Origin: Phenylobacterium aquaticum
GTDB taxonomy: Bacteria > Pseudomonadota > Alphaproteobacteria > Caulobacterales > Caulobacteraceae
Assembly: GCA_947378305.1 (NCBI GenBank)
Contig: CANCJJ010000001.1
Location: 1-64,000 of the forward strand
Direction of reading: 5' to 3'
DNA length: 64,000 bases
Below are positions 1-64,000 of the stretch, piece by piece (the first letter of the stretch is position 1; every line of letters starts with the position of its first letter). The position numbers and the translations under genes are program-made. The notes under the pieces are model-generated. The model saw only the letters and a program-made list of their open reading frames with translations, made no database searches and was not told where the DNA came from.

Positions 1-207
1 GATGTCGTCATGATGCGGGTCTATCTGGTCGGTGACCCTGCCAAGGGCGGCAAGATGGACTTTGCCGGCATGATGGAGGGCTATGGCCAGTATTTCGGCA
101 CAGCCGCCCAGCCCAACAAGCCCGCACGCGTGACCATGCAGGTCGCCGCCCTCGTCTCCCCGGGCATGTTGGCGGAAATTGAAGTCCAGGCGGTCAAGAA
201 ACCCTGA
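1..207 (+). CDS. RidA/YjgF-family protein, C-terminal fragment (truncated by window start)
   Basis: Frame open from base 1; VYLVGDPAKGGKMDFAGMMEGYGQYFGTAAQPNKPARVTMQVAALVSPGMLAEIEVQAV resembles the RidA C-terminus; stop at 205-207. Confidence 0.75.
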   Translation, partial: DVVMMRVYLVGDPAKGGKMDFAGMMEGYGQYFGTAAQPNKPARVTMQVAALVSPGMLAEIEVQAVKKP

Positions 208-253
208 CCCCCCGGGCACAGCTCAAAAAGACCCAGCTCAATAAGACCCGGCT

Positions 254-1189
254 CTAACGGACCAGGGCGCTGACCTCTGCCATTTGAGCAGGGGTCAGGT
301 CCCAATCTGCCCCCTTGGCATTCGCGGCAATCTGCGCCTCGCTCGTGGCACCCGCTATGACCGAACTGACCCCGGGATGACCCAGCAGCCAGGCAAAGGC
401 CAGCTCCAGAAGACTATGGCCCTGAGCCTTGGCCCAGGCGTCGAGTTTCTCAACCTTGTCAAAATTGGCATCATTCAGCGCAGAGGCCGCCCGTGCGCCC
501 ATGGCCGCCATGCGCGTGCCTTCCGCGGGTGCCTCACCCCGGGTGTATTTCCCGCTCAGGAGGCCTGAGGCCAGGGGGAAATAGGGCAGGAAGCCAAGGC
601 CAAACCGCTCGCAGGCTGGCAAGACGTCGCGCGCCACGGCGCGTTCCAGCAGGCTGAAATGGTTTTGCGCACTGACAAACCGCTCCAGCCCGCCGCTGCG
701 CGATACCCAATCGGCATCGGCAATCTGCCAGCCGGAGAAGTTGGAATTGCCGAGATAGAGCACCTTGCCCGCCCGAACCAGGTCGTCCAGCGCCCGCAGG
801 GTTTCCTCGATGGGCGTATCCGCATCCGGGATATGCATCTGGTAGAGATCGATCCGGTCGGTATTCAACCGCCGCAGACTGGCCTCGACAGCCTCAACAA
901 TGTAGCGACGCGACCCGCCGCGCCGGTAGGGGCCTTCGCCCATGGGATTGGCAAATTTTGTCGCGATAATCGCCTGATCCCGCTTCCCCTGAAGCGCCAC
1001 GCCAAGATAGGTCTCGGACTTCGATCCGCCATAGACGTCCGCCGTATCAAAGAAGTTTATGCCGGCATCGAGAGCCGCCTCCACCACGCGCGTCGTCTGG
1101 TCCTGGTCAATCCGCATGCCGAAATTATTACACCCCAGCCCAATGGCGCTGACCTTCAGCCCGCTGGTGCCCAATTTGCGCAGTTTCAT
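254..1189 (-). CDS. aldo/keto reductase family oxidoreductase
   Basis: MKLRKLGTSGLKVSAIGLGCNNFG, DTADVYGGSKSE, RLNTDRIDLYQMHIPD motifs; full-length 311 aa. Confidence 0.95.
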   Translation of the reverse strand: MKLRKLGTSGLKVSAIGLGCNNFGMRIDQDQTTRVVEAALDAGINFFDTADVYGGSKSETYLGVALQGKRDQAIIATKFANPMGEGPYRRGGSRRYIVEAVEASLRRLNTDRIDLYQMHIPDADTPIEETLRALDDLVRAGKVLYLGNSNFSGWQIADADWVSRSGGLERFVSAQNHFSLLERAVARDVLPACERFGLGFLPYFPLASGLLSGKYTRGEAPAEGTRMAAMGARAASALNDANFDKVEKLDAWAKAQGHSLLELAFAWLLGHPGVSSVIAGATSEAQIAANAKGADWDLTPAQMAEVSALVR

Positions 1190-1301
1190 TCTTGCCCCCT
1201 CCCGATCCTATGGTTTGATATCACCATCTTAGGCGCAGAGTGATTGGCGGCGCCAGACGACCTGTGAGGGTTTGCCGGGGTGAGGGTTTGGGGGCTCTGT
1301 C

Positions 1302-1928
1302 ATGATTGGCATTACGAAAGGCCAGCTAGACCTGCTCGCCCCCAATGCCCGCGCCGACTATCTGGAGAGTTTCGAGACGGCTGATCTTGTGCTGGCGCAT
1401 CACGGAATAAATGCCAACGCGCGCCGGCTAAGCCATTTCATGGCACAAGTCCTCCATGAATCCGCAGGCCTGACCCTGCGGGTGGAAAACATGAACTATC
1501 GGGCCGAACGGCTCCTCCAGGTCTGGCCCTCCCGCTTTGCCGACTTGGCGGCGGCCCAACCCTTTGCCCATAATCCAGACGCCCTGGCGGACAAGGTCTA
1601 TGGGGGGCGCATGGGGAATATCGACCCCCATGACGGGGCCAAGTATATTGGCAGAGGGCTTCTGCAAATCACAGGGCGCGCCGCCTATCGTCGCATCGGT
1701 GCCCGGCTGGACATGCCGCTGGAGGAGGAGCCCGCCCTCGCGCTTTCGCCTGCCTGGGCGCTGAAAATTGCCGCTGAAGTCTGGGACCTCGCGGGCTGTA
1801 ACCCGCCCGCCGATGCCGACAGCCTTAGGCGAGTGACCCGGGCCATTAATGGCGGCCAGGTCGGCCTGGCCAGCCGGGCGGACTGGCTCGCAAAAACCCG
1901 GCATGTCTGGCCGACTGAGGGCAGTTAG
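1302..1928 (+). CDS. glycoside hydrolase family 19 (chitinase/endolysin-like) protein
   Basis: HFMAQVLHESAGL...RAERLLQVWPSRF...YGGRMGN...YIGRGLLQITGRAAY is the GH19 endolysin-like core; no signal peptide visible. Confidence 0.87.
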   Translation: MIGITKGQLDLLAPNARADYLESFETADLVLAHHGINANARRLSHFMAQVLHESAGLTLRVENMNYRAERLLQVWPSRFADLAAAQPFAHNPDALADKVYGGRMGNIDPHDGAKYIGRGLLQITGRAAYRRIGARLDMPLEEEPALALSPAWALKIAAEVWDLAGCNPPADADSLRRVTRAINGGQVGLASRADWLAKTRHVWPTEGS

Positions 1929-1991
1929 GGTTCGCCTGGGACCGTCCATCGGCTATGGAGGAAATCACATCCTGCCAACAGGACACTGCCC

Positions 1992-3935
1992 GTGACCCAG
2001 ACTGACCCCGAAACCGGTACGCTTCAGGCCGCCCTGGACCTTGCCGGACGCATGCTGGGTCCACGCCCTGACCTTGCCATTGTCCAGGCCGAGGAAATCC
2101 TGAAGGTCGCCCCGGGACATGCGACCGCCATTTCCCTTCTTGCCCGGGCCCATCTGGGGTTCGGCCTGGCCCTGGCCCGGTCGGGCGTGTCTCGAAAGTC
2201 TGTTCAGAGCCTGAGGCGGGCCGTTGATATTCAGTCCGACCTTTCCGAGGCCTGGAGCGCCCTGGCCCAGCAATACCGGCTTCTCGGCGAAACCGCTCGG
2301 GCCGACCAAGCCGAGGCCAGATATCTGGGCACGGTGATCCAGGACCCCGTCCTCCTGGAGGCAGGCATGGCCCTGTCCGATGGCCGTCTGGCCGTAGCCG
2401 AACACCTGCTCAGGGATCTGCTCAAAGCGCGCCCCGATGAGCCCGTCGCCCTTCGCATGTTGGCCGAGATCGCGACCCGCCTGGGGCGTTATGAGGATGC
2501 AGAGGCCCTCCTGCGCCTGAGCGTGGATCAGGTGCCGGGCTTTCATCCGGCCCGCTATCAACTGGCCGTCGTCCTCTACCGCCAGGCCCGAGCGAGCGAG
2601 GCCCTCCTCGAGCTCGAGTATCTGCTGACCGAAGACCCTGCCAATCCTGGCTACCGTAACCTCAAGGCCGCGGCCCTCGGGCAGACCGGGGACTATGATC
2701 AGACCGTCGCCATTTACGAATCCCTGCTGGCGGACTTTCCGGTCCAGCCCAAGGGATGGATGAGCTATGGCCATGCCCTCAAGACACTGGGTCGCCAGGC
2801 CGACGCCATAGCTGCCTATCGCCATGCCCTGGATCAGATGCCGGGTCTGGGTGAAGCCTGGTGGAGCCTAGCCAACCTCAAGACAGTGCAGTTTTCTGAC
2901 GCCGATGTCGCGATCATGCGCAGCCAGCTCGATGACGAGACCCTGTCCGAGGAAGACCGCTTTCACCTTCAGTTCGCCCTGGGCAAGGCCCATGAAGATG
3001 CCAATGCCCCGGGTCAGGCCTTCGACTATTATGCCCAGGGTAATGCTCTTCGTCGGAGTCGTCTGGACTATGATGCCGAGGAAACGTCAGCACACCTGGA
3101 GCGCAGCCGGGCGCTCTTCAGCCCTGCCTTCTTTGCCGCCCGGACCGGTTTTGGTTGCCCCGCCCCCGCCCCCATCTTCATTCTTGGACTGCCCCGGGCG
3201 GGATCGACCCTGATCGAACAAATTCTTGCCAGTCATTCAGCGGTCGAAGGCACAATGGAGCTGCCTGACATGCCCGCCCTGGCGAAGCGGCTGGGCGGTC
3301 GCCTTCGTCGCGATGCCCGGTCTGCCTATCCGGAAGTCCTGGGCGACCTGGACGCAGACGCCTGCCTGGCCCTTGGGGAGGAATATCTGGCGCGGACAGC
3401 TGGCCAGAGGAAATTGGGCCGTGCCCACTTCATCGACAAGATGCCGAACAACTTTTCCCACCTCGGCCTGATCCATTTGATCCTGCCAAATGCAAAAATC
3501 ATCGATGCCCGCCGACACCCGCTCGGCTGCTGCTTTTCGGGGTTCAAGCAACACTTCGCCCGGGGTCAGGGTTTTACCTATGACCTCACCGACCTTGGCC
3601 GATACTACGCGGACTATGTTGCCCTGATGGATCACATGGATCGGGTCCTGCCGGGTCGGGTTCACCGGGTCATTTATGAAAATCTGGTCGGTGACCTCGA
3701 AACCGAGGTCCGAAGCCTGCTGGACTATTGCGGCCTGCCTTTTGAAGACGCCTGTCTGCGGTTTCACGAAAACGACCGGGCAGTGCGCACTGCCAGTTCC
3801 GAACAGGTGCGCAGGCCCATTTTCACCGAGGGTGTCGACCAGTGGCGCAAGTTCGAGCCCTGGCTTGGGCCCTTGAAGACGGCCCTGGGCCCTGTGCTTG
3901 ACTCTTATCCAGACGTGCCTGATTTCACCGTCTGA
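1992..3935 (+). CDS. TPR-repeat protein with C-terminal sulfotransferase domain
   Basis: N-terminal TPR-like repeats; PAPS-binding-type loop FILGLPRAGSTLIEQILASH; KMPNNFSHLGLIHLILPNAKIIDARRHP. Confidence 0.9.
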   Translation: MTQTDPETGTLQAALDLAGRMLGPRPDLAIVQAEEILKVAPGHATAISLLARAHLGFGLALARSGVSRKSVQSLRRAVDIQSDLSEAWSALAQQYRLLGETARADQAEARYLGTVIQDPVLLEAGMALSDGRLAVAEHLLRDLLKARPDEPVALRMLAEIATRLGRYEDAEALLRLSVDQVPGFHPARYQLAVVLYRQARASEALLELEYLLTEDPANPGYRNLKAAALGQTGDYDQTVAIYESLLADFPVQPKGWMSYGHALKTLGRQADAIAAYRHALDQMPGLGEAWWSLANLKTVQFSDADVAIMRSQLDDETLSEEDRFHLQFALGKAHEDANAPGQAFDYYAQGNALRRSRLDYDAEETSAHLERSRALFSPAFFAARTGFGCPAPAPIFILGLPRAGSTLIEQILASHSAVEGTMELPDMPALAKRLGGRLRRDARSAYPEVLGDLDADACLALGEEYLARTAGQRKLGRAHFIDKMPNNFSHLGLIHLILPNAKIIDARRHPLGCCFSGFKQHFARGQGFTYDLTDLGRYYADYVALMDHMDRVLPGRVHRVIYENLVGDLETEVRSLLDYCGLPFEDACLRFHENDRAVRTASSEQVRRPIFTEGVDQWRKFEPWLGPLKTALGPVLDSYPDVPDFTV

Positions 3936-4088
3936 ACCTAGGAAATACAGTGCCGCGAAGCCACACAATGTGACGAATTTATTGCAGCACATTGACAGCC
4001 CGGGCCGGTCTGGAGGTTATTGCGCCAGCATAAGTCCCTGCACGGTGGGGGCCGTGTCAGATGTCGTTGTCAAACTGGGGACCCGCTC

Positions 4089-6455
4089 ATGATCAACCTA
4101 AACAGACTGTCGGCTCATAGCGGACAGGTGAAGTTCGGAGCCGCCCTGCTTGCCACCAGCATGCTGGTCGCCATTCCCGCCCTGGCCGCTGAGGTGGCCC
4201 AGGCTCCGGCCACGGTCGAGGAGCTGGTGGTCACCGCCCAGAAGCGGGAAGAAAACATCCAGGACGTGCCGGTCGCCATGACCGCGATTTCCACCAAGAA
4301 GCTGTCCGACCTGCACATCAACAACTTCAACGACTATGTGAAGTTCCTGCCGAGCGTCTCCTTCCAGGCCGCGACCCCGGGCTTTGCCAATGTCTATATG
4401 CGCGGCGTCGCCTCAGGCGGTGATGGCAACCACTCCGGCTCCCTGCCGAGCGTCGGCACCTATCTCGACGAACACCCTGTGACCACCATCGGCGGTGCCC
4501 TGGACGTGCACGTCTATGATGTCGCCCGGGTTGAGGCCCTGGCCGGTCCGCAAGGCACCCTTTACGGCGCAAGTTCCCAGGCGGGCACCATCAAGATTGT
4601 CACCAATCAACCGCAGCTTGGCGTGACCAAGGGCACCTATGACCTTGCAGTCAATTCGGTCGCCCATGGTGGGACCGGCTACAAGGCCGAGGGCATGGTC
4701 AACCTGCCCGTCAATGACAAGGTCGCCGTGCGCATGGTGGCATGGGACGAGCACGATGCGGGTTATATCGACAATATTCCGGGAACCCGGACCTATCCGA
4801 CTTCCCACGTGACCATCAACAACAAGGCCCGCGCCAAGAACAACTACAATGACGTGGACACCGTGGGCGCGCGCGTCGCAGCCCTGATCGAGCTCAACGA
4901 CACCTGGACCCTGCGGCCCACCTACATGACCCAGGACACCAAGAGCAACGGCTCCTTTGGCTATGACCGGACCCTGAAGGAACTGCAGGTCAAGCACTTC
5001 CTGCCGGAAGATGCCCACGACCGCTGGTACCAGGCCGCCCTGGCCGTGCAAGGCAAGATCAGCAACTTCGATCTGGTGGCGACCTCGGCCTATATGGATC
5101 GCCGCATCGATACCCACTCGGACTATACGGACTATTCCTATTTCTATGACAGCCTCTTTGGCTCGGGGGCCTATATCACCGACGCCTCGGGCAAGGTGAT
5201 CGATCCCACCCAGCGCATTACGGGTCGGGACCACTTCACCCGGATCTCCAACGAAATCCGCCTGTCCTCGCCCCAGGCCAATCGTTTCCGGTTTGTGGTT
5301 GGAGCCTTCCAGCAGCGCCAGACCCACTTCATCGAACAAAACTATCAGATCACCGGCATTGATCCGGCCATATCGGTGACCCACTGGCCGAATACCCTCT
5401 GGCTGACCGAGCAGCAGCGGGTGGACCGGGACTATGCTGCCTTTGGTGAAGCCTATTACGATATTACGCCAAAACTGACCCTGACGGCCGGAGTTCGGGC
5501 CTTCAAGGCCGACAACTCCCTCGCGGGCTTCTACGGCTTCAGCAAGGGCTATAGTTCCAGGACTGGCGAAGCGGCCTGTTTCTCCAAGGTGGTCGTCGGC
5601 CGCGCGCCCTGCACCAATCTCGACAAGCGAGTCAAGGAAACCGGGGAGATCTACAAGGTCAACCTGAACTACAAGATCGACGACGATAAGCTGGTCTATG
5701 CCACCTATTCCCAGGGCTTCCGACCGGGCGGCATCAACCGTCGCTCGACCCTGGCCCCCTACCTGTCCGACTATATCTATAATTACGAAGCGGGCTGGAA
5801 GACGGAATGGGCTGACAAGTCTGTCCGCTGGAACGGGGCCATTTATTACGAGCAGTGGAAGGACTTCCAATATGCCTTCCTGGGCCCGAACTCCTTCACC
5901 GAAATCCTCAATGCCGGTCAGGCCGAGGTCAAGGGCGCTGAAACCGAAATCACCTGGGCCACACCGGTTCAGGGTCTGAACCTCAATGGCGGGCTGGCCT
6001 ATACCGACGCCAAGCTGACCGAAGACTATTGCGGAACCGTCGATTCCAAGGGTGAACCGGTCAAGTCCTGCAAGTCACCCCAGGCACCCAGCGGCACACA
6101 GCTGCCTGTGACGCCCAAGGTGAAGGCCAATGCAACGGCGCGCTATGAATTCCCACTGGGCGGCTTTGATGCCCACCTCCAGGCCTCAGCTGTCTATCAG
6201 GACGCGACTTGGTCTGATCTGCGCGTCTCAGAGCGTAGCATTCTCGGCCAACAAAAAGGCTTCGGGACCGTGGATGTCGCCGGGGGACTGGCCAGGGACA
6301 CCTGGAAGGTTGAGCTGTCAGTGACCAATCTGTTCGATGAAATCGGCGATCAGTTCCGCTATTCCGAATGCACGCCCAGCGTCTGCGGAGCCCAAACCTA
6401 TTCCGTCCCCGCTCGGCCCCGGACCATCGCCCTGTCCTTCGGCCAGAAGTTCTAA
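4089..6455 (+). CDS. TonB-dependent receptor
   Basis: Signal peptide, TonB-box-like VEELVVTAQKREENIQDVPVAMTAIS, plug domain GPQGTLYGASSQAGTIKIVTNQP, C-terminal beta strand ending ALSFGQKF. Start placed at ATG 4089 rather than ORF start 4020 because of the signal peptide. Confidence 0.95.
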   Translation: MINLNRLSAHSGQVKFGAALLATSMLVAIPALAAEVAQAPATVEELVVTAQKREENIQDVPVAMTAISTKKLSDLHINNFNDYVKFLPSVSFQAATPGFANVYMRGVASGGDGNHSGSLPSVGTYLDEHPVTTIGGALDVHVYDVARVEALAGPQGTLYGASSQAGTIKIVTNQPQLGVTKGTYDLAVNSVAHGGTGYKAEGMVNLPVNDKVAVRMVAWDEHDAGYIDNIPGTRTYPTSHVTINNKARAKNNYNDVDTVGARVAALIELNDTWTLRPTYMTQDTKSNGSFGYDRTLKELQVKHFLPEDAHDRWYQAALAVQGKISNFDLVATSAYMDRRIDTHSDYTDYSYFYDSLFGSGAYITDASGKVIDPTQRITGRDHFTRISNEIRLSSPQANRFRFVVGAFQQRQTHFIEQNYQITGIDPAISVTHWPNTLWLTEQQRVDRDYAAFGEAYYDITPKLTLTAGVRAFKADNSLAGFYGFSKGYSSRTGEAACFSKVVVGRAPCTNLDKRVKETGEIYKVNLNYKIDDDKLVYATYSQGFRPGGINRRSTLAPYLSDYIYNYEAGWKTEWADKSVRWNGAIYYEQWKDFQYAFLGPNSFTEILNAGQAEVKGAETEITWATPVQGLNLNGGLAYTDAKLTEDYCGTVDSKGEPVKSCKSPQAPSGTQLPVTPKVKANATARYEFPLGGFDAHLQASAVYQDATWSDLRVSERSILGQQKGFGTVDVAGGLARDTWKVELSVTNLFDEIGDQFRYSECTPSVCGAQTYSVPARPRTIALSFGQKF

Positions 6456-6511
6456 ATTCCGTCGGGATTCAGGGGGTAAGCCTCTGAGTCCCGATCCTGA
6501 CGGAGTTTGCC

Positions 6512-6745
6512 ATGCTGGAAATGCGACCCGACTGCGAGGCCTGCGGGACTGACCTTCCTGCCCATCGAGCCGGAGCCTTTATCTGCACCTTCGAATGCAC
6601 CTTTTGTGCAGACTGTTGTTCGTCCCTGAAACAGACCTGCCCCAATTGCGGTGGCAATTTGCTTCCCCGACCCAGCCGCCCGGAAGCCCTCCTGGAAAAG
6701 AATCCGGCCTCGACGGTGCGCCGGTTCAAGCCTTCACACCCGTAG
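6512..6745 (+). CDS. DUF1272-like cysteine-rich (putative zinc-binding) small protein
   Basis: MLEMRPDCEACGTDLP...FICTFECTFCADC...CPNCGGNLLPRPSRP. Confidence 0.8.
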   Translation: MLEMRPDCEACGTDLPAHRAGAFICTFECTFCADCCSSLKQTCPNCGGNLLPRPSRPEALLEKNPASTVRRFKPSHP

Positions 6746-6811
6746 CCCGCACTCTGGTCCTGATGACATAGGTTATGGTCAATCCTGGGCCTGGCATCCT
6801 AGACTGCGGGC

Positions 6812-8074
6812 ATGACCCAGACCCGCTCGTCCTATTCGACCGTCGCCATCCTGCTGCACTGGCTGATTGCCGGGGCCATTGTGTTTCAGATTCTGCTAGC
6901 CTGGCGGATGGAGGACCTGGACACGCCCCTGGGCTTTGCCTTGATGCAAATGCACAAGTCGGTGGGCATCACCATACTCGGTCTCAGCCTGGTTAGACTG
7001 GCTTGGCGTCTGGCCAATCCCCCGCCTGCGGACACCCTGACCGGCTGGGAATCCCTTCTCTCACGTTCGGTTCATGTCTCGTTTTACGTCATCATGATTG
7101 GCCTGCCCCTGACAGGCTGGCTCATGGTCTCGGCCAGCCGGTATAACATTCCGACCCTGCTCTATGGCCACCTGCCCTGGCCCCACCTGCCTGTCTCTGG
7201 CCTTCCGCCCGCCTCCAAAAAAGTCTGGGAAGAGGTGGGGGAGAAGGGGCATGAAATTCTGGCCTGGTTCACCTATGGCCTTCTGGCCCTGCATGTGGCG
7301 GGCGCGCTCAAGCATCAGGTCTTTGACCGCGACATGGCTGTGGTCTCGCGCATGGTGCCGGGCGTGCGGGCCGGTCGGGTGTTTGACCCGCGCCTGATCG
7401 GAGTCGGCCTGGCCCTTCTCGCGGTCGCCGCCATGGCCTGGACCTTCATGCCAACCCTGCCGCGCTCAGCCCCCCTGCCACCTGCCGTCGCCCCCGCAAT
7501 GAGCACACCTGGGCCCGTCACGGGCACTACAGATCCGGCCCAGGCAACAAAGCCGGAGGCACCGGTAGCGGCTTCAGGACCTGCCGTCTGGATCGTGGCT
7601 CCAGCATCGACCCTTGGCTTCGAGACCGCCTGGTCCGGAACCCCGGTCACAGGCCGCTTTAACCGCTGGACCAGTGACATTCTATTCGATCCCGTGGCCC
7701 TGACAGGGTCCAAAGTCCGGGTGGTTATTGACCTGGCCTCGGTGGTCACAGGTGACGCCCAAAGGGATGATGCCCTTCCGGGGCCTGACTGGTTCGATGC
7801 TTCCAGCCATCCGAGCGCCGTCTTCACCGCCAACAGGTTCGAAAAGAGGGGTCCGGAAAACTATATTGCCCACGGGAAACTCTCCCTGCGCGGCGTGACC
7901 CGGCCAGTGGATCTGGCCTTTAAACTGAAGATCGACGGCGACAAGGCCCGGCTGGACGGTGTAACCCAGATCGAGCGAACCGCCTTTGGCGTGGGACAGG
8001 GCGAGTGGCAGGCAACAGATCAGATTCCGGCAGGGGTGAAGGTGAGCGTCCAACTCACAGCAACCCGGAAATAG
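6812..8074 (+). CDS. cytochrome b561 domain fused to YceI-like domain
   Basis: N-terminal b561 (ILLHWLIAGAIVFQILLAWRM, MHKSVGITILGLSLVRLAWR) with His residues in TM helices; C-terminal YceI-like (STLGFETAWSGTPVTGRFNRWTSDILFDP, GKLSLRGVTRPVDLAF). Confidence 0.9.
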   Translation: MTQTRSSYSTVAILLHWLIAGAIVFQILLAWRMEDLDTPLGFALMQMHKSVGITILGLSLVRLAWRLANPPPADTLTGWESLLSRSVHVSFYVIMIGLPLTGWLMVSASRYNIPTLLYGHLPWPHLPVSGLPPASKKVWEEVGEKGHEILAWFTYGLLALHVAGALKHQVFDRDMAVVSRMVPGVRAGRVFDPRLIGVGLALLAVAAMAWTFMPTLPRSAPLPPAVAPAMSTPGPVTGTTDPAQATKPEAPVAASGPAVWIVAPASTLGFETAWSGTPVTGRFNRWTSDILFDPVALTGSKVRVVIDLASVVTGDAQRDDALPGPDWFDASSHPSAVFTANRFEKRGPENYIAHGKLSLRGVTRPVDLAFKLKIDGDKARLDGVTQIERTAFGVGQGEWQATDQIPAGVKVSVQLTATRK

Positions 8075-8991
8075 CCCGGGCCGTCGCAGCCCTGCGGGCT
8101 GGGGCCCTGGTGATCCTGCCGACCGAGACCGTCTATGGGCTGGCCGGGGATGCCGCCACTCCTCTGAGCGTGGCTGCCATCTATTCCGCCAAGGGCCGGC
8201 CCCAGTTCAATCCCCTCATCGCCCATCTGGCCGATCTGGCCTCTGCCGAAAAAGTCGCCCAGTTTGATGACCGGGCGCGAAAACTGGCTCAGGCCTTCTG
8301 GCCGGGTCCCCTGACCCTGGTCTTGCCCGTAAAGGCGGGAGGCCAGGTCTGCGACCTGGCCCGGGCCGGTCTTGACACCGTGGCCGTACGAGTCCCCGCC
8401 CATCCCGTGGCCTTGGCCGTGCTCGCGGCTTTTGGCGGGCCGGTTGTGGCTCCATCCGCCAACCAGTCTGGGCGACCCAGCCCGACAACCCTGGCTGATG
8501 CTGTGGCCGAAACCGGACAGGCAGCCCAGGTCGCCCTAGAAGGCGGGTCCTGTCGGGTGGGGCTGGAATCGACAGTGGTCTCCCTCCTGGATGAACCGCG
8601 CCTCCTGCGCCCCGGGGCTGTGACAAGAGCCGAGATCGAGGCCCTGATCGGTCCCCTTTCCGAAGCGGAAGCCGATGCCCACCGGTCTCCTGGCCGTATG
8701 ACCCGCCATTATGCCCCCCGGGCCCCCGTCCGGCTGAATGTCCTCTCGCCCCTCCCGGGTGAGGCCTATCTCGCCTTTGGCCCGGCTACCGGCCCTGTCC
8801 CTGCCGGGGTGACCGTCTGGAACCTCAGTCCTTCGGCCAGCCTGTCCGAGGCGGCAGCCCGGCTGTTTGTCGACCTTCGCGCCGCCGATGCCAGCCATCC
8901 CACCGCCATTTCCGTGGCCCCCATTCCGCAATCGGGTCTGGGCGAAGCGATCAATGACCGGCTGGCGCGCGCGGCGGGCTGGATTGGCTGA
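8005..8991 (+). CDS. L-threonylcarbamoyladenylate synthase (Sua5/YwlC/YrdC family)
   Basis: GALVILPTETVYGLAGDA, IYSAKGRPQFNPLIAHL, FWPGPLTLVL, APSANQSGRPSPT, SPGRMTRHYAPRAP. Start uncertain; overlaps upstream CDS. Confidence 0.93.
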   Translation: MAGNRSDSGRGEGERPTHSNPEIARAVAALRAGALVILPTETVYGLAGDAATPLSVAAIYSAKGRPQFNPLIAHLADLASAEKVAQFDDRARKLAQAFWPGPLTLVLPVKAGGQVCDLARAGLDTVAVRVPAHPVALAVLAAFGGPVVAPSANQSGRPSPTTLADAVAETGQAAQVALEGGSCRVGLESTVVSLLDEPRLLRPGAVTRAEIEALIGPLSEAEADAHRSPGRMTRHYAPRAPVRLNVLSPLPGEAYLAFGPATGPVPAGVTVWNLSPSASLSEAAARLFVDLRAADASHPTAISVAPIPQSGLGEAINDRLARAAGWIG

Positions 8992-9034
8992 GCGGGGGCT
9001 GGTCTCCAGGGATGTCTCAGCCTAACCTGCGAGG

Positions 9035-10438
9035 ATGATCCCTCCCCCCGACCTTCTGTTGCGCCTGCAAGCTGTCCTCGGTCCGGAAGGCTGGAGCACG
9101 GAGGCTGATCGTCTCGCCCCCAAGCTGGTGGAATGGCGGGACCGGTGGAGCGGCCATACCCCCTTCCTGGCCCTACCCGGTACGACCGACGAGGTCGCCG
9201 CTGTCGTAGGTCTCTGCGCGGCTGCGGGGATCGCCATTACGCCCCAGGGCGGCAATACCGGACTTGTCGGGGGGCAAATTCCCCAGGGCGAAATCCTCCT
9301 GTCCACCGAGCGGCTGACCCGGATTCGCGACCTGAACCTGTTTGACGACGTGATCGTGGCCGAGGCGGGCGTCAGTCTTGCGGCAGTACAGGCCGCGGCC
9401 CTGGCCCAGGACCGTCGCTTTCCCCTCGATCTTGCCTCCCAGGGATCGGCAACCATAGGGGGCATTGTCTCGACCAATGCGGGCGGCACGGCGGTCCTGC
9501 GCTATGGCACCACCCGCGACCTGGTTTTGGGACTGGAGGCCGTCCTGCCGAATGGCGAGATCTGGAACGGGCTCAAGCGGCTGCGCAAGGACAATACCGG
9601 CTATGATCTGAAACAGCTCCTCATCGGCGCTGAGGGCACATTGGGCGTCGTGACCGCCGCCAGCCTGAAACTCTTTCCGGTCTTGGCCAGTCGGGCAACG
9701 GCCCTCATGGCGGTGGATAGCCCCGAAATTGCTCTGTCCCTGCTGGTTCGCGCCCGGGCGGCCACGGGTGGCGAGGTGGAGGCCTTTGAGCTCATGGGCC
9801 GTCAGGGGCTGGAATTTGTCCTGAAGAATATTCCCGGCCAACGGGATCCCCTGGACAGGCCCCACCCCTGGTATGTCCTGGTCGAACTGGCCTCCGGGGA
9901 CCCAGGGGCTGCGGAGGCAGGCCTGGACCGCTTCCTGGCTGAAGGCCTAGAGGCCGGACGGATCCGGGATGCCGTCATTGCCCAGACCCGAAGCCAGGCG
10001 GCGGCGCTCTGGGCGCTCCGGGAAAACCAGTCTCCGGGACAGAAGCCGGAAGGGGCCACCTGGAAACACGACATTTCCGTTCCCGTCAGTCAGGTCCCCC
10101 GCTTCATTGCCGAGGCGAGCGAGGCCATGCGGGCCTTTGCGCCGGGTTGCCGGATTACGGCCTTTGGTCACATGGGCGACGGCAATATCCATTATGATGT
10201 CATTCGGCCCGAAGGTGGCGAGGATGCCGCCCATTCGGCAGGACGAGAGGCGGGGTCGCGGCGGGTCCACGATATTGCCGTTGGCCTGGGGGGCTCGATT
10301 TCGGCGGAACATGGCCTGGGCATGATGAAAACCGAGGCCGCAGCGCTATATAAGAGCCCGGTTGAACTTGCGGCCCTGCGTGCAATCAGGCAGAGCCTTG
10401 ATCCTCAGCGGATCATGAATCCGCGCGTACTTTTCTGA
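9035..10438 (+). CDS. FAD-binding oxidoreductase (D-2-hydroxyacid/glycolate dehydrogenase GlcD-like)
   Basis: PQGGNTGLVGGQIP, GSATIGGIVSTNAGGTAVLRYG, GAEGTLGVVTAASLKLFP, AFGHMGDGNIHYDV, SAEHGLG. Confidence 0.93.
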   Translation: MIPPPDLLLRLQAVLGPEGWSTEADRLAPKLVEWRDRWSGHTPFLALPGTTDEVAAVVGLCAAAGIAITPQGGNTGLVGGQIPQGEILLSTERLTRIRDLNLFDDVIVAEAGVSLAAVQAAALAQDRRFPLDLASQGSATIGGIVSTNAGGTAVLRYGTTRDLVLGLEAVLPNGEIWNGLKRLRKDNTGYDLKQLLIGAEGTLGVVTAASLKLFPVLASRATALMAVDSPEIALSLLVRARAATGGEVEAFELMGRQGLEFVLKNIPGQRDPLDRPHPWYVLVELASGDPGAAEAGLDRFLAEGLEAGRIRDAVIAQTRSQAAALWALRENQSPGQKPEGATWKHDISVPVSQVPRFIAEASEAMRAFAPGCRITAFGHMGDGNIHYDVIRPEGGEDAAHSAGREAGSRRVHDIAVGLGGSISAEHGLGMMKTEAAALYKSPVELAALRAIRQSLDPQRIMNPRVLF

Positions 10439-10450
10439 ACCGGCTGACAC

Positions 10451-11236
10451 ATGCTGATCGTCCTCTCCCCTGCCAAGGCCATGGACTTCTCGGCCCCCGA
10501 GGCTCCCGTGCCGGTAACCACGCCCGAGCTGGCGGCGGACATCACGGAACTGGCGGCCGTCACCCGGAAGCTGACCGTGGCCCAGATCAAGTCCCTGATG
10601 AGCCTGTCAGACAATCTGGCCACATTGAACCGCGCCCGATTCCAGGCCTTTGATCCCGGGCTGGAGGACGGACTCCAGGCCGCCTTTGCCTTCAATGGCG
10701 ATGTCTATGCAGGCCTGAAGGCGCGCGAACTGGACCGTCCAGCCCTAGACTATGCCCAGACCCACCTGCGCATACTATCCGGCCTTTATGGCGTCCTGCG
10801 CCCCCTCGATGCCATCCAGGCCTATCGGCTGGAAATGGGCACGTCCTTGAAAACTCCGAGGGGCAAGAGCCTGTATGCTTTCTGGGGCGACCGCCTGGCG
10901 CGGAGCCTGAAGGCTGCGTCCGAAAGTCATGAGGACCCGACCCTCATCAATGCCGCCTCACAGGAATATTTCGGGGCCGTTGATCAGATCGCCCTGGGCT
11001 TGCCGGTCATCAACCTCCGGTTTCTGGAGGAAAAGGACGGCACGGCCCGCATACTCAGCTTCTTCGCCAAGCGGGCCCGGGGACGACTCGCCCGTTTTGC
11101 CATTGATCATCGCATCACCCGGGCGGCAGACCTTAAGGGCTTTGACTATGACGGCTACCGGTTCCAGGCCGGGGCCTCGACCGATACAGACTGGGTCTTT
11201 TCCCGCCCCCAGCCGCCGCCTCCCAGCAAAAAATAA
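10451..11236 (+). CDS. yaaA: peroxide stress protein YaaA (UPF0246)
   Basis: MLIVLSPAKAMDF, LRILSGLYGVLRPLDAIQAYRLEMGTSL, INAASQEYFGAV. Confidence 0.94.
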   Translation: MLIVLSPAKAMDFSAPEAPVPVTTPELAADITELAAVTRKLTVAQIKSLMSLSDNLATLNRARFQAFDPGLEDGLQAAFAFNGDVYAGLKARELDRPALDYAQTHLRILSGLYGVLRPLDAIQAYRLEMGTSLKTPRGKSLYAFWGDRLARSLKAASESHEDPTLINAASQEYFGAVDQIALGLPVINLRFLEEKDGTARILSFFAKRARGRLARFAIDHRITRAADLKGFDYDGYRFQAGASTDTDWVFSRPQPPPPSKK

Positions 11237-11289
11237 GCTCTAGTTATTTGGAACTAATGCTCTTTTTCCAGGGCCGCTATTATTTGTGG

Positions 11290-11319
11290 ACAGGTACCTT
11301 GCGTTAACAGGTACCTTGC
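11290..11319. repeat. tandem 13-bp direct repeat ACAGGTACCTTGC (17-bp period), each copy containing palindrome AGGTACCT; candidate operator
   Basis: Copies at 11290-11302 and 11307-11319, about 30-40 bp upstream of the PadR gene start. Confidence 0.7.
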
Positions 11320-11345
11320 AGTAAACACTCTCTAGCTGAAGAGGA

Positions 11346-11681
11346 GTGCTGCCTTTGCCCGAAGCCATTCAGATACAGTTAAAGAGGGGGGTCCTGGATC
11401 TATGCGTCCTCGCCCTCCTGTCCCGGAACGATGCCTATGCTTATGATATTGCTGCGCAACTTGCCGAGGCCATAGATATGGGTGAAGGCACCATCTATCC
11501 CCTTATGCGTCGCATGCAGTCTGAGCGGCTGGTGGAGACTTATCTGGTTGAGAGTTCTTCCGGGCCACCGCGTAAATATTACAAGCTGACCACATCCGGT
11601 CGGGCGAGCCTTGCCGCCCAGACCATCGAATGGACCGCCTTTTCCAAGGCCGTCAACACCATACTGGGAGAGCCCCAATGA
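11346..11681 (+). CDS. PadR-family transcriptional regulator
   Basis: QLKRGVLDLCVLALLSRNDAYAYDIAAQLAEAIDMGEGTIYPLMRRMQSERLVET...GPPRKYYKLTTSGRASL. Start may be GTG 11346 or TTG 11355. Confidence 0.92.
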   Translation: MLPLPEAIQIQLKRGVLDLCVLALLSRNDAYAYDIAAQLAEAIDMGEGTIYPLMRRMQSERLVETYLVESSSGPPRKYYKLTTSGRASLAAQTIEWTAFSKAVNTILGEPQ

Positions 11682-12253
11682 CCAGACAGGGATTTTTAGA
11701 TACCTTGCGAGCGAGTTTGCGTGGCCTGCCACCAACCTCCATCGACGAGGTGATTGCTGATTACGAGGCCCACTTCGCCGAAGGTCTCCAGGCGGGCCGG
11801 ACCGAAGCAGAGATTTCGGCGGCCCTGGGCGATCCCGCGCGTCTGGCGCGGGAACTGCGTACGGAAGCCGGCCTCAAGCGCTGGGAGCTGGAACGAAACC
11901 CGTCCGCCGCTGTGGGCGCGATCTTCGGAATTCTGGGACTGGGGGCCATTGATATCCTGGTCCTCCTACCCATCCTCCTACCCGTCGCCGCCACACTGCT
12001 GGGCTTTAGCATTACCGCGGTTGTGCTCTTTGTCTGCGGCGCCATTGTCTTTGTGCTGGGCCCCTTTGCCGGGCTTGGGCCCTATATCGCCGCCCTCATG
12101 TTTGGCGGGCTCAGTGTCATGGCCGGCGCAGTGTCCCTTGGGGCCCTGACCAGCCTGGTCGCCATTGGCTTTGTGAATGCCCTGGTCTGGTTCGGTCGCC
12201 TGCACATGCGTGCACTCAAACCCATTCTCGACTCTTCGGAGGTCCGCTCGTGA
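11678..12253 (+). CDS. DUF1700-family membrane protein
   Basis: N-terminal LDTLRASLRGLPPTSIDEVIADYEAHFAEGLQAGRTEAEISAALGDPARLARELR followed by several TM segments; ATGA overlap with PadR gene. Confidence 0.87.
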   Translation: MTRQGFLDTLRASLRGLPPTSIDEVIADYEAHFAEGLQAGRTEAEISAALGDPARLARELRTEAGLKRWELERNPSAAVGAIFGILGLGAIDILVLLPILLPVAATLLGFSITAVVLFVCGAIVFVLGPFAGLGPYIAALMFGGLSVMAGAVSLGALTSLVAIGFVNALVWFGRLHMRALKPILDSSEVRS

Positions 12254-13002
12254 TCCGCACCCTCATTCTGGTCGTTGTCGTAGGATTTGTCCTCTCCATC
12301 TTGGCCCTTGTCACGGCGGTCGCCTTCGCGGGCGGGCCGGGGGGCATAGGCAATATGATGTCAGCGCTGAGCCACAATAAAAACCTGCACTGGGAATTTA
12401 CGTCCGACGATAATCCCAAGTCGCTGCACTGGTCCGGGCCAACGGTCAGCCGGGATTTTCCCTGGTCGGGCGAAGACCGTCTTGAAATCGAGGACACGGC
12501 CGACATCACCTATATCCAGGGGCCGGTGGCCAAGCTGACCATCGAGGCTCCGGCGACAGTGCTGGATACGGTTCGGGTCGAGGGCGGTCGAATTGAACGC
12601 GATGGCAATCACAACAGCCGTGGTGTCCTGAAGATTACCCTGACCGCGCCCAAGGTGCACAGGTTCGACCTGGGCGGGGTCCAGACCCTGAAGATCAGCC
12701 AGTTTGACCAGGACGATCTGGACTTGAACCTCAGCGGCGCTAGCAAGGTCACCGGGACAGGACGGGTCCACGATCTGAGCCTGGACATTTCTGGAACCGG
12801 GGCCGCCGATCTGGCCGACATGCAGATGGAAACCGCGCGGGTCGATCTGTCCGGCGCAGGCAAGGCCCGGCTTGGTCCCAAGGCCTCGGCCAAGGTCTCA
12901 ATCTCCGGGATTGGCGAGGTCGAACTCACCCGCAAGCCTGAGACCCTGAGATCTGACATTTCCGGGCTGGGCCGCGTGTCTCAGCCAGGACTTCCAGACT
13001 GA
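12250..13002 (+). CDS. DUF2807/DUF4097-like putative auto-transporter adhesin head/GIN-type protein
   Basis: N-terminal TM anchor followed by repetitive beta-rich LDLNLSGASKVTGTGRVHDLSLDISGTGAADLADMQMETARVDLSGAGKARL; 4-bp overlap with DUF1700 gene. Confidence 0.75.
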   Translation: MIRTLILVVVVGFVLSILALVTAVAFAGGPGGIGNMMSALSHNKNLHWEFTSDDNPKSLHWSGPTVSRDFPWSGEDRLEIEDTADITYIQGPVAKLTIEAPATVLDTVRVEGGRIERDGNHNSRGVLKITLTAPKVHRFDLGGVQTLKISQFDQDDLDLNLSGASKVTGTGRVHDLSLDISGTGAADLADMQMETARVDLSGAGKARLGPKASAKVSISGIGEVELTRKPETLRSDISGLGRVSQPGLPD

Positions 13003-13036
13003 TAACAACTGACCTAGGCTGGGGACAGGAGGAGCC

Positions 13037-13561
13037 ATGTCCATGTCCCGATTCATCCCCGGCCTAGCCTTGCTGACCTGTCTGTGCCTTGCCGGCACCG
13101 CAATGGCCCGCCCGGCTCCGATCACCCACAAGCCGATTGTGGCGGCGAAATTCTACAGCGGCCAGTGGTACGAAATCGCCCGGACTCCCATGCTGTTGAC
13201 GCGCAACTGCAATGCCAGCACCACGGAATACACCTTGCAGGCCGATGGACTGGTCAAGGTGGTCGATGCCTGTTTCCGAAACGGCAAGCGGGTCTCTATC
13301 GAGGGTCGGGGCAATTTCATGGACCCGGGCACCAATGCCCGGCTCAGGGTCCGCTACAATCCGCTGATCATCTGGAACTACTGGATTCTGGACCATGACC
13401 CGGCAGGCCAGTGGTTCATTTCGTCAGACCCGACCTTTGACAAGCTGTTCATCTATACCCGCCAGCCACCGACCCAGGACTACCTTGATCAACTCCTCCA
13501 GCGGGCCAGGAACCTGGGCTATGATACCTCTCGACTGGAGTATCCGACGATTGCGCCCTAA
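13037..13561 (+). CDS. lipocalin (Blc-like)
   Basis: Signal peptide; KFYSGQWYEIARTPMLL...CNASTTEYTL...NYWILDHDPAGQWFISSDPTFDKLFIYTR. Confidence 0.9.
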   Translation: MSMSRFIPGLALLTCLCLAGTAMARPAPITHKPIVAAKFYSGQWYEIARTPMLLTRNCNASTTEYTLQADGLVKVVDACFRNGKRVSIEGRGNFMDPGTNARLRVRYNPLIIWNYWILDHDPAGQWFISSDPTFDKLFIYTRQPPTQDYLDQLLQRARNLGYDTSRLEYPTIAP

Positions 13562-13606
13562 CATCGGGTTCAGAGCTTGATTCAAACATAAGGGAGGGGA
13601 CAAGAC

Positions 13607-14392
13607 ATGGCCTTCAAACCATTCGATCTGACAGGAAAAGTGGCCCTGGTGACGGGCGGCAATGGCGGCATTGGTTTCGGCATGGTCGAGGCCCTGGCCC
13701 AGGCCGGCGCGGACATCGTCATCTGGGGCTCCAACCCTGCCAAGAATGCCGATGCTGCGGAAAAGCTGAAGCCCACCGGCGTTCGGGTTCTGACCCAGGT
13801 GGTCAATGTTGCCGATGAAGACGCCGTCCGGGCGGGCATGGTTGAGGCGGTGGCCAAGATGGGCCGGGTCGATACGGTCGTGGCCAATGCCGGCATTGGC
13901 GGCGGCGCATCCTCCTTCTCCGACTTCCCTACGGAAACCTATCGCCGGGTCTTGTCCGTCAATCTGGACGGGGTCTTCTTCACCTTCCGCGAAGCCTGCA
14001 AGCACATGGTCGCCCGTGCGGGCCAGGGTGACCGGGCCGGGGGCTCCTTGGTGGTCATCTCCTCCCTGTCGGCCATAGACGGTGCCGCGCGGAACGAGGC
14101 CTATGCCGCCACCAAGGGCGCGGTGATCTCCATGATCCGGGCCATTGCCGTTGAGCACGCCCGCTATGGCGTGCGCGCCAATGCCATCCTGCCGGGCTGG
14201 ATTGCCACCGACATGACCGCCGGGGCCCAGGGCAATGACAAGTTCAACGACTCCGTCATCCGCCGCGTTCCTGTGCGGCGCTGGGGCGAACCGGCGGACT
14301 TTGGCGGCATGGCCGTCTATCTGGCCTCCGATGCGTCCAGCTTCCACACCGGCGACAGCTTCCTGATCGACGGCGGCTACGGCATCTTTTAG
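13607..14392 (+). CDS. short-chain dehydrogenase/reductase
   Basis: GKVALVTGGNGGIGFG, VVANAGIG, YAATKGAVISM, FLIDGGYGIF. Confidence 0.95.
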   Translation: MAFKPFDLTGKVALVTGGNGGIGFGMVEALAQAGADIVIWGSNPAKNADAAEKLKPTGVRVLTQVVNVADEDAVRAGMVEAVAKMGRVDTVVANAGIGGGASSFSDFPTETYRRVLSVNLDGVFFTFREACKHMVARAGQGDRAGGSLVVISSLSAIDGAARNEAYAATKGAVISMIRAIAVEHARYGVRANAILPGWIATDMTAGAQGNDKFNDSVIRRVPVRRWGEPADFGGMAVYLASDASSFHTGDSFLIDGGYGIF

Positions 14393-14404
14393 GCCGGATC
14401 TGAT

Positions 14405-15613
14405 CTAGGCCTGATCCAGGGCGCGGTTGACGTCCCGGCTCAGGTCTTCCGCCCCTTCCAGACCCACACTCATCCGCACCCAGCCTTCGGTCAGGCCGAT
14501 TTCCAGCCGCTCGGCTTCGGTCATGGACCTGTGGGTTGTGGTGCACGGATGGGTCGCCATGGACTTGGCATCCCCAAGATTGTTGGAGATGTCGACAATC
14601 TCCAACCGGTCGAGGAAACGCCAGGCGGCCTCCTGGGAGCCCAGATCAAAGGCCACCACCGTGCCCGGTCCGGTCATCTGACTGGCAATCAGGTCGGCCT
14701 GGGGGTGGTCGGCCCGACCGGGGAAGATCACCTTGCCAACCCGCGAATGGGCGGCAATGACCTCGGTCACCTTGGCTGCATTTTCCGCCTGACGCCGGAC
14801 CCGAAGATCCAGGGTTTCCAGACCCTTGAGCATGACCCAGGCATTGAAGGGCGACAGGGCCGGGCCCGTATGACGCAACAAATCCTTATAGGCCTCGCTC
14901 ATCAGGGGCTCATTACCGAGGATAGCCCCGCCCAGCACCCGGCCCTGGCCGTCAATGTGCTTGGTCGCCGAATAGACGACAATGTCGGCCCCCAGGGTCA
15001 GGGGTTTCTGGAAGATCGGCGTGGCAAAGACATTATCCACGACCAGCTTGGCCCCGGCGGCATGGGCCAGGTCGGCAACCGCGCGGATGTCGGTGATTTC
15101 CAGCAGGGGATTGGCCGGGCTTTCTACGAGAAAGGCCCGGGTATTTGGCCGAACAGCATTGGCCCAGGCCGCGAGATCCGTGGCGTCCACATAGGTCACC
15201 TCAACCCCAAAGCGCGGCATCCAGTTTGACAGGATCCACCGGCAGGAACTGAACAGGGCCTTGGCCGCGACAATATGGTCCCCGGCCCGGACCAGCCCTT
15301 GCAGGGCCGCGTGAATGGCCGACATGCCCGAGGCCGTGGCCCGGCAGACTTCAGCCCCTTCCAGCAAGGCCATCCGGGTCTCGAACATCTGGGTCGTGGG
15401 ATTGCCGAAGCGCTGATAGATGAACCCGGCATCCTCGCCAGAGAATCGCCGGTCCGCTGCGCCTGCGCTCTCATAGGCAAAGCTCTGGGTCAGAAACAGG
15501 GCTTCTGAAATCTCTCCATAGGGGGATCTGTCGAGACCGCCACGCACCAGGCGGGTCTGATCTTGCCAGTCTTTCGGGTCTTCGGACACGGTCTGCCTCG
15601 GTCTGATGATCAA
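14405..15613 (-). CDS. metZ: O-succinylhomoserine sulfhydrylase (Cys/Met metabolism PLP enzyme)
   Basis: TRLVRGGLDRSPYGEISEALFLTQSFAYESA, RFGNPTTQMFE, YSATKHIDGQGRVLGGAI, SLEGAEDL. Start may be GTG at 15589. Confidence 0.92.
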   Translation of the reverse strand: MIIRPRQTVSEDPKDWQDQTRLVRGGLDRSPYGEISEALFLTQSFAYESAGAADRRFSGEDAGFIYQRFGNPTTQMFETRMALLEGAEVCRATASGMSAIHAALQGLVRAGDHIVAAKALFSSCRWILSNWMPRFGVEVTYVDATDLAAWANAVRPNTRAFLVESPANPLLEITDIRAVADLAHAAGAKLVVDNVFATPIFQKPLTLGADIVVYSATKHIDGQGRVLGGAILGNEPLMSEAYKDLLRHTGPALSPFNAWVMLKGLETLDLRVRRQAENAAKVTEVIAAHSRVGKVIFPGRADHPQADLIASQMTGPGTVVAFDLGSQEAAWRFLDRLEIVDISNNLGDAKSMATHPCTTTHRSMTEAERLEIGLTEGWVRMSVGLEGAEDLSRDVNRALDQA

Positions 15614-15687
15614 AAATCGCGCCTTCCAGTCATCAGAAGGTCAGCCTGCCCTTGCAAACCCCAAGCGGGGCGGCGAGTAAAGGGGCA

Positions 15688-16710
15688 ATGCATAGTCATC
15701 TGCCCCCGGGGATTCTCCCCTGTCAGTCCATAGAGGCCCTGATCGACCAGGGGGCCATACGTGCGGCGACACCCTTTGAGGCTGGCCAGGTCCAGCCGGC
15801 CAGCCTCGACCTGCGTCTCGGAACCCGGGTCTGGCGGGTTCGCGCCTCCTTCCTGCCGCGCCCGGGGCGCACGGTGCAGGGCAGGCTGGCCGATGTCGCC
15901 ATGCATGAACTCGACCTGACCGGCGGTGCGGTTCTGGAACGGGGCTGCGTCTATATTGCCGAACTCCAGGAATCCCTGGCCCTGCCGCCCGGCCTGTCTG
16001 CCCGGGCAAATCCCAAGAGCTCCACGGGCCGGATCGACGTCTTTGTGCGGCTCCTGACCGACCATCAGCCTGCTTTTGACGATGTGGCCGACGGCTATTG
16101 CGGCCCCGCCTTTATTGAAATTTCGCCCCAGACCTTTTCCATACTGGTCCGCACCGGCACCCGTCTGAACCAGCTTCGCCTGAAGCGGGGCGAGCCTGCG
16201 CGTCTGGCCACAACCAGCGTCGGCGTAGACCTCTCTGACGGCATTGCGGGCTTCCGGGCGCGACGCCATGCCGGCGTTATCGACATGGATCACGTGGGCG
16301 GCCACGATCCCCGCGACTTCTGGGAACCCCTGGTGCCGCGACATGGCGAGGTCATGCTCGATCCCGGCGAATTCTACATTCTGGCATCGAAGTCCGCGAT
16401 TGAGATTCCCATTCTCCAGGCCGCGGAAATGACTCCTATCGACCCCTCCGTGGGGGAGTTTCGGGTGCATTATGCGGGCTTTTTTGATCCAGGCTTTGGC
16501 ACGTCAGAGGCGGGCGCCTCAGGATCGCGTGGCGTGCTTGAGGTCCGCAGCCACGAAACCCCCTTCCTCTTGGAAGACGGTCAGACCGTGGCGAGACTGG
16601 TTTATGAGCCCCTGACCGAGCGGCCAGAGCGCATCTATGGCGAAGGCGGCAGCCACTATCAGCGTCAAGGCCTGAAGCTCTCCAAGCACTTCCGGGCCTG
16701 GGACGGCTAG
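15688..16710 (+). CDS. 2'-deoxycytidine 5'-triphosphate deaminase (double-domain Dcd-like)
   Basis: QVQPASLDLRLGTRVWRVRASFLP, LSARANPKSSTGRIDVF, GYCGPAFIEISPQTF; second DCD-like half VHYAGFFDPGFG. Confidence 0.88.
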   Translation: MHSHLPPGILPCQSIEALIDQGAIRAATPFEAGQVQPASLDLRLGTRVWRVRASFLPRPGRTVQGRLADVAMHELDLTGGAVLERGCVYIAELQESLALPPGLSARANPKSSTGRIDVFVRLLTDHQPAFDDVADGYCGPAFIEISPQTFSILVRTGTRLNQLRLKRGEPARLATTSVGVDLSDGIAGFRARRHAGVIDMDHVGGHDPRDFWEPLVPRHGEVMLDPGEFYILASKSAIEIPILQAAEMTPIDPSVGEFRVHYAGFFDPGFGTSEAGASGSRGVLEVRSHETPFLLEDGQTVARLVYEPLTERPERIYGEGGSHYQRQGLKLSKHFRAWDG

Positions 16711-16732
16711 ACCCGAGCTCGGGCCATCTCAA

Positions 16733-17596
16733 TTAGAGCCGTGTGCGCACCGGCAGTTTCATTCCGGTGAACCGGGAGTCCAGGTGCTCGATCTCCAGGA
16801 AGCTCGCAGAGTGACCATAGGGCTTGTAGATCGAAAACGTCTTGGCAATGCCCAGGGTGGCCGAGCTTTCCAGCGGTGAGACAAAGTTACAGTCCCGGTC
16901 CAGCCAGTGGGGCTGGTCGATCCAGTAGGACAACTGGTCCCGGGTCACGGCAAAGAATCCGGAATGGGGGTTGCGGGCGCGCTGGAAACTGGCCGGCTGG
17001 CCCAGGGGCGAGCCATAGAGAACCTCGTCATCGGCCACAAAACTCTTCATGACCTTGGATACCCGGCCCGCCAGATCGCCGTCGATATAGGTTTTCAGGG
17101 CAGGCCCGGCACGGTTCCATTCGACCCGGTTGGGGAAGAGAACGCGCTTGTAGCCAAAGGTCTGGTTGAACCAGGCCAGCTTGTCCACGATCTGGGCATC
17201 ATTGATCTTCAGGTCGTCCTCGCTGAAGACGAACATGTCATAGCTGTTGCGCAGGGAGGCAAAGACCTCCTGGGCCTTGAAGCCCAGCATGCGCGGATTA
17301 TCCATCTCGAACTTGGCCACCTGGGCCCCGGCCTTGGCGCAGAATTCCGGTGTCATCAGGTGTTTGTCATTGGTTGTGGCAACGACAATATCGACCGTGT
17401 GGTCAGATCGCGGCCCAAGGTGGAAGGCCTTGTTGCCCACATCCAGGACCGCCGTGGTGCCGAAGTGCCCGCGCCAGGCCAGTATGGCCGATTCAATCGC
17501 CAGGCGTCGGTCGTCCTGGCGGCTGAGGTCGGTCGAGGCGTGGCGTGGATTATCCTCACCGGAAAAATAATGGGCGAAGACAAGGAGAATGCGCAT
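16733..17596 (-). CDS. glycosyltransferase-like hypothetical protein
   Basis: MRILLVFAHYFSGEDNPRHAS; YDMFVFSEDDLKI resembles a nucleotide-sugar EDD motif. Start ATG 17596. Confidence 0.6.
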   Translation of the reverse strand: MRILLVFAHYFSGEDNPRHASTDLSRQDDRRLAIESAILAWRGHFGTTAVLDVGNKAFHLGPRSDHTVDIVVATTNDKHLMTPEFCAKAGAQVAKFEMDNPRMLGFKAQEVFASLRNSYDMFVFSEDDLKINDAQIVDKLAWFNQTFGYKRVLFPNRVEWNRAGPALKTYIDGDLAGRVSKVMKSFVADDEVLYGSPLGQPASFQRARNPHSGFFAVTRDQLSYWIDQPHWLDRDCNFVSPLESSATLGIAKTFSIYKPYGHSASFLEIEHLDSRFTGMKLPVRTRL

Positions 17597-17736
17597 GGGA
17601 CCCGGTCGATGACTGCCTGGTCCATTCCTGCCGGACCCTGACCTCGTCTTTAAGCCCAAATGCCATCTTCGCAAAGTGGCGCGCGTCCCGGCCTTGAGCC
17701 GCTGGCCCGGACGGGCTAAGGAAGGCGCTCACCTGC

Positions 17737-17811
17737 GCGGGCGTAGTTCAGAGGTAGAACGCAAGCTTCCCAAGCTTGATGTCGGGGGTTCGATTCCCCC
17801 CGCCCGCTCCA
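17737..17811 (+). tRNA. tRNA-Gly (anticodon CCC), CCA encoded
   Basis: Acceptor GCGGGCG/CGCCCGC, D-arm GTTCAGAGGTAGAAC, anticodon stem CAAGC-TTCCCAA-GCTTG, T-arm GGGGGTTCGATTCCCCC, T discriminator plus CCA. Confidence 0.97.
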
Positions 17812-17836
17812 GGTCCTCCCCGAAACCTCCGCCAGA

Positions 17837-18052
17837 TCAGGCGACCTGACCGTCCATGCGGCCCCTGCTCGCCATGTGGGCGTGCAGTTTCTGAACCCTC
17901 AGGCTGGCCGTGCGCTCAAAGATGAAGGGCAGGGCGGCATGAACCAGACAGGCCAGGCCCGCCAGGATCAGCGACACGCCATAACCGCCCGCATGGGCGA
18001 AATGCTCGCCATAGGTTTCACCGACATCGTCGAGGTGGCGGGTGAGTGACAT
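17837..18052 (-). CDS. small membrane protein (DUF6356-like)
   Basis: MSLTRHLDDVGETYGEHFAHAGGYGVSLILAGLACLVHAALPFIFERTASLRVQKLHAHM; ATG at 18052. Confidence 0.75.
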   Translation of the reverse strand: MSLTRHLDDVGETYGEHFAHAGGYGVSLILAGLACLVHAALPFIFERTASLRVQKLHAHMASRGRMDGQVA

Positions 18053-18148
18053 GGGACGGCTCCAGTCTCTGCAGCTTGATGGGAGACCCCAGTCTGACGC
18101 AATCTCTGGAAAGAACATGGTTTAAATTCTGCTGATCTTGGCTATATG

Positions 18149-18163
18149 GAGAATAATATTCTC
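18149..18163. promoter_or_regulatory. 15-bp perfect palindrome GAGAATAATATTCTC, candidate Lrp/AsnC operator
   Basis: 7-bp arms around a single central base, 17 bp upstream of the Lrp-family start codon; resembles the E. coli Lrp consensus YAGHAWATTWTDCTR. Confidence 0.6.
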
Positions 18164-18180
18164 TCTAATGGGCCAATGGC

Positions 18181-18642
18181 ATGACAGATATTCTTGATCC
18201 CATGGACCGCCGGCTCCTGCGGGAATTGCAGACGGATGCCAGCCTGTCCCTGGCGGACCTGGCCGAACGGGTCGGCCTGTCCCAGTCCCCGTGCTGGAAA
18301 CGGGTCAAACGGCTGGAGGCCCAGGGCATTATTGAACGCCGGGTGGCCCTGCTGGACCGGGAGCAGCTTGATCTGGGTCTCGTGGTCTTTGTCTCGGTCC
18401 GCGCCGGACGTCACGACCAGCTCTGGCTCGACCAGTTCACCAAGGAGGCGTCTGCCCTGCCCGAGGTCGTGGAATTCTACCGGATGAGCGGCGAGACCGA
18501 CTATCTGCTCAAGGTGGTGGTCCGAGACATTGCCGCCTATGACCGCTTCTACAAGCGCCTGATTGCCACCGCCGCCCTGGGCGATGTGACCTCAGCCTTC
18601 GGCCTGGAGCAGATCAAATACACCACGGCCCTCCCCATCTAA
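18181..18642 (+). CDS. Lrp/AsnC family transcriptional regulator
   Basis: LDPMDRRLLRELQTDASLSLADLAERVGLSQSPCWKRVKRLEAQGIIERRVALLD; C-terminal RAM domain. Confidence 0.96.
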   Translation: MTDILDPMDRRLLRELQTDASLSLADLAERVGLSQSPCWKRVKRLEAQGIIERRVALLDREQLDLGLVVFVSVRAGRHDQLWLDQFTKEASALPEVVEFYRMSGETDYLLKVVVRDIAAYDRFYKRLIATAALGDVTSAFGLEQIKYTTALPI

Positions 18643-18650
18643 ATTTGAGC

Positions 18651-19034
18651 CTAGGGCAGCTGCGACATAATGGTCGGCGCATCGAAATAGTCCCGCCAAT
18701 AGGTGATCAGGCCGTTGTGAACCTCATAGACCCCGGTCACCGGCAGCTCGACCCACTTGTCCCCGAACAGGTGCCGGTCCAGGCGTTCGAGAAAGACCAC
18801 GGGTCCGACTTCGGCTTCCCGCAGAACCCGAAACTCGTTTTCCGAGGTCGGTCCGAAAAACGGCTCCAGCACAGCGCGAATGCCCGCCGGGCCATGGACC
18901 GTCCCGATGGGCGGGGGATTGATATATTCGCAGTCAGGCGAGACCAGCTTCAGGGCCGCGTCATAGTCCAAAGGCTCCATGAGGGTCATGAACTGCCGCA
19001 CACAGGCGAGGGGGGACAGGGGGGATGCGGCCAT
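18651..19034 (-). CDS. nuclear transport factor 2-like / limonene-epoxide hydrolase-like protein
   Basis: VRQFMTLMEPLDYDAALKLVSPDCEYINPPP...VHGPAGIRAVLEPFF...WVELPVTGVYEVHNGLITYWRDYFD. Confidence 0.85.
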   Translation of the reverse strand: MAASPLSPLACVRQFMTLMEPLDYDAALKLVSPDCEYINPPPIGTVHGPAGIRAVLEPFFGPTSENEFRVLREAEVGPVVFLERLDRHLFGDKWVELPVTGVYEVHNGLITYWRDYFDAPTIMSQLP

Positions 19035-19089
19035 GACTGGGCTCCAGAATGTGACAGAGCCCCAAACCTAGGGCGTTTTGTGTCCGGTG

Positions 19090-19110
19090 CAATTACGTCC
19101 GGGGTAATGG
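19090..19110. promoter_or_regulatory. inverted repeat CAATTAC-N7-GTAATGG (copy 1 of a two-copy candidate operator)
   Basis: CAATTACGTCCGGGGTAATGG, about 56 bp upstream of the NTF2-like start; core ACGTCCGGGGTAAT matches 12/14 with the copy at 20026-20046. Confidence 0.65.
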
Positions 19111-19134
19111 TTTAAACCCAGTGTCGCGCCCCCA

Positions 19135-19974
19135 TCAGGCTGCCCCCTTCCCGCCTCCGGCCTTGCGAAACAGGGCCTCAGTCTCGGGATCGGCGGGAAA
19201 GAGGGTTTCGATCCTCAGATCATCGGCGGTGATGTCCTGGGCTGTGCCAAAGGTGGCGATCACGGCGAACATGGAAATCTTCAGGTCCTTGATCTGCAGG
19301 CTGAAGGGCATGACCGGCAGGAGGGCCGGGTCGGCGGCGGACCAGAGGATATGCGGCTCCTGAAGCGGGGCCAGATCGTCCAGCACGGCCATCATTTCCG
19401 ATCCAGCGACCGCCTCGGCCTCGCGCTGGGCCCGTCGCCACATGAGGGGACCTACGGCAGACCAGTTGGTCACGAAGGGTCGAATACCCAGGGGATGGAA
19501 AAACAGACGCATCAGATTGCGTTCCCCGCCCCCGATCCGCGCCCAGACATCCTCGCCCATCATGGCCCCCAGGCGGTCAAAGGGTTTGTTGGACATGCGC
19601 ACATTCCAGGCCCGGTCCAGGGCGATGGCGGGAAAGGGCTCATGGGCCGTGAGCATCATTTTCACCGCATTCATGACCTGCTCCATCTGCGGGTCATCCA
19701 GGGTGCGGGTCCGAAACAGGGTGGCAAAGCCCGCCGCCGTCAGCCAGGCATTGCGATCCCGCAAGGGCACATCGAGGGTCTCGCTCAGGTGCAGGATCAT
19801 GTTGCGGCTTGGCCGGGCGCGTCCGGATTCCAGAAAGCTCAGATGGCGCTGAGAGACGCCTGCCGCCAGGGCCAGGTCCAGCTGGGACAGGCGGCGCTTT
19901 TGCCGCCAGTCGCGCAGGAGACGGGGAAAGGCCAGGTCTGCGTCTGGCCGCGACTGTGTAATCAATTCCGACAC
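19135..19974 (-). CDS. XRE-family HTH regulator with MmyB-like C-terminal ligand-binding domain
   Basis: FPRLLRDWRQKRRLSQLDLALAAGVSQRHLSFLESGRARPSRNMILHLSETLDVPLRDRNAWLTAAGFA; GTG start at 19974 preferred to ORF start 20187. Confidence 0.92.
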   Translation of the reverse strand: MSELITQSRPDADLAFPRLLRDWRQKRRLSQLDLALAAGVSQRHLSFLESGRARPSRNMILHLSETLDVPLRDRNAWLTAAGFATLFRTRTLDDPQMEQVMNAVKMMLTAHEPFPAIALDRAWNVRMSNKPFDRLGAMMGEDVWARIGGGERNLMRLFFHPLGIRPFVTNWSAVGPLMWRRAQREAEAVAGSEMMAVLDDLAPLQEPHILWSAADPALLPVMPFSLQIKDLKISMFAVIATFGTAQDITADDLRIETLFPADPETEALFRKAGGGKGAA

Positions 19975-20025
19975 GTCCCACCCCTGTTTGCCACCCCCGT
20001 CTGTCGCCCGCCCCCTGCGACCGGT

Positions 20026-20046
20026 CAATAACGTCAGAGGTAATTG
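20026..20046. promoter_or_regulatory. inverted repeat CAATAAC-N7-GTAATTG (copy 2 of candidate operator)
   Basis: CAATAACGTCAGAGGTAATTG, flanked as GTCAAT...ATTGAC; about 52 bp upstream of the XRE start and about 50 bp upstream of the divergent ORF at 20096. Confidence 0.65.
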
Positions 20047-20095
20047 ACGCCCCGCTGCCGCCGGGGGGAAACTTGGATTAATGCGGGAGGGCGAT

Positions 20096-20521
20096 ATGTC
20101 TGGATTTTGGCGGCTATGGTTTTTCGTCTGGTGTCTGTCCATTGGCCTGTTCGGGGCCGTGCTGGCTGGCGGGGCGTTTGAGGCCACCAGCGCACCGGTA
20201 AGATTCGTCCTGACGACTCTTCATGGCCCGGGTCCCGTCGTCCTTGATCCCACCCTGCGGTTCAGCCTGGCGGTCATGGGCGCGGTCTCCCTGGGCTGGA
20301 CAGCGACCCTGGCGGTGATTCTGCGTCAGGCCATGGCCCTGGGCGATCCGGGGCGCGGCCTCTGGCAGGCCATTACCGCCGGACTGGTCACCTGGTTTGT
20401 CATCGACAGCACCCTGTCTGTTGCCACGGGATTCGGACTGAACGTCCTGCCCAACCTGGTCCTCGCTGGCATGTACGGAATTGGACTCGTGGGCAGCGGC
20501 GTTCTGAAGGACCGGACCTGA
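20096..20521 (+). CDS. conserved-looking small integral membrane protein
   Basis: Four predicted hydrophobic segments (MSGFWRLWFFVWCLSIGLFGAVLAGG...LVTWFVIDSTLSVATGFGLNVLPNLVLAGMYGIGLVGSGVL). Confidence 0.7.
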   Translation: MSGFWRLWFFVWCLSIGLFGAVLAGGAFEATSAPVRFVLTTLHGPGPVVLDPTLRFSLAVMGAVSLGWTATLAVILRQAMALGDPGRGLWQAITAGLVTWFVIDSTLSVATGFGLNVLPNLVLAGMYGIGLVGSGVLKDRT

Positions 20522-20526
20522 AGGTC

Positions 20527-21024
20527 TCAGGACTCAGGGGCGGCGAAGTCGACGGACACGATCTCCACTTCGGCACCGGCCAGCAAGGCCGTATCGCCCG
20601 CCCCCTTGCCCAGCAGGGCGCGCGCCAGGGGTGAGACATAGGAAACCGCACCGAGCGCCGGATCGGCCTCATCCTCGCCCACAATCCGGAAACGGGACTC
20701 GCGGCCATCCTCCCTTAGAAAGGTGACGGTCGATCCAAAGACCACCGTGTCGCCGGTCTGAGGCGTCGTCACCAGCTGGGCGCTCGCCCGCCGGGCCGAG
20801 ACATAGCGCAGGTCGCGGGTGGCCCGCGCCATGGCGGTTCGGTCGGTATGAATATCCCCCGCACTCTGGGCCGCCGCATAGGCAGCCCTGGCCCGGACCA
20901 GTTCCGCCTCCAGCAGGGCCAGGCCCCGGGGCGTCACCAGATTGGGATGCGACGAAATGGGCCGGTCCGGCAGGTTTGCGGCCTGGGATTCCGCATCCTC
21001 CTCCCGGGTAAAGGCCACACTCAT
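20527..21024 (-). CDS. GreA/GreB-family transcription elongation factor-like protein
   Basis: HPNLVTPRGLALLEAELVRARAAY...GDTVVFGSTVTFLREDGRESRFRIVGEDEADPALGAVSYVSPLARALLGKGAGD. Confidence 0.9.
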   Translation of the reverse strand: MSVAFTREEDAESQAANLPDRPISSHPNLVTPRGLALLEAELVRARAAYAAAQSAGDIHTDRTAMARATRDLRYVSARRASAQLVTTPQTGDTVVFGSTVTFLREDGRESRFRIVGEDEADPALGAVSYVSPLARALLGKGAGDTALLAGAEVEIVSVDFAAPES

Positions 21025-21029
21025 AGGGC

Positions 21030-21452
21030 TTAAGCCAGGGCCTGACGGGTGGCGGCTTCGACCTTGGCGCGCGGGATCATGCGAATGGTCGAGGTGGCCT
21101 TGGCCAGAACCTCTCCGGCTGCATTCAGCAAGCGGCCCTCGGCAAAGGCGGTCGATCGTCCCTGGCGCTCGATCCAGCCCTCGGCAATGACCAGTCCGGG
21201 CCGCGCCGGGGCAAAGAAGCTGACCTTGAGTTCAAGGGACATGGGGGTCATGTCCATGGCCTCGGTCATGGCCGCATGGGCCATGGCGGCATCAATCCAG
21301 CCACAGACAAAGCCCCCCTGAACAACCCCGCCGGAATGGCACATGTGCAGCCCTGCCAGATATTCAATCGCGGCCCGTCCGGGCTCCCGGCTGATCACGC
21401 GTTGCTGACCCAGGCTTTTCCCGAGATCGTGGACGGCAGGTTCGGTGGTCAT
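21030..21452 (-). CDS. PaaI-family hotdog-fold thioesterase
   Basis: GGVVQGGFVCGWIDAAMAHAAMTEAMDMTPMSLELKVSFFAPARPG. Confidence 0.88.
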   Translation of the reverse strand: MTTEPAVHDLGKSLGQQRVISREPGRAAIEYLAGLHMCHSGGVVQGGFVCGWIDAAMAHAAMTEAMDMTPMSLELKVSFFAPARPGLVIAEGWIERQGRSTAFAEGRLLNAAGEVLAKATSTIRMIPRAKVEAATRQALA

Positions 21453-21549
21453 GGCAGTCTCCCCCTTGTGTTGGACGCATTGTCACATGCCGCAGGGGCC
21501 GAGGTCGAGACCCGGCTTTTGATGCTGTTCCGGCGAAAGGGAAAGGGCT

Positions 21550-22434
21550 CTAGGGGGTTGGCTTGAGCTTTCCGTCTGCCACCAGCTGGTCATAGGCCAC
21601 GGCCTGCAGGGCGTGGGCCTGGCCGGGAGACAAGCCGATCTCGTCGGCGCTGATTTCCCGGTCACCCAGGCTGCGGGGGTCCAGACCGGTGACCCCGCCA
21701 AAGACCACCAGGGCCTCCAGATAATAGCCCGCCGCGCTGGCGTGATACTGGTCCCAGCCCCAGAGATTGACCTGACCGAAGGCCACACCATCATAGGGAT
21801 CGGCATCGGCCACTCCGGTCATTATGGCCCGGGTCCAGGCCTGGCCGACGGGCAGGACCGCGCGGACGGTCGGGTTGGCTTTTTTGAGCTTGTCATAGCC
21901 ATCACGAATATCCTGGGCCATACCGCTGATGGAGCGGCCATACCAGAAGCCACTGGGAAGATAGGTCAGGTCCGCCCGGGACCAGGTTGCCGTCAGATAG
22001 ACCTTCACGGCCGGATTGCGCCGGATCAGGGCCTGATTAAGCAGGGTGCCATACTTGATCAGGTTGTCGGGGTTTCCCGGGGCGGCGGCGTCCAGGGTGG
22101 AATAGCCGTGCATGACCACCACATCCCAGGGCCGGTCGATCACGGCCAGTTTCTGCTCATAGTGGTAGTCGAAATTCTTGCCGGGCGAGGTTTCCAGACT
22201 GACCTGGTAGTCGAGCCCCGCCTGCCGCGTAAAGGCCTTGAACAAGGCCGGAACCCCGCCGATCCCCTCACCATTCAGGTCCGTCACCGTGTCGGGACGA
22301 TACCGCTTCACCGCCGAGGTCGCCCCGAAGGTAAAGCTGTTGCCAATGAACAAAATGCTCTCGGCCCGGGCCCCGGCAGCCAGACCGGACAGGACAAGGG
22401 CCAGGCCCAGGGTTCGCAAAAATCGGTTCATCAT
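21550..22434 (-). CDS. secreted SGNH-hydrolase-like protein
   Basis: Signal peptide MMNRFLRTLGLALVLSGLAAGARA then SILFIGNSFTFGA; C-terminal DQYHASAAGYYLEALVVFG. Confidence 0.75.
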   Translation of the reverse strand: MMNRFLRTLGLALVLSGLAAGARAESILFIGNSFTFGATSAVKRYRPDTVTDLNGEGIGGVPALFKAFTRQAGLDYQVSLETSPGKNFDYHYEQKLAVIDRPWDVVVMHGYSTLDAAAPGNPDNLIKYGTLLNQALIRRNPAVKVYLTATWSRADLTYLPSGFWYGRSISGMAQDIRDGYDKLKKANPTVRAVLPVGQAWTRAIMTGVADADPYDGVAFGQVNLWGWDQYHASAAGYYLEALVVFGGVTGLDPRSLGDREISADEIGLSPGQAHALQAVAYDQLVADGKLKPTP

Positions 22435-22527
22435 CGCCTCATAGCCTGAAGTGGAGATCAAAACACCTCCCCGGACCCAAGCCAAGTCATCCCGGAGGTC
22501 CTGACGCAAACAGACCGCTCGCTGCAC

Positions 22528-22560
22528 AAAAAACCCCCCGGCGTTTCCACCGGGGGGCCA
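22528..22560 (-). terminator. intrinsic terminator of the acyl-CoA dehydrogenase cluster
   Basis: Stem CCCCCCGG/CCGGGGGG (22534-22541/22550-22557), 8-nt loop; minus strand reads hairpin then T6. Confidence 0.85.
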
Positions 22561-22585
22561 TTTCGCAACCCGATTTGGGCTGGGC

Positions 22586-23722
22586 TTAGTAACCCTGAAT
22601 GCGGGCGTAGCGGTCGCGATGATAGCTCTGGCTACCGAAGGCGGCCTCACAGGCGCGGGCGCGCTTCAGATAGAAGCCCGAGTCATGGGCATCGGTCATG
22701 CCGATCCCGCCGTGCATCTGGACCATTTCATTGGACACCAGATGGAAGACGTCGCCCATCTTGGCCTTGGCCAGGGAGACCAGTTCCGGAACATCGGGGC
22801 TATCGGCATCGATCGCAGCCAGGGCGGCTTCGACGGCGCTGCGGGCCAGTTCAAGATCGGTGAACATCTTGGCGGCGCGGTGTTGCAGGGCCTGGAAGGA
22901 GCCGATGACCTGTCCGAACTGAACCCGGACCTTCAGATAGTCCAGGGTGGTTTCGAAAGACTGGACGGCAGCGCCCAGCATTTCAGCCGACAGACCGGCC
23001 CGGACCCGATCCAGGGTCTTTTCCAGAACGTCCCAGCCCTTGCCGGCTTCACCCATCACCGCATCGGCACCGACCTCGACCTTGTCGAAGGTGATATTGG
23101 CTGCGCCGCGATTGTCGGCCAGGGCCAGACGCTTGCGGCTAATGCCCTTGGTATCGGCCGGAACGACGAACAGGGTGATCCCGTCCTTCTCGCCAGCCTT
23201 GCCGGAGGTACGTGCGGCCACGATCAGAACATTGGCCGCCAGACCTTCCAGAACGAAGGTCTTGGTGCCGTTCAGCACATAGCCCGCACCGGACTTGGTC
23301 GCCGCCAGGGCCGTCTTTTCCGGGGCATGGTGAGCGCCTTCATCAATCGCCAGAGCGCCCACGGCGGTGCCTTCGGCAATCTTGGGCAGCCAGGCCGACT
23401 TTTGCGCATCCGTGCCGCCCAGCACGAGGGCGGAAGCCGCCCCCATGGCCGAGGCCAGCAGGGGGGAGGCGGTCAGGGTCCGGCCCAGCTCTTCCAGGAT
23501 CAGGCCCAGGGACAGATAGCCAAAGCTCGATCCGCCGTATTCCTCGGGGATGATGACCCCGGCCCAGCCCATTTCCGCCATTTCATTCCAGGCGGCGGCG
23601 TCATAGCCAATTTCAACGCCGCTATCGCGCATTTTCCGAAAGGCTGTGACCGGGCTCTTTTCCTGGGTCCAGCTCTTTGCGGCGTCGCGGAGCATGCTCT
23701 GTTCTTCGTTCAGAACGGCCAT
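22586..23722 (-). CDS. acyl-CoA dehydrogenase, small-subunit type
   Basis: MAVLNEEQSMLRDAAKSW, AEMGWAGVIIPEEYGGSSFGYL, RVQFGQVIGSFQALQHRAAKM, EMVQMHGGIGMTDAHDSGFYLKRARA; 378 aa. Confidence 0.95.
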   Translation of the reverse strand: MAVLNEEQSMLRDAAKSWTQEKSPVTAFRKMRDSGVEIGYDAAAWNEMAEMGWAGVIIPEEYGGSSFGYLSLGLILEELGRTLTASPLLASAMGAASALVLGGTDAQKSAWLPKIAEGTAVGALAIDEGAHHAPEKTALAATKSGAGYVLNGTKTFVLEGLAANVLIVAARTSGKAGEKDGITLFVVPADTKGISRKRLALADNRGAANITFDKVEVGADAVMGEAGKGWDVLEKTLDRVRAGLSAEMLGAAVQSFETTLDYLKVRVQFGQVIGSFQALQHRAAKMFTDLELARSAVEAALAAIDADSPDVPELVSLAKAKMGDVFHLVSNEMVQMHGGIGMTDAHDSGFYLKRARACEAAFGSQSYHRDRYARIQGY

Positions 23723-23757
23723 TGTGTGTGTTTCCCTAGTTTCTTGTTTGTGTGTGA

Positions 23758-24963
23758 TCAGTTGTGTTGGGTGAGGTCGGGCAGACCCAGAATGCGCTTG
23801 GAGATAATGTTCGACTGAACCTCCTGGCTACCGCCATAGATCGTGAAGGCCTTGCCCCCCAGCCAGCCGCGAACGGCCGCAAGTTCCTCGGCGGAGAAGG
23901 TATCGCCTTCCCATCCCAGACCCTGGTGACCCATGATTTCCAGGGTCAGCTCGGCCTTCATCTGCATCCATTGGGTGCCGGCATTCTTCATGATCGAGGT
24001 CGCAGCACTCGGGCCGGAATTGCCCTTGGCCTCCAGCATGGCGCGGACGGCCGTTTGCTGGAAGGACCGGCCTTCGATCTCGTGCATGGCAATGCGGGTG
24101 CGCAGGTCGGAATCGGCGATCCGGCCCTGATCGTCGACGCCCACATATTCCTTGGCCAAGGCGGTGAGGGACTTGCCCCCGGCCATGCCGCCGCCGCCCG
24201 CGCCGGACAGGCCGGAGCGTTCGTGCTGCAGGAGGCGCTTGGCAATGGTCCAGCCGCCGTTCAGCGGGCCGACCAGGTCCTTCTTCTCGGCGCGCGCGTC
24301 GGTGAAGAAGGTTTCGCAGAAGGGCGAGTTTCCGGCGATCAGCGGGATCGGACGAACCTCAACCCCGGGCTGGTGCATGCTGAACAGGACAAAGGAAATC
24401 CCTTCATGCTTCTTGGCGGTATCGGTCCGAACGAGGCAGAAGCACCAGTCGGCATATTGCGCGCCGCTGGTCCAGATCTTCTGGCCGTTGATCAGATAGT
24501 GGTCGCCCTTGTCTTCGCACTTGGTAGACAGGGCCGCCAGGTCAGAGCCTGCGCCGGGCTCGGAGAAGCCCTGGCACCATTGCACGTCCCCGCGGCAGAT
24601 CTTGGGGATGTGCTCCATCTTCTGGGCTTCCGTGCCGTATTCCAGCAGGGTGGGGCCGAACATCATAATGCCCATGCCGCCGATGGGATTATAGGCCCCT
24701 GCCCGTCCCAGTTCCTGCTGGATCACCCGGGCTTCCGCCGAGGACAGGCCGCCGCCGCCATACTGGGCAGGCCAGGTCGGTGTGCCCCAGCCCTTTTCGC
24801 CCATGGCCTTGCGCCAGGCTTCCTGAGCGGGAGAAGGCTTTGAGCGCTCCTCGCGCATCATCGGGTTGGGCCGGCCCTTCAGCTCGGCCGGAAAATTCGC
24901 TTCGATCCAGCTCCGCGCCTCAGTGCGCAGGGCATCGAGATCAACGCCTCCAAAGTCCGCCAT
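23758..24963 (-). CDS. acyl-CoA dehydrogenase, large-subunit type
   Basis: GWGTPTWPAQYGGGGLSSAEARVIQQEL, WCQGFSEPGAGSDLAALSTK, AKRLLQHERSG, IYGGSQEVQSNIISKRILGLPDLTQ. Confidence 0.96.
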   Translation of the reverse strand: MADFGGVDLDALRTEARSWIEANFPAELKGRPNPMMREERSKPSPAQEAWRKAMGEKGWGTPTWPAQYGGGGLSSAEARVIQQELGRAGAYNPIGGMGIMMFGPTLLEYGTEAQKMEHIPKICRGDVQWCQGFSEPGAGSDLAALSTKCEDKGDHYLINGQKIWTSGAQYADWCFCLVRTDTAKKHEGISFVLFSMHQPGVEVRPIPLIAGNSPFCETFFTDARAEKKDLVGPLNGGWTIAKRLLQHERSGLSGAGGGGMAGGKSLTALAKEYVGVDDQGRIADSDLRTRIAMHEIEGRSFQQTAVRAMLEAKGNSGPSAATSIMKNAGTQWMQMKAELTLEIMGHQGLGWEGDTFSAEELAAVRGWLGGKAFTIYGGSQEVQSNIISKRILGLPDLTQHN

Positions 24964-24993
24964 GAATATCTCCTTGAAATCTTGGTCTTGAAA

Positions 24994-26202
24994 TTAATGC
25001 GATTGCGTAAGGTCGGGGAGGCCCAGAATCCGCTTCGAAATGATGTTGTTCTGCACCTCGTTGGACCCGCCATAGATGGAGCCCGCCTTGCCGGAAAGCC
25101 AGGACCGCACCGCGGTCAGTTCGTCGGCCGAGAAGTCACTTCCTTCCCAGCCCAGACCCTGACTGCCCATGAATTCCAGGGTCAGTTCCGCCCGGTCCTG
25201 AGCCACCTTCATATTGGCATTTTTCATGATCGATGTGGCAGCGCTGGGGCCGGAATTGCCCTTGGCCTCCAGGGCGGCGCGACGCACGGTCTGTTGCAGG
25301 GCGCGCTTGTCCATCTCGTTCATGATGATCCGTGTCCGCAGATCGGTATCTGCCAGACGCCCCGCTTCATCCTCGCCGATATATTTCTTCGCCACGACGC
25401 CGAGGGCCGGTTCGGCCACGGGGGCCGCACGACCGCCATTCATGCCGGAGCGTTCATGCTGCAGCAGGCGCTTGGCCACGCTCCAGCCGCCATTCAAGGG
25501 GCCGATCAGGTTTTCCTTGGGCACCTTCACATCGGTGAAGAAGGTCTCGCAGAAGGGCGAATTGCCGGCAATCAGCTTGATGGGACGCACTTCGACGCCA
25601 GGCTGATGCATGGAGAAGACCACGAAGGAAATGCCTTCATGCTTCTTCGAGCTATCGGTGCGGACCAGGCAGAAAATCATCTGGGCGTACTGGCCGCCAC
25701 TGGTCCAGATCTTCGAGCCATTGACCAGGAAGTGGTCGCCCTTGTCCTCGGCCTTGGTCTGGAGACTGGCCAGGTCAGAGCCCGCGCCGGGCTCGGAAAA
25801 GCCCTGGCACCAGCGCACCTTGCCGGTGACGATGTCGGGGATATAGGCCTGCTTCTGGGCTTCCGTGCCGTATTCCAGCAGGGTGGGGCCGAACATGCCC
25901 ACGCCCATGCCGCCAATCGGGTTCACGGCACCAATACGGGCCATTTCCTGTTGCAGAATCCGGGTCTGTTCAATGGACAGGCCGCCACCGCCGTATTGGG
26001 CGGGCCAGGTCGGGGTGCCCCAACCCTTTTCCCCCATGCGGGTTTTCCAGACGGCGTAATCGCCGGTGGGCTCAGCAGGCGACAGGGTCAGGGCCAGCAG
26101 GGCCTCCGGGTCCTTGCCAAGGGACTTGGGGAAGTTCGCCTCAAGCCAGTCCCGCGCCTCGACGCGGAATCCTTCAAGATCTGTGTTTCCAAAATCAGCC
26201 AT
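24994..26202 (-). CDS. acyl-CoA dehydrogenase, large-subunit type (close paralogue of 23758-24963)
   Basis: GWGTPTWPAQYGGGGLSIEQTRILQQEM, WCQGFSEPGAGSDLASLQTK, AKRLLQHERSG, IYGGSNEVQNNIISKRILGLPDLTQ. Confidence 0.96.
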   Translation of the reverse strand: MADFGNTDLEGFRVEARDWLEANFPKSLGKDPEALLALTLSPAEPTGDYAVWKTRMGEKGWGTPTWPAQYGGGGLSIEQTRILQQEMARIGAVNPIGGMGVGMFGPTLLEYGTEAQKQAYIPDIVTGKVRWCQGFSEPGAGSDLASLQTKAEDKGDHFLVNGSKIWTSGGQYAQMIFCLVRTDSSKKHEGISFVVFSMHQPGVEVRPIKLIAGNSPFCETFFTDVKVPKENLIGPLNGGWSVAKRLLQHERSGMNGGRAAPVAEPALGVVAKKYIGEDEAGRLADTDLRTRIIMNEMDKRALQQTVRRAALEAKGNSGPSAATSIMKNANMKVAQDRAELTLEFMGSQGLGWEGSDFSADELTAVRSWLSGKAGSIYGGSNEVQNNIISKRILGLPDLTQSH

Positions 26203-26270
26203 CTCAAATCCCCTCTAATTCAGCACGTTAATGATCAGTCTAGACTATCTAGGGTCGCCTGTGGGCCTGT

Positions 26271-27482
26271 CTATTTCGGATCAGGAAGTCCAAGCACCCT
26301 CTTGGATACGACGTTCAGATTAATCTCTGAAGTCCCGCCTTCAATCGAATTGCCTTTGGATCGCAGCCAGGTTCGCACGGCGGCGAGTTCGGGGCCGTCA
26401 AAGCCCTCCCCCTCCCAACCCAGTCCGTGGAGCCCCAGGGCCTCCACGATCAGTTCATTGCGGTCCTGCGCAATCTTGGCTCCGGCATATTTCATGATCG
26501 AAGTCGCCGCGGAAGGCCCCTGATTCGACCGGGCTTCATCGGCGGCACGGCGCACGGTCTGCTGGAAGGCCTGAACCTCCATCTGGTGCTCGATCACCCG
26601 TCGGCGCAGGTCGGAATCCGCCAGGCGGCCCGTCTCATCAAGACCCACATAATCCTCTGCGGCCTGACGGACCGTCAGGGCCGTGACCGGCGCACCGATG
26701 GACCCGCCCCCGAGGCCTGCGGAAATGTTGTCCCGTTCAAACTGCAAGAGCCGCTTGGCCACGGTCCAGCCGCCATTGAGGGGACCAAACAACTGGTCCT
26801 TCGGCACCTTTACCTCGGTAAAGAAGGTCTCGCAGAAGGGCGAAGTGCCATTAATAAGCAGGATGGGACGAACCTCCACCCCCGGAGACTTCATGTCGAT
26901 CAACAGGAAGCTGATGCCCTCATGCTTCTTGGTCGTGTCGGTCCGAACCAGACAGAAGCACCAGTCCGCCAGATTGGCCCCGCTGGTCCAGATCTTCGAG
27001 CCCGTCACCAGGTAATGGTCACCCATGTCGACAGCCCGGGTCTGAAGGCTGGCCAGGTCCGATCCCGATCCAGGCTCAGAATAGCCCTGGCACCACCGCA
27101 CCGAGCCCGTGACAATGCCGGGGAGGTGCTGCTGCTTGAGGGTTTCGGTTCCGTATTCAATCAAGGTCGGGCCAAACATCATGACCCCCATGCCGCCGAT
27201 AGGATTGCGCGCGCCAATCGCGGCCATTTCCTCGGCCAGGACACGGGCCTCGGGTCGCGACAGTCCACCGCCACCGTATTGCGACGGCCAGGTGGGTGTG
27301 CCCCAGCCTTTGGAGCCAATACGCTCGCGCCACATCCGGGCATCCGGGCCTTCCTTGCCCCCGGCCATGGCGGCCAGCTGCGCCGCGGGATCAGACTTCA
27401 GGGCTGCGGGAAAATTTTCACCCAGCCAGGTCCTGACTTCGGACCGAAAGGCCTCGACATCGCTCCCACCAAAATCAGCCAT
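26271..27482 (-). CDS. acyl-CoA dehydrogenase, large-subunit type
   Basis: GWGTPTWPSQYGGGGLSRPEARVLAEEM, WCQGYSEPGSGSDLASLQTR, AKRLLQFERDN, IEGGTSEINLNVVSKRVLGLPDPK. Confidence 0.96.
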   Translation of the reverse strand: MADFGGSDVEAFRSEVRTWLGENFPAALKSDPAAQLAAMAGGKEGPDARMWRERIGSKGWGTPTWPSQYGGGGLSRPEARVLAEEMAAIGARNPIGGMGVMMFGPTLIEYGTETLKQQHLPGIVTGSVRWCQGYSEPGSGSDLASLQTRAVDMGDHYLVTGSKIWTSGANLADWCFCLVRTDTTKKHEGISFLLIDMKSPGVEVRPILLINGTSPFCETFFTEVKVPKDQLFGPLNGGWTVAKRLLQFERDNISAGLGGGSIGAPVTALTVRQAAEDYVGLDETGRLADSDLRRRVIEHQMEVQAFQQTVRRAADEARSNQGPSAATSIMKYAGAKIAQDRNELIVEALGLHGLGWEGEGFDGPELAAVRTWLRSKGNSIEGGTSEINLNVVSKRVLGLPDPK

Positions 27483-27539
27483 TTCAATTCGCCTTCGAAA
27501 AATAACCGTTCAAAACTGGACCTGACGTTCTCTGCCGCC

Positions 27540-28763
27540 TCACTTGGGATCGGGCAAGCCCAGAACGCGCTTGGCGATCACATTCAGATTGACCTCCGAG
27601 CTGCCGCCTTCGATGGAATTCGCCTTGGATCGCAACCAGCCCCGCGCGGCACCGATTTCCTGCCCGGAATAGCTGTCCCCGGTCCAGCCCAGACCCTGGT
27701 GGCCCATGGTCTCGATCATGAGCTCCCACCGCTCCTGGGCAAAACTCGCTGCGGCATATTTGATGATCGACGTCGCCGCCGAAGGTCCGTTGGAGGCGCG
27801 GGATTCCGCTGCCACCCGGGAAATCGTCTTGTAGAAACAGTCGAAGTCCATCTTGTTGCGGGTGATCCGGGTCCGCAAGTCGCTGTCTTCAAGCGCACCC
27901 GACGGGTCAAGGCCGAGATACCCCTTGGCAATGGTCCCCAGATCGCTGGAGGAGCCCGAGGCCCCGTCGCCAGGTCCGAATCCGCCGGAAATGTTCTGGC
28001 GCTCATATTGCAGCAGGCGTTTGGCAATTTCCCAGCCGCCATTCACCTGCCCAACCAGATTGCCCTTGGGAATCTTCACATCCGTAAAGAAGGTCTCGCA
28101 GAAGGGGCTCTCGCCTGAAATCAGGGGAATGGGCCGGGTCTCGACGCCCGGGCTGGTCATGTCGATCAGGACAAACGAAATGCCCTCATGCTTCTTGGTC
28201 GTATCCGTGCGGACAAGGCAGAAGCACCAGTCGGCCTTGTTGGCATAGGAGGTCCAGACCTTCTGGCCATTGATCAGCCAGTGATCGCCCTTGTCCTCGC
28301 ATCGGGTCTGGAGTGAGGCCAGATCGGACCCCGCTCCGGGCTCGGAATAGCCCTGGCACCAACGCGCCTCGCCGCGAATGATGGCGGGGAGGTGTTCGCG
28401 CTTCTGGTCTTCATTGGCATATTCCAGCAGGACCGGACCCAACATCCAGACCCCGAAGGAGGCCAGGGCCGGACGATATCGGCCTGCCGCCATTTCCTGT
28501 TCGAGAATTCGGACCTGATCGCGATCCAGGCCGCCGCCGCCATAGGTTGAGGGCCAGGCCGGAGCCGTCCAGCCCTGCTCGGCCATACGGCGCATCCAGA
28601 CGATTTGGGGATCTGAAGAGGTGAGGAAGCCCCGCCCACCCCAGACCGCTTCCGGGTCTGTCGCCACACTGCCATCCCGGAGCTCTGCAGGATAATTGGC
28701 CGCCAACCAGGTCCGGACTTCGTCACGGAAGCCGTCAGGTGTCATGCCGCCAAAATCCGCCAT
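27540..28763 (-). CDS. acyl-CoA dehydrogenase, large-subunit type (close paralogue of 26271-27482)
   Basis: GWTAPAWPSTYGGGGLDRDQVRILEQEM, WCQGYSEPGAGSDLASLQTR, AKRLLQYERQN, IEGGSSEVNLNVIAKRVLGLPDPK. Confidence 0.96.
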   Translation of the reverse strand: MADFGGMTPDGFRDEVRTWLAANYPAELRDGSVATDPEAVWGGRGFLTSSDPQIVWMRRMAEQGWTAPAWPSTYGGGGLDRDQVRILEQEMAAGRYRPALASFGVWMLGPVLLEYANEDQKREHLPAIIRGEARWCQGYSEPGAGSDLASLQTRCEDKGDHWLINGQKVWTSYANKADWCFCLVRTDTTKKHEGISFVLIDMTSPGVETRPIPLISGESPFCETFFTDVKIPKGNLVGQVNGGWEIAKRLLQYERQNISGGFGPGDGASGSSSDLGTIAKGYLGLDPSGALEDSDLRTRITRNKMDFDCFYKTISRVAAESRASNGPSAATSIIKYAAASFAQERWELMIETMGHQGLGWTGDSYSGQEIGAARGWLRSKANSIEGGSSEVNLNVIAKRVLGLPDPK

Positions 28764-28830
28764 AAGGCCCTCCGCCCCGATCTGCTCTTACCCTCGCACC
28801 TTAACGCCGGGATGGCGCGGAGCAAGTCAT

Positions 28831-28846
28831 TCGAACACGTGTTTGA
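28831..28846. promoter_or_regulatory. palindrome TCGAACACGTGTTTGA between acyl-CoA dehydrogenase cluster and MprF-like gene; candidate operator
   Basis: Perfect 10-bp core AACACGTGTT with near-symmetric flanks in a divergent intergenic region. Confidence 0.5.
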
Positions 28847-28928
28847 CTCTTCACGGCCAAAGCTGGTCGTTTCCGGGGTCCTACCTATGTTATAGACTGC
28901 AGGGCTTCGGTAGACTTCAGGACAAGTT

Positions 28929-30587
28929 ATGCGCTTTTGGCGTGAAATCCGGCCCGCACTCCTGGCAACGGCCCCGCCGGTATTCGCCCTCCTGACCCTG
29001 GCTGCGGGGGTCATGCTGATGGCGTCCGGGGCCACGCCCTCGGTTCCCGAGCGGTTCATGGCCCTCTATGAGCATACGCCAATCCTGGAGATTGAGCTCA
29101 GCCACTTTCTCTCCAGCATACTGGGTCTGGCCCTGGTCTTGTTTGCCTTTGGGCTTCGCGCCCGCCTGGATGCCGCCTGGACGGCCAGTGTGGCAACCCT
29201 GGCCGTGACTTCGATCCTAGCCATGACCAAGGGGTTTATCTGGGAAGAATCCCTGACCCTGGCCGCCCTGGCCCTGGCCCTCTTGCCCTTCCGGGCAGCC
29301 TTTCACCGGCGTGCGCGTCTGACCCAGATGGAGGTGACCCCTGGCTGGCTAATGTCTACGGCCGCCGCCCTGATCGGGGCCGGACTGCTTGGCCTCTGGT
29401 TCTTCCAGCATGCGGATTACGACGCCCAGCCTTTCTGGAAAACTATGGTGGACCGCGATGCCGCCCGCTCGATCCGCGCCTGGGCTGGCACAGCCACGAC
29501 CTTCTTTGCCTTCGGTGTCTGGCGGCTCTGGGCCACGGCAGCGACGCCCAAGGTCATTGCCCAGGACGATACGGATTTTGAAAAGGTCCGCGCCATATTG
29601 GCGGTGGCCGAGGTCGGCGAGCCCGCCTCCAACCTGGCCCTGCTGGGCGACAAGCGGTTCCTGTTCAGCCCCTCGGGCGAAAGCTTCCTCATGTTCGGCG
29701 TGCGCGGGCGCTCCTGGATCACCCTGGGCGCTCCGGTCGGGCGACGGGACGAGCGAATGGAATTGCTCTGGCGGTTCCGGGAACTGGCGGATTCCCACGC
29801 TGCCCGGGCGGGCGTTTATGCCATAGGCCCTGACGACCTGCCCGATGTGGTCGAGCTGGGCTTTTCCATCCAAAAGATAGGTGAAAACGCCCTCGTCCCC
29901 CTGGAAACCTTCAGTGTGCAGGGGCGCAAGCGGGGGAACCTGCGTCGGGCCTGGCGCAAGGCCTGCGAGGACGGGGCCAGTTTCGAGGTCATTGCCCCAT
30001 CTGAGGTCGCAGCCCATCTGGAGGCGCTGAAATGGGTGTCGGACTCCTGGCTTGAGCACCATTCCGGAGGGGAAAAATCCTTTTCCCTGGGCGGATTTCA
30101 ACCCGACTATCTGTGCGAGTTTCCCGTGGCCCTCATTCGGTTCGAGGGGCAGATTGTGGCCTTCACCAATCTATGGACCACCGCCAGCAAGGCCGCCTTC
30201 TCCATGGACCTGATGCGCTATTCCGACACAGCGCCCAAGAACATCATGGACTATTTGTTCATTGAACTTCTCGAATGGGGCCGGGCCCAGGGATATGAGT
30301 CCTTTGACTTCGGCATGGCCCCCCTGGCCGGGCTTGAGGATCGCCCCCTGGCCCCCATGATGTCGCGGGTTGGGCGTCTGTTTTTCGACCGGGCCGAGAG
30401 CTTCTACAACTTCCAGGGCGTGCGGAAATTCAAGGACAAGTACGACCCGAACTGGCAGCCACGCTATCTGGCCGCCCCGGCCAAATGGACCATTCCCCTG
30501 CTGTTGGCCGATGTTGGGCTCTTGTCATCAGGCGGCGTGGCGGGCCTGACCCGCAGAGGTCGCCGCGACGAGCCGACGGAAACCTAA
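28929..30587 (+). CDS. MprF-like DUF2156/phosphatidylglycerol lysyltransferase domain membrane protein
   Basis: Multiple N-terminal TMs; FLFSPSGESFLMFGVRGRSWITLGAPVGRRDERMELLWRFRELAD, WVSDSWLEHHSGGEKSFSLGGF, MDYLFIELLEWGRAQGYESFDFGMAPLAGLEDRPLAPM. Confidence 0.9.
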   Translation: MRFWREIRPALLATAPPVFALLTLAAGVMLMASGATPSVPERFMALYEHTPILEIELSHFLSSILGLALVLFAFGLRARLDAAWTASVATLAVTSILAMTKGFIWEESLTLAALALALLPFRAAFHRRARLTQMEVTPGWLMSTAAALIGAGLLGLWFFQHADYDAQPFWKTMVDRDAARSIRAWAGTATTFFAFGVWRLWATAATPKVIAQDDTDFEKVRAILAVAEVGEPASNLALLGDKRFLFSPSGESFLMFGVRGRSWITLGAPVGRRDERMELLWRFRELADSHAARAGVYAIGPDDLPDVVELGFSIQKIGENALVPLETFSVQGRKRGNLRRAWRKACEDGASFEVIAPSEVAAHLEALKWVSDSWLEHHSGGEKSFSLGGFQPDYLCEFPVALIRFEGQIVAFTNLWTTASKAAFSMDLMRYSDTAPKNIMDYLFIELLEWGRAQGYESFDFGMAPLAGLEDRPLAPMMSRVGRLFFDRAESFYNFQGVRKFKDKYDPNWQPRYLAAPAKWTIPLLLADVGLLSSGGVAGLTRRGRRDEPTET

Positions 30588-30793
30588 CGCCCCGTCTTGA
30601 CCCCCAGCAGATTGACCAGGTGGACCACCATAACCAGAAGGCCAAGGGCCGCTGAGGCCATCAGGGGTCGCCAGGGCATGAGGCGGGGTCCCTTCGCAAA
30701 ATCCGGCGGCTGAGCCCCGCGCCATCCACAAAAGATGCCGCCAGCGGCAAACAGGGCGATCAGGACAAGGGTCTGCATCAGGCTCAGGGGCAT
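30584..30793 (-). CDS. small two-TM membrane protein, function unknown
   Basis: MPLSLMQTLVLIALFAAGGIFCGWRGAQPPDFAKGPRLMPWRPLMASAALGLLVMVVHLVNLLGVKTGR; stop overlaps the convergent MprF-like stop. Confidence 0.65.
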   Translation of the reverse strand: MPLSLMQTLVLIALFAAGGIFCGWRGAQPPDFAKGPRLMPWRPLMASAALGLLVMVVHLVNLLGVKTGR

Positions 30794-30882
30794 GGCCCTC
30801 TCGCTAACCTAGGTGACTTCTCGCCGCAAAGCCTATCGCGGGTCGGGGGCGATATTCATCCACAGTCACGGCCTTGACCTGC

Positions 30883-30908
30883 GACTCAAAGGTTAACGTC
30901 GCGTTTAC
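30883..30908 (+). promoter_or_regulatory. GANTC site plus CtrA-like TTAA-N7-TTTAC element upstream of PodJ-like gene
   Basis: GACTC at 30883-30887; TTAACGTCGCGTTTAC (TTAA 30893-30896, TTTA 30904-30907), about 60-80 bp upstream of ATG 30964. Confidence 0.45.
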
Positions 30909-30963
30909 ACTCATACCCCGGGTGGTTAGGGTTGTTCCAATCAGCTGGAACAGAGAGATTCGT

Positions 30964-32958
30964 ATGTCCTCAAGGACGCCCTGGAGCGTCAAGGGAATCG
31001 ATCCAAAAGCCCGGGAGGTCGCAAAGGACCTGGCCCGTCGGTCTGACATGACCCTGGGCACCTGGCTGAACGCCCGTATTTTCGAAGAACAGGCCCCCCA
31101 GCCCAGTCGCGCCGATGATGACCTGCCTGACCTGAATCAAACCCTGGACCAGCTTGGCCGCCGACTTGACCTTGCAGAAGCTGCCCTGCAGGTGCCCGTC
31201 CCTGAGGCCCTGATCTCCAGTCTCCAGCACCTGGAATCCAAGATTGAGGACCTTGCGGCCCGGATTGCCCGGTCAGAGCAGGGGTCAGCGCGCAGGGTCA
31301 GTGCCCTGGGCCGGGAGGTTCTCACCCTGGCAGAGGCCTTGACCCACCGGGTCAGTCAGGCGGAGGCGCGAAATTCGGAAGCGATTGGGCGCGTGAGCCA
31401 GGACCTGGTGCGCATGAATCAGGGCTTTGAATCCCGCCTCTCCCTCAATTCAGCGGCGCAAGCCGATGCCATGGCGCGCCTGGGTGGCGAGATTGCCCTC
31501 ATGCGCGACCGCCTTGCCGCGCGCATGGCCGATCCGGAGCGCAAGCCCGCCCTGGGGGCGAATTTGACTCCTTCATCGACATCGCCGTCGCCAGATGCCC
31601 CGCTGGACGACCCCTTAAGGGACCGGATACGCCAGAGCGAGGGTCGGACGGCGCTTCTGTTGGAACAGGCCCGCGCCCAGATCGAGGCCCACCGCGCCCA
31701 GAAGGATAGGTCTGGATCGGGGTCCACCAGCGACCTCATGCCTCCTGTTGCCGACCCTTCCGGCGATGACCTGTTTGATGAGCAGCTATTTCAACCCCTG
31801 CCCGTTCCGGACGCCCGGCCCATTCTTGATACACGACCGGTCTTTTCCCCTCAGGCCCGGACGGTCGGACCCTTTGGGCGTAGTTTCAGCCTGTCGGGGG
31901 CTCAGGGAGAGATGAGCCTGGTCCCGACCGGGCCTGTCCTGGTCTCCAGCCGTGATCCTGCTGCGGAAGAGGGGCAGGACCTGGAATATCCGATGGAGGC
32001 CCCGGCCCTGGCCGCCCGGTCCCGACCGACCAACTGGACCTTGCGGCTCGTCGCGACAACCTCGCTCATTGCCCTTAGCCTGGCAGGCCTTGGACTGCTG
32101 CAACAGGCACCGGGCGGCGCGAGTTTGCCCAGGTCCGGCCCTCCCGCCAAGGTCGTCTCCAAGACCCTGCCGCCGGCGGTACAGCCCCGACTTGCTGTCG
32201 CCCTGACCCCTGCGGTCACCGCTCCCGCTGCGACATCCGCCCTCCCGGACCTGTCCACACGGTTCGATCAGGCCAGAAGAGATTTGGCCGCAAACCGGCC
32301 CGGGGCCCTGGCCGATCTACAGGGGCTGGCCAATCTGGGTTTTCCGCCTGCCCGGGCCTTGCTGATCGATGTCTATGACAAGGGACAGGGTAATATTGCC
32401 CGCGATCCGGCCGCCGCGAGGGTCTGGATGCAGCGTGGCGCTGAAGCCGGCGACCGGCTGGCCATGCATCGTCTGGCCTTGACCCTTGCTCAGGGGACCG
32501 CTGGCCCCAAGGACCCGGTCACGGCCAGTCGCTGGTTTCGCAAGGCCGCAGATCTGGGTCTGGTGGACAGTCAGTTCAATATGGGCGTGATCTATGAGCG
32601 GGGCCTGGGTGTCGAACGCGATCTGACCCAGGCCTATAACTGGTATGTCATCGCCGCGCGGGCGGGCGATGGGGAGGCCCGGAAAAGTGCCGATCGCCTG
32701 CGCGAGCAAGTCCCGCTCGAAGCGCGCCTGGCAGCAGGCGGGTCTGACTCAACGGCGACGAGCCCCCAGGATAGCGCCGACATCAAGCAGGCCCAGCGGG
32801 TCCTTTACCGGCTAGGCTATTATCGCGGGACCACGGACGGCCTTGCCAGCGCGGCCTTCAAACAGGCCCTGAGTGCCTATCAGCGCGAGCACAACCTGAC
32901 GGTGACCGGTGGCCTGGATCCCCTGACAACCCAGCGCCTTGCCGTCCTGGCGCAATAG
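30964..32958 (+). CDS. PodJ-like localization factor: N-terminal coiled-coil, single TM, Sel1 repeats, C-terminal peptidoglycan-binding domain
   Basis: PWSVKGIDPKAREVAKDLARRSDMTLGTWLNARIFEE; TM LRLVATTSLIALSLAGLGLL; Sel1 repeats; IKQAQRVLYRLGYYRGTTDGLASAAFKQALSAYQREHNL. Start at ATG 30964 inside ORF 30874. Confidence 0.85.
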   Translation: MSSRTPWSVKGIDPKAREVAKDLARRSDMTLGTWLNARIFEEQAPQPSRADDDLPDLNQTLDQLGRRLDLAEAALQVPVPEALISSLQHLESKIEDLAARIARSEQGSARRVSALGREVLTLAEALTHRVSQAEARNSEAIGRVSQDLVRMNQGFESRLSLNSAAQADAMARLGGEIALMRDRLAARMADPERKPALGANLTPSSTSPSPDAPLDDPLRDRIRQSEGRTALLLEQARAQIEAHRAQKDRSGSGSTSDLMPPVADPSGDDLFDEQLFQPLPVPDARPILDTRPVFSPQARTVGPFGRSFSLSGAQGEMSLVPTGPVLVSSRDPAAEEGQDLEYPMEAPALAARSRPTNWTLRLVATTSLIALSLAGLGLLQQAPGGASLPRSGPPAKVVSKTLPPAVQPRLAVALTPAVTAPAATSALPDLSTRFDQARRDLAANRPGALADLQGLANLGFPPARALLIDVYDKGQGNIARDPAAARVWMQRGAEAGDRLAMHRLALTLAQGTAGPKDPVTASRWFRKAADLGLVDSQFNMGVIYERGLGVERDLTQAYNWYVIAARAGDGEARKSADRLREQVPLEARLAAGGSDSTATSPQDSADIKQAQRVLYRLGYYRGTTDGLASAAFKQALSAYQREHNLTVTGGLDPLTTQRLAVLAQ

Positions 32959-33072
32959 TCTTCGGGCACCCGGGATGGGTCCGCATGGCCAAATCTTTAG
33001 ACGGGATAAACCAGTCTTGGCCCAATCTGGTGGTCCGGGCCGGTTCTGGCCCCGGGTGAGGGACCGGATCGT

Positions 33073-33996
33073 TTGAATATCTATCTGCCGATAGCCGAGA
33101 TTTCGGTGAATGCGCCGCTCCTGATTGCGCTAGGCGCGGCTGTCGGCTTCATTTCCGGCATGTTCGGGATTGGTGGCGGGTTTCTCATGACCCCGGTCCT
33201 GGTATTCTTCGGAATTCCCCCCGCAATTGCCGTGGCCAGCCTGGCCAGCCATGTCGCGGCCTCCTCAACCTCCAGTGTCATCTCCTACACCCGGGCCAGG
33301 GCCGTCGATTTCAAGATGGGCGGCATACTCGCAGGCGGCGGGGCCTTGGGCTCCCTGATCGGGGTTGAGGTCTTTCGCTGGCTGAGGGTCATGGGCCAGG
33401 TCGATGTGGTGGTGTCCCTGGCCTATCTGATCTTTCTGGGGGCCATTGGCGGACTCATGCTGGTGGAATCCGTCGGGGCCATTCGCCGGGCGCGTCAGGG
33501 GGGGCCGCCCCGTCCCGCCGCAGATCGCCGCCCCATCTGGCTCTATGGCCTGCCCTTCAAGGTCCGCTTTAGTCGTTCCAAGCTCTATATCAGCGTCATT
33601 CCCCCCGTGATTCTGGGGATTTTTGTCGGCATGCTTTCGGCGATCATGGGGGTGGGTGGCGGGTTCATCCTTGTGCCGGCCATGATCTATCTTCTGCGCA
33701 TGCCCGCCAGTGTCGTCGTCGGCACCAGCCTGTTTCAGATCATCATCACCACCACCCTGACCAGTGTGCTTCAGGCCGGGCGCAACCAGACGGTCGATAT
33801 TGTGCTGGCCACCCTCTTGCTGATCGGCGGCGTCATGGGGGCCCAGCTCGGCGCACGGGCCTCCTCCCGGTTCCGGGCCGAGGAGCTTCGCGCCCTCCTG
33901 GCCCTCATCGTGCTGGCCGTGGGCCTTCGCATGGGTCTTGGCCTGTTTCTGACGCCGGAGGATCCCTTCGTCCTCATGAGCGGGATTGGCGGATGA
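33073..33996 (+). CDS. TauE/SafE-family sulfite exporter-like permease
   Basis: GFISGMFGIGGGFLMTPVLVFFGIPPAIAVASLASHV and second half MLSAIMGVGGGFILVPAMIYLLRMPASVVVGTSLFQI. Confidence 0.93.
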   Translation: MNIYLPIAEISVNAPLLIALGAAVGFISGMFGIGGGFLMTPVLVFFGIPPAIAVASLASHVAASSTSSVISYTRARAVDFKMGGILAGGGALGSLIGVEVFRWLRVMGQVDVVVSLAYLIFLGAIGGLMLVESVGAIRRARQGGPPRPAADRRPIWLYGLPFKVRFSRSKLYISVIPPVILGIFVGMLSAIMGVGGGFILVPAMIYLLRMPASVVVGTSLFQIIITTTLTSVLQAGRNQTVDIVLATLLLIGGVMGAQLGARASSRFRAEELRALLALIVLAVGLRMGLGLFLTPEDPFVLMSGIGG

Positions 33997-34718
33997 TGGC
34001 CCCCCTCCCGCCCCCGTCGGTCCCGGCTGAGGTCTCTGCGGCCCTGACCACCCCGCGGGTCCAGGTCACCTCCGGCTTTCAGGGGGCGAGGATTGTCCTT
34101 TATGGCGCAGTGATCGATCCCCGCGCCTGTCCCTGTGATGTCGTGGTTCTGGTTCGAGGCCCTGAGCAGTCCGTGCGCATTGCCCGCAAGATTCGCGTGG
34201 CCGGGCTCTGGCTGAACTCACGCCCGGTGGAATTTCGCGGGGCCCCCGGCTTCTACATGGCGGCCTCGACCCGACCCTTGAAGACCATTGCCAGTCCTGC
34301 GGTTCTCAGTCAGCGCGGGGCCGGGCTTGAGCACCTGCCCATTCGCAGCACGGGCACCCCGGGCCTTGAGGTCTCGGACCAGGCGGAATGGCGAGCGGCC
34401 ATTGTCCGGCTCAAAACCCAGGCGAAACTCTACAATGCCGATCCCGAGGGCGTGACCTTTGTGGATCAGGGGCTGTTCAAGTCAGAGATCAACCTGCCGA
34501 CCGCAGCCCCCATTGGTCGCTACCGGGCGGAGATCATGCTCTTCCGTCAGGGTCAGGCGGTGGCCACCCGGTCCCGAGACTTCACCGTCGAAAAGGTGGG
34601 TTTCGAGCGGCTGATTTACCTTTTTGCCCACGGCGCACCTTGGGTTTATGGTCTAGTCTCGGTTGCCATTGCGCTCGGGGCGGGTTGGGTGGCATCGACA
34701 ATCTTCAGGAGGGTTTAG
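33993..34718 (+). CDS. TIGR02186-like protein, usually linked to TauE-type exporters
   Basis: VTSGFQGARIVLYGAVIDPRACPCDVVVLVRGPEQSVRIARKIRVAGLWLNSRPVEFRGAPGFYMAASTRPL, C-terminal TM; ATGA overlap with the TauE gene. Confidence 0.8.
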   Translation: MMAPLPPPSVPAEVSAALTTPRVQVTSGFQGARIVLYGAVIDPRACPCDVVVLVRGPEQSVRIARKIRVAGLWLNSRPVEFRGAPGFYMAASTRPLKTIASPAVLSQRGAGLEHLPIRSTGTPGLEVSDQAEWRAAIVRLKTQAKLYNADPEGVTFVDQGLFKSEINLPTAAPIGRYRAEIMLFRQGQAVATRSRDFTVEKVGFERLIYLFAHGAPWVYGLVSVAIALGAGWVASTIFRRV

Positions 34719-35158
34719 TGTCTGAACCTGTGCCAAGATCCATCTGGGCGCTCGCCCTGATCGGTATGCTCGGATTTCCGATTTCGGCAGCCCTGTTTGT
34801 CTACGGGCCAGCCCCCTATGCAGAGCGGGGCCTGCACTTCCTTCTGGCCTGGTCTGCGGTGATGATGGGCTTTCTGGGCGGCGTCCGATGGAGCCTCGAA
34901 AGCAGCAGGGCCATTCCGCGGGCCCTCCGCCTGGGTGTCGCCATCCTGCCGCCGCTGGTTGGATGCGGCCTGCTCTTGGCCCGGGATTTTCTGGAACTTG
35001 ACTGGTCCCTTGGCGGCTATCTTGCGGCCTTTCTGGTGGCCTGGCTGTTTGATCAGGTCCCGGAAACCCCCTCCCGGTTTCCGCGCCTCATGACGATCCT
35101 GACCTTCATGGCCTGTATTGGCCTGGCCATGGCTCTGGAAAAAGCCTTGCGGATGTAA
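34718..35158 (+). CDS. DUF3429-like membrane protein
   Basis: GTG start overlapping upstream TAG (TAGTG); IWALALIGMLGFPISAALFVYGP...LLAWSAVMMGFLGGVRWSLE. Confidence 0.75.
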   Translation: MSEPVPRSIWALALIGMLGFPISAALFVYGPAPYAERGLHFLLAWSAVMMGFLGGVRWSLESSRAIPRALRLGVAILPPLVGCGLLLARDFLELDWSLGGYLAAFLVAWLFDQVPETPSRFPRLMTILTFMACIGLAMALEKALRM

Positions 35159-35163
35159 CCGGC

Positions 35164-35874
35164 TCAGTCGGGACAGAGGGACCGTCGTCCTACCGCATGG
35201 ACCCGCTGGGTGCCCAGAACCCCGGCCAGGGGCGGGGTCGCAAACAGGCCCTCAAAGGCAGGGTCGAGGAGATTCAAACCCCCGGCATAGGCCCCGAAGG
35301 CGGGCAGGATCAGTCTCAGGCCATCTGTGGCAAAGCATCGGCGTCGCACCTGGCCACGCGGTCCGGAAATGCGGGCGCAGGGGTGCAAATGGCCCGAAAC
35401 CTCGCCCGGCCTCGGTCCCGCTTCGGGCTCATGGCGCAGGGTCAGCCCCGCTAGCGAGAGGTCCGCAACCACCTCACCCGGGGCCAGGCGCGGTCCGTCC
35501 TCATCATGATTGCCCGTGACCCAGACCAGGGTTCGACCCTGGGCGAGGGCGGCCAGGTCCCGGGCATCCTCGGGTGCCAACCGGGCCTCGGCCTGATCAT
35601 CATGGAAACTGTCCCCCAGCAGGATCAGCGTCTTCGGTCCCCGTCGCGCCACCTCCGCCGATAGTCGCGCCAGGGTCTCGCGGGTATCATAGGGCGGCAG
35701 CAGCTGCCCCCGCCGGGCATAGGCCGATCCCTTCTCCAGGTGCAGGTCGCCAACAACCAGGGCGGAGTCCCCCGGCATCCAGAGGGCACCAGACAGGCAA
35801 AGAGTCACCGGGCTTCCCGACAGCTCCACATCCAGTCCGCCGCAGGGTGAGGCTGTCCAGGCTGGAGACGTCAT
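35164..35874 (-). CDS. pdeM: ligase-associated DNA damage response metallophosphoesterase (PdeM-like)
   Basis: LVVGDLHLEKGSAYARRGQLLPPYDTRETLARL, LGDSFHD, VTGNHDE, HEPEAGPRPGEVSGHLHPCARI. Confidence 0.9.
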   Translation of the reverse strand: MTSPAWTASPCGGLDVELSGSPVTLCLSGALWMPGDSALVVGDLHLEKGSAYARRGQLLPPYDTRETLARLSAEVARRGPKTLILLGDSFHDDQAEARLAPEDARDLAALAQGRTLVWVTGNHDEDGPRLAPGEVVADLSLAGLTLRHEPEAGPRPGEVSGHLHPCARISGPRGQVRRRCFATDGLRLILPAFGAYAGGLNLLDPAFEGLFATPPLAGVLGTQRVHAVGRRSLCPD

Positions 35875-38333
35875 GCCGTGGCCTCGGCGATCAACTCACG
35901 CTCGGCCTCGGCGAGAATCAGGTCGCCCGATTCACCCGGGCTTCGCTCCTTGCCGATCTCCATCAATATGGGCACCGAAAAGGGCGACAGGTGATCCAGA
36001 TGAACGGGGTGGAGCTTTCCCCGCACCCGCGCCAGCAACTGGCCCAGACGCGCAACATCGATCATCCCGGTTGCGGCATCTTCACGCGCGCACCTCAGGA
36101 GCAGGTGGTCCGGCTGGTGGCGTCGCAAAACGTCATAGATCAGGTCCGTGGAGAAGGTGACCTGCCGTCCGCTCTTCTGTGCCGCCCCGGGAAACCGCCG
36201 CTCAATCAGGCCTGAAATCACTGCACAGCCCTTGAAGGCCCGCTTCATCATGAAACTTTCATCCAACCAGGCGTCCAGATCGTCGCCCAGCATGTCCTCG
36301 TCGAAAAGATCAGCAAGATTCAGGTCCGCCATGGGCCGGGCCGACCAGATGGCCAGGGCGTAATCATTGCAGACAAAGCCCAGGGGCTCGGCCCCCGCCC
36401 GCTCAAGCCTGCGGGTCAGCAACATGGCCAGGGTGGTGTGGGCCAAACGTCCCTCAAACGGATAGCAGACCAGAAAATGCCGCCGACCCCGGGGGAAGGT
36501 CTCCAGCAGGAGTTCGTCCTCTGCAACAATGGCTGAGCGGGCCTTTTGCAGCTCCAGCCACTCGCGCACATCGTCGGGCAGGACCGACCAGCCCGCCTCA
36601 TTGAACATCAACTCCCGCACCCGCTTGGCCAGATAGCTCGACAGGGCAAATTTCGATCCGCCCCAGGATGGCAGTTTCGGATCCTTGTCGGCGGCGGGCC
36701 GGACCAGGACATCCAGCCCCGTCACGGCCACCAGGCTCCAGACCTGTCCGGCAAAGACAAAGGTATCGCCGGGGTTCAGCATTTCGAAATACCCCTCCTC
36801 GATCTCGCCAATCTTGCGCCCGCCCCTCAGGCTCTTGCCCATCGCCTGGCGCACGGACAGGACGGCCGGCGACAGGATCGCCCCGACATTCAGCCTGTGC
36901 CTCTGGGCGGTCGCCACGTCCCGCACCTTCCAGGTCCCCTCCTGGGTCTTCACGATCCGCCGGAACCGGTCATAGCTGCGCAGGGCATAGCCGCCGGTCG
37001 AGACGAAATCGACCACCTGCTCGAAGTCCTCCCAGCCCAGGTCCCGATAGGGCCCCGCCGTCAGGATCTCGTCATAGAGCCCGGTCAGGGTGAAGGGCTC
37101 GGAACAGGCACACCCCATAATGTGCTGGGCCAGGACATCCAGAGCGCCGATCCGCGCGGCCTCCCCGTCAAACCGGTTCTCGGCAATCGCCTCCCGCGCG
37201 GCCTGACATTCAAGCGTCTCGAACCGGTTGGCCGGAACGAACAGGGCGCGGCTTGGCTCGTCCATGCGGTGATTGGCCCGCCCGATCCTCTGGACCATGC
37301 GACTGGCTCCCTTGGGCGAGGCCAGCTGGATCACCAGGTCCACATCGCCCCAGTCAATCCCAAGATCCAGGGTGGAGGTGCAGATCACCGCCCGCAGGGC
37401 CCCGCGCGCCATGGCCGCCTCGACCTTGCGCCTTTGTTCCGCAGCCAGACTGCCGTGATGCAAGGCAATGGGCAGGTTGTCCTCGTTCAGTCGCCACAAT
37501 TCCTGAAAGGCAAATTCAGCCTGGAACCGGGTATTGACGAAGACCAGGGCGGTACGCGCTCCGCGAATGGCATCATAGACCTCGGCCATGGCGTGTTTGG
37601 CCGTATGCCCAGCCCAGGGCACCCGGCCCTCGGACAACAGCAGATCGACAATCGGGGCGGCCCCCCTCGGACCCTGCACCAGGGCCACAGGACGGTCCCC
37701 GCGACCCAGCCAGGTCTGGATGACCTCCGGGTCCTCGACCGTGGCCGACAGTCCCACCCGTCGAGCGCCGGGGGCTAGTCGAGACAGCCTCGCCAGGTCC
37801 AGCGCCAGCAGGTCGCCGCGCTTGGAGGCATGGATGGCATGAACCTCGTCGATAATAATGCAGGCCAGATCCTCGAAATAGCGCCGCGCGCCGTCCCAGG
37901 CGCAGAACAGGGCCAGCTGTTCCGGGGTGGTCAACAGAATGTCCGGCGGCTTCAGCCTCTGTCGCTGACGCCGCGCCAGTCCGGTGTCTCCCGTGCGGCT
38001 CTCCGCCACGATATCCAGCCCCATGTCCCGGATGGGGAGCATCAGGTTGCGTTCGACATCGACAGCCAGGGCCTTCAGGGGCGAAATATAGAGGGTGTGC
38101 ACGCCCCTGGGCGACCCGTCCCTGGACCGTCCGGCCAGATCAATCAGGCTGGGCAGAAACCCGGCCAGGGTCTTGCCGCCCCCCGTGGGCGCAATCAGCA
38201 GACAGTCCTGCCCCGCCCGACCGGCGGCAACCATGTCCAGCTGGTGGGCACGGGGGCTCCATCCCCGGCTGGCGAACCAGTCGGAAAAGCTCCGGGGCAG
38301 ACCGGACTCCCCCATGTCGGCGGCGTTAACCAT
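35871..38333 (-). CDS. ligase-associated DEXH-box helicase (Lhr-like)
   Basis: LLIAPTGGGKTLAGFLPSL, CIIIDEVHAIHASKRGDLLALDLARL, GLSATV, ICTSTLDLGIDWGDVDLVIQLASPKGASRMVQRIGRANH. Confidence 0.95.
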   Translation of the reverse strand: MVNAADMGESGLPRSFSDWFASRGWSPRAHQLDMVAAGRAGQDCLLIAPTGGGKTLAGFLPSLIDLAGRSRDGSPRGVHTLYISPLKALAVDVERNLMLPIRDMGLDIVAESRTGDTGLARRQRQRLKPPDILLTTPEQLALFCAWDGARRYFEDLACIIIDEVHAIHASKRGDLLALDLARLSRLAPGARRVGLSATVEDPEVIQTWLGRGDRPVALVQGPRGAAPIVDLLLSEGRVPWAGHTAKHAMAEVYDAIRGARTALVFVNTRFQAEFAFQELWRLNEDNLPIALHHGSLAAEQRRKVEAAMARGALRAVICTSTLDLGIDWGDVDLVIQLASPKGASRMVQRIGRANHRMDEPSRALFVPANRFETLECQAAREAIAENRFDGEAARIGALDVLAQHIMGCACSEPFTLTGLYDEILTAGPYRDLGWEDFEQVVDFVSTGGYALRSYDRFRRIVKTQEGTWKVRDVATAQRHRLNVGAILSPAVLSVRQAMGKSLRGGRKIGEIEEGYFEMLNPGDTFVFAGQVWSLVAVTGLDVLVRPAADKDPKLPSWGGSKFALSSYLAKRVRELMFNEAGWSVLPDDVREWLELQKARSAIVAEDELLLETFPRGRRHFLVCYPFEGRLAHTTLAMLLTRRLERAGAEPLGFVCNDYALAIWSARPMADLNLADLFDEDMLGDDLDAWLDESFMMKRAFKGCAVISGLIERRFPGAAQKSGRQVTFSTDLIYDVLRRHQPDHLLLRCAREDAATGMIDVARLGQLLARVRGKLHPVHLDHLSPFSVPILMEIGKERSPGESGDLILAEAERELIAEATA

Positions 38334-38338
38334 ATTTC

Positions 38339-41200
38339 GTGACTATCATGTTCCGGTTCCGTTTCCGTCAGACTTCCTTTAAGCGCAAGCCTGTGATTTC
38401 CCTTCCGCCCGCCCTGATTGTCTTGCCTGGTCCCCGTGCAGCGGTGGCAGAGTCCGGGACGCGCGTGGCTGTGCGCCCCCCTGAAGCGCGGGACCTGTTC
38501 CAGGCGGGGCCGGTCCTCGTCGCCCACGCGGCCATGACGGCCCGGCGTCTGGGTTTGGACCCGCCCCCAAGATCGCCGCGAATCTTCGATGCCCTGGAGC
38601 TGTTCGCCTTCGTCCGCCCCGCCCAGTTCTGCGCGCCCTCCGCCGCAGGCCTGGCCCTCAATCTCGGCCTGCCCGAGCCCAAGGGTGGCCCCGAACAGGC
38701 CAGCGCCCTCCAGCAGGCCTGTCAGCGCCTCTTGCAGGACCTTGCCGAGCAACCCCAACCCAGTCGCGAAGAAGCCCTCGCCCTGGCCGAAACCCTGGCC
38801 CGGGCGGGATGGGCCTGGGGCCTGCTGACCGTTGAAGCCCTGCGCACCGCCCCGGTGGGCAATCAGTTCCGGTCCTCGGGTCTGGATGTCTGGACCCGGG
38901 TGGCGGAATGGGAGGATCAGGCCCCGCCGGGGGAGGCCGGGACCCGCCCCATTGAGCCCGAAGACGCCAGTGCCCGTCTGGCCGAACTTCTGACCCAGGC
39001 CGGGCTGGATGAGGCCCGCCCAGATCAGGCCCGATTCGCCGCCGAGGCCGCCTTTGCCTTCCAGCCCCGGGAGCGGGAAGGCGAACCCCGCATGATGCTG
39101 GCCGAAGCCGGCACCGGCATTGGCAAGACCCTGGCCTATCTGGCCCCGGCCTCCCTCTGGGCCGAAGCCAATGGGCCAGCCGTCTGGATTTCGACCTATA
39201 CCCGGGCCCTACAGAGACAGATCGAGCGCGAGAGCCACGCCCTCTATCCCGACCCCAAGGTGCGAGCGCGCAAGGCCGTGGTGCGCAAGGGCCGGGAAAA
39301 CTATCTCTGCCTGCTGAACTTTCAGGATCAGGCCAATGCTGCCCAGTTGGGAACCTCAGACCTGATCGGCATGGGGCTCACCGCCCGCTGGGTGCGGGCC
39401 AGCCGGGATGGCGACATGACCGGCGGGGACTTTCCGGCCTGGCTCCCGGGCCTGTTTTCGGTGGCCCCCGCCGCCCAGGCCAGCGCGGCCAATCTGGTTG
39501 ACCGGCGGGGGGAGTGCATCCACGCAGGCTGTGCGCACTACCGGACCTGTTTTGTCGAAAAGGCCATTCGCGGTTCGCGCCGGGCAGACATTGTCATTGC
39601 CAATCACGCCCTGGTCCTGACCCAGGCCGCCTTTGACGGCGCACGCGCGGCGCGAGGCTCAAGGGGCGACGGGGAGACCACCCAGCTCAAGCGCATTGTC
39701 TTCGACGAGGGCCACCACCTGTTCGATGCCGCCGATGCGGCCTTTGCAGCGGCCCTGTCGGGGGCTGAGGCCGCCGAACTGCGGCGCTGGATTCGCGGTC
39801 CCGAGGGCCGGGGACGGCGGGGCCGGGGGCTGGAGACCCGGCTCATGGAGGTGCTTGGCGAACGCGAAGCCGCACGCAAGGCCCTGCTCGATGTGACCCG
39901 CGCGGCGACAGCCCTGCCCGGCGAGGGCTGGTCTGGCCGGATCGCACCCGCCCAGGGGGAACCCAGCCCCAGCGGACCGGTTGAGACCTTTCTGGTCACC
40001 CTCATTGCCCAGCTTCGGGCACGCGCTGCGCCGTCCGATGTCGGCATGGAGTGCGCGGCGCGTCCGGCCCTCGACAGCGTGCGTGAAACCGCCCGGCTGG
40101 CTGCCCATGCCCTGGCGGAGGTCGAGGCTCCCCTCGTGGCCCTGGCCCGCCACCTGGAAGATGTCCTCGACGACGAAGCCGCCACCCTTGGGGCCAGCGA
40201 GCGGGCGCGGATAGAGGGGGCCCTGCGCGGGCTGGACCGTCGGGCCCGCATGACCCTTCCGGCCTGGCGCGGAATGCTGCAGGCCATTGACGAGGACGCC
40301 CAGGACAATCCGGATTTCGTTGACTGGTTCGAGGCCACATTCCTCTACGGCCGACTGGTCGATGCCGCCTGCCGTCGCCACTGGGTCGATCCGACCGAAC
40401 CCCTGACAAATGCCGTCATTGCCCCGGCCCACGGGGTTTTGGTGACCAGCGCCACCCTGGCTGATCCCACCCTGACGGACCCCTTCGCCCTGGCCGAAAT
40501 GCGTACGGGAGCCGCCCGCCTGCCGGATCGCCCCAAGACCCTGCGCCTGGCCTCGCCCTTTGACTATTCCGCCAATGCCCGGGCCCTGGTGGTCACCGAT
40601 ATTGCCCGCGATGATGTGCGCCAGGTCTCGGCCGCCATGCGCGAATTGTTCCTGGCGGCGGGCGGCGGGGGGCTCGGCCTCTTCACCGCCATACGCCGTT
40701 TGCGGGCGGTCCACGAACGGATTGCCGCCCCCCTGTCAGACAAGGGGCTAGCCCTCTACGGCCAGCACGTTGACCCCCTGGAGGTCGGAGCCCTGGTGGA
40801 TATCTTCCGGGCGGAACAGGATGCCTGTCTGCTGGGCACCGACGCCGTGCGCGATGGCGTCGATGTGCCGGGCCGCAGCCTGCGCCTGCTGGTCTTCGAT
40901 CGCGTGCCCTGGCCCCGCCCGGACCTTCTGCACAAGGCGCGTCGGGCGCGGTTCGGGGGCAAGACCTATGACGATACCGTGGCCCGTGGCCGCATAGCCC
41001 AGGCCTTTGGTCGTCTGATCCGCCGGGCAGATGATCGCGGGGTGTTTGTCATGCTGGATGCGGCGGCCCCTACCCGGCTGTTTGCGGGCCTCCCGGCCGG
41101 CGTGGAAATTCAGCGGGTGACCCTGGTTGAAGCCATTGAGATGGTCGAGGCCTTTCTCAGCCCTGACCCCGCGACGGATCTCTCAGACCTGGCTTTTTGA
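38339..41200 (+). CDS. DinG/XPD-type ATP-dependent DNA helicase with Fe-S cluster cysteines
   Basis: AEAGTGIGKTLAYLAPASLW (Walker A), C...CIHAGCAHYRTC four-Cys signature, FDEGHHLFDAAD (DEAH), LLVFDRVPWPRPDLLH, QAFGRLIRRADDRGVFVMLD. Start uncertain; GTG 38393 is possible. Confidence 0.92.
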   Translation: MTIMFRFRFRQTSFKRKPVISLPPALIVLPGPRAAVAESGTRVAVRPPEARDLFQAGPVLVAHAAMTARRLGLDPPPRSPRIFDALELFAFVRPAQFCAPSAAGLALNLGLPEPKGGPEQASALQQACQRLLQDLAEQPQPSREEALALAETLARAGWAWGLLTVEALRTAPVGNQFRSSGLDVWTRVAEWEDQAPPGEAGTRPIEPEDASARLAELLTQAGLDEARPDQARFAAEAAFAFQPREREGEPRMMLAEAGTGIGKTLAYLAPASLWAEANGPAVWISTYTRALQRQIERESHALYPDPKVRARKAVVRKGRENYLCLLNFQDQANAAQLGTSDLIGMGLTARWVRASRDGDMTGGDFPAWLPGLFSVAPAAQASAANLVDRRGECIHAGCAHYRTCFVEKAIRGSRRADIVIANHALVLTQAAFDGARAARGSRGDGETTQLKRIVFDEGHHLFDAADAAFAAALSGAEAAELRRWIRGPEGRGRRGRGLETRLMEVLGEREAARKALLDVTRAATALPGEGWSGRIAPAQGEPSPSGPVETFLVTLIAQLRARAAPSDVGMECAARPALDSVRETARLAAHALAEVEAPLVALARHLEDVLDDEAATLGASERARIEGALRGLDRRARMTLPAWRGMLQAIDEDAQDNPDFVDWFEATFLYGRLVDAACRRHWVDPTEPLTNAVIAPAHGVLVTSATLADPTLTDPFALAEMRTGAARLPDRPKTLRLASPFDYSANARALVVTDIARDDVRQVSAAMRELFLAAGGGGLGLFTAIRRLRAVHERIAAPLSDKGLALYGQHVDPLEVGALVDIFRAEQDACLLGTDAVRDGVDVPGRSLRLLVFDRVPWPRPDLLHKARRARFGGKTYDDTVARGRIAQAFGRLIRRADDRGVFVMLDAAAPTRLFAGLPAGVEIQRVTLVEAIEMVEAFLSPDPATDLSDLAF

Positions 41201-41515
41201 AAATATATTGATGACCGCGACCCCGGCCAGGATCAGCCCCATGCCCAGCAGGGCAGGCAGGTCCAGGCTCTGTTTGAACCAGATCCAGGCAATGGCCGTA
41301 ATCGCCACAATTCCCACACCCGACCAGATGGCATAGCCAATGCCCACTGGCACTGTGCGCATGGAATGGGACAGGCACCAGAAGGCGATCCCATAGCCCA
41401 AGACCGTCATCACCGAGGGCAGGAGGCGCGAAAACCCTGCTGAGGCCTTCAGGCTCGACGTGCCAATCACCTCTGCAGAAATGGCAATGGCCAGCCAGAC
41501 ATACCCGTTCATGGC
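41183..41515 (-). CDS. small multidrug resistance (SMR/EmrE-like) transporter
   Basis: MNGYVWLAIAISAEVIGTSSLKASAGFSRLLPSVMTVLGYGIAFWCLSHSMRTVPVGIGYAIWSGVGIVAI. Confidence 0.94.
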   Translation of the reverse strand, partial: AMNGYVWLAIAISAEVIGTSSLKASAGFSRLLPSVMTVLGYGIAFWCLSHSMRTVPVGIGYAIWSGVGIVAITAIAWIWFKQSLDLPALLGMGLILAGVAVINIFSKSQV

Positions 41516-41533
41516 TTGCACAGGGCACCCACC

Positions 41534-42457
41534 CTAGTGCTTGTCCCGGTCGCGGCCGAAATTCGGTTCCGGACTTTCCTGACCGGCGTCCACAATGCCC
41601 CGGCGGATGTCGCGGGTCCGGGTGAAGAGGTCAAACAGCTTGTCGCCCTCGCCCCAGCGTATGGCCCGGGACAGGGCTTGAAGGTCCTCGGTAAACCGTC
41701 CCAGCATTTCCAGAACGGCCTCCTTGTTGGACAAGAAGATGTCCCGCCACATGGTCGGGTCTGACGCGGCAATCCGGGTAAAGTCGCGGAAACCGCCCGC
41801 CGAATACTTGATCACCTCGGCCCGGGTCACATCCTCCATGTCGGCCGCTGTGCCGACAATGTTGTAGGCGATCAGGTGGGGCAGATGGCTGGTAATGGCC
41901 AGGACCAGATCATGGTGTGCCGCATCCATGCACTCGACCATGGCCCCGGTCGCGGTCCAGAACTCCGAAAGGGCGGCGACGGCCCCCAGATAGGCCGCGT
42001 CCTGCCGCGGCTCGGGCGTCAAGATGACCCAGTGTTTGTCAAACAGCTTGGCAAAGCCTGCCCCCGGCCCGGATTGCTCCGCCCCGGCAATGGGGTGACC
42101 GGGTATGATCAGGGCATGGTCCGGCAGGCTGGCGCGCAGGGCCTCACTGACCGAACCCTTGACCGACCCCACATCGCTGACCGTCGCCCCGGGCTTCAGG
42201 TGAGCGGCGGCTTCGGCGGCCGCATGGCCCATGGCCAGGACGGGGACCGCAAAAATCACCAGGTCCGCCTCGGCAACAGCCAGGGCAATGCTGTCCGTCA
42301 CCAGGTCGGCAAATCCCAGCTCGACGATCCGGGCGCGATGGTCCGGATTTGCATCCGCCACAGCAATCGCCCCCACCGTGCCGGCCATGCGCGCGGCCAG
42401 GGCCGTCGAGGCCCCGATGAGGCCGCAGCCAATCACAGCCATCCGGGGATAGATCAC
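41534..42457 (-). CDS. prephenate/arogenate dehydrogenase (TyrA/TyrC-like)
   Basis: MAVIGCGLIGASTALAARMAG, SDVGSVKGSVSEAL, HPIAGAEQSGPGAGFAKLF, HLPHLIAYNIVGTA. Confidence 0.95.
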   Translation of the reverse strand: MIYPRMAVIGCGLIGASTALAARMAGTVGAIAVADANPDHRARIVELGFADLVTDSIALAVAEADLVIFAVPVLAMGHAAAEAAAHLKPGATVSDVGSVKGSVSEALRASLPDHALIIPGHPIAGAEQSGPGAGFAKLFDKHWVILTPEPRQDAAYLGAVAALSEFWTATGAMVECMDAAHHDLVLAITSHLPHLIAYNIVGTAADMEDVTRAEVIKYSAGGFRDFTRIAASDPTMWRDIFLSNKEAVLEMLGRFTEDLQALSRAIRWGEGDKLFDLFTRTRDIRRGIVDAGQESPEPNFGRDRDKH

Positions 42458-43587
42458 GCCGGTTTCCCCTGCATGAAGTCGTCGAGGGCCTCGGCCACGG
42501 CCCGGTTATGGGCCTCAAGGCCAATCGTGATCCGCAAATGGTCGGGCAGGCCATAGCCTGCCACCACCCGGGGGATCAGACCCCGGGCACTTAGGAAGGC
42601 GTCAGCTTCCAGGGCCGTGCGCCCGGGGGTGGTGGGAAACCCAATCAGCAGGAAATTGGCCTGGGATGGCACGACCGCCAGACCCATTCCGCCCAGTTGC
42701 TGCACCAGCCAGGGTCGCCACTCGCTGACCAGGGCCAGGGACCGGGCCTGAAAATCCTCGTCCCCCAGGGCGGCCACGGCGGCCAGCTGGGCCGGGATGT
42801 TCACATTGAAGGGCAGTCGGATACGATCCACTGCATCAGCCATTTCCGGGGGCATATAGGCCCAGCCCACGCGAAGGGCCGCCAGGCCATGCAGCTTGGA
42901 GAAGGTCCGGGTCATGACCACATTCTTGAAGTCCCGAACCATGGTCGCGCCATTTTCAAAGTCCGGGTCTGTGGCAAATTCCGCATAGGCCCCGTCCAGC
43001 ACCAGGATGACCGAGGGGGGCAGGCTGGCATGTAGCCGCCGGATCTCTGATCCGGTCACGACCGTTCCGGTTGGATTGGCGGGGTTGGCAATGAAGATCA
43101 ACCGGGTCCGGGAATCAACGAGGGACAGGACCTCATCGACATCGATCCGGTAGTTGATTTCCCGGGCAAAGCGAACCTCCCCCTGGGCGGCCCGCGCCGA
43201 AATGGCAAAGGCCCCAAAGCCATATTCGCCCTGGATGATGTTATCGCCGGGTTCCAGAAAGGTCTGGGAGAGGAGCTGGAAAATCTCGTCCGAGCCACAG
43301 CCGAACAGCAAGCCATCAGGGGCCAGGCCATAACGCACGCTGATCGCCGCCCTGAGCAGGTTGGAACGGCCGTCTGGATAAAGGTGCAGCTGGTCAATGG
43401 CCTCCACAAAGGCCTTCCGCGCCAGGGGACTTGAGCCCAGGACATTTTCATTGGCCGACAGCTTCAGGGGATGGGCTATGCCCTCCACATGGGCCTTGCC
43501 CGGCTTGTAGGGCGCAATGTCCATTATGCCCGGCTTGGGCAGGGGGCGCAGGGCAGTGGAGCGGTCGGGGCGTTCAAGTTGGGACAT
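42454..43587 (-). CDS. hisC: histidinol-phosphate/aromatic aminotransferase (HisC family)
   Basis: LSANENVLGSSPLA, LYPDGRSNLLRAAI, FIANPANPTGT, VLDGAYAEFA, TFSKLHGLAALRVGW. Confidence 0.94.
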   Translation of the reverse strand: MSQLERPDRSTALRPLPKPGIMDIAPYKPGKAHVEGIAHPLKLSANENVLGSSPLARKAFVEAIDQLHLYPDGRSNLLRAAISVRYGLAPDGLLFGCGSDEIFQLLSQTFLEPGDNIIQGEYGFGAFAISARAAQGEVRFAREINYRIDVDEVLSLVDSRTRLIFIANPANPTGTVVTGSEIRRLHASLPPSVILVLDGAYAEFATDPDFENGATMVRDFKNVVMTRTFSKLHGLAALRVGWAYMPPEMADAVDRIRLPFNVNIPAQLAAVAALGDEDFQARSLALVSEWRPWLVQQLGGMGLAVVPSQANFLLIGFPTTPGRTALEADAFLSARGLIPRVVAGYGLPDHLRITIGLEAHNRAVAEALDDFMQGKPA

Positions 43588-43622
43588 GAGTCTGGCCAGC
43601 AGGAGCGGGGTAGAAGGGCCTC

Positions 43623-44432
43623 TTACACGTCCAGGGGCGCAGATGCAGCCCCAATCACTCCGGAAAGTCGGCCAGGCGCTCGGACCAGGCGTTGATCATC
43701 GGCCTGATAAAACCCCATCAGGGCAAACAGTTTGAGACCACCGGCCTCGGCAATGAGATCGCCCGCCACGCCGTCCCGGCTGAGGGCCTCTTCCAGATGC
43801 GCCGCAGAGCCGGGGGCATCGGTGACCCAATATGTCAGGTCGTCCCCGGTAGGTTCGACCTCCACATCGGCAATGGCCAGGGCGGCTGGCGCGCCCCAGG
43901 CGTTCAGGCACGGCAGGGCGGTAAAGATTTTCAGGCGCGGTTCGGCGAGCAGCCGTCCCCACCAGGGCATGTCGCTGACCAGGGACATGACGGCCACGCC
44001 GCCAGGGGTGCGGGCTGCTGCCAGGGCGTCCTCCGGCCGGGTCACCGTGATCATTTTCGGCGCGCCGCCAAACCGCATACGGGCCAGTTCAACCGTGTGA
44101 TCCGCCGCCTTGCCACCATAGACGGCGAGATGAAAGGGGCCCTGGCGCGACAGGCTGTCACTCATGATTTCCCGCCAGATGCGCACGATCAGGCTGGCGG
44201 TTGCATCCTTGCGCGGGCGGGCGAGCAGGCTGCGCAGCAATTGCGCCTCCCGCCCCGGGCGCAGGGCAAAACGTCCGGCCTCGCCCGCCGCGGCCTTGGC
44301 CGCAGCGACTTCCCGGGAAATGCCGGCCCGCTCATCGATCAGGGCCAGGACCTGGGCGTCGATCGCATCCAGGCGTGCCCGAATGGCCTCCAGCGAAGGC
44401 GCAGCGGTCTTGGGCTGGGCGTCGGCCATCAT
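43623..44432 (-). CDS. chorismate mutase domain protein with extended C-terminal region
   Basis: LEAIRARLDAIDAQVLALIDERAGISREVAAAKAAAG...LRPGREAQLLRSLLARPRKDATASLIVRIWREIMSDSLSRQG. Confidence 0.87.
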   Translation of the reverse strand: MMADAQPKTAAPSLEAIRARLDAIDAQVLALIDERAGISREVAAAKAAAGEAGRFALRPGREAQLLRSLLARPRKDATASLIVRIWREIMSDSLSRQGPFHLAVYGGKAADHTVELARMRFGGAPKMITVTRPEDALAAARTPGGVAVMSLVSDMPWWGRLLAEPRLKIFTALPCLNAWGAPAALAIADVEVEPTGDDLTYWVTDAPGSAAHLEEALSRDGVAGDLIAEAGGLKLFALMGFYQADDQRLVRAPGRLSGVIGAASAPLDV

Positions 44433-44498
44433 ATCCCCCGAAATCAGAGCCTTGGCGGATAGGTCATTGCGGCCACTGAGGCAAGTCCCGGGACTTGC

Positions 44499-46775
44499 CT
44501 AGCTCCCCGGCTTATAGGTTCGCTCCGTATGGCCCTTGAGCTGGCCGGGATAGAAATAGACCTCCCTCAGGTTTCCCCGCGCATAGCGGTCGGCCTGATC
44601 GTTGAAGTGGGCGGTATTGGCATGTCCGCTCTCGCCCCCTGCGGTGACGGCCAGGGCCCGGACCTTGTCCCCGAACTCCACCACCGCCACAAAGCTATTT
44701 CCGCTGGTGCCATAATACCGCCGGGTGCCGGGATAGCGCTTGGCACCGAAGGAGGCGAGGGAGCCCCACTGGGCCGAGGCAAAGGCCACCGGGGTGCTGG
44801 GACCCGAATCCGTGAAGGTCTGGGTGATATCACTGGTCAGACGCTGATAGCGGTTGATCTCGCCCCAGGGCACCTGCCAGGAGCCGAAATCCTGGGTCAG
44901 GCGATCGCTGGCTTCAGCCAGGGCGGCCAGCTTCTGGTCCGGCGTGGTGCGGTGGGCCATGGCCTCATAGACCGAAATCCCCGCCGCCTTGGCCGCAGGT
45001 GCCGCCTTGGCCCACAGGGCCTCTCCCCAGAAGACCGCAAGCGAAGTTGCCGTCGAGTCCAGGCTCCACCGGTCATCCCAGCCCTTGAGCAGGGCGATTT
45101 GGTCGGCCAGCCTGACCTTTACCGGGTCTGCGCCCGGCGTGATGTTATAGGCTCCCACCAGGGCCGGAATGAGCTCACCGAAGGCCGGCATGTAGGGATC
45201 ATAGGCCGCCGCCACCAGGGTTTCCGGTGTAAAGGCCTTGCTGGCACTCAGCACCTGGGTGGCATGGGCTCCGCGCGGATTGGGGCCCGCCGTATCCATA
45301 TAGCGCGGAAAGGCCTCGCGTTTCGGACTGTCGGGTCCGGCCGCCGACCAGGGCCAGTCATTGGTATTATAGACCCAGCCCGTTGCCGGATTGACCAGCT
45401 GCGGGGCCTCGCTGGCCGGATGGACCCCGGCCCAGTCTGTGGCCGGATCGGCCCCATCCACCGGCTGGGTATAATCAAACCGGTCATTCCGCCGCGGGAT
45501 GAACTGGGGATGCATATAGGCAATCGTGCCCTCGGCATCGGCAAAGAGGGTATTGTTCGACGAATTGGCAGCCAGCTCGCTGACCTTCCGGAAGGCCGCA
45601 TAATTGACCGCCTTGGTGCGCAGGAAGGACTGGCTCAGGGCCTCGACCGGCTTATTCATCAGGGCAAAGGCAATCCACGTGTCGCCCGACTGGCGCACGA
45701 TTGGACCGTGGTGGGAATGGTAGACCGTGAAGGCGCGCACACCGCTTGCCCCCGTGGGGCTGGCGAAGGGGATCCTTATGACACTGGTCTTGAGCGGACG
45801 CTCGGTGTCGCCATAGCGGTAATAGAGCTTTCCGGTCTTGCGGACGATGGTCTCGGCGAATTCATCGACGGAATCGACGCCGCTGGTCGTATGCATCCAG
45901 CCCGCGTGTTCATTAAAGCCCTGATAGATGAAGAACTGGCCCCAGGTCGCGGCCCCATAGGCATTCAGGCCGGAATCACTGGTCATCTGCAATTCGGAGC
46001 GGAAGAAGAAGCTGGTGTGCGGGTTGATCAGCAGCAGGGCATGGTGATTGGCCGTATTGGCAGGCGCTATGGCCATGCCGTTTGAGCCCTTGGGTTCCTG
46101 GAACCGCAGGGGGTCTTCTGGATTGGACACCTCATTCATGGCCATGGGCCGGGGGCGGTTGCCGTAGAAGGCTTCGAGCTCCTTGATGGACACCCGCTCC
46201 ACATCCCCGCCGATACTGCCCTCGCTGAAGCTCAAGGCCATCCAGGGTTCAAAATGGGTAATGACCCGGGGCTTCACCTGTGGATGGGTCGCCAGATAGA
46301 AGTTCAGGCCGTCGGCCCAGCTGGTCATCAGAGCCTTCAGCCAGGCGGGGCTCGTCTTGTAATCGGCCTGCAAGACGTCGGGATCGATGAACAGTCTGGC
46401 CCGCAGGTCCTGATAGATGGCGCTTTCACCCTCTGCCTCGGCCAGTCGCCCCAGGGAGGTCAGGTAATTGGTCTCCACCCGGTTGAAGTCATCCTCGGCC
46501 TGGGCATAGATCATGCCGAAGACCGCATCGGCGTCGGACTTGCCATGGACGTGGGCAATGCCCCAGTCGTCCCGCACAATACTGACCCGCGCAGCCTGGG
46601 CCCGCCAGCGCACCATGTCGGCGGGCAGGAGTTTTACGGCCTCGGCCTTCACCTTGGCCTTTGCCTGGGCGACAATCCGGGCCGGGCCCCGCTCCGGAAT
46701 CATGCGCTCGGCCAGGGCTGCCCCCGGAGCCAGGGTCAGGATCAGGGCCGCCAGGGGCCAGGTCAACTTGTGCAT
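44499..46775 (-). CDS. penicillin acylase-family Ntn hydrolase (possible acyl-homoserine lactone acylase), secreted
   Basis: Signal peptide MHKLTWPLAALILTLAPGAALA; VRDDWGIAHVHGKSDADAVFGMIYAQAEDDFNR; nucleophile context EPKGSNGMAIAP; NTNDWPWSAAG. Confidence 0.9.
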   Translation of the reverse strand: MHKLTWPLAALILTLAPGAALAERMIPERGPARIVAQAKAKVKAEAVKLLPADMVRWRAQAARVSIVRDDWGIAHVHGKSDADAVFGMIYAQAEDDFNRVETNYLTSLGRLAEAEGESAIYQDLRARLFIDPDVLQADYKTSPAWLKALMTSWADGLNFYLATHPQVKPRVITHFEPWMALSFSEGSIGGDVERVSIKELEAFYGNRPRPMAMNEVSNPEDPLRFQEPKGSNGMAIAPANTANHHALLLINPHTSFFFRSELQMTSDSGLNAYGAATWGQFFIYQGFNEHAGWMHTTSGVDSVDEFAETIVRKTGKLYYRYGDTERPLKTSVIRIPFASPTGASGVRAFTVYHSHHGPIVRQSGDTWIAFALMNKPVEALSQSFLRTKAVNYAAFRKVSELAANSSNNTLFADAEGTIAYMHPQFIPRRNDRFDYTQPVDGADPATDWAGVHPASEAPQLVNPATGWVYNTNDWPWSAAGPDSPKREAFPRYMDTAGPNPRGAHATQVLSASKAFTPETLVAAAYDPYMPAFGELIPALVGAYNITPGADPVKVRLADQIALLKGWDDRWSLDSTATSLAVFWGEALWAKAAPAAKAAGISVYEAMAHRTTPDQKLAALAEASDRLTQDFGSWQVPWGEINRYQRLTSDITQTFTDSGPSTPVAFASAQWGSLASFGAKRYPGTRRYYGTSGNSFVAVVEFGDKVRALAVTAGGESGHANTAHFNDQADRYARGNLREVYFYPGQLKGHTERTYKPGS

Positions 46776-46903
46776 GTGCGCAATCCTTGAAATTTCTGTG
46801 CCGACGCTATCGGCACAGGTGTCCGCCAGCAAGGCACCACGCGCTCAAGACTTGTCCTTTCGGGAAGTCTGCCTCATGAGGTGGCATTGACCTGGGTTGG
46901 GGA

Positions 46904-48385
46904 GTGCACGGCGTGTCTGAACATTTTGATGTGGTGATTGTCGGGGCTGGCCTCTCCGGTATTGGCGCGGCCCATCACCTGCAAGAGAACTGCCCCGATC
47001 GCAGCTATGCCATTCTCGAAGGCCGCGAGGCGATTGGCGGTACCTGGGACCTGTTCCGCTATCCGGGCATCCGCTCGGACTCCGACATGTATACCCTGGG
47101 CTATTCCTTCCGGCCCTGGACCCAGGCCAAGGCGATTGCAGATGGTCCGTCGATCCTGAACTATGTGCGCGACACCGCCCGGGAAGGCGGCATCGAGCCC
47201 CATATCCGCTTCAGCCACAAGGTGTTGAGCGCCGCCTGGTCCACCGAGGACGCGGCCTGGACCGTCACGGCCCAGAAGGGGGACGAGACCGTCACCCTGA
47301 CCTGCAACTTCCTGTTTCTCTGCGGTGGCTATTACAGCTATGCCAACGGCTATACCCCCGATTATCCCGGCCTCAAGGCCTATAAGGGACGCCTGATCCA
47401 CCCCCAGCAATGGCCAGCCGACCTCGACTATGCGGGCAAGAAGGTTGTCGTCATCGGATCAGGGGCCACCGCCGTCACCCTCGTGCCCGAAATGGCCAAG
47501 ACGGCAGGCCATGTCACCATGCTGCAGAGATCCCCCACCTATGTGGTCTCCCGTCCGGCGGAAGATGCCTTTGCCAACAAACTTCGGTCCTGGCTACCGG
47601 CCAAGCTGGCCTATGGGATCATTCGGTGGCGCAATGTCCTCTTCGGCATGTATTTCTACCGCGTAGCCCGCAACCGGCCGGACGTGGTCAAGGCCAATAT
47701 CATCAGCATGGTCCGCGCCCAACTGGGTCCGGACTTCGATGTCGCCAAGCACTTCACCCCGACCTACAATCCCTGGGACCAGCGCCTGTGCCTGGTGCCG
47801 GACGCCGACCTCTTCGAGGCGCTGAAGTCTGGGTCCGCCTCGGTGGTGACTGACCACATCGACACCTTCACCAAGACCGGCATCAAGCTGAAATCCGGGG
47901 CCGAACTTGAGGCCGACATTGTCGTCTCCGCCACGGGCCTCAATCTGCAAGTGCTGAATGGCATGACCCTGACCGTCGACGGCCAGGCCGTCCAGCCCGG
48001 CGAGACCCTGAGCTATAAGGGCATGATGTATTCCGGCGTGCCAAACCTGGCCTCGTCCTTCGGCTATACCAATGCCTCCTGGACCCTGAAGTGCGACCTA
48101 ACGTGCGAATATGTCTGTCGCCTATTGAACCACATGAAGGCGACCGGCACCCGCCAGTGCACACCGCGGATCGACGATCCCTCCATGGAGACGGCACCCT
48201 GGCTTGATTTCTCGTCCGGCTATGTCCAGCGCGGCATTGCCGCCTTCCCGAAACAGGGCACCAAGGCCCCTTGGAAGCTGCACCAGAACTATGCCCTGGA
48301 CCTGATGGACCTGAAGTATTCCTCGATTGCCGATGGGGCCATGACCTTCTCCAACCCGGCCCCGGTCGGTCAGAAGGCGGCCTGA
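46904..48385 (+). CDS. flavin-containing / Baeyer-Villiger-type monooxygenase
   Basis: FDVVIVGAGLSGIGAAHHLQ (FAD GxGxxG), YKGRLIHPQQWPADLDYAGKKVVVIGSGATA (BVMO-like fingerprint followed by NADPH GxGxxA). Confidence 0.93.
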   Translation: MHGVSEHFDVVIVGAGLSGIGAAHHLQENCPDRSYAILEGREAIGGTWDLFRYPGIRSDSDMYTLGYSFRPWTQAKAIADGPSILNYVRDTAREGGIEPHIRFSHKVLSAAWSTEDAAWTVTAQKGDETVTLTCNFLFLCGGYYSYANGYTPDYPGLKAYKGRLIHPQQWPADLDYAGKKVVVIGSGATAVTLVPEMAKTAGHVTMLQRSPTYVVSRPAEDAFANKLRSWLPAKLAYGIIRWRNVLFGMYFYRVARNRPDVVKANIISMVRAQLGPDFDVAKHFTPTYNPWDQRLCLVPDADLFEALKSGSASVVTDHIDTFTKTGIKLKSGAELEADIVVSATGLNLQVLNGMTLTVDGQAVQPGETLSYKGMMYSGVPNLASSFGYTNASWTLKCDLTCEYVCRLLNHMKATGTRQCTPRIDDPSMETAPWLDFSSGYVQRGIAAFPKQGTKAPWKLHQNYALDLMDLKYSSIADGAMTFSNPAPVGQKAA

Positions 48386-49141
48386 TCAGGGACCGGTCAC
48401 CGCGGCCACGAGGGCGCGTCCCTCAGGTCCGGTCTGGCCCTTGAGCTCAACCCGGCCACCCGCCGTACGCCAGGTCTGCATGGCCTCGGTCCAGGTCCTG
48501 CCCCGGATCTGGCTGGCCCGGGTCACGAGTCCCTCCAGGGCCAGGTCAACAGGCTTGCCACCGCTCAGCCCCCCGTCCAGCCGGAACAGGACGGCGGCCT
48601 GATCCTTGGGGCCTGGCCGAACATAGAGTTGTATCCGCCTCGCATCTGTGAGGGCTCCGGGGGTCTGTCCACTCAGGCTGACATCCAGACCCTCAAGGGA
48701 CAGTCGGCCCCGTCCCTGGGCCAGACCAAACAGGCTCCCGTGCAAGGTCTTGCCGGTCAGGCTGAACCGCACGCCCCCTGGCCTGCCAAGCTCCAGGCCC
48801 ACCGGGGCGGCCAGGACCCAGTTGTCGGGACTATGCAGATAGGCCTCGGCCTCCAGGCGCGGGCTGGCCAGACTCCACCCGTCCGGAGCTGTCACCTGCA
48901 AGTCCGTCAGGGTCAGGGTCAATCGAAATGGAAACCCGTCCAGCCGCTGGCCGCGCCACTGAACCTGGGTGCCCCCGGCCCGCAGGTCCGTCACAGCCCT
49001 CTCGAAGACCTGAAGCGTCGTCCGTCGGACCGAGACCCAATAGCCACTCCAGACCAACATGCCCAAGGCCAGCAGGATGAAGGGCCCATAGAGCCCCCAT
49101 CGCCGGGGTTGCCGCGCAGGCCCATCCACCGCCAGGGTCAT
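48386..49141 (-). CDS. DUF2125-family membrane-anchored protein
   Basis: N-terminal TM FILLALGMLVWSGYWVSVR, then VQWRGQRLDGFPFRLTLTLTDLQVTAPDGWSLASPRLEAEAYLHSPDNWVLAAP. Confidence 0.85.
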   Translation of the reverse strand: MTLAVDGPARQPRRWGLYGPFILLALGMLVWSGYWVSVRRTTLQVFERAVTDLRAGGTQVQWRGQRLDGFPFRLTLTLTDLQVTAPDGWSLASPRLEAEAYLHSPDNWVLAAPVGLELGRPGGVRFSLTGKTLHGSLFGLAQGRGRLSLEGLDVSLSGQTPGALTDARRIQLYVRPGPKDQAAVLFRLDGGLSGGKPVDLALEGLVTRASQIRGRTWTEAMQTWRTAGGRVELKGQTGPEGRALVAAVTGP

Positions 49142-49144
49142 GGC

Positions 49145-49861
49145 CTAGAGGTTCTGGTCCAGGAGCGCGTTCGACGCCGTCTCGATCCGGGTTTCCAGGA
49201 CACGCATGAACTCCCCGCGCTTCAGGCCCGGCGGTATGGGCTCCAGAAACTCGAACACGATTGTTCCCGGACGCCGCAGGAAACCTCGCGCCTCCCAGTG
49301 CACCCCGGCATTGGTCGCCACGGGATAGACCGGCTTGCCAAGCTCGCGATAGAGGGCCGCAATCCCGGGCTTATAGTCCCCGGGCTGGCCGGGAAGGCCG
49401 CGTGTGCCCTCCGGAAAAATAACCAGTTGGCGCTCAGCCAGGTCGAACTGATGCTGGGCATCCCGAACCATTTTCTTCAAGGCCGTCGCGCCGCCCTCCC
49501 GATCCACCACGACCGAGCCGATCTTCTGGCCGATCCAGCCGAAAATCGGGACCATCAGCAATTCCTTCTTCATGACGAACATGGCACTGGGCAGGGCGCT
49601 GAACTGCACAAAGACATCCAGCATGCACTGATGCTTGGCCGCCACGACCGCATCCCCGGTGGGAATGAACTCCCGCCCGCGAATCTCCACCCTGATGCCG
49701 CAGATCACCCGCAGCAGGAGATTGATCCCCGAACTCCAGACATGCAGATAGCGCACGCTCCAGGACACAGGCGCGATCAAAAGCGGCACCATGGACAGGG
49801 CAACGACCACCGACCAGGCATAAAAGCAGACGAGAAAAATCAGGGAACGCAGAACAACCAA
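49145..49861 (-). CDS. plsC: 1-acyl-sn-glycerol-3-phosphate acyltransferase
   Basis: VVAAKHQCMLDVFVQFSALP (HX4D-like region), VVVDREGGATALKKMVRDAQ, LVIFPEGTRGLPGQPGDYKPGIAALYRELGKPVYPVATNAG. Confidence 0.93.
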   Translation of the reverse strand: MVVLRSLIFLVCFYAWSVVVALSMVPLLIAPVSWSVRYLHVWSSGINLLLRVICGIRVEIRGREFIPTGDAVVAAKHQCMLDVFVQFSALPSAMFVMKKELLMVPIFGWIGQKIGSVVVDREGGATALKKMVRDAQHQFDLAERQLVIFPEGTRGLPGQPGDYKPGIAALYRELGKPVYPVATNAGVHWEARGFLRRPGTIVFEFLEPIPPGLKRGEFMRVLETRIETASNALLDQNL

Positions 49862-49864
49862 GTG

Positions 49865-50497
49865 TCAGCCTTTCTGGAGGGCGGTCTTTGGCGGGGCGCT
49901 CTTGGCCTCGCCGGGACCGAGGCCCCTTACAATTTCTCGGCCAAGTATGGCCAGATATTTGGAATATTCGAACACCATGAGCCGGGCCCCCTTGCTGGTC
50001 AACCACCAGCGCCGGGCGGAAAAGGCTCTCGTAGCCACCGGATAGGCGATCAGACGGGTCGCAGGCAGGGCGGCCCGCAATTCCAGCATGGCCCGGGGCA
50101 TGTGATAGTCGGCCGTGACCACAATCAGGCTGTCATAGCGCATGGCCCGCGCCCAGTCGGCAGCCTCCCGGGCATTTCCAAGGGTATTGGCCGCCGTAAA
50201 CCCCAGGTCAACGCAACAGTCATAGAGCCGCCGAACCGCCTTGCTCACGGCCCGGATATCTTCCCGGCTGGCTTCGCGATTGACCCCGGACACCAGCATG
50301 CGTTCAGCCAGCCCCCTTTCCAGCAGATCCATCCCGGCCTCGAGCCGCTCATTCGATCCGGCCCCCGTCAAGACGACCAGTCCATCGGCGGCCGCGGGAA
50401 TCGGGGCGGGGGTAGACCGGTCAATCCGGTCGATAAAGGTCAGGAGGCCCGCACCCCAGATGACGATGACCAGCATCATGGCGGCAAGCGTCTTCAT
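49865..50497 (-). CDS. YdcF/ElyC-like DUF218 family protein
   Basis: GLVVLTGAGSNERLEAGMDLLERGLAERMLVSGVNREASREDI, ALGNAREAADWARAM-type motif (NTLGNAREAADW), LIVVTADYHMPRAMLELRAALP. Confidence 0.9.
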   Translation of the reverse strand: MKTLAAMMLVIVIWGAGLLTFIDRIDRSTPAPIPAAADGLVVLTGAGSNERLEAGMDLLERGLAERMLVSGVNREASREDIRAVSKAVRRLYDCCVDLGFTAANTLGNAREAADWARAMRYDSLIVVTADYHMPRAMLELRAALPATRLIAYPVATRAFSARRWWLTSKGARLMVFEYSKYLAILGREIVRGLGPGEAKSAPPKTALQKG

Positions 50498-51327
50498 GCC
50501 AGGGCCCGGATCAAGGTCATGGCCGTCTGCCGCGCCACCAAGGCACCTACCAGGGCCGCAAACAGGGGGGCGGGCAAAAGGAAGAGCAGGTCTGGCCAGC
50601 TCAGGGGCAGGTTAGGGGCCAGACCGTCAGGACTTGCTGCAAGGCACATCATGGCCCCGACAAGGGCCGCGCCCCCGGCCCCCAGACTTCCCCCCAGACC
50701 GGCAATCTTCGCAAACCGGGCCTGAAACAGACTGGCAATGAAACCGGGTCTCGCCCCGGCCTGGATCATCACCCGGATCAGGTTGGTCGAATCGGCCAAA
50801 GCGCTTCGGGTGGACAGGGCGATGATCGTCCCCGTGGCCAGGATCATGAGACCACAAAGGCCAAGCCCAAAGCCGCGCACCAGACCGGCCGCCTGGGCCA
50901 TGTCATCTGCCCAGACCAGTTGACTGTCCACCGACGCGACAATCCCGGCTCGCTTCAGGACCGCTTCAAGGGCAACAGGCCTGGTCTGGGCGCTGGGGGC
51001 AAGGTCTATGATCAATTGCCGTCCACCGGACGTGCGGGCAGGCAGGGCCAGGACCCGGACTGTACTCACCCCGTCCATTTCCTTGACGACCTTTGCCGCG
51101 CGCTGGACCGTTTGGTCAGAGGTTTCCCCCGGACTGGGCTGGACCGTAAGGGTCGCCTGACCCTGCAGGTGTTCGGACCATCCCCGTACGGCGCGGTCGG
51201 CCATGATGACGCCCAGCAGGGTCAGGCAGGACATGAGGCAAATGAGGCCAACCACCATGACCAGCAAATGATCGCGGCCATCCGTCGGTGGCAGGAGGCC
51301 GGGTGCGGATCTTGGGGTCGACGTCAT
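50494..51327 (-). CDS. ftsX: FtsX-like cell division ABC transporter permease
   Basis: Cytoplasmic N-terminus, TM, extracellular QATLTVQPSPGETSDQTVQRAAKVVKEMDGVSTVRVL loop, then TMs; directly coupled to the FtsE gene. Confidence 0.85.
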   Translation of the reverse strand: MTSTPRSAPGLLPPTDGRDHLLVMVVGLICLMSCLTLLGVIMADRAVRGWSEHLQGQATLTVQPSPGETSDQTVQRAAKVVKEMDGVSTVRVLALPARTSGGRQLIIDLAPSAQTRPVALEAVLKRAGIVASVDSQLVWADDMAQAAGLVRGFGLGLCGLMILATGTIIALSTRSALADSTNLIRVMIQAGARPGFIASLFQARFAKIAGLGGSLGAGGAALVGAMMCLAASPDGLAPNLPLSWPDLLFLLPAPLFAALVGALVARQTAMTLIRALA

Positions 51328-52058
51328 GATCCGGTCTCCGGGGCCTGGACCAGTTGGCCCCCTTCCAGATGCAGCACCGGCTTGCCCGCCCGGGCCACCA
51401 GGTCCTGATCATGGGTCGCGATGACCACCGTCGTGCCCTGGCGGTTCAGTTCCGCAAACAGTTTCAGAATTCGCACACCCATCTCGCGATCGACATGACC
51501 GGTGGGTTCGTCGGCCACCAGAATGTCCGGCCGCCCCACAATGGCCCGGGCAATCGCCAGACGTTGCTTCTCGCCTCCGGACAGGCGGGGCGGCAGGGTA
51601 TGCATCCGGTTTCCCAGCCCCACCCACCGCAGGAGATCATGAATATCGCTGCGATAACTGGTCAGCTTGCGGCCAGTCACCCGCAGGGGCAGGGCGGCAT
51701 TTTCGAAGGTAGACAGGTGATCCAGCAGACCGAAGTCCTGAAAAACCGCCCCGATCCGTCGGCGCATTTGTAGTTTGTCGTCAGGGCGCAGGCTTGCGAC
51801 ATTCTGGCCGAACAAGGTGAGGGTGCCCGAACTTGGCCGGGCCGCCATGCAAATGAGGTTCAACAAGGAGGTCTTGCCAGCCCCCGAGGCCCCGGTCACA
51901 AAGTGAAATGACCCGGCCGTGAGGGTAAGACTCACCTCCTGCAGGCTGGCCTCAGCGCCGCCATAACGCAGGCTTACCCGATCCAGTCGCAAGATTTCCG
52001 CACCGGGTGCGGGATCAATGATCATTCTCGTCACGGGAACCCCTTCCCCTTCCGTCAT
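51324..52058 (-). CDS. ftsE: FtsE-like ABC transporter ATP-binding protein
   Basis: VTGASGAGKTSLLNLICM (Walker A), LSGGEKQRLAIARAIVGRPDILVADEPTGHVD. Start may be 52058 or 52025. Confidence 0.94.
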   Translation of the reverse strand: MTEGEGVPVTRMIIDPAPGAEILRLDRVSLRYGGAEASLQEVSLTLTAGSFHFVTGASGAGKTSLLNLICMAARPSSGTLTLFGQNVASLRPDDKLQMRRRIGAVFQDFGLLDHLSTFENAALPLRVTGRKLTSYRSDIHDLLRWVGLGNRMHTLPPRLSGGEKQRLAIARAIVGRPDILVADEPTGHVDREMGVRILKLFAELNRQGTTVVIATHDQDLVARAGKPVLHLEGGQLVQAPETGS

Positions 52059-52145
52059 CCGCTTCGCCGGGGGCAGTCTAGCATGATCGAGACCTCTCGC
52101 CCCCAACGCCCATGCCAATCCGGGCTAAATTGTCGGTTTCAGCTC

Positions 52146-52171
52146 AAAACACGGCCTTCAGAGCCGTTTTT
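52146..52171 (+). terminator. terminator-like hairpin AAAACACGGC-CTTCAGA-GCCGTTTTT in the divergent ftsE/zinc-ribbon intergenic region
   Basis: ACGGC/GCCGT stem followed by T5, preceded by A4. Confidence 0.4.
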
Positions 52172-52257
52172 CCCACCGCCCGGCGCAAGGAAAGTGTAGC
52201 ACGACGGCGCAAGTCCCGTTTATCAATCTGTTTGGGAACTTAGATAAGTCTGCTGAC

Positions 52258-53181
52258 ATGATTCTGACCTGTCCAAATTGTTCTGCAAGTTACAGTCTGG
52301 GGGACGGCGAGATCGCCCCTGAGGGCCGTCGGGTTCGTTGCATTGCCTGTGACCACCGTTGGCTGGCCTTTTCCCGGGACGATGTAACCGGGAGTCTCCG
52401 TTCGGCCCGGCCCGTTCCCGCCCGGACCCCGGCCCGCCCGCCATGGGAAGCAAGCTTGGGTCGACCACAGCCTGCGCCCTCCCCTGAGCCCCATTCTGAG
52501 CCTGCGCTGCCCCCAGAGCCTGCCCCAGAGCCACCCGCCGTGGCAGATGTGCCCGTGGCCGATTTTGAGCCCCTGGTCATGCGCCCAGTGAAACCCTCGA
52601 AGGCCTCGCGCCGTAGCCAGGTCAAGGCCTCCACCGGGGGTCTGGTTTGGGCCGGCATGGCCGCTGTCCTGATTATCCTGATTGGGCTTGCGGCCATTTT
52701 CCGCGCCGAGATCGTCAAGGTCTGGCCGAATTCTGCCGGAACCTTCGCCCTTGTGGGCCTGCCCGTAAACAGTCTGGGCCTGACCCTTGAAGGGGTCAGG
52801 ACGGCCCCGAGCATCCGGGGGGGGCACCCCGTGGTCTCTGTTATGGGCAAGATTCATAACCAGACGGCCCATTCCATCAACGCCTTGCCCATCAGGGTCA
52901 GCTTCCTGGGCAAGGACAAGAAAGCCATCTCCAGCGTCGTGGCCCAGCCGGTTGGCAGGATTCCGCCTTTTGGCATGCGACACTTCGCCTTGACGGTCCT
53001 TGATCCGCCAGGGGCTGTGAATGGCGTTGAGGTTACCTTTGCGCCTGAAGGAGCCGAATCGACCAAGGCCTCGCCAGCGCCTGCGCCAGAGCCGGAGCTT
53101 GGGTCCGACGCGACCCCGACGCCCCCGGCTGCCGCAATCCCCGAAGCTGTGCCCCTCCCGGAAGAGCCCACAGTCCACTAG
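52258..53181 (+). CDS. MJ0042-type zinc-ribbon domain protein with TM segment (DUF3426-like)
   Basis: MILTCPNCSASYSLGDGEIAPEGRRVRCIACDHRW; TM AGMAAVLIILIGLAAIF; PVVSVMGKIHNQTAHSINALPIRVSFLGKD. Confidence 0.88.
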   Translation: MILTCPNCSASYSLGDGEIAPEGRRVRCIACDHRWLAFSRDDVTGSLRSARPVPARTPARPPWEASLGRPQPAPSPEPHSEPALPPEPAPEPPAVADVPVADFEPLVMRPVKPSKASRRSQVKASTGGLVWAGMAAVLIILIGLAAIFRAEIVKVWPNSAGTFALVGLPVNSLGLTLEGVRTAPSIRGGHPVVSVMGKIHNQTAHSINALPIRVSFLGKDKKAISSVVAQPVGRIPPFGMRHFALTVLDPPGAVNGVEVTFAPEGAESTKASPAPAPEPELGSDATPTPPAAAIPEAVPLPEEPTVH

Positions 53182-53201
53182 AGCAAGTCTTCAAAGGCGC
53201 A

Positions 53202-53846
53202 CTAGCGGCCCTTCCGGATCTCCTCCAGGGCCGGGAGGGACAAGGCGCCGAGGTGCTCTCGATCCAGCATGTTGAACCTGCGGTCCGTCGCCTTGCGCCA
53301 CTCCTGGCGTGAGACTCTTCCGTCCAGGTCGGCATCTGCGCCCCGCACAGGTTGCGGCTCGTTGAGGAGCGAGAACCTTGCAGCCCCCTCTCGGCGATCC
53401 TGAGGACCATTGCGGTGCTTGCGACCGCCGAAAAATCCACGGGGTTCGGGCATGGCCTCACCGGAATCCGCCAGTTCCTCGATCCGCCCGCCAAAGCTCA
53501 GGCCATTGATTTCCGGCGCAATCTTGCGCTCGTAGTCGCCATTTTCAAACCCGTCCACAGTTCCGTTTCCATCTGCGTCCAGCTGCTGAAAGAATCGCGC
53601 CGCATCGGCCTGGGCTTCGGTCTTGGTCAGCTGGCCGTCATGATCCAGGTCCGCGCCTGCAAACCATGTGGCAAGGCCATTTCCACCCCGGAATGGCTCC
53701 CCCCAGGGGCTGAAGAATATATGCCGACTGCGAGGGGGTTCGGCCCGATCCTCTCCACTGCGCAGCGGGCGAGGCTGGGCGGTCCCGTGGCTGGCGAGGC
53801 CCAGGGTCGTGATCAGAATGGCGATTCCGAGGGCGTGGCGGACCAT
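53202..53846 (-). CDS. secreted EF-hand domain protein
   Basis: Signal peptide MVRHALGIAILITTLGLASHGTAQ; EF-hand loops DLDHDGQLTKTEA, DADGNGTVDGFE, DADLDGRVSRQEW. SD-like AAAGGAAG upstream of ATG 53846. Confidence 0.87.
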   Translation of the reverse strand: MVRHALGIAILITTLGLASHGTAQPRPLRSGEDRAEPPRSRHIFFSPWGEPFRGGNGLATWFAGADLDHDGQLTKTEAQADAARFFQQLDADGNGTVDGFENGDYERKIAPEINGLSFGGRIEELADSGEAMPEPRGFFGGRKHRNGPQDRREGAARFSLLNEPQPVRGADADLDGRVSRQEWRKATDRRFNMLDREHLGALSLPALEEIRKGR

Positions 53847-53927
53847 GTTCGCAACTTCCTTTGCTAGATCGCTCTTACAGCCATCAGGGCGGGAAGGACA
53901 GCCTGAAGCTGTGGCCATCATGGGGCC

Positions 53928-53966
53928 AAAAAAAGAAAAAGGGCGGACCCTTTCGGACCCGCCCTT
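53928..53966 (-). terminator. intrinsic terminator downstream of groEL
   Basis: Stem AAGGGCGG/CCGCCCTT (53939-53946/53959-53966); minus strand followed by a T-rich tract. Confidence 0.85.
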
Positions 53967-53991
53967 GATCGTCTGCAACCGGGTTTGGACT

Positions 53992-55650
<1,659 letters not shown>

Positions 55651-55692
55651 TCAAAAAAATATGATTGGGGGGGGATTGCGGTAGAGGGAGGG

Positions 55693-55980
55693 TTATTCAA
55701 CCACGCCCAGAACGTCGCTTTCCTTCATGATCAGCAGGTCTGCACCGTCGATCTTGACCTCGGTGCCGGACCACTTGCCAAACAGGATACGATCACCCGT
55801 CTTGACATCGAGGGGCTGGATCTTGCCGCTGTCATCGCGAGCACCCGGGCCCACGGCGACAACTTCGCCTTCCTGCGGCTTTTCCTTGGCCGTGTCGGGA
55901 ATGATGATCCCGCCCTTGGTCTTTTGTTCTTCCTCGACACGCTTGACGAGGACGCGGTCTCCCAGGGGACGAAACGCCAT
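55693..55980 (-). CDS. groES: 10 kDa chaperonin GroES
   Basis: [77 protein letters not shown]. Confidence 0.99.
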
Positions 55981-56039
55981 GTTCTGAAATCTCCGTTCGG
56001 AACGGTTAAATGAGATCGGGTCGGGTCAGGGCCATCATT

Positions 56040-56066
56040 TTGGCAGTCACAGGCCCTGAGTGCCAA
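56040..56066 (-). promoter_or_regulatory. CIRCE element (HrcA operator) TTGGCAGTC-N9-GAGTGCCAA
   Basis: 9-N9-9 inverted repeat with one arm mismatch, in the groES leader; compare canonical TTAGCACTC-N9-GAGTGCTAA. Confidence 0.88.
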
Positions 56067-56076
56067 CGCCGAGGTG

Positions 56077-56105
56077 GAGTTAGGTATGCCGCCCGACGGA
56101 GTCAA
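56077..56105 (-). promoter_or_regulatory. candidate groESL promoter TTGACTC-N14-CCTAACTC (sigma73-like)
   Basis: Minus strand; resembles the Caulobacter housekeeping consensus TTGACGS-N10-14-GCTANAWC and sits just upstream of CIRCE. Confidence 0.5.
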
Positions 56106-56206
56106 GCGCACTCAAACAATTTGCCGCCCTTCAGTTCGCGGTGGAAGTTTCCGGCAAGACGGCTAAGGTCACTGAAATTGAACACATGACCCTCAAGGAT
56201 TTGACC

Positions 56207-56644
56207 ATGCGTCGCATGATTGCACTCTCGGCCCTGGCCGCCCTCGCCCTTCCCGTCCTCGGACTCGCAGGCCATGCCCAGGCAGAAACCTGGACAGGCT
56301 ATTCTGCGGTCAGCCCCACCGGTATTCAGTGGTCCTTTGATGCGGACTATTCCTATGTCGACAGCCAGTCGAAGCGGGTCGTCGTCCTGAATGCCATTGG
56401 CAAGGTGGGTGCCACACCGCGCATGGGTCCGTCTGCCCCCGGCGCATCGGACGGTGTAGGCAGTGTCCTGGCTCTGGATTGCAAGGCCAAAAACCTGATC
56501 CTGATCTCCGGGTACTCGCCGAAAAAGCCCCTGGACATCAACAATGAGTGGCGCGCGGTAAGTCCGAAGAAAGTCGAGACCGAGGACGACAAGGCCCTGC
56601 TTGCCGCGGTCTGTCCCATGGCCGCAAAACTGCCGGTGAAATAA
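56207..56644 (+). CDS. secreted hypothetical protein
   Basis: Signal peptide MRRMIALSALAALALPVLGLAGHAQA; SD-like AAGGA 7-8 bp upstream of ATG 56207. Confidence 0.7.
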   Translation: MRRMIALSALAALALPVLGLAGHAQAETWTGYSAVSPTGIQWSFDADYSYVDSQSKRVVVLNAIGKVGATPRMGPSAPGASDGVGSVLALDCKAKNLILISGYSPKKPLDINNEWRAVSPKKVETEDDKALLAAVCPMAAKLPVK

Positions 56645-56700
56645 GGCATAACGTCACGGCTTCGGGTAAGCCTTGATTGTAGGAACGGGGGGTCCGGGCC

Positions 56701-57450
56701 TTGAGCGCAACCATCTCGGGCCTGGGCCTGGTTGGCCTTGCCTTCCTGACCGCGACCCTGTCCGGGGTTTTCGGCATGGCAGGCGGGCTGGTCCTGATGG
56801 GCGGGCTGGCCCTGGTCCTTCCGGTTCAGGCCGCCTTCGTTACCCACGGACTCCTGCAACTTGTTGCGAATGGCTGGCGGGCAATTCTGCATGCCCGTCA
56901 TGTCCGCTGGCCGATTGTGGGGCTTTATGCCCTGGGGGCCCTGGCCATAGGTCTGGTCGTGGTCAGGATCGCCTTCAGTCCCGATCGGCGAACCCTCTAC
57001 CTCTTGTTGGGACTCGTCCCCGCCCTGGTCTGGATTCCCCGGACCTGGCTGAGGCTCGATGCGGCAGACCCGGGTCAGGCCGTCCTGGCAGGCCTCCTGG
57101 TTACCGGTCTGAATCTGACGGCGGGGGCCGCGGGCCCGTTACTGGATATCTTCTTTGTGCGCACGGCGATGGATCGCCACGCCATAGTCGCGACAAAGGC
57201 CGCGACGCAGGTTCTGAGCCATTTGACAAAGATTGTTGTCTTTGGCCTGCCCATGATCGCTACCGGTGCAAAGGGCATGCCGCCTTGGCCGGTCCTGGCC
57301 CTGGCCGTTACCGTATCCATGCTTGGGACCGCAGTCGGTGGCCGAATTCTGGACCGCCTGGATGACGTGAATTTCAAGACCTGGACCCGCTGGATCGTAA
57401 CCCTTATCGGACTCTATTACCTCGTCCTTGCGGCCCAGCCAGGATCCTAG
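56701..57450 (+). CDS. TauE/SafE-family permease (second in window)
   Basis: GLAFLTATLSGVFGMAGGLVLMGGLALVLPVQAAFVTHGLLQLVANGWRAIL; multi-TM. Confidence 0.87.
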   Translation: MSATISGLGLVGLAFLTATLSGVFGMAGGLVLMGGLALVLPVQAAFVTHGLLQLVANGWRAILHARHVRWPIVGLYALGALAIGLVVVRIAFSPDRRTLYLLLGLVPALVWIPRTWLRLDAADPGQAVLAGLLVTGLNLTAGAAGPLLDIFFVRTAMDRHAIVATKAATQVLSHLTKIVVFGLPMIATGAKGMPPWPVLALAVTVSMLGTAVGGRILDRLDDVNFKTWTRWIVTLIGLYYLVLAAQPGS

Positions 57451-57463
57451 GGATGCCCATGTC

Positions 57464-58048
57464 ATGCTGATCAAGCCCGGTCCCCTCTTCAGTCCGCACC
57501 TTACCCTGGAACCCCTGACGGAGGCTCATGCGGCGGAGCTAAAGGCTGCCTGTGCAGCCGACCCCGAGGTTTGGCCCCGGCTCTATCGCGAATCCTGGGC
57601 ACCCGCGGAGTTTGCTGCCAGCTGGGACAAGCTCATGGTCGCAAATACCACAGGGCGGGCCCTATCCTATGCCGTCATTGTCAAGGATCTGGTCGTGGGC
57701 ATGACAAGCTTTCTGGCCCTGGACGCTGCCGAGGCCAGCCTGGACATCGGTGCGACCTATTATCATCCAGATTATCGGGGTGGTGCGGTAAACCCGGCGG
57801 CAAAATATCTCCTGCTGGACCACGCCTTTACCGGCGGGGCACGTCGGGTGGCCTTCACGGTCGATGCCCTCAACACCCGGTCCCAGGCCGCCGTCCTCAA
57901 GCTGGGCGCGACCCGGGAAGGCCTACTGCGCCAGGATCGGGTAACCTGGACCGGCCGCATCCGCGACACGGTGATTTTCTCTATCCTGCAATCGGAATGG
58001 CCGGAGGTTCAAGATCGACTGAACCTCCGGCTCTCCGCCTTCAGCTAG
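57464..58048 (+). CDS. GNAT family N-acetyltransferase (RimJ/RimL-like)
   Basis: LTLEPLTEAHAAELKAA...SLDIGATYYHPDYRGGAVNPAAKYLLLDHAF...ALNTRSQAAVLKLGATREGLLRQDR. Confidence 0.92.
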   Translation: MLIKPGPLFSPHLTLEPLTEAHAAELKAACAADPEVWPRLYRESWAPAEFAASWDKLMVANTTGRALSYAVIVKDLVVGMTSFLALDAAEASLDIGATYYHPDYRGGAVNPAAKYLLLDHAFTGGARRVAFTVDALNTRSQAAVLKLGATREGLLRQDRVTWTGRIRDTVIFSILQSEWPEVQDRLNLRLSAFS

Positions 58049-58066
58049 ACCAAAGCTCAACCTGAT

Positions 58067-58945
58067 CTAGGCGCTGGCCGCCGTCTTTTCCGGAGCGGCC
58101 GGGAAGAAGACCTCGGCGGCATGGTCGGCCACCTCCTGCGCCGTATAGGGTCGACCCGGCTGGAACCCATCGGTTTGCAGCATCTTGATTTCCCGCACCC
58201 CCCGCGACGACACGCCCAGCACCTTGCCGGTATGGTCGGCCGCCAGGTCAGAGGCCATGTAGAGGACCCCGGGCGCAATATTCTCGGGCAGGCTCAGGGG
58301 ATCAGGCTCCTGCCCCTTCCGGCCCGGCAGATCTGAGGTCATACGGGTAAAGGCTCCGGGGGCGAGGCCCATGACCCGGATTCCATACTTGCGGCCCTCA
58401 ATGGAAAGCACCCGCATGAAACCGTAGATTCCGGCCTTGGCGGCCCCGTAATTGGACTGTCCGAAATTACCGTAGAGGCCCGAGGTCGACGAGGTCATGA
58501 TGATGGTTCCCGGTCGGCCATTGGCCCGCAGCCAGGTCCAGACCGGCATGGTGCAGCAATAGGTGCCCTTCAGATGGACCTTCACCACCAGATCCCAGTC
58601 CGCCTCGCTGGTGTTACCAAAGGTCTTGTCCCGCAGGATTCCGGCATTGCAAACCAGTATGTCCACCTGCCCAAAGGCATCGAGGGCCGTCTTGAGGATG
58701 TTTTCCCCACCTGCCATGGTCGAGACATCGTCGCCATTGGCCACCGCCTTGCCACCCGCAGCAATAATGTCATTGACGACCTTCTGGGCCGCTGACACCG
58801 ACCCGTCGCCAGACCCGTCCCGGGCCCCGCCCAGGTCATTGACCACGACACTGGCCCCTTCCTTGGCAAACAGCCTGGCATAGGCCTCGCCGAGACCGCC
58901 GCCTGCCCCGGTGATGATGGCCACCTTACCGTCAAGTAATCCCAT
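58067..58945 (-). CDS. short-chain dehydrogenase (MaoC/hydroxyacyl-CoA dehydrogenase-like SDR)
   Basis: DGKVAIITGAGGGLGEAYARLFAKEGASVVVNDLGGARDGSG, LVCNAGILRDKTF, NYGAAKAGIYGFMRVLSIEGRKYGIRV. Confidence 0.95.
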   Translation of the reverse strand: MGLLDGKVAIITGAGGGLGEAYARLFAKEGASVVVNDLGGARDGSGDGSVSAAQKVVNDIIAAGGKAVANGDDVSTMAGGENILKTALDAFGQVDILVCNAGILRDKTFGNTSEADWDLVVKVHLKGTYCCTMPVWTWLRANGRPGTIIMTSSTSGLYGNFGQSNYGAAKAGIYGFMRVLSIEGRKYGIRVMGLAPGAFTRMTSDLPGRKGQEPDPLSLPENIAPGVLYMASDLAADHTGKVLGVSSRGVREIKMLQTDGFQPGRPYTAQEVADHAAEVFFPAAPEKTAASA

Positions 58946-59122
58946 AATCCGCTCCCTTGCTTTTGATCTTGTGGAGAGATCATCCTGCCGGGCGCGCCTG
59001 GAGTCGAGCCCCAGATTTCAGCCTGGCCACCAGTCTGTTGCCGCTCACCTTCACCGAAACCAAAAGACCCCGTCGTCCTGCATAAAGTGTCAAATTCCAA
59101 GATTTCCAGATCTTATTTATAG

Positions 59123-59140
59123 TTAACTTGAATTAACCAT
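59123..59140 (+). promoter_or_regulatory. CtrA-like element TTAA-N6-TTAACCAT in AT-rich intergenic DNA
   Basis: TTAACTTGAATTAACCAT; spacing N6 rather than canonical N7. GANTC site GACTC at 59183-59187. Confidence 0.4.
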
Positions 59141-59283
59141 AAGTTTAGACGAGCTCTATTTACTCGATTTACGAGAGGTTAAGACTCTTCAAGGTATGTC
59201 TTCCGTCTATGTATACGCGGAGCAACCAGAATGGTTTCTCTCGGCGCGCCCAGGTGCGTTGACCTACGTATCGGGAGAACAGA

Positions 59284-59448
59284 ATGTCGAGATACCTGAG
59301 GCGGCTTCTCAGTCAGGAACCAAGCGCGTCCATCTTCGAATATGGCCTGATCGCGGCCGTTATCGCCATGATCCTGCTGACCGCAGCCACCACGCCATCG
59401 AGCCGCTTTCCGTCACCCCGTTTCACCGACCATACAGGCCACCGCTAG
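59284..59448 (+). CDS. 54-aa Flp-type pilin-like small protein (not in supplied ORF track)
   Basis: MSRYLRRLLSQEPSASIFEYGLIAAVIAMILLTAATTPSSRFPSPRFTDHTGHR*; FEYGLIAAVIAM...AATT matches the Flp pilin core; SD-like GGGAGA upstream. Confidence 0.65.
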   Translation: MSRYLRRLLSQEPSASIFEYGLIAAVIAMILLTAATTPSSRFPSPRFTDHTGHR

Positions 59449-59463
59449 GGCCTGGCGTTCAAG

Positions 59464-60696
59464 TCAGGACAGGTGTGGGAAGTTAAGACTCGCGAGGTTT
59501 AGCGGCTCACCGGATTCCAGCATCGCCTGATGGGGCATGTCCATGACCTCGCGGAAGGCCACCCGGAACCGGGCCATTTCCTCCACCGTTCCCACCGAGA
59601 CCCGAACCGCATTGGGCCAGATGGGCCAGGTCCGTCCGATATAGATATTCTTGGCCTTCAGGGCGGCAATCACCCCGCGCCCGTCGCGGCCGGTATCAAT
59701 CATGAAGCAGTTGGTCTGAGGGTCCCCTATGACCTTGTAGCCATTGGCCTTGAGCCAGCTCAGGGTTTCCCGGCGGGTATCGCCGATGATCTTCTTGCGC
59801 ACCGGCACCAGGTCCGGATCGAGGAGGGAGGCCCGGGCGGCGGCAGAGCCGGTAATCGCCATGGCATTCTGGCCAAAGGGCTTCAGGGACGCGAGCAGGT
59901 CCGGACGACCGGCTGCAAATCCACAACGCAGACCCGCCATGCCGTAGATTTTCGAGAAGGTCCGCAGCACAATCAGGTCCTGGTCGGCAGCGACCAGATC
60001 CAGGACATCCTCGCCTTCCGACAAATGGATATAGGCCTCATCCACCAGAAGGATCGACCCCTTTGGCTTGTTGGCCAGGGCCCACTTGATATCCGCCTTT
60101 GAGGTCAGGGTGCCGGTTGGGTTGTTCGGGTTGCAGATATAGATCACCCCGGCTTGGGGGTCGGCAGTCACCATGGCCTTGACGTCATGGGCATAATTGG
60201 CCGTCAGGGGCACCTTGACCACCTTTGCGCCAGCTGTCTCCGCCGCCCGCATGCCCGCCTCATAGGAGGGATCAGCGGTGACAAAACTGCGCTTGGGCGA
60301 GGTAAAGGCCAGGACGGAAAAATGCAGCGGGTCGGACGATCCCGCATAGACCGCGACATGGCTCTCCTTCAGTCCGGACTGTTGGGCGAAGGTCTTGGCC
60401 AGCATGGCCGTCTCACCCATGCGATCATAGCGCCCGCCGGTCGGCGTGATCTTGGCAATGGCCTCGCAGGCAGCAGGCGACGGACCCAGGGGATTTTCAT
60501 TGGCATTGATCAGCACAGCGTCTGGCGGTGGAACCTCGCGCCCCTGACCATGCTGGGCCATGCCGGAAGGAATGGCCGCCTTGTCGGCCGCATGGGCCAG
60601 GTGAGCTTCGGTCAGAATGGGTGTGGCTGCAGCCAGGGCGGCAGCCCTCAGGAAACCACGACGACCGATCAGGCTGAACTCGGAAGATGACACCAC
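59464..60696 (-). CDS. PLP-dependent aminotransferase class I/II (HisC-like) with Tat signal peptide
   Basis: N-terminal SLIGRRGFLRAAALAAATPILTEAHLAHA (twin-arginine), then LINANENPLGPSP, YICNPNNPTGTLT, LLVDEAYIHL, RTFSKIYGMAGLRCGFA. Confidence 0.92.
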   Translation of the reverse strand: MVSSSEFSLIGRRGFLRAAALAAATPILTEAHLAHAADKAAIPSGMAQHGQGREVPPPDAVLINANENPLGPSPAACEAIAKITPTGGRYDRMGETAMLAKTFAQQSGLKESHVAVYAGSSDPLHFSVLAFTSPKRSFVTADPSYEAGMRAAETAGAKVVKVPLTANYAHDVKAMVTADPQAGVIYICNPNNPTGTLTSKADIKWALANKPKGSILLVDEAYIHLSEGEDVLDLVAADQDLIVLRTFSKIYGMAGLRCGFAAGRPDLLASLKPFGQNAMAITGSAAARASLLDPDLVPVRKKIIGDTRRETLSWLKANGYKVIGDPQTNCFMIDTGRDGRGVIAALKAKNIYIGRTWPIWPNAVRVSVGTVEEMARFRVAFREVMDMPHQAMLESGEPLNLASLNFPHLS

Positions 60697-60796
60697 GGGA
60701 ACCTCCAGGACAGGGCAAGAGCGTTTGAGGCCTCATTCACGCCCGCCCTGACCCCGGCGGCAATCACAGGTCCACTCGCCGGGGCTCGCGACAGAA

Positions 60797-60819
60797 ACCT
60801 GCCTTGGAAGCAGGCAGGT
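60797..60819. other. intergenic hairpin ACCTGCCT-N7-AGGCAGGT
   Basis: Perfect 8-bp stem between the divergent aminotransferase and leucyl aminopeptidase genes. Confidence 0.5.
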
Positions 60820-60956
60820 AAGGGTCGATTCGATCAGGCCAATGCCCAAGGGGCAAGCGACCCGGTGGGCCGGACGAGACCTTGCGATCATGCACAACTT
60901 GTCACAAAGGGTAGGACACCCCCGCCGAAACTGGCTGGAACCTCAGGGACACGCCC

Positions 60957-62342
60957 ATGACTGATGCCATTATCGAGACGTCGGAGAGGCCCGGCACCCC
61001 AGTCCATCTGGTGACCTCTGACAGCCTGGATGCGGTCCTGGCCGAGACCTTTGTCCAGGGACTGGCGCAGGCGGCCGACTTCAAGGCCAGGGCGGGCCAG
61101 ATCCTTATCGTACCCAATGATCAGGGCAAGGTCCGGGAGGTCTATTTTGGCCTCGGCTCACAAGCCGGGATCAACCTACAGACCCTGCGCGGACTTCCGG
61201 CGAAATTGCCCCCCGGTGACTTCACCCTTACGACTCTGCCGGAGGGTCTCGACGCCGCCGACCTGGCCCTGGCCTTCGCCCAGGGGACTTACCGGTTCGA
61301 TCGTTACAAGACCCGGGACCCGGCAGGGGTGCGGCTGGTCATGCCCGGCGTCGATCTCGCCGAAGCCCGCCAGATTGCCCAAGCCTGCGCCCTTGCCCGG
61401 GACATGATCAACACACCGGCCAATGACCTGGGCCCGCTCCAGATCGAGACCCTGGCCCGGGACGTCGCGCAAACCTTTGGTGCAGAGATTACCGTCATTA
61501 CCGGCGATGACCTTCTGACCCACAACTATCCGGCCGTGCATGCAGTCGGGCGGGCCGCTGTGCCTCACCGGGCCTCGCGCATGATCGAACTGACCTGGGG
61601 CCAGCCTGACCATCCGGTCGTAGTGGTCATCGGCAAGGGCGTGGTCTTTGACACCGGCGGTCTGGACATCAAGCCCTCCTCCAGCATGCGCTTCATGAAG
61701 AAGGACATGGGCGGGGCCGCCCACGCGCTCGCCCTGGGCCGGATGATCATGGCCGGGAAGCTTCCCCTTCGTCTGATCGTCCTGATCCCTGCCGTGGAAA
61801 ATGCCATTTCCGGCGACGCCATGCGCCCGGGCGACATTCTGTCGACCCGGAAGGGGCTGACCATCGAGGTCGGAAATACAGACGCCGAGGGCAGGCTCAT
61901 CCTGGCCGACGCCCTGACGCGAGCTGACGAGTTAAACCCGGCCTTGACCCTGGACCTGGCGACCCTGACCGGGGCTGCGCGTGTGGCCCTGGGCCCGCAA
62001 TTGCCGCCCTTCTTCACCGACGACGAGGACCTGGCCCGCCAGATCGAACAGGCCGCTCAGACGACCGGCGATCCGGTCTGGCGGCTGCCCCTCTGGAAGG
62101 GATATCTAGACTCCCTGGACTCCGACATTGCCGATATTCGCAATGACCCGGATGGCTGGGCCCAGGCTGGGGCCATGACCGCGGCCTTGTTCCTGCAACG
62201 CTTCGCCCCCAAGGGGCCTTGGGCGCATTTCGACATCTTTGCCTGGAACCCCAGATCCCGTCCGGGCTTTCCATCCGGGGGGGAGGCCCAGGCCATTCGC
62301 GGCCTCTACCAGATGCTCCGGACCCGGTTTCATGGGGTCTGA
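60957..62342 (+). CDS. M17 leucyl aminopeptidase
   Basis: VVVVIGKGVVFDTGGLDIKPSSSMRFMKKDMGGAAHAL, VGNTDAEGRLILADAL motifs. Confidence 0.97.
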   Translation: MTDAIIETSERPGTPVHLVTSDSLDAVLAETFVQGLAQAADFKARAGQILIVPNDQGKVREVYFGLGSQAGINLQTLRGLPAKLPPGDFTLTTLPEGLDAADLALAFAQGTYRFDRYKTRDPAGVRLVMPGVDLAEARQIAQACALARDMINTPANDLGPLQIETLARDVAQTFGAEITVITGDDLLTHNYPAVHAVGRAAVPHRASRMIELTWGQPDHPVVVVIGKGVVFDTGGLDIKPSSSMRFMKKDMGGAAHALALGRMIMAGKLPLRLIVLIPAVENAISGDAMRPGDILSTRKGLTIEVGNTDAEGRLILADALTRADELNPALTLDLATLTGAARVALGPQLPPFFTDDEDLARQIEQAAQTTGDPVWRLPLWKGYLDSLDSDIADIRNDPDGWAQAGAMTAALFLQRFAPKGPWAHFDIFAWNPRSRPGFPSGGEAQAIRGLYQMLRTRFHGV

Positions 62343-62397
62343 CCCGCGCATAACCCCCTGGCGAGCCGATCTCGCCAGTTCAGACCTGGAGGGGCGC

Positions 62398-63165
62398 ATG
62401 TCTGCCCCTGCCTATCGACAGCCGCGTCCGCACACGGTCGTGACGCCTGCCCTCCGGATTACCGCCACCCAGGCACCGGACAGCGAACAACAGGACCAGC
62501 TGCTGTTTGGCGAGGTGTTTGATCTTCTGGACACTACCGGCGATCAGGCCTGGGGTCAGGCCCGACGGGATGGCTATGTCGGTTATGTGGACCTGGCGGC
62601 CTTGGGCGCGGACCCTGGCTTGCCCACCCATCGGGTCTCGGCCATCCGCACCTATGCCTTCAGTGAGCCCAGCATCAAGTCGAGGGCCCTCGGGCCCTAT
62701 TCCCTGAACTGTCTGATTTCGATCCAGGCCCGAGAGGGCCGCTTCCTTAAAGGCGCAAACACAGGCTGGTTCGTGGCCGAGCACCTGTCACCCATCGGCA
62801 GCTTTGCCGGAGAGCCCGCGGCCGTGGCCGAACTTCACCTGGGGGCCGCCTATCTCTGGGGCGGTCGCGAGAGTCATGGGCTGGATTGTTCAGGACTGGT
62901 TCAACAAGCCCTGCTGGCCTGTGGTCGCGCCTGTCCCCGGGATACCGATCAGCAGCAGGCCCTGGGCCAGGACATTGATCCCGAGGCCCTTGCCCGCGGC
63001 GATCTCGTGTTCTGGAAGGGCCATGTGGCCATGATGGTGAGCCAGACCCACATCATCCACGCCAATGCCCATCACATGGCCGTCGCCACGGAACCTCTCG
63101 CGGAGGCCTGGAGCCGCATTGCCCGGACCACGACCGGTGACCCGGTCGCCTTCCGAAGACTCTAG
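62398..63165 (+). CDS. NlpC/P60 family cysteine peptidase
   Basis: AAYLWGGRESHGLDCSGLVQQALLACGRACPRDTDQQQALG, RGDLVFWKGHVAMMVSQTHIIHANAHHMAV. ATG 62398 chosen within ORF 62239. Confidence 0.94.
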   Translation: MSAPAYRQPRPHTVVTPALRITATQAPDSEQQDQLLFGEVFDLLDTTGDQAWGQARRDGYVGYVDLAALGADPGLPTHRVSAIRTYAFSEPSIKSRALGPYSLNCLISIQAREGRFLKGANTGWFVAEHLSPIGSFAGEPAAVAELHLGAAYLWGGRESHGLDCSGLVQQALLACGRACPRDTDQQQALGQDIDPEALARGDLVFWKGHVAMMVSQTHIIHANAHHMAVATEPLAEAWSRIARTTTGDPVAFRRL

Positions 63166-63803
63166 ACGGCGGGCTTGGCGCTCGCCGCTGCGGCGGGGGC
63201 AGCAGGCGCTTCACCCGCTTCCGCAGGGGCGGCGGCGGGCGCTGCAGCGGCGGCGGGGGCAGCGGCCGGAATCGGCAGGGTCGAGCCCTGGGCATGGAGG
63301 TAGGCGATCACATTGATGCGGTCTTCCGCCTTCTTCAGGCCGACGAAGGACATCTTGGTGCCAGAAATGTACTTTTGCGGGCCCGACAGGAATTCATAAA
63401 TGTGCTGGTAGTCCCAGATCGGCTGCTTGCCACCGAACTCGGTCATGCCCGCGGAATAGGCGAAGCCACCATGGCTGCCAGGCTTGCGACCAACCACACC
63501 CCAGAGGTTGGGTCCTGTGCCATTTGCGCCGCCATTGGCCGCATTGTGGCAGGACTGGCACTTTGCAAAGACGGCCTCGCCGGCCTTGACGTCTGCAATT
63601 GGCAGGACCGTGCCCCAATCGGGCGGAACATCAGCGACGGGCGCACCGCCAGCGTCGGCCTCAGCCGCAACTTCAATGGCATAGCCAGGTTTCTTGGGAG
63701 CTTCCGCCTCGAACAGGCCCGAGGTGAATTCGCGAAGGCCGACAATGGCCAAACCAGTCGCCAGTACGGCGCCAGCGATTTTGTTGAAATTCAGATCGCT
63801 CAT
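63162..63803 (-). CDS. membrane-anchored class I cytochrome c with Ala/Pro-rich C-terminal tail
   Basis: N-terminal hydrophobic anchor; KCQSCHNAANGGANGTGPNLWGVVGR heme motif CQSCH; distal Met region KMSFVGLKKAEDRINVIAYL. Confidence 0.94.
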   Translation of the reverse strand: MSDLNFNKIAGAVLATGLAIVGLREFTSGLFEAEAPKKPGYAIEVAAEADAGGAPVADVPPDWGTVLPIADVKAGEAVFAKCQSCHNAANGGANGTGPNLWGVVGRKPGSHGGFAYSAGMTEFGGKQPIWDYQHIYEFLSGPQKYISGTKMSFVGLKKAEDRINVIAYLHAQGSTLPIPAAAPAAAAAPAAAPAEAGEAPAAPAAAASAKPAV

Positions 63804-63940
63804 CGTCCTGAAATCGGCCCTCTACTCGGCTGACATGATGGTCAGCGTTAGCACGGGAATCCCCGCCCCATATTGCGCCCGCGTCTCTTACACGCTACCG
63901 GCGCTCGCGCAACCAGCCAGTTGGGTGCAAGGGTACAGAT

Positions 63941-64000
63941 ATGACACCAATTATTCTCATACCTGCTCGCATGGCCGCAACGCGGCTGCCTGGAAAACCC
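63941..64000 (+). CDS. kdsB: 3-deoxy-manno-octulosonate cytidylyltransferase, N-terminal fragment (truncated by window end)
   Basis: ATG ACA CCA... translates MTPIILIPARMAATRLPGKP, matching the KdsB N-terminal PAR...TRLPGKP motif. Confidence 0.87.
   Translation, partial: MTPIILIPARMAATRLPGKP

Follow-up and report, generated by a model that had tools for sequence, protein, structure and literature searches.

Two conserved dyads as predicted operators of an MltR/MmyB-type regulator and its epoxide hydrolase and membrane-protein regulon in Caulobacterales

In Phenylobacterium aquaticum (Caulobacteraceae), two near-identical inverted repeats bracket a single regulator gene, raising the question of which protein reads these dyads and which genes they serve. 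The window in which they lie is a stretch of 64,000 nucleotides (GenBank assembly GCA_947378305.1, contig CANCJJ010000001.1, positions 1 to 64,000 of the forward strand). A first-pass annotation had proposed an autoregulated set comprising an XRE regulator, an NTF2/epoxide-hydrolase-like protein, and a membrane protein, and this proposal is supported by the rarity of the dyads, their conservation at orthologous loci, and tests on the target genes. As judged from comparative sequence analysis, the dyads very probably serve as operators for the XRE regulator beside them, which is of MltR/MmyB type, and mark out its regulon. This confidence covers operator and regulon, and does not extend to the sign of regulation or the ligand. 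Across many relatives, the dyad precedes the same two kinds of gene, for the enzyme and for the membrane protein, at the same distance, which argues for a real, small, and apparently undescribed circuit.

The dyad pair and its conservation

Putative operator A, CAATTACGTCCGGGGTAATGG (19090..19110), is found in the gap between the regulator gene's 3′ end and the gene for a limonene-1,2-epoxide hydrolase (LEH) family protein. Putative operator B, CAATAACGTCAGAGGTAATTG (20026..20046), lies in the divergent promoter region between the regulator and a membrane-protein gene; neither operator is assigned a strand. The coordinates in the first-pass annotation were borne out, and the pair is unique in the window, where CAATWACGTCMGRGGTAATKG with up to three mismatches matches at operators A and B only. 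At the same threshold, none of 100 shuffles of the window contained even one match. Pattern matching across the 2.34-Mb genome returned no third good copy, the other matches being isolated and carrying three mismatches at best, and the motif is rare genome-wide.

The dyad had been described as CAATWAC-N7-GTAATKG. Its inverted repeat stands and its 7-bp spacer does not: the symmetric element is CAATTACCT-N3-AGGTAATTG, longer than the motif first described, so that most of the former spacer is part of the half-sites. A symmetric consensus built from 20 sites, CAATTACCTSNSAGGTAATTG, carries ~25 bits. At both operators the consensus half-site (CAATTAC) points to the target (LEH or membrane gene) and the weaker half points to the regulator. 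Operator A lies 24 bp past the regulator stop codon, and 55 bp separate its end from the LEH start; from operator B the distance is ~51 bp to the regulator GTG (19974) and 49 bp to the probable membrane-gene ATG (20096). These re-measured distances agree with the earlier values of about 56, 52, and 50 bp.

Nine close orthologues of the regulator (75–81%) were found among 100 relatives. All nine loci have two dyads ~900 bp apart, one before the regulator and one behind it or across its stop codon, with the gene order membrane gene, regulator, LEH-type epoxide hydrolase and the membrane-family gene divergent from the regulator. Operator A overlaps the regulator stop codon in most of these first nine orthologues, and its counterparts lie upstream of LEH genes genus-wide. 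One of the nine loci (L009) has a more distant member of the membrane family. The same module occurs in further genomes, including Aquidulcibacter, and is kept only in part at the three most distant orthologues (L055–L057, 62–74%). A close orthologue was present in 14 of 398 genomes in an order-wide sample, which makes the module patchy. This footprint is the decisive evidence, and it upheld the expectation that the motif is conserved upstream of orthologues. It also rules out a reading to which we give practically no credence, in which the dyads recur by chance, form a terminator hairpin downstream of the regulator, or are mobile-element copies. Operator A does sit just behind the regulator 3′ end, a possible place for a terminator, but the dyad arms are AT-rich and lack a T-run. 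The reading is further opposed by the shuffled windows, by the recurrence of the same sequence across dozens of genomes at a constant distance from gene starts, and by the unrelated flanks of the two copies.

The regulator and its predicted targets

The regulator (19135..19974, minus strand; GTG start placed by orthologue alignment) combines an N-terminal Xre-type helix-turn-helix (HTH_3, PF01381, 44.3 bits against a cut-off of 23) with a C-terminal PAS-like MLTR_LBD domain (PF17765, 81.1 bits against a cut-off of 26.3). It is divergent from the membrane gene with a shared upstream region, and this arrangement is conserved. A single-sequence PDB search found no relative of the regulator; its closest match was reached only by profile and fold. 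A profile of 32 homologues (positions 18–268) matched MltR (PDB 3pxp) over its full length (E 1.2e-5), and the predicted structure has 3pxp as its best fold match (E 9.6e-11), in a loose superposition with a whole-chain TM of about 0.5. Together with the Pfam assignment, these matches confirm the MmyB-like ligand domain suggested in the first reading. Xu et al. 2012 (PMC3406030) described the MltR/MmyB-like family, with a fatty-acid-bound structure and SDR/MDR or antibiotic neighbors; in their account MltR binds a fatty acid and MmyB is an activator. Judging from tree branch lengths, ligand domains are very divergent between regulator clades and the operator is nearly constant. These ligand domains may sense different compounds.

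The predicted target of operator A (18651..19034, minus strand), first labeled NTF2-like, encodes a protein of the limonene-epoxide-hydrolase family (PF07858, E 4.9e-40). Aligned to 5aih, it keeps the Y-x-N, R-x-D, and D (WRD) positions, of which Y, N, R-x-D, and D are presumably the catalytic residues of the family. The predicted target of operator B (20096..20521, plus strand; start by orthologue alignment, with the ORF extendable to 20081) is a small helical membrane protein of an unnamed family, as orthologue alignment and a confident helical model (pLDDT 91) affirm for the divergent gene. It has no Pfam family and no PDB relative by sequence, and a fold search gave no significant match despite that confident model. 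An alignment of the window protein with its homologues reveals an invariant W-x3-D-x3-S-x3-G-x3-N-x3-N stripe on one helix. At Aquidulcibacter-type loci a second, more distant copy of the family often lies directly 3′ of the LEH gene.

Beyond the LEH gene, the window contains an Lrp/AsnC-type regulator (18181–18642), convergent with LEH and divergent from a small ORF (17837–18118), and its sole tRNA gene, a tRNA-Gly (anticodon ccc; 17737–17811). The AsnC-type regulator was considered as the dyad binder and ruled out, no relative of it being detected in the flanks of orthologous loci.

More distant homologues extend the association of regulator and dyad. CCATTACCTSNSAGGTCATGG or a variant of it precedes the start of 19 of the 20 homologues at about 40% identity. 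In the recognition helix, the second residue co-varies with operator base 2, Gln occurring with A and Thr with C: SQRH is accompanied by A in 28 of 28 cases and STRH by a base other than A in 24 of 24 (52/52 in total), in a comparison based on a scan that omitted the outer two operator columns. A tree of the ligand domains implies that the helix residue changed independently only about twice, and the co-variation is therefore a strong consistency rather than a statistic, for which no p-value would be meaningful. This position, Gln or Thr, is predicted to be the specificity residue.

A search led by the motif and another led by the genes converge on the same targets. The former comprised 23 motif-scan matches away from any known regulator, chosen by motif and position with neighboring genes ignored. 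Downstream of them lay LEH genes in five cases, membrane-family genes in eight, and genes of a second small membrane family in three; one match each lay near SnoaL-like, YycE-like, and 4HBT thioesterase genes, and several had no evident target. Since a genome has at most two or three LEH or membrane-family genes, regulator-free matches beside such genes are far above chance. At locus L059, LEH and membrane genes diverge with two dyads between them and the regulator not alongside. In the gene-first test the operator was found upstream of 23 of 30 LEH genes and 23 of 27 membrane-family genes, mostly 40–60 bp from the start, under a scoring in which 99% of shuffled regions stay below 6 and operator sites exceed 10. 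The genomes used to train the matrix supply 10 of the LEH sites and 9 of the membrane-gene sites, and the remaining sites are independent. A site was present at 45 of 50 genes whose genome has the regulator versus 1 of 7 in genomes without it (Fisher p = 8e-5, phylogeny ignored), and the genes that lack it cluster in genomes with no regulator homologue (G007, G035, G039, G043, G049). There are exceptions in both directions: an LEH gene in G019 has the site with no regulator found in that assembly, and LEH genes in G022 and G031 lack it with a regulator homologue in the genome. By these comparisons, the predicted regulon reaches past the local locus to distal LEH and membrane-protein targets in relatives.

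An unlinked regulator that binds the dyads and also controls the XRE gene is a very improbable alternative. It would account for sites at LEH and membrane-gene loci that have no regulator alongside, but sites and regulator homologues co-occur and are mostly lost together. Every close orthologue of the regulator, and nearly every distant homologue tested, also has a site in its own promoter, and the helix residue tracks the operator base. All of this fits better with the adjacent XRE regulator as the binder.

Several loci add to the range of arrangements. In an Aquidulcibacter-type genome (G069), a third operator (L058:1524–1544) precedes a membrane-family paralogue by 50 bp, and the 3 kb covered at that locus contain no regulator. 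The second small membrane family (L078:975–1445, L079:1624–2025, L080:1105–1500; also L021 and L029) is unrelated-looking, has no Pfam match, and is preceded by the operator or adjoins a regulator homologue. A Sulfitobacter locus (L045, 600–3800), from a Rhodobacterales genome, has two regulator homologues, a membrane-family gene, and several dyads, and the association of dyad, regulator, and membrane gene therefore extends beyond Caulobacterales.

Promoter geometry and the predicted sign of regulation

In the LEH promoter, a putative −35 element (TTGCAC; 19087..19092, minus strand), placed by the register across 102 promoter flanks, overlaps operator A by 3 bp; analysis of the same flanks places a putative −10 element (TAGGTT; 19065..19070, minus strand) after a spacer of 16 bp. 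Operator B would serve two promoters, with a putative −35 for the membrane gene (TTGACG; 20044..20049, plus strand) and another for the regulator itself (TTGACC; 20023..20028, minus strand), each overlapping the operator by 3 bp and each followed by a weak −10 in the window genome. The gene-proximal dyad edge, which reads TTG or TGG in 95 of 102 flanks, would form the first half of the putative −35 hexamer, its three leading bases. A −10-like A-N3-T element stands 16–18 bp beyond that hexamer in 82 of 102 flanks, as compared to 2–19 matches in control windows outside this register. SnoaL-like, second-membrane-family, and distal targets have the same −35/−10 register, though not every one of them does. 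With its edge serving as the −35, the dyad would span roughly −53 to −33, and from the 16–18 bp register we infer a center near −43.

Class II activated promoters have the activator site near −41.5, in fixed register to the −10 element. If the operators are correctly assigned, class II activation at the target genes combined with autoregulation would, by this analogy, be slightly likelier than simple repression. It is favored by the center near −43, by the −10 register in several unrelated target families, and by the poor −35 boxes of LEH promoters (0.35 of 3 matches outside the dyad), and is in line with the description of MmyB as an activator (PMC3406030). A plain repressor at the same operators and targets is a serious contender, held with somewhat less than even confidence: its dimer would cover the −35 hexamers, and ligand would free LEH, the membrane gene, and the regulator. 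The dyad overlaps the −35 at all three promoters, an A is conserved at −35 position 4 of the regulator's own promoter, the ATTG edge of the operator alone supplies the TTG, and LEH and membrane genes persist with the operator absent in genomes lacking the regulator, all of which would suit repression. However, the fixed center across unrelated target families, the poor LEH −35 boxes, and the described role of MmyB fit an activator at least as well.

In the mechanism we propose, the regulator would act as a dimer on three promoters, namely its own and those of the divergent small membrane protein and the LEH-type epoxide hydrolase, reading the two ATTACC half-sites at the −35 edge of each. The PAS-like domain would sense a lipophilic signal, and the likely role of the circuit is to mount an induced response when a reactive lipid or epoxide is present; a lipid or epoxide as ligand is suggested by the fatty acid in 3pxp and by the LEH target. 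A wider interpretation, which we regard as doubtful, is a previously undescribed lipophilic-epoxide response of Caulobacterales, wherein a PAS-type sensor-regulator would switch on an epoxide hydrolase and a membrane family handling the same compound, from a dispersed regulon in some genomes and from one locus here.

Relation to known systems

Literature searches with the half-site strings returned nothing relevant, and outside the survey named below no paper searched had the half-site pairs together with XRE in a relevant setting. Nor was any paper found on a Caulobacter XRE with an epoxide hydrolase, on MltR with SDR, on an Aquidulcibacter epoxide hydrolase, or on LEH with XRE. A survey of XRE palindromes by Wang et al. 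2025 (PMC12565409), which cites Xu et al. (PMC3406030), lacks the half-site strings in its main text, and the passages searched do not mention an LEH/membrane regulon; its supplementary motif clusters may contain the motif. The MEME clusters of that survey, as far as its searched passages describe them, resemble the present case in concerning XRE regulators, palindromes in their own promoters, and computational prediction. An MltR-type regulon whose predicted core targets are LEH and the unnamed membrane family is apparently undescribed. MltR/MmyB-like regulators are common, but the literature searched yielded neither an operator nor a regulon for their proteobacterial branch. What is gained is a concrete predicted 21-bp operator, a predicted specificity residue, and a target set across Caulobacterales, along with a handle on the unnamed membrane-protein family and on the natural role of LEH enzymes.

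Class II activation by an HTH_3 protein is exemplified by lambda cI at PRM, where the operator lies near −42/−43 and slightly overlaps the −35. The predicted operator center near −43, the slight −35 overlap, and an HTH_3 dimer on a near-palindrome are shared with that system. In contrast, the present case is not a phage switch, has one operator per promoter and a PAS-like ligand domain, and its activation is proposed by analogy.

With the limonene-1,2-epoxide hydrolase family (PF07858; PDB 5aih, 1nww), the window protein shares the family profile and the catalytic positions; it differs in that its gene would be a regulated unit of a transcription-factor module, and its enzyme activity is predicted. 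As in the MltR/MmyB-like family, the regulator gene is divergent from a putative target, and palindrome binding as a dimer is predicted. Beside it stand genes for an LEH-type epoxide hydrolase and for an unnamed membrane protein, in contrast to the SDR/MDR or antibiotic genes that are typical of such regulators in actinomycetes, where they are not defining. The closest characterized relative, MltR (Caur_2278, Chloroflexus aurantiacus, PDB 3pxp), has the same HTH_3 and PAS-like MLTR_LBD over its full length at about 20% identity, and the window regulator differs from it in two predicted features, a regulon spread over several loci and an operator defined at 21 bp.
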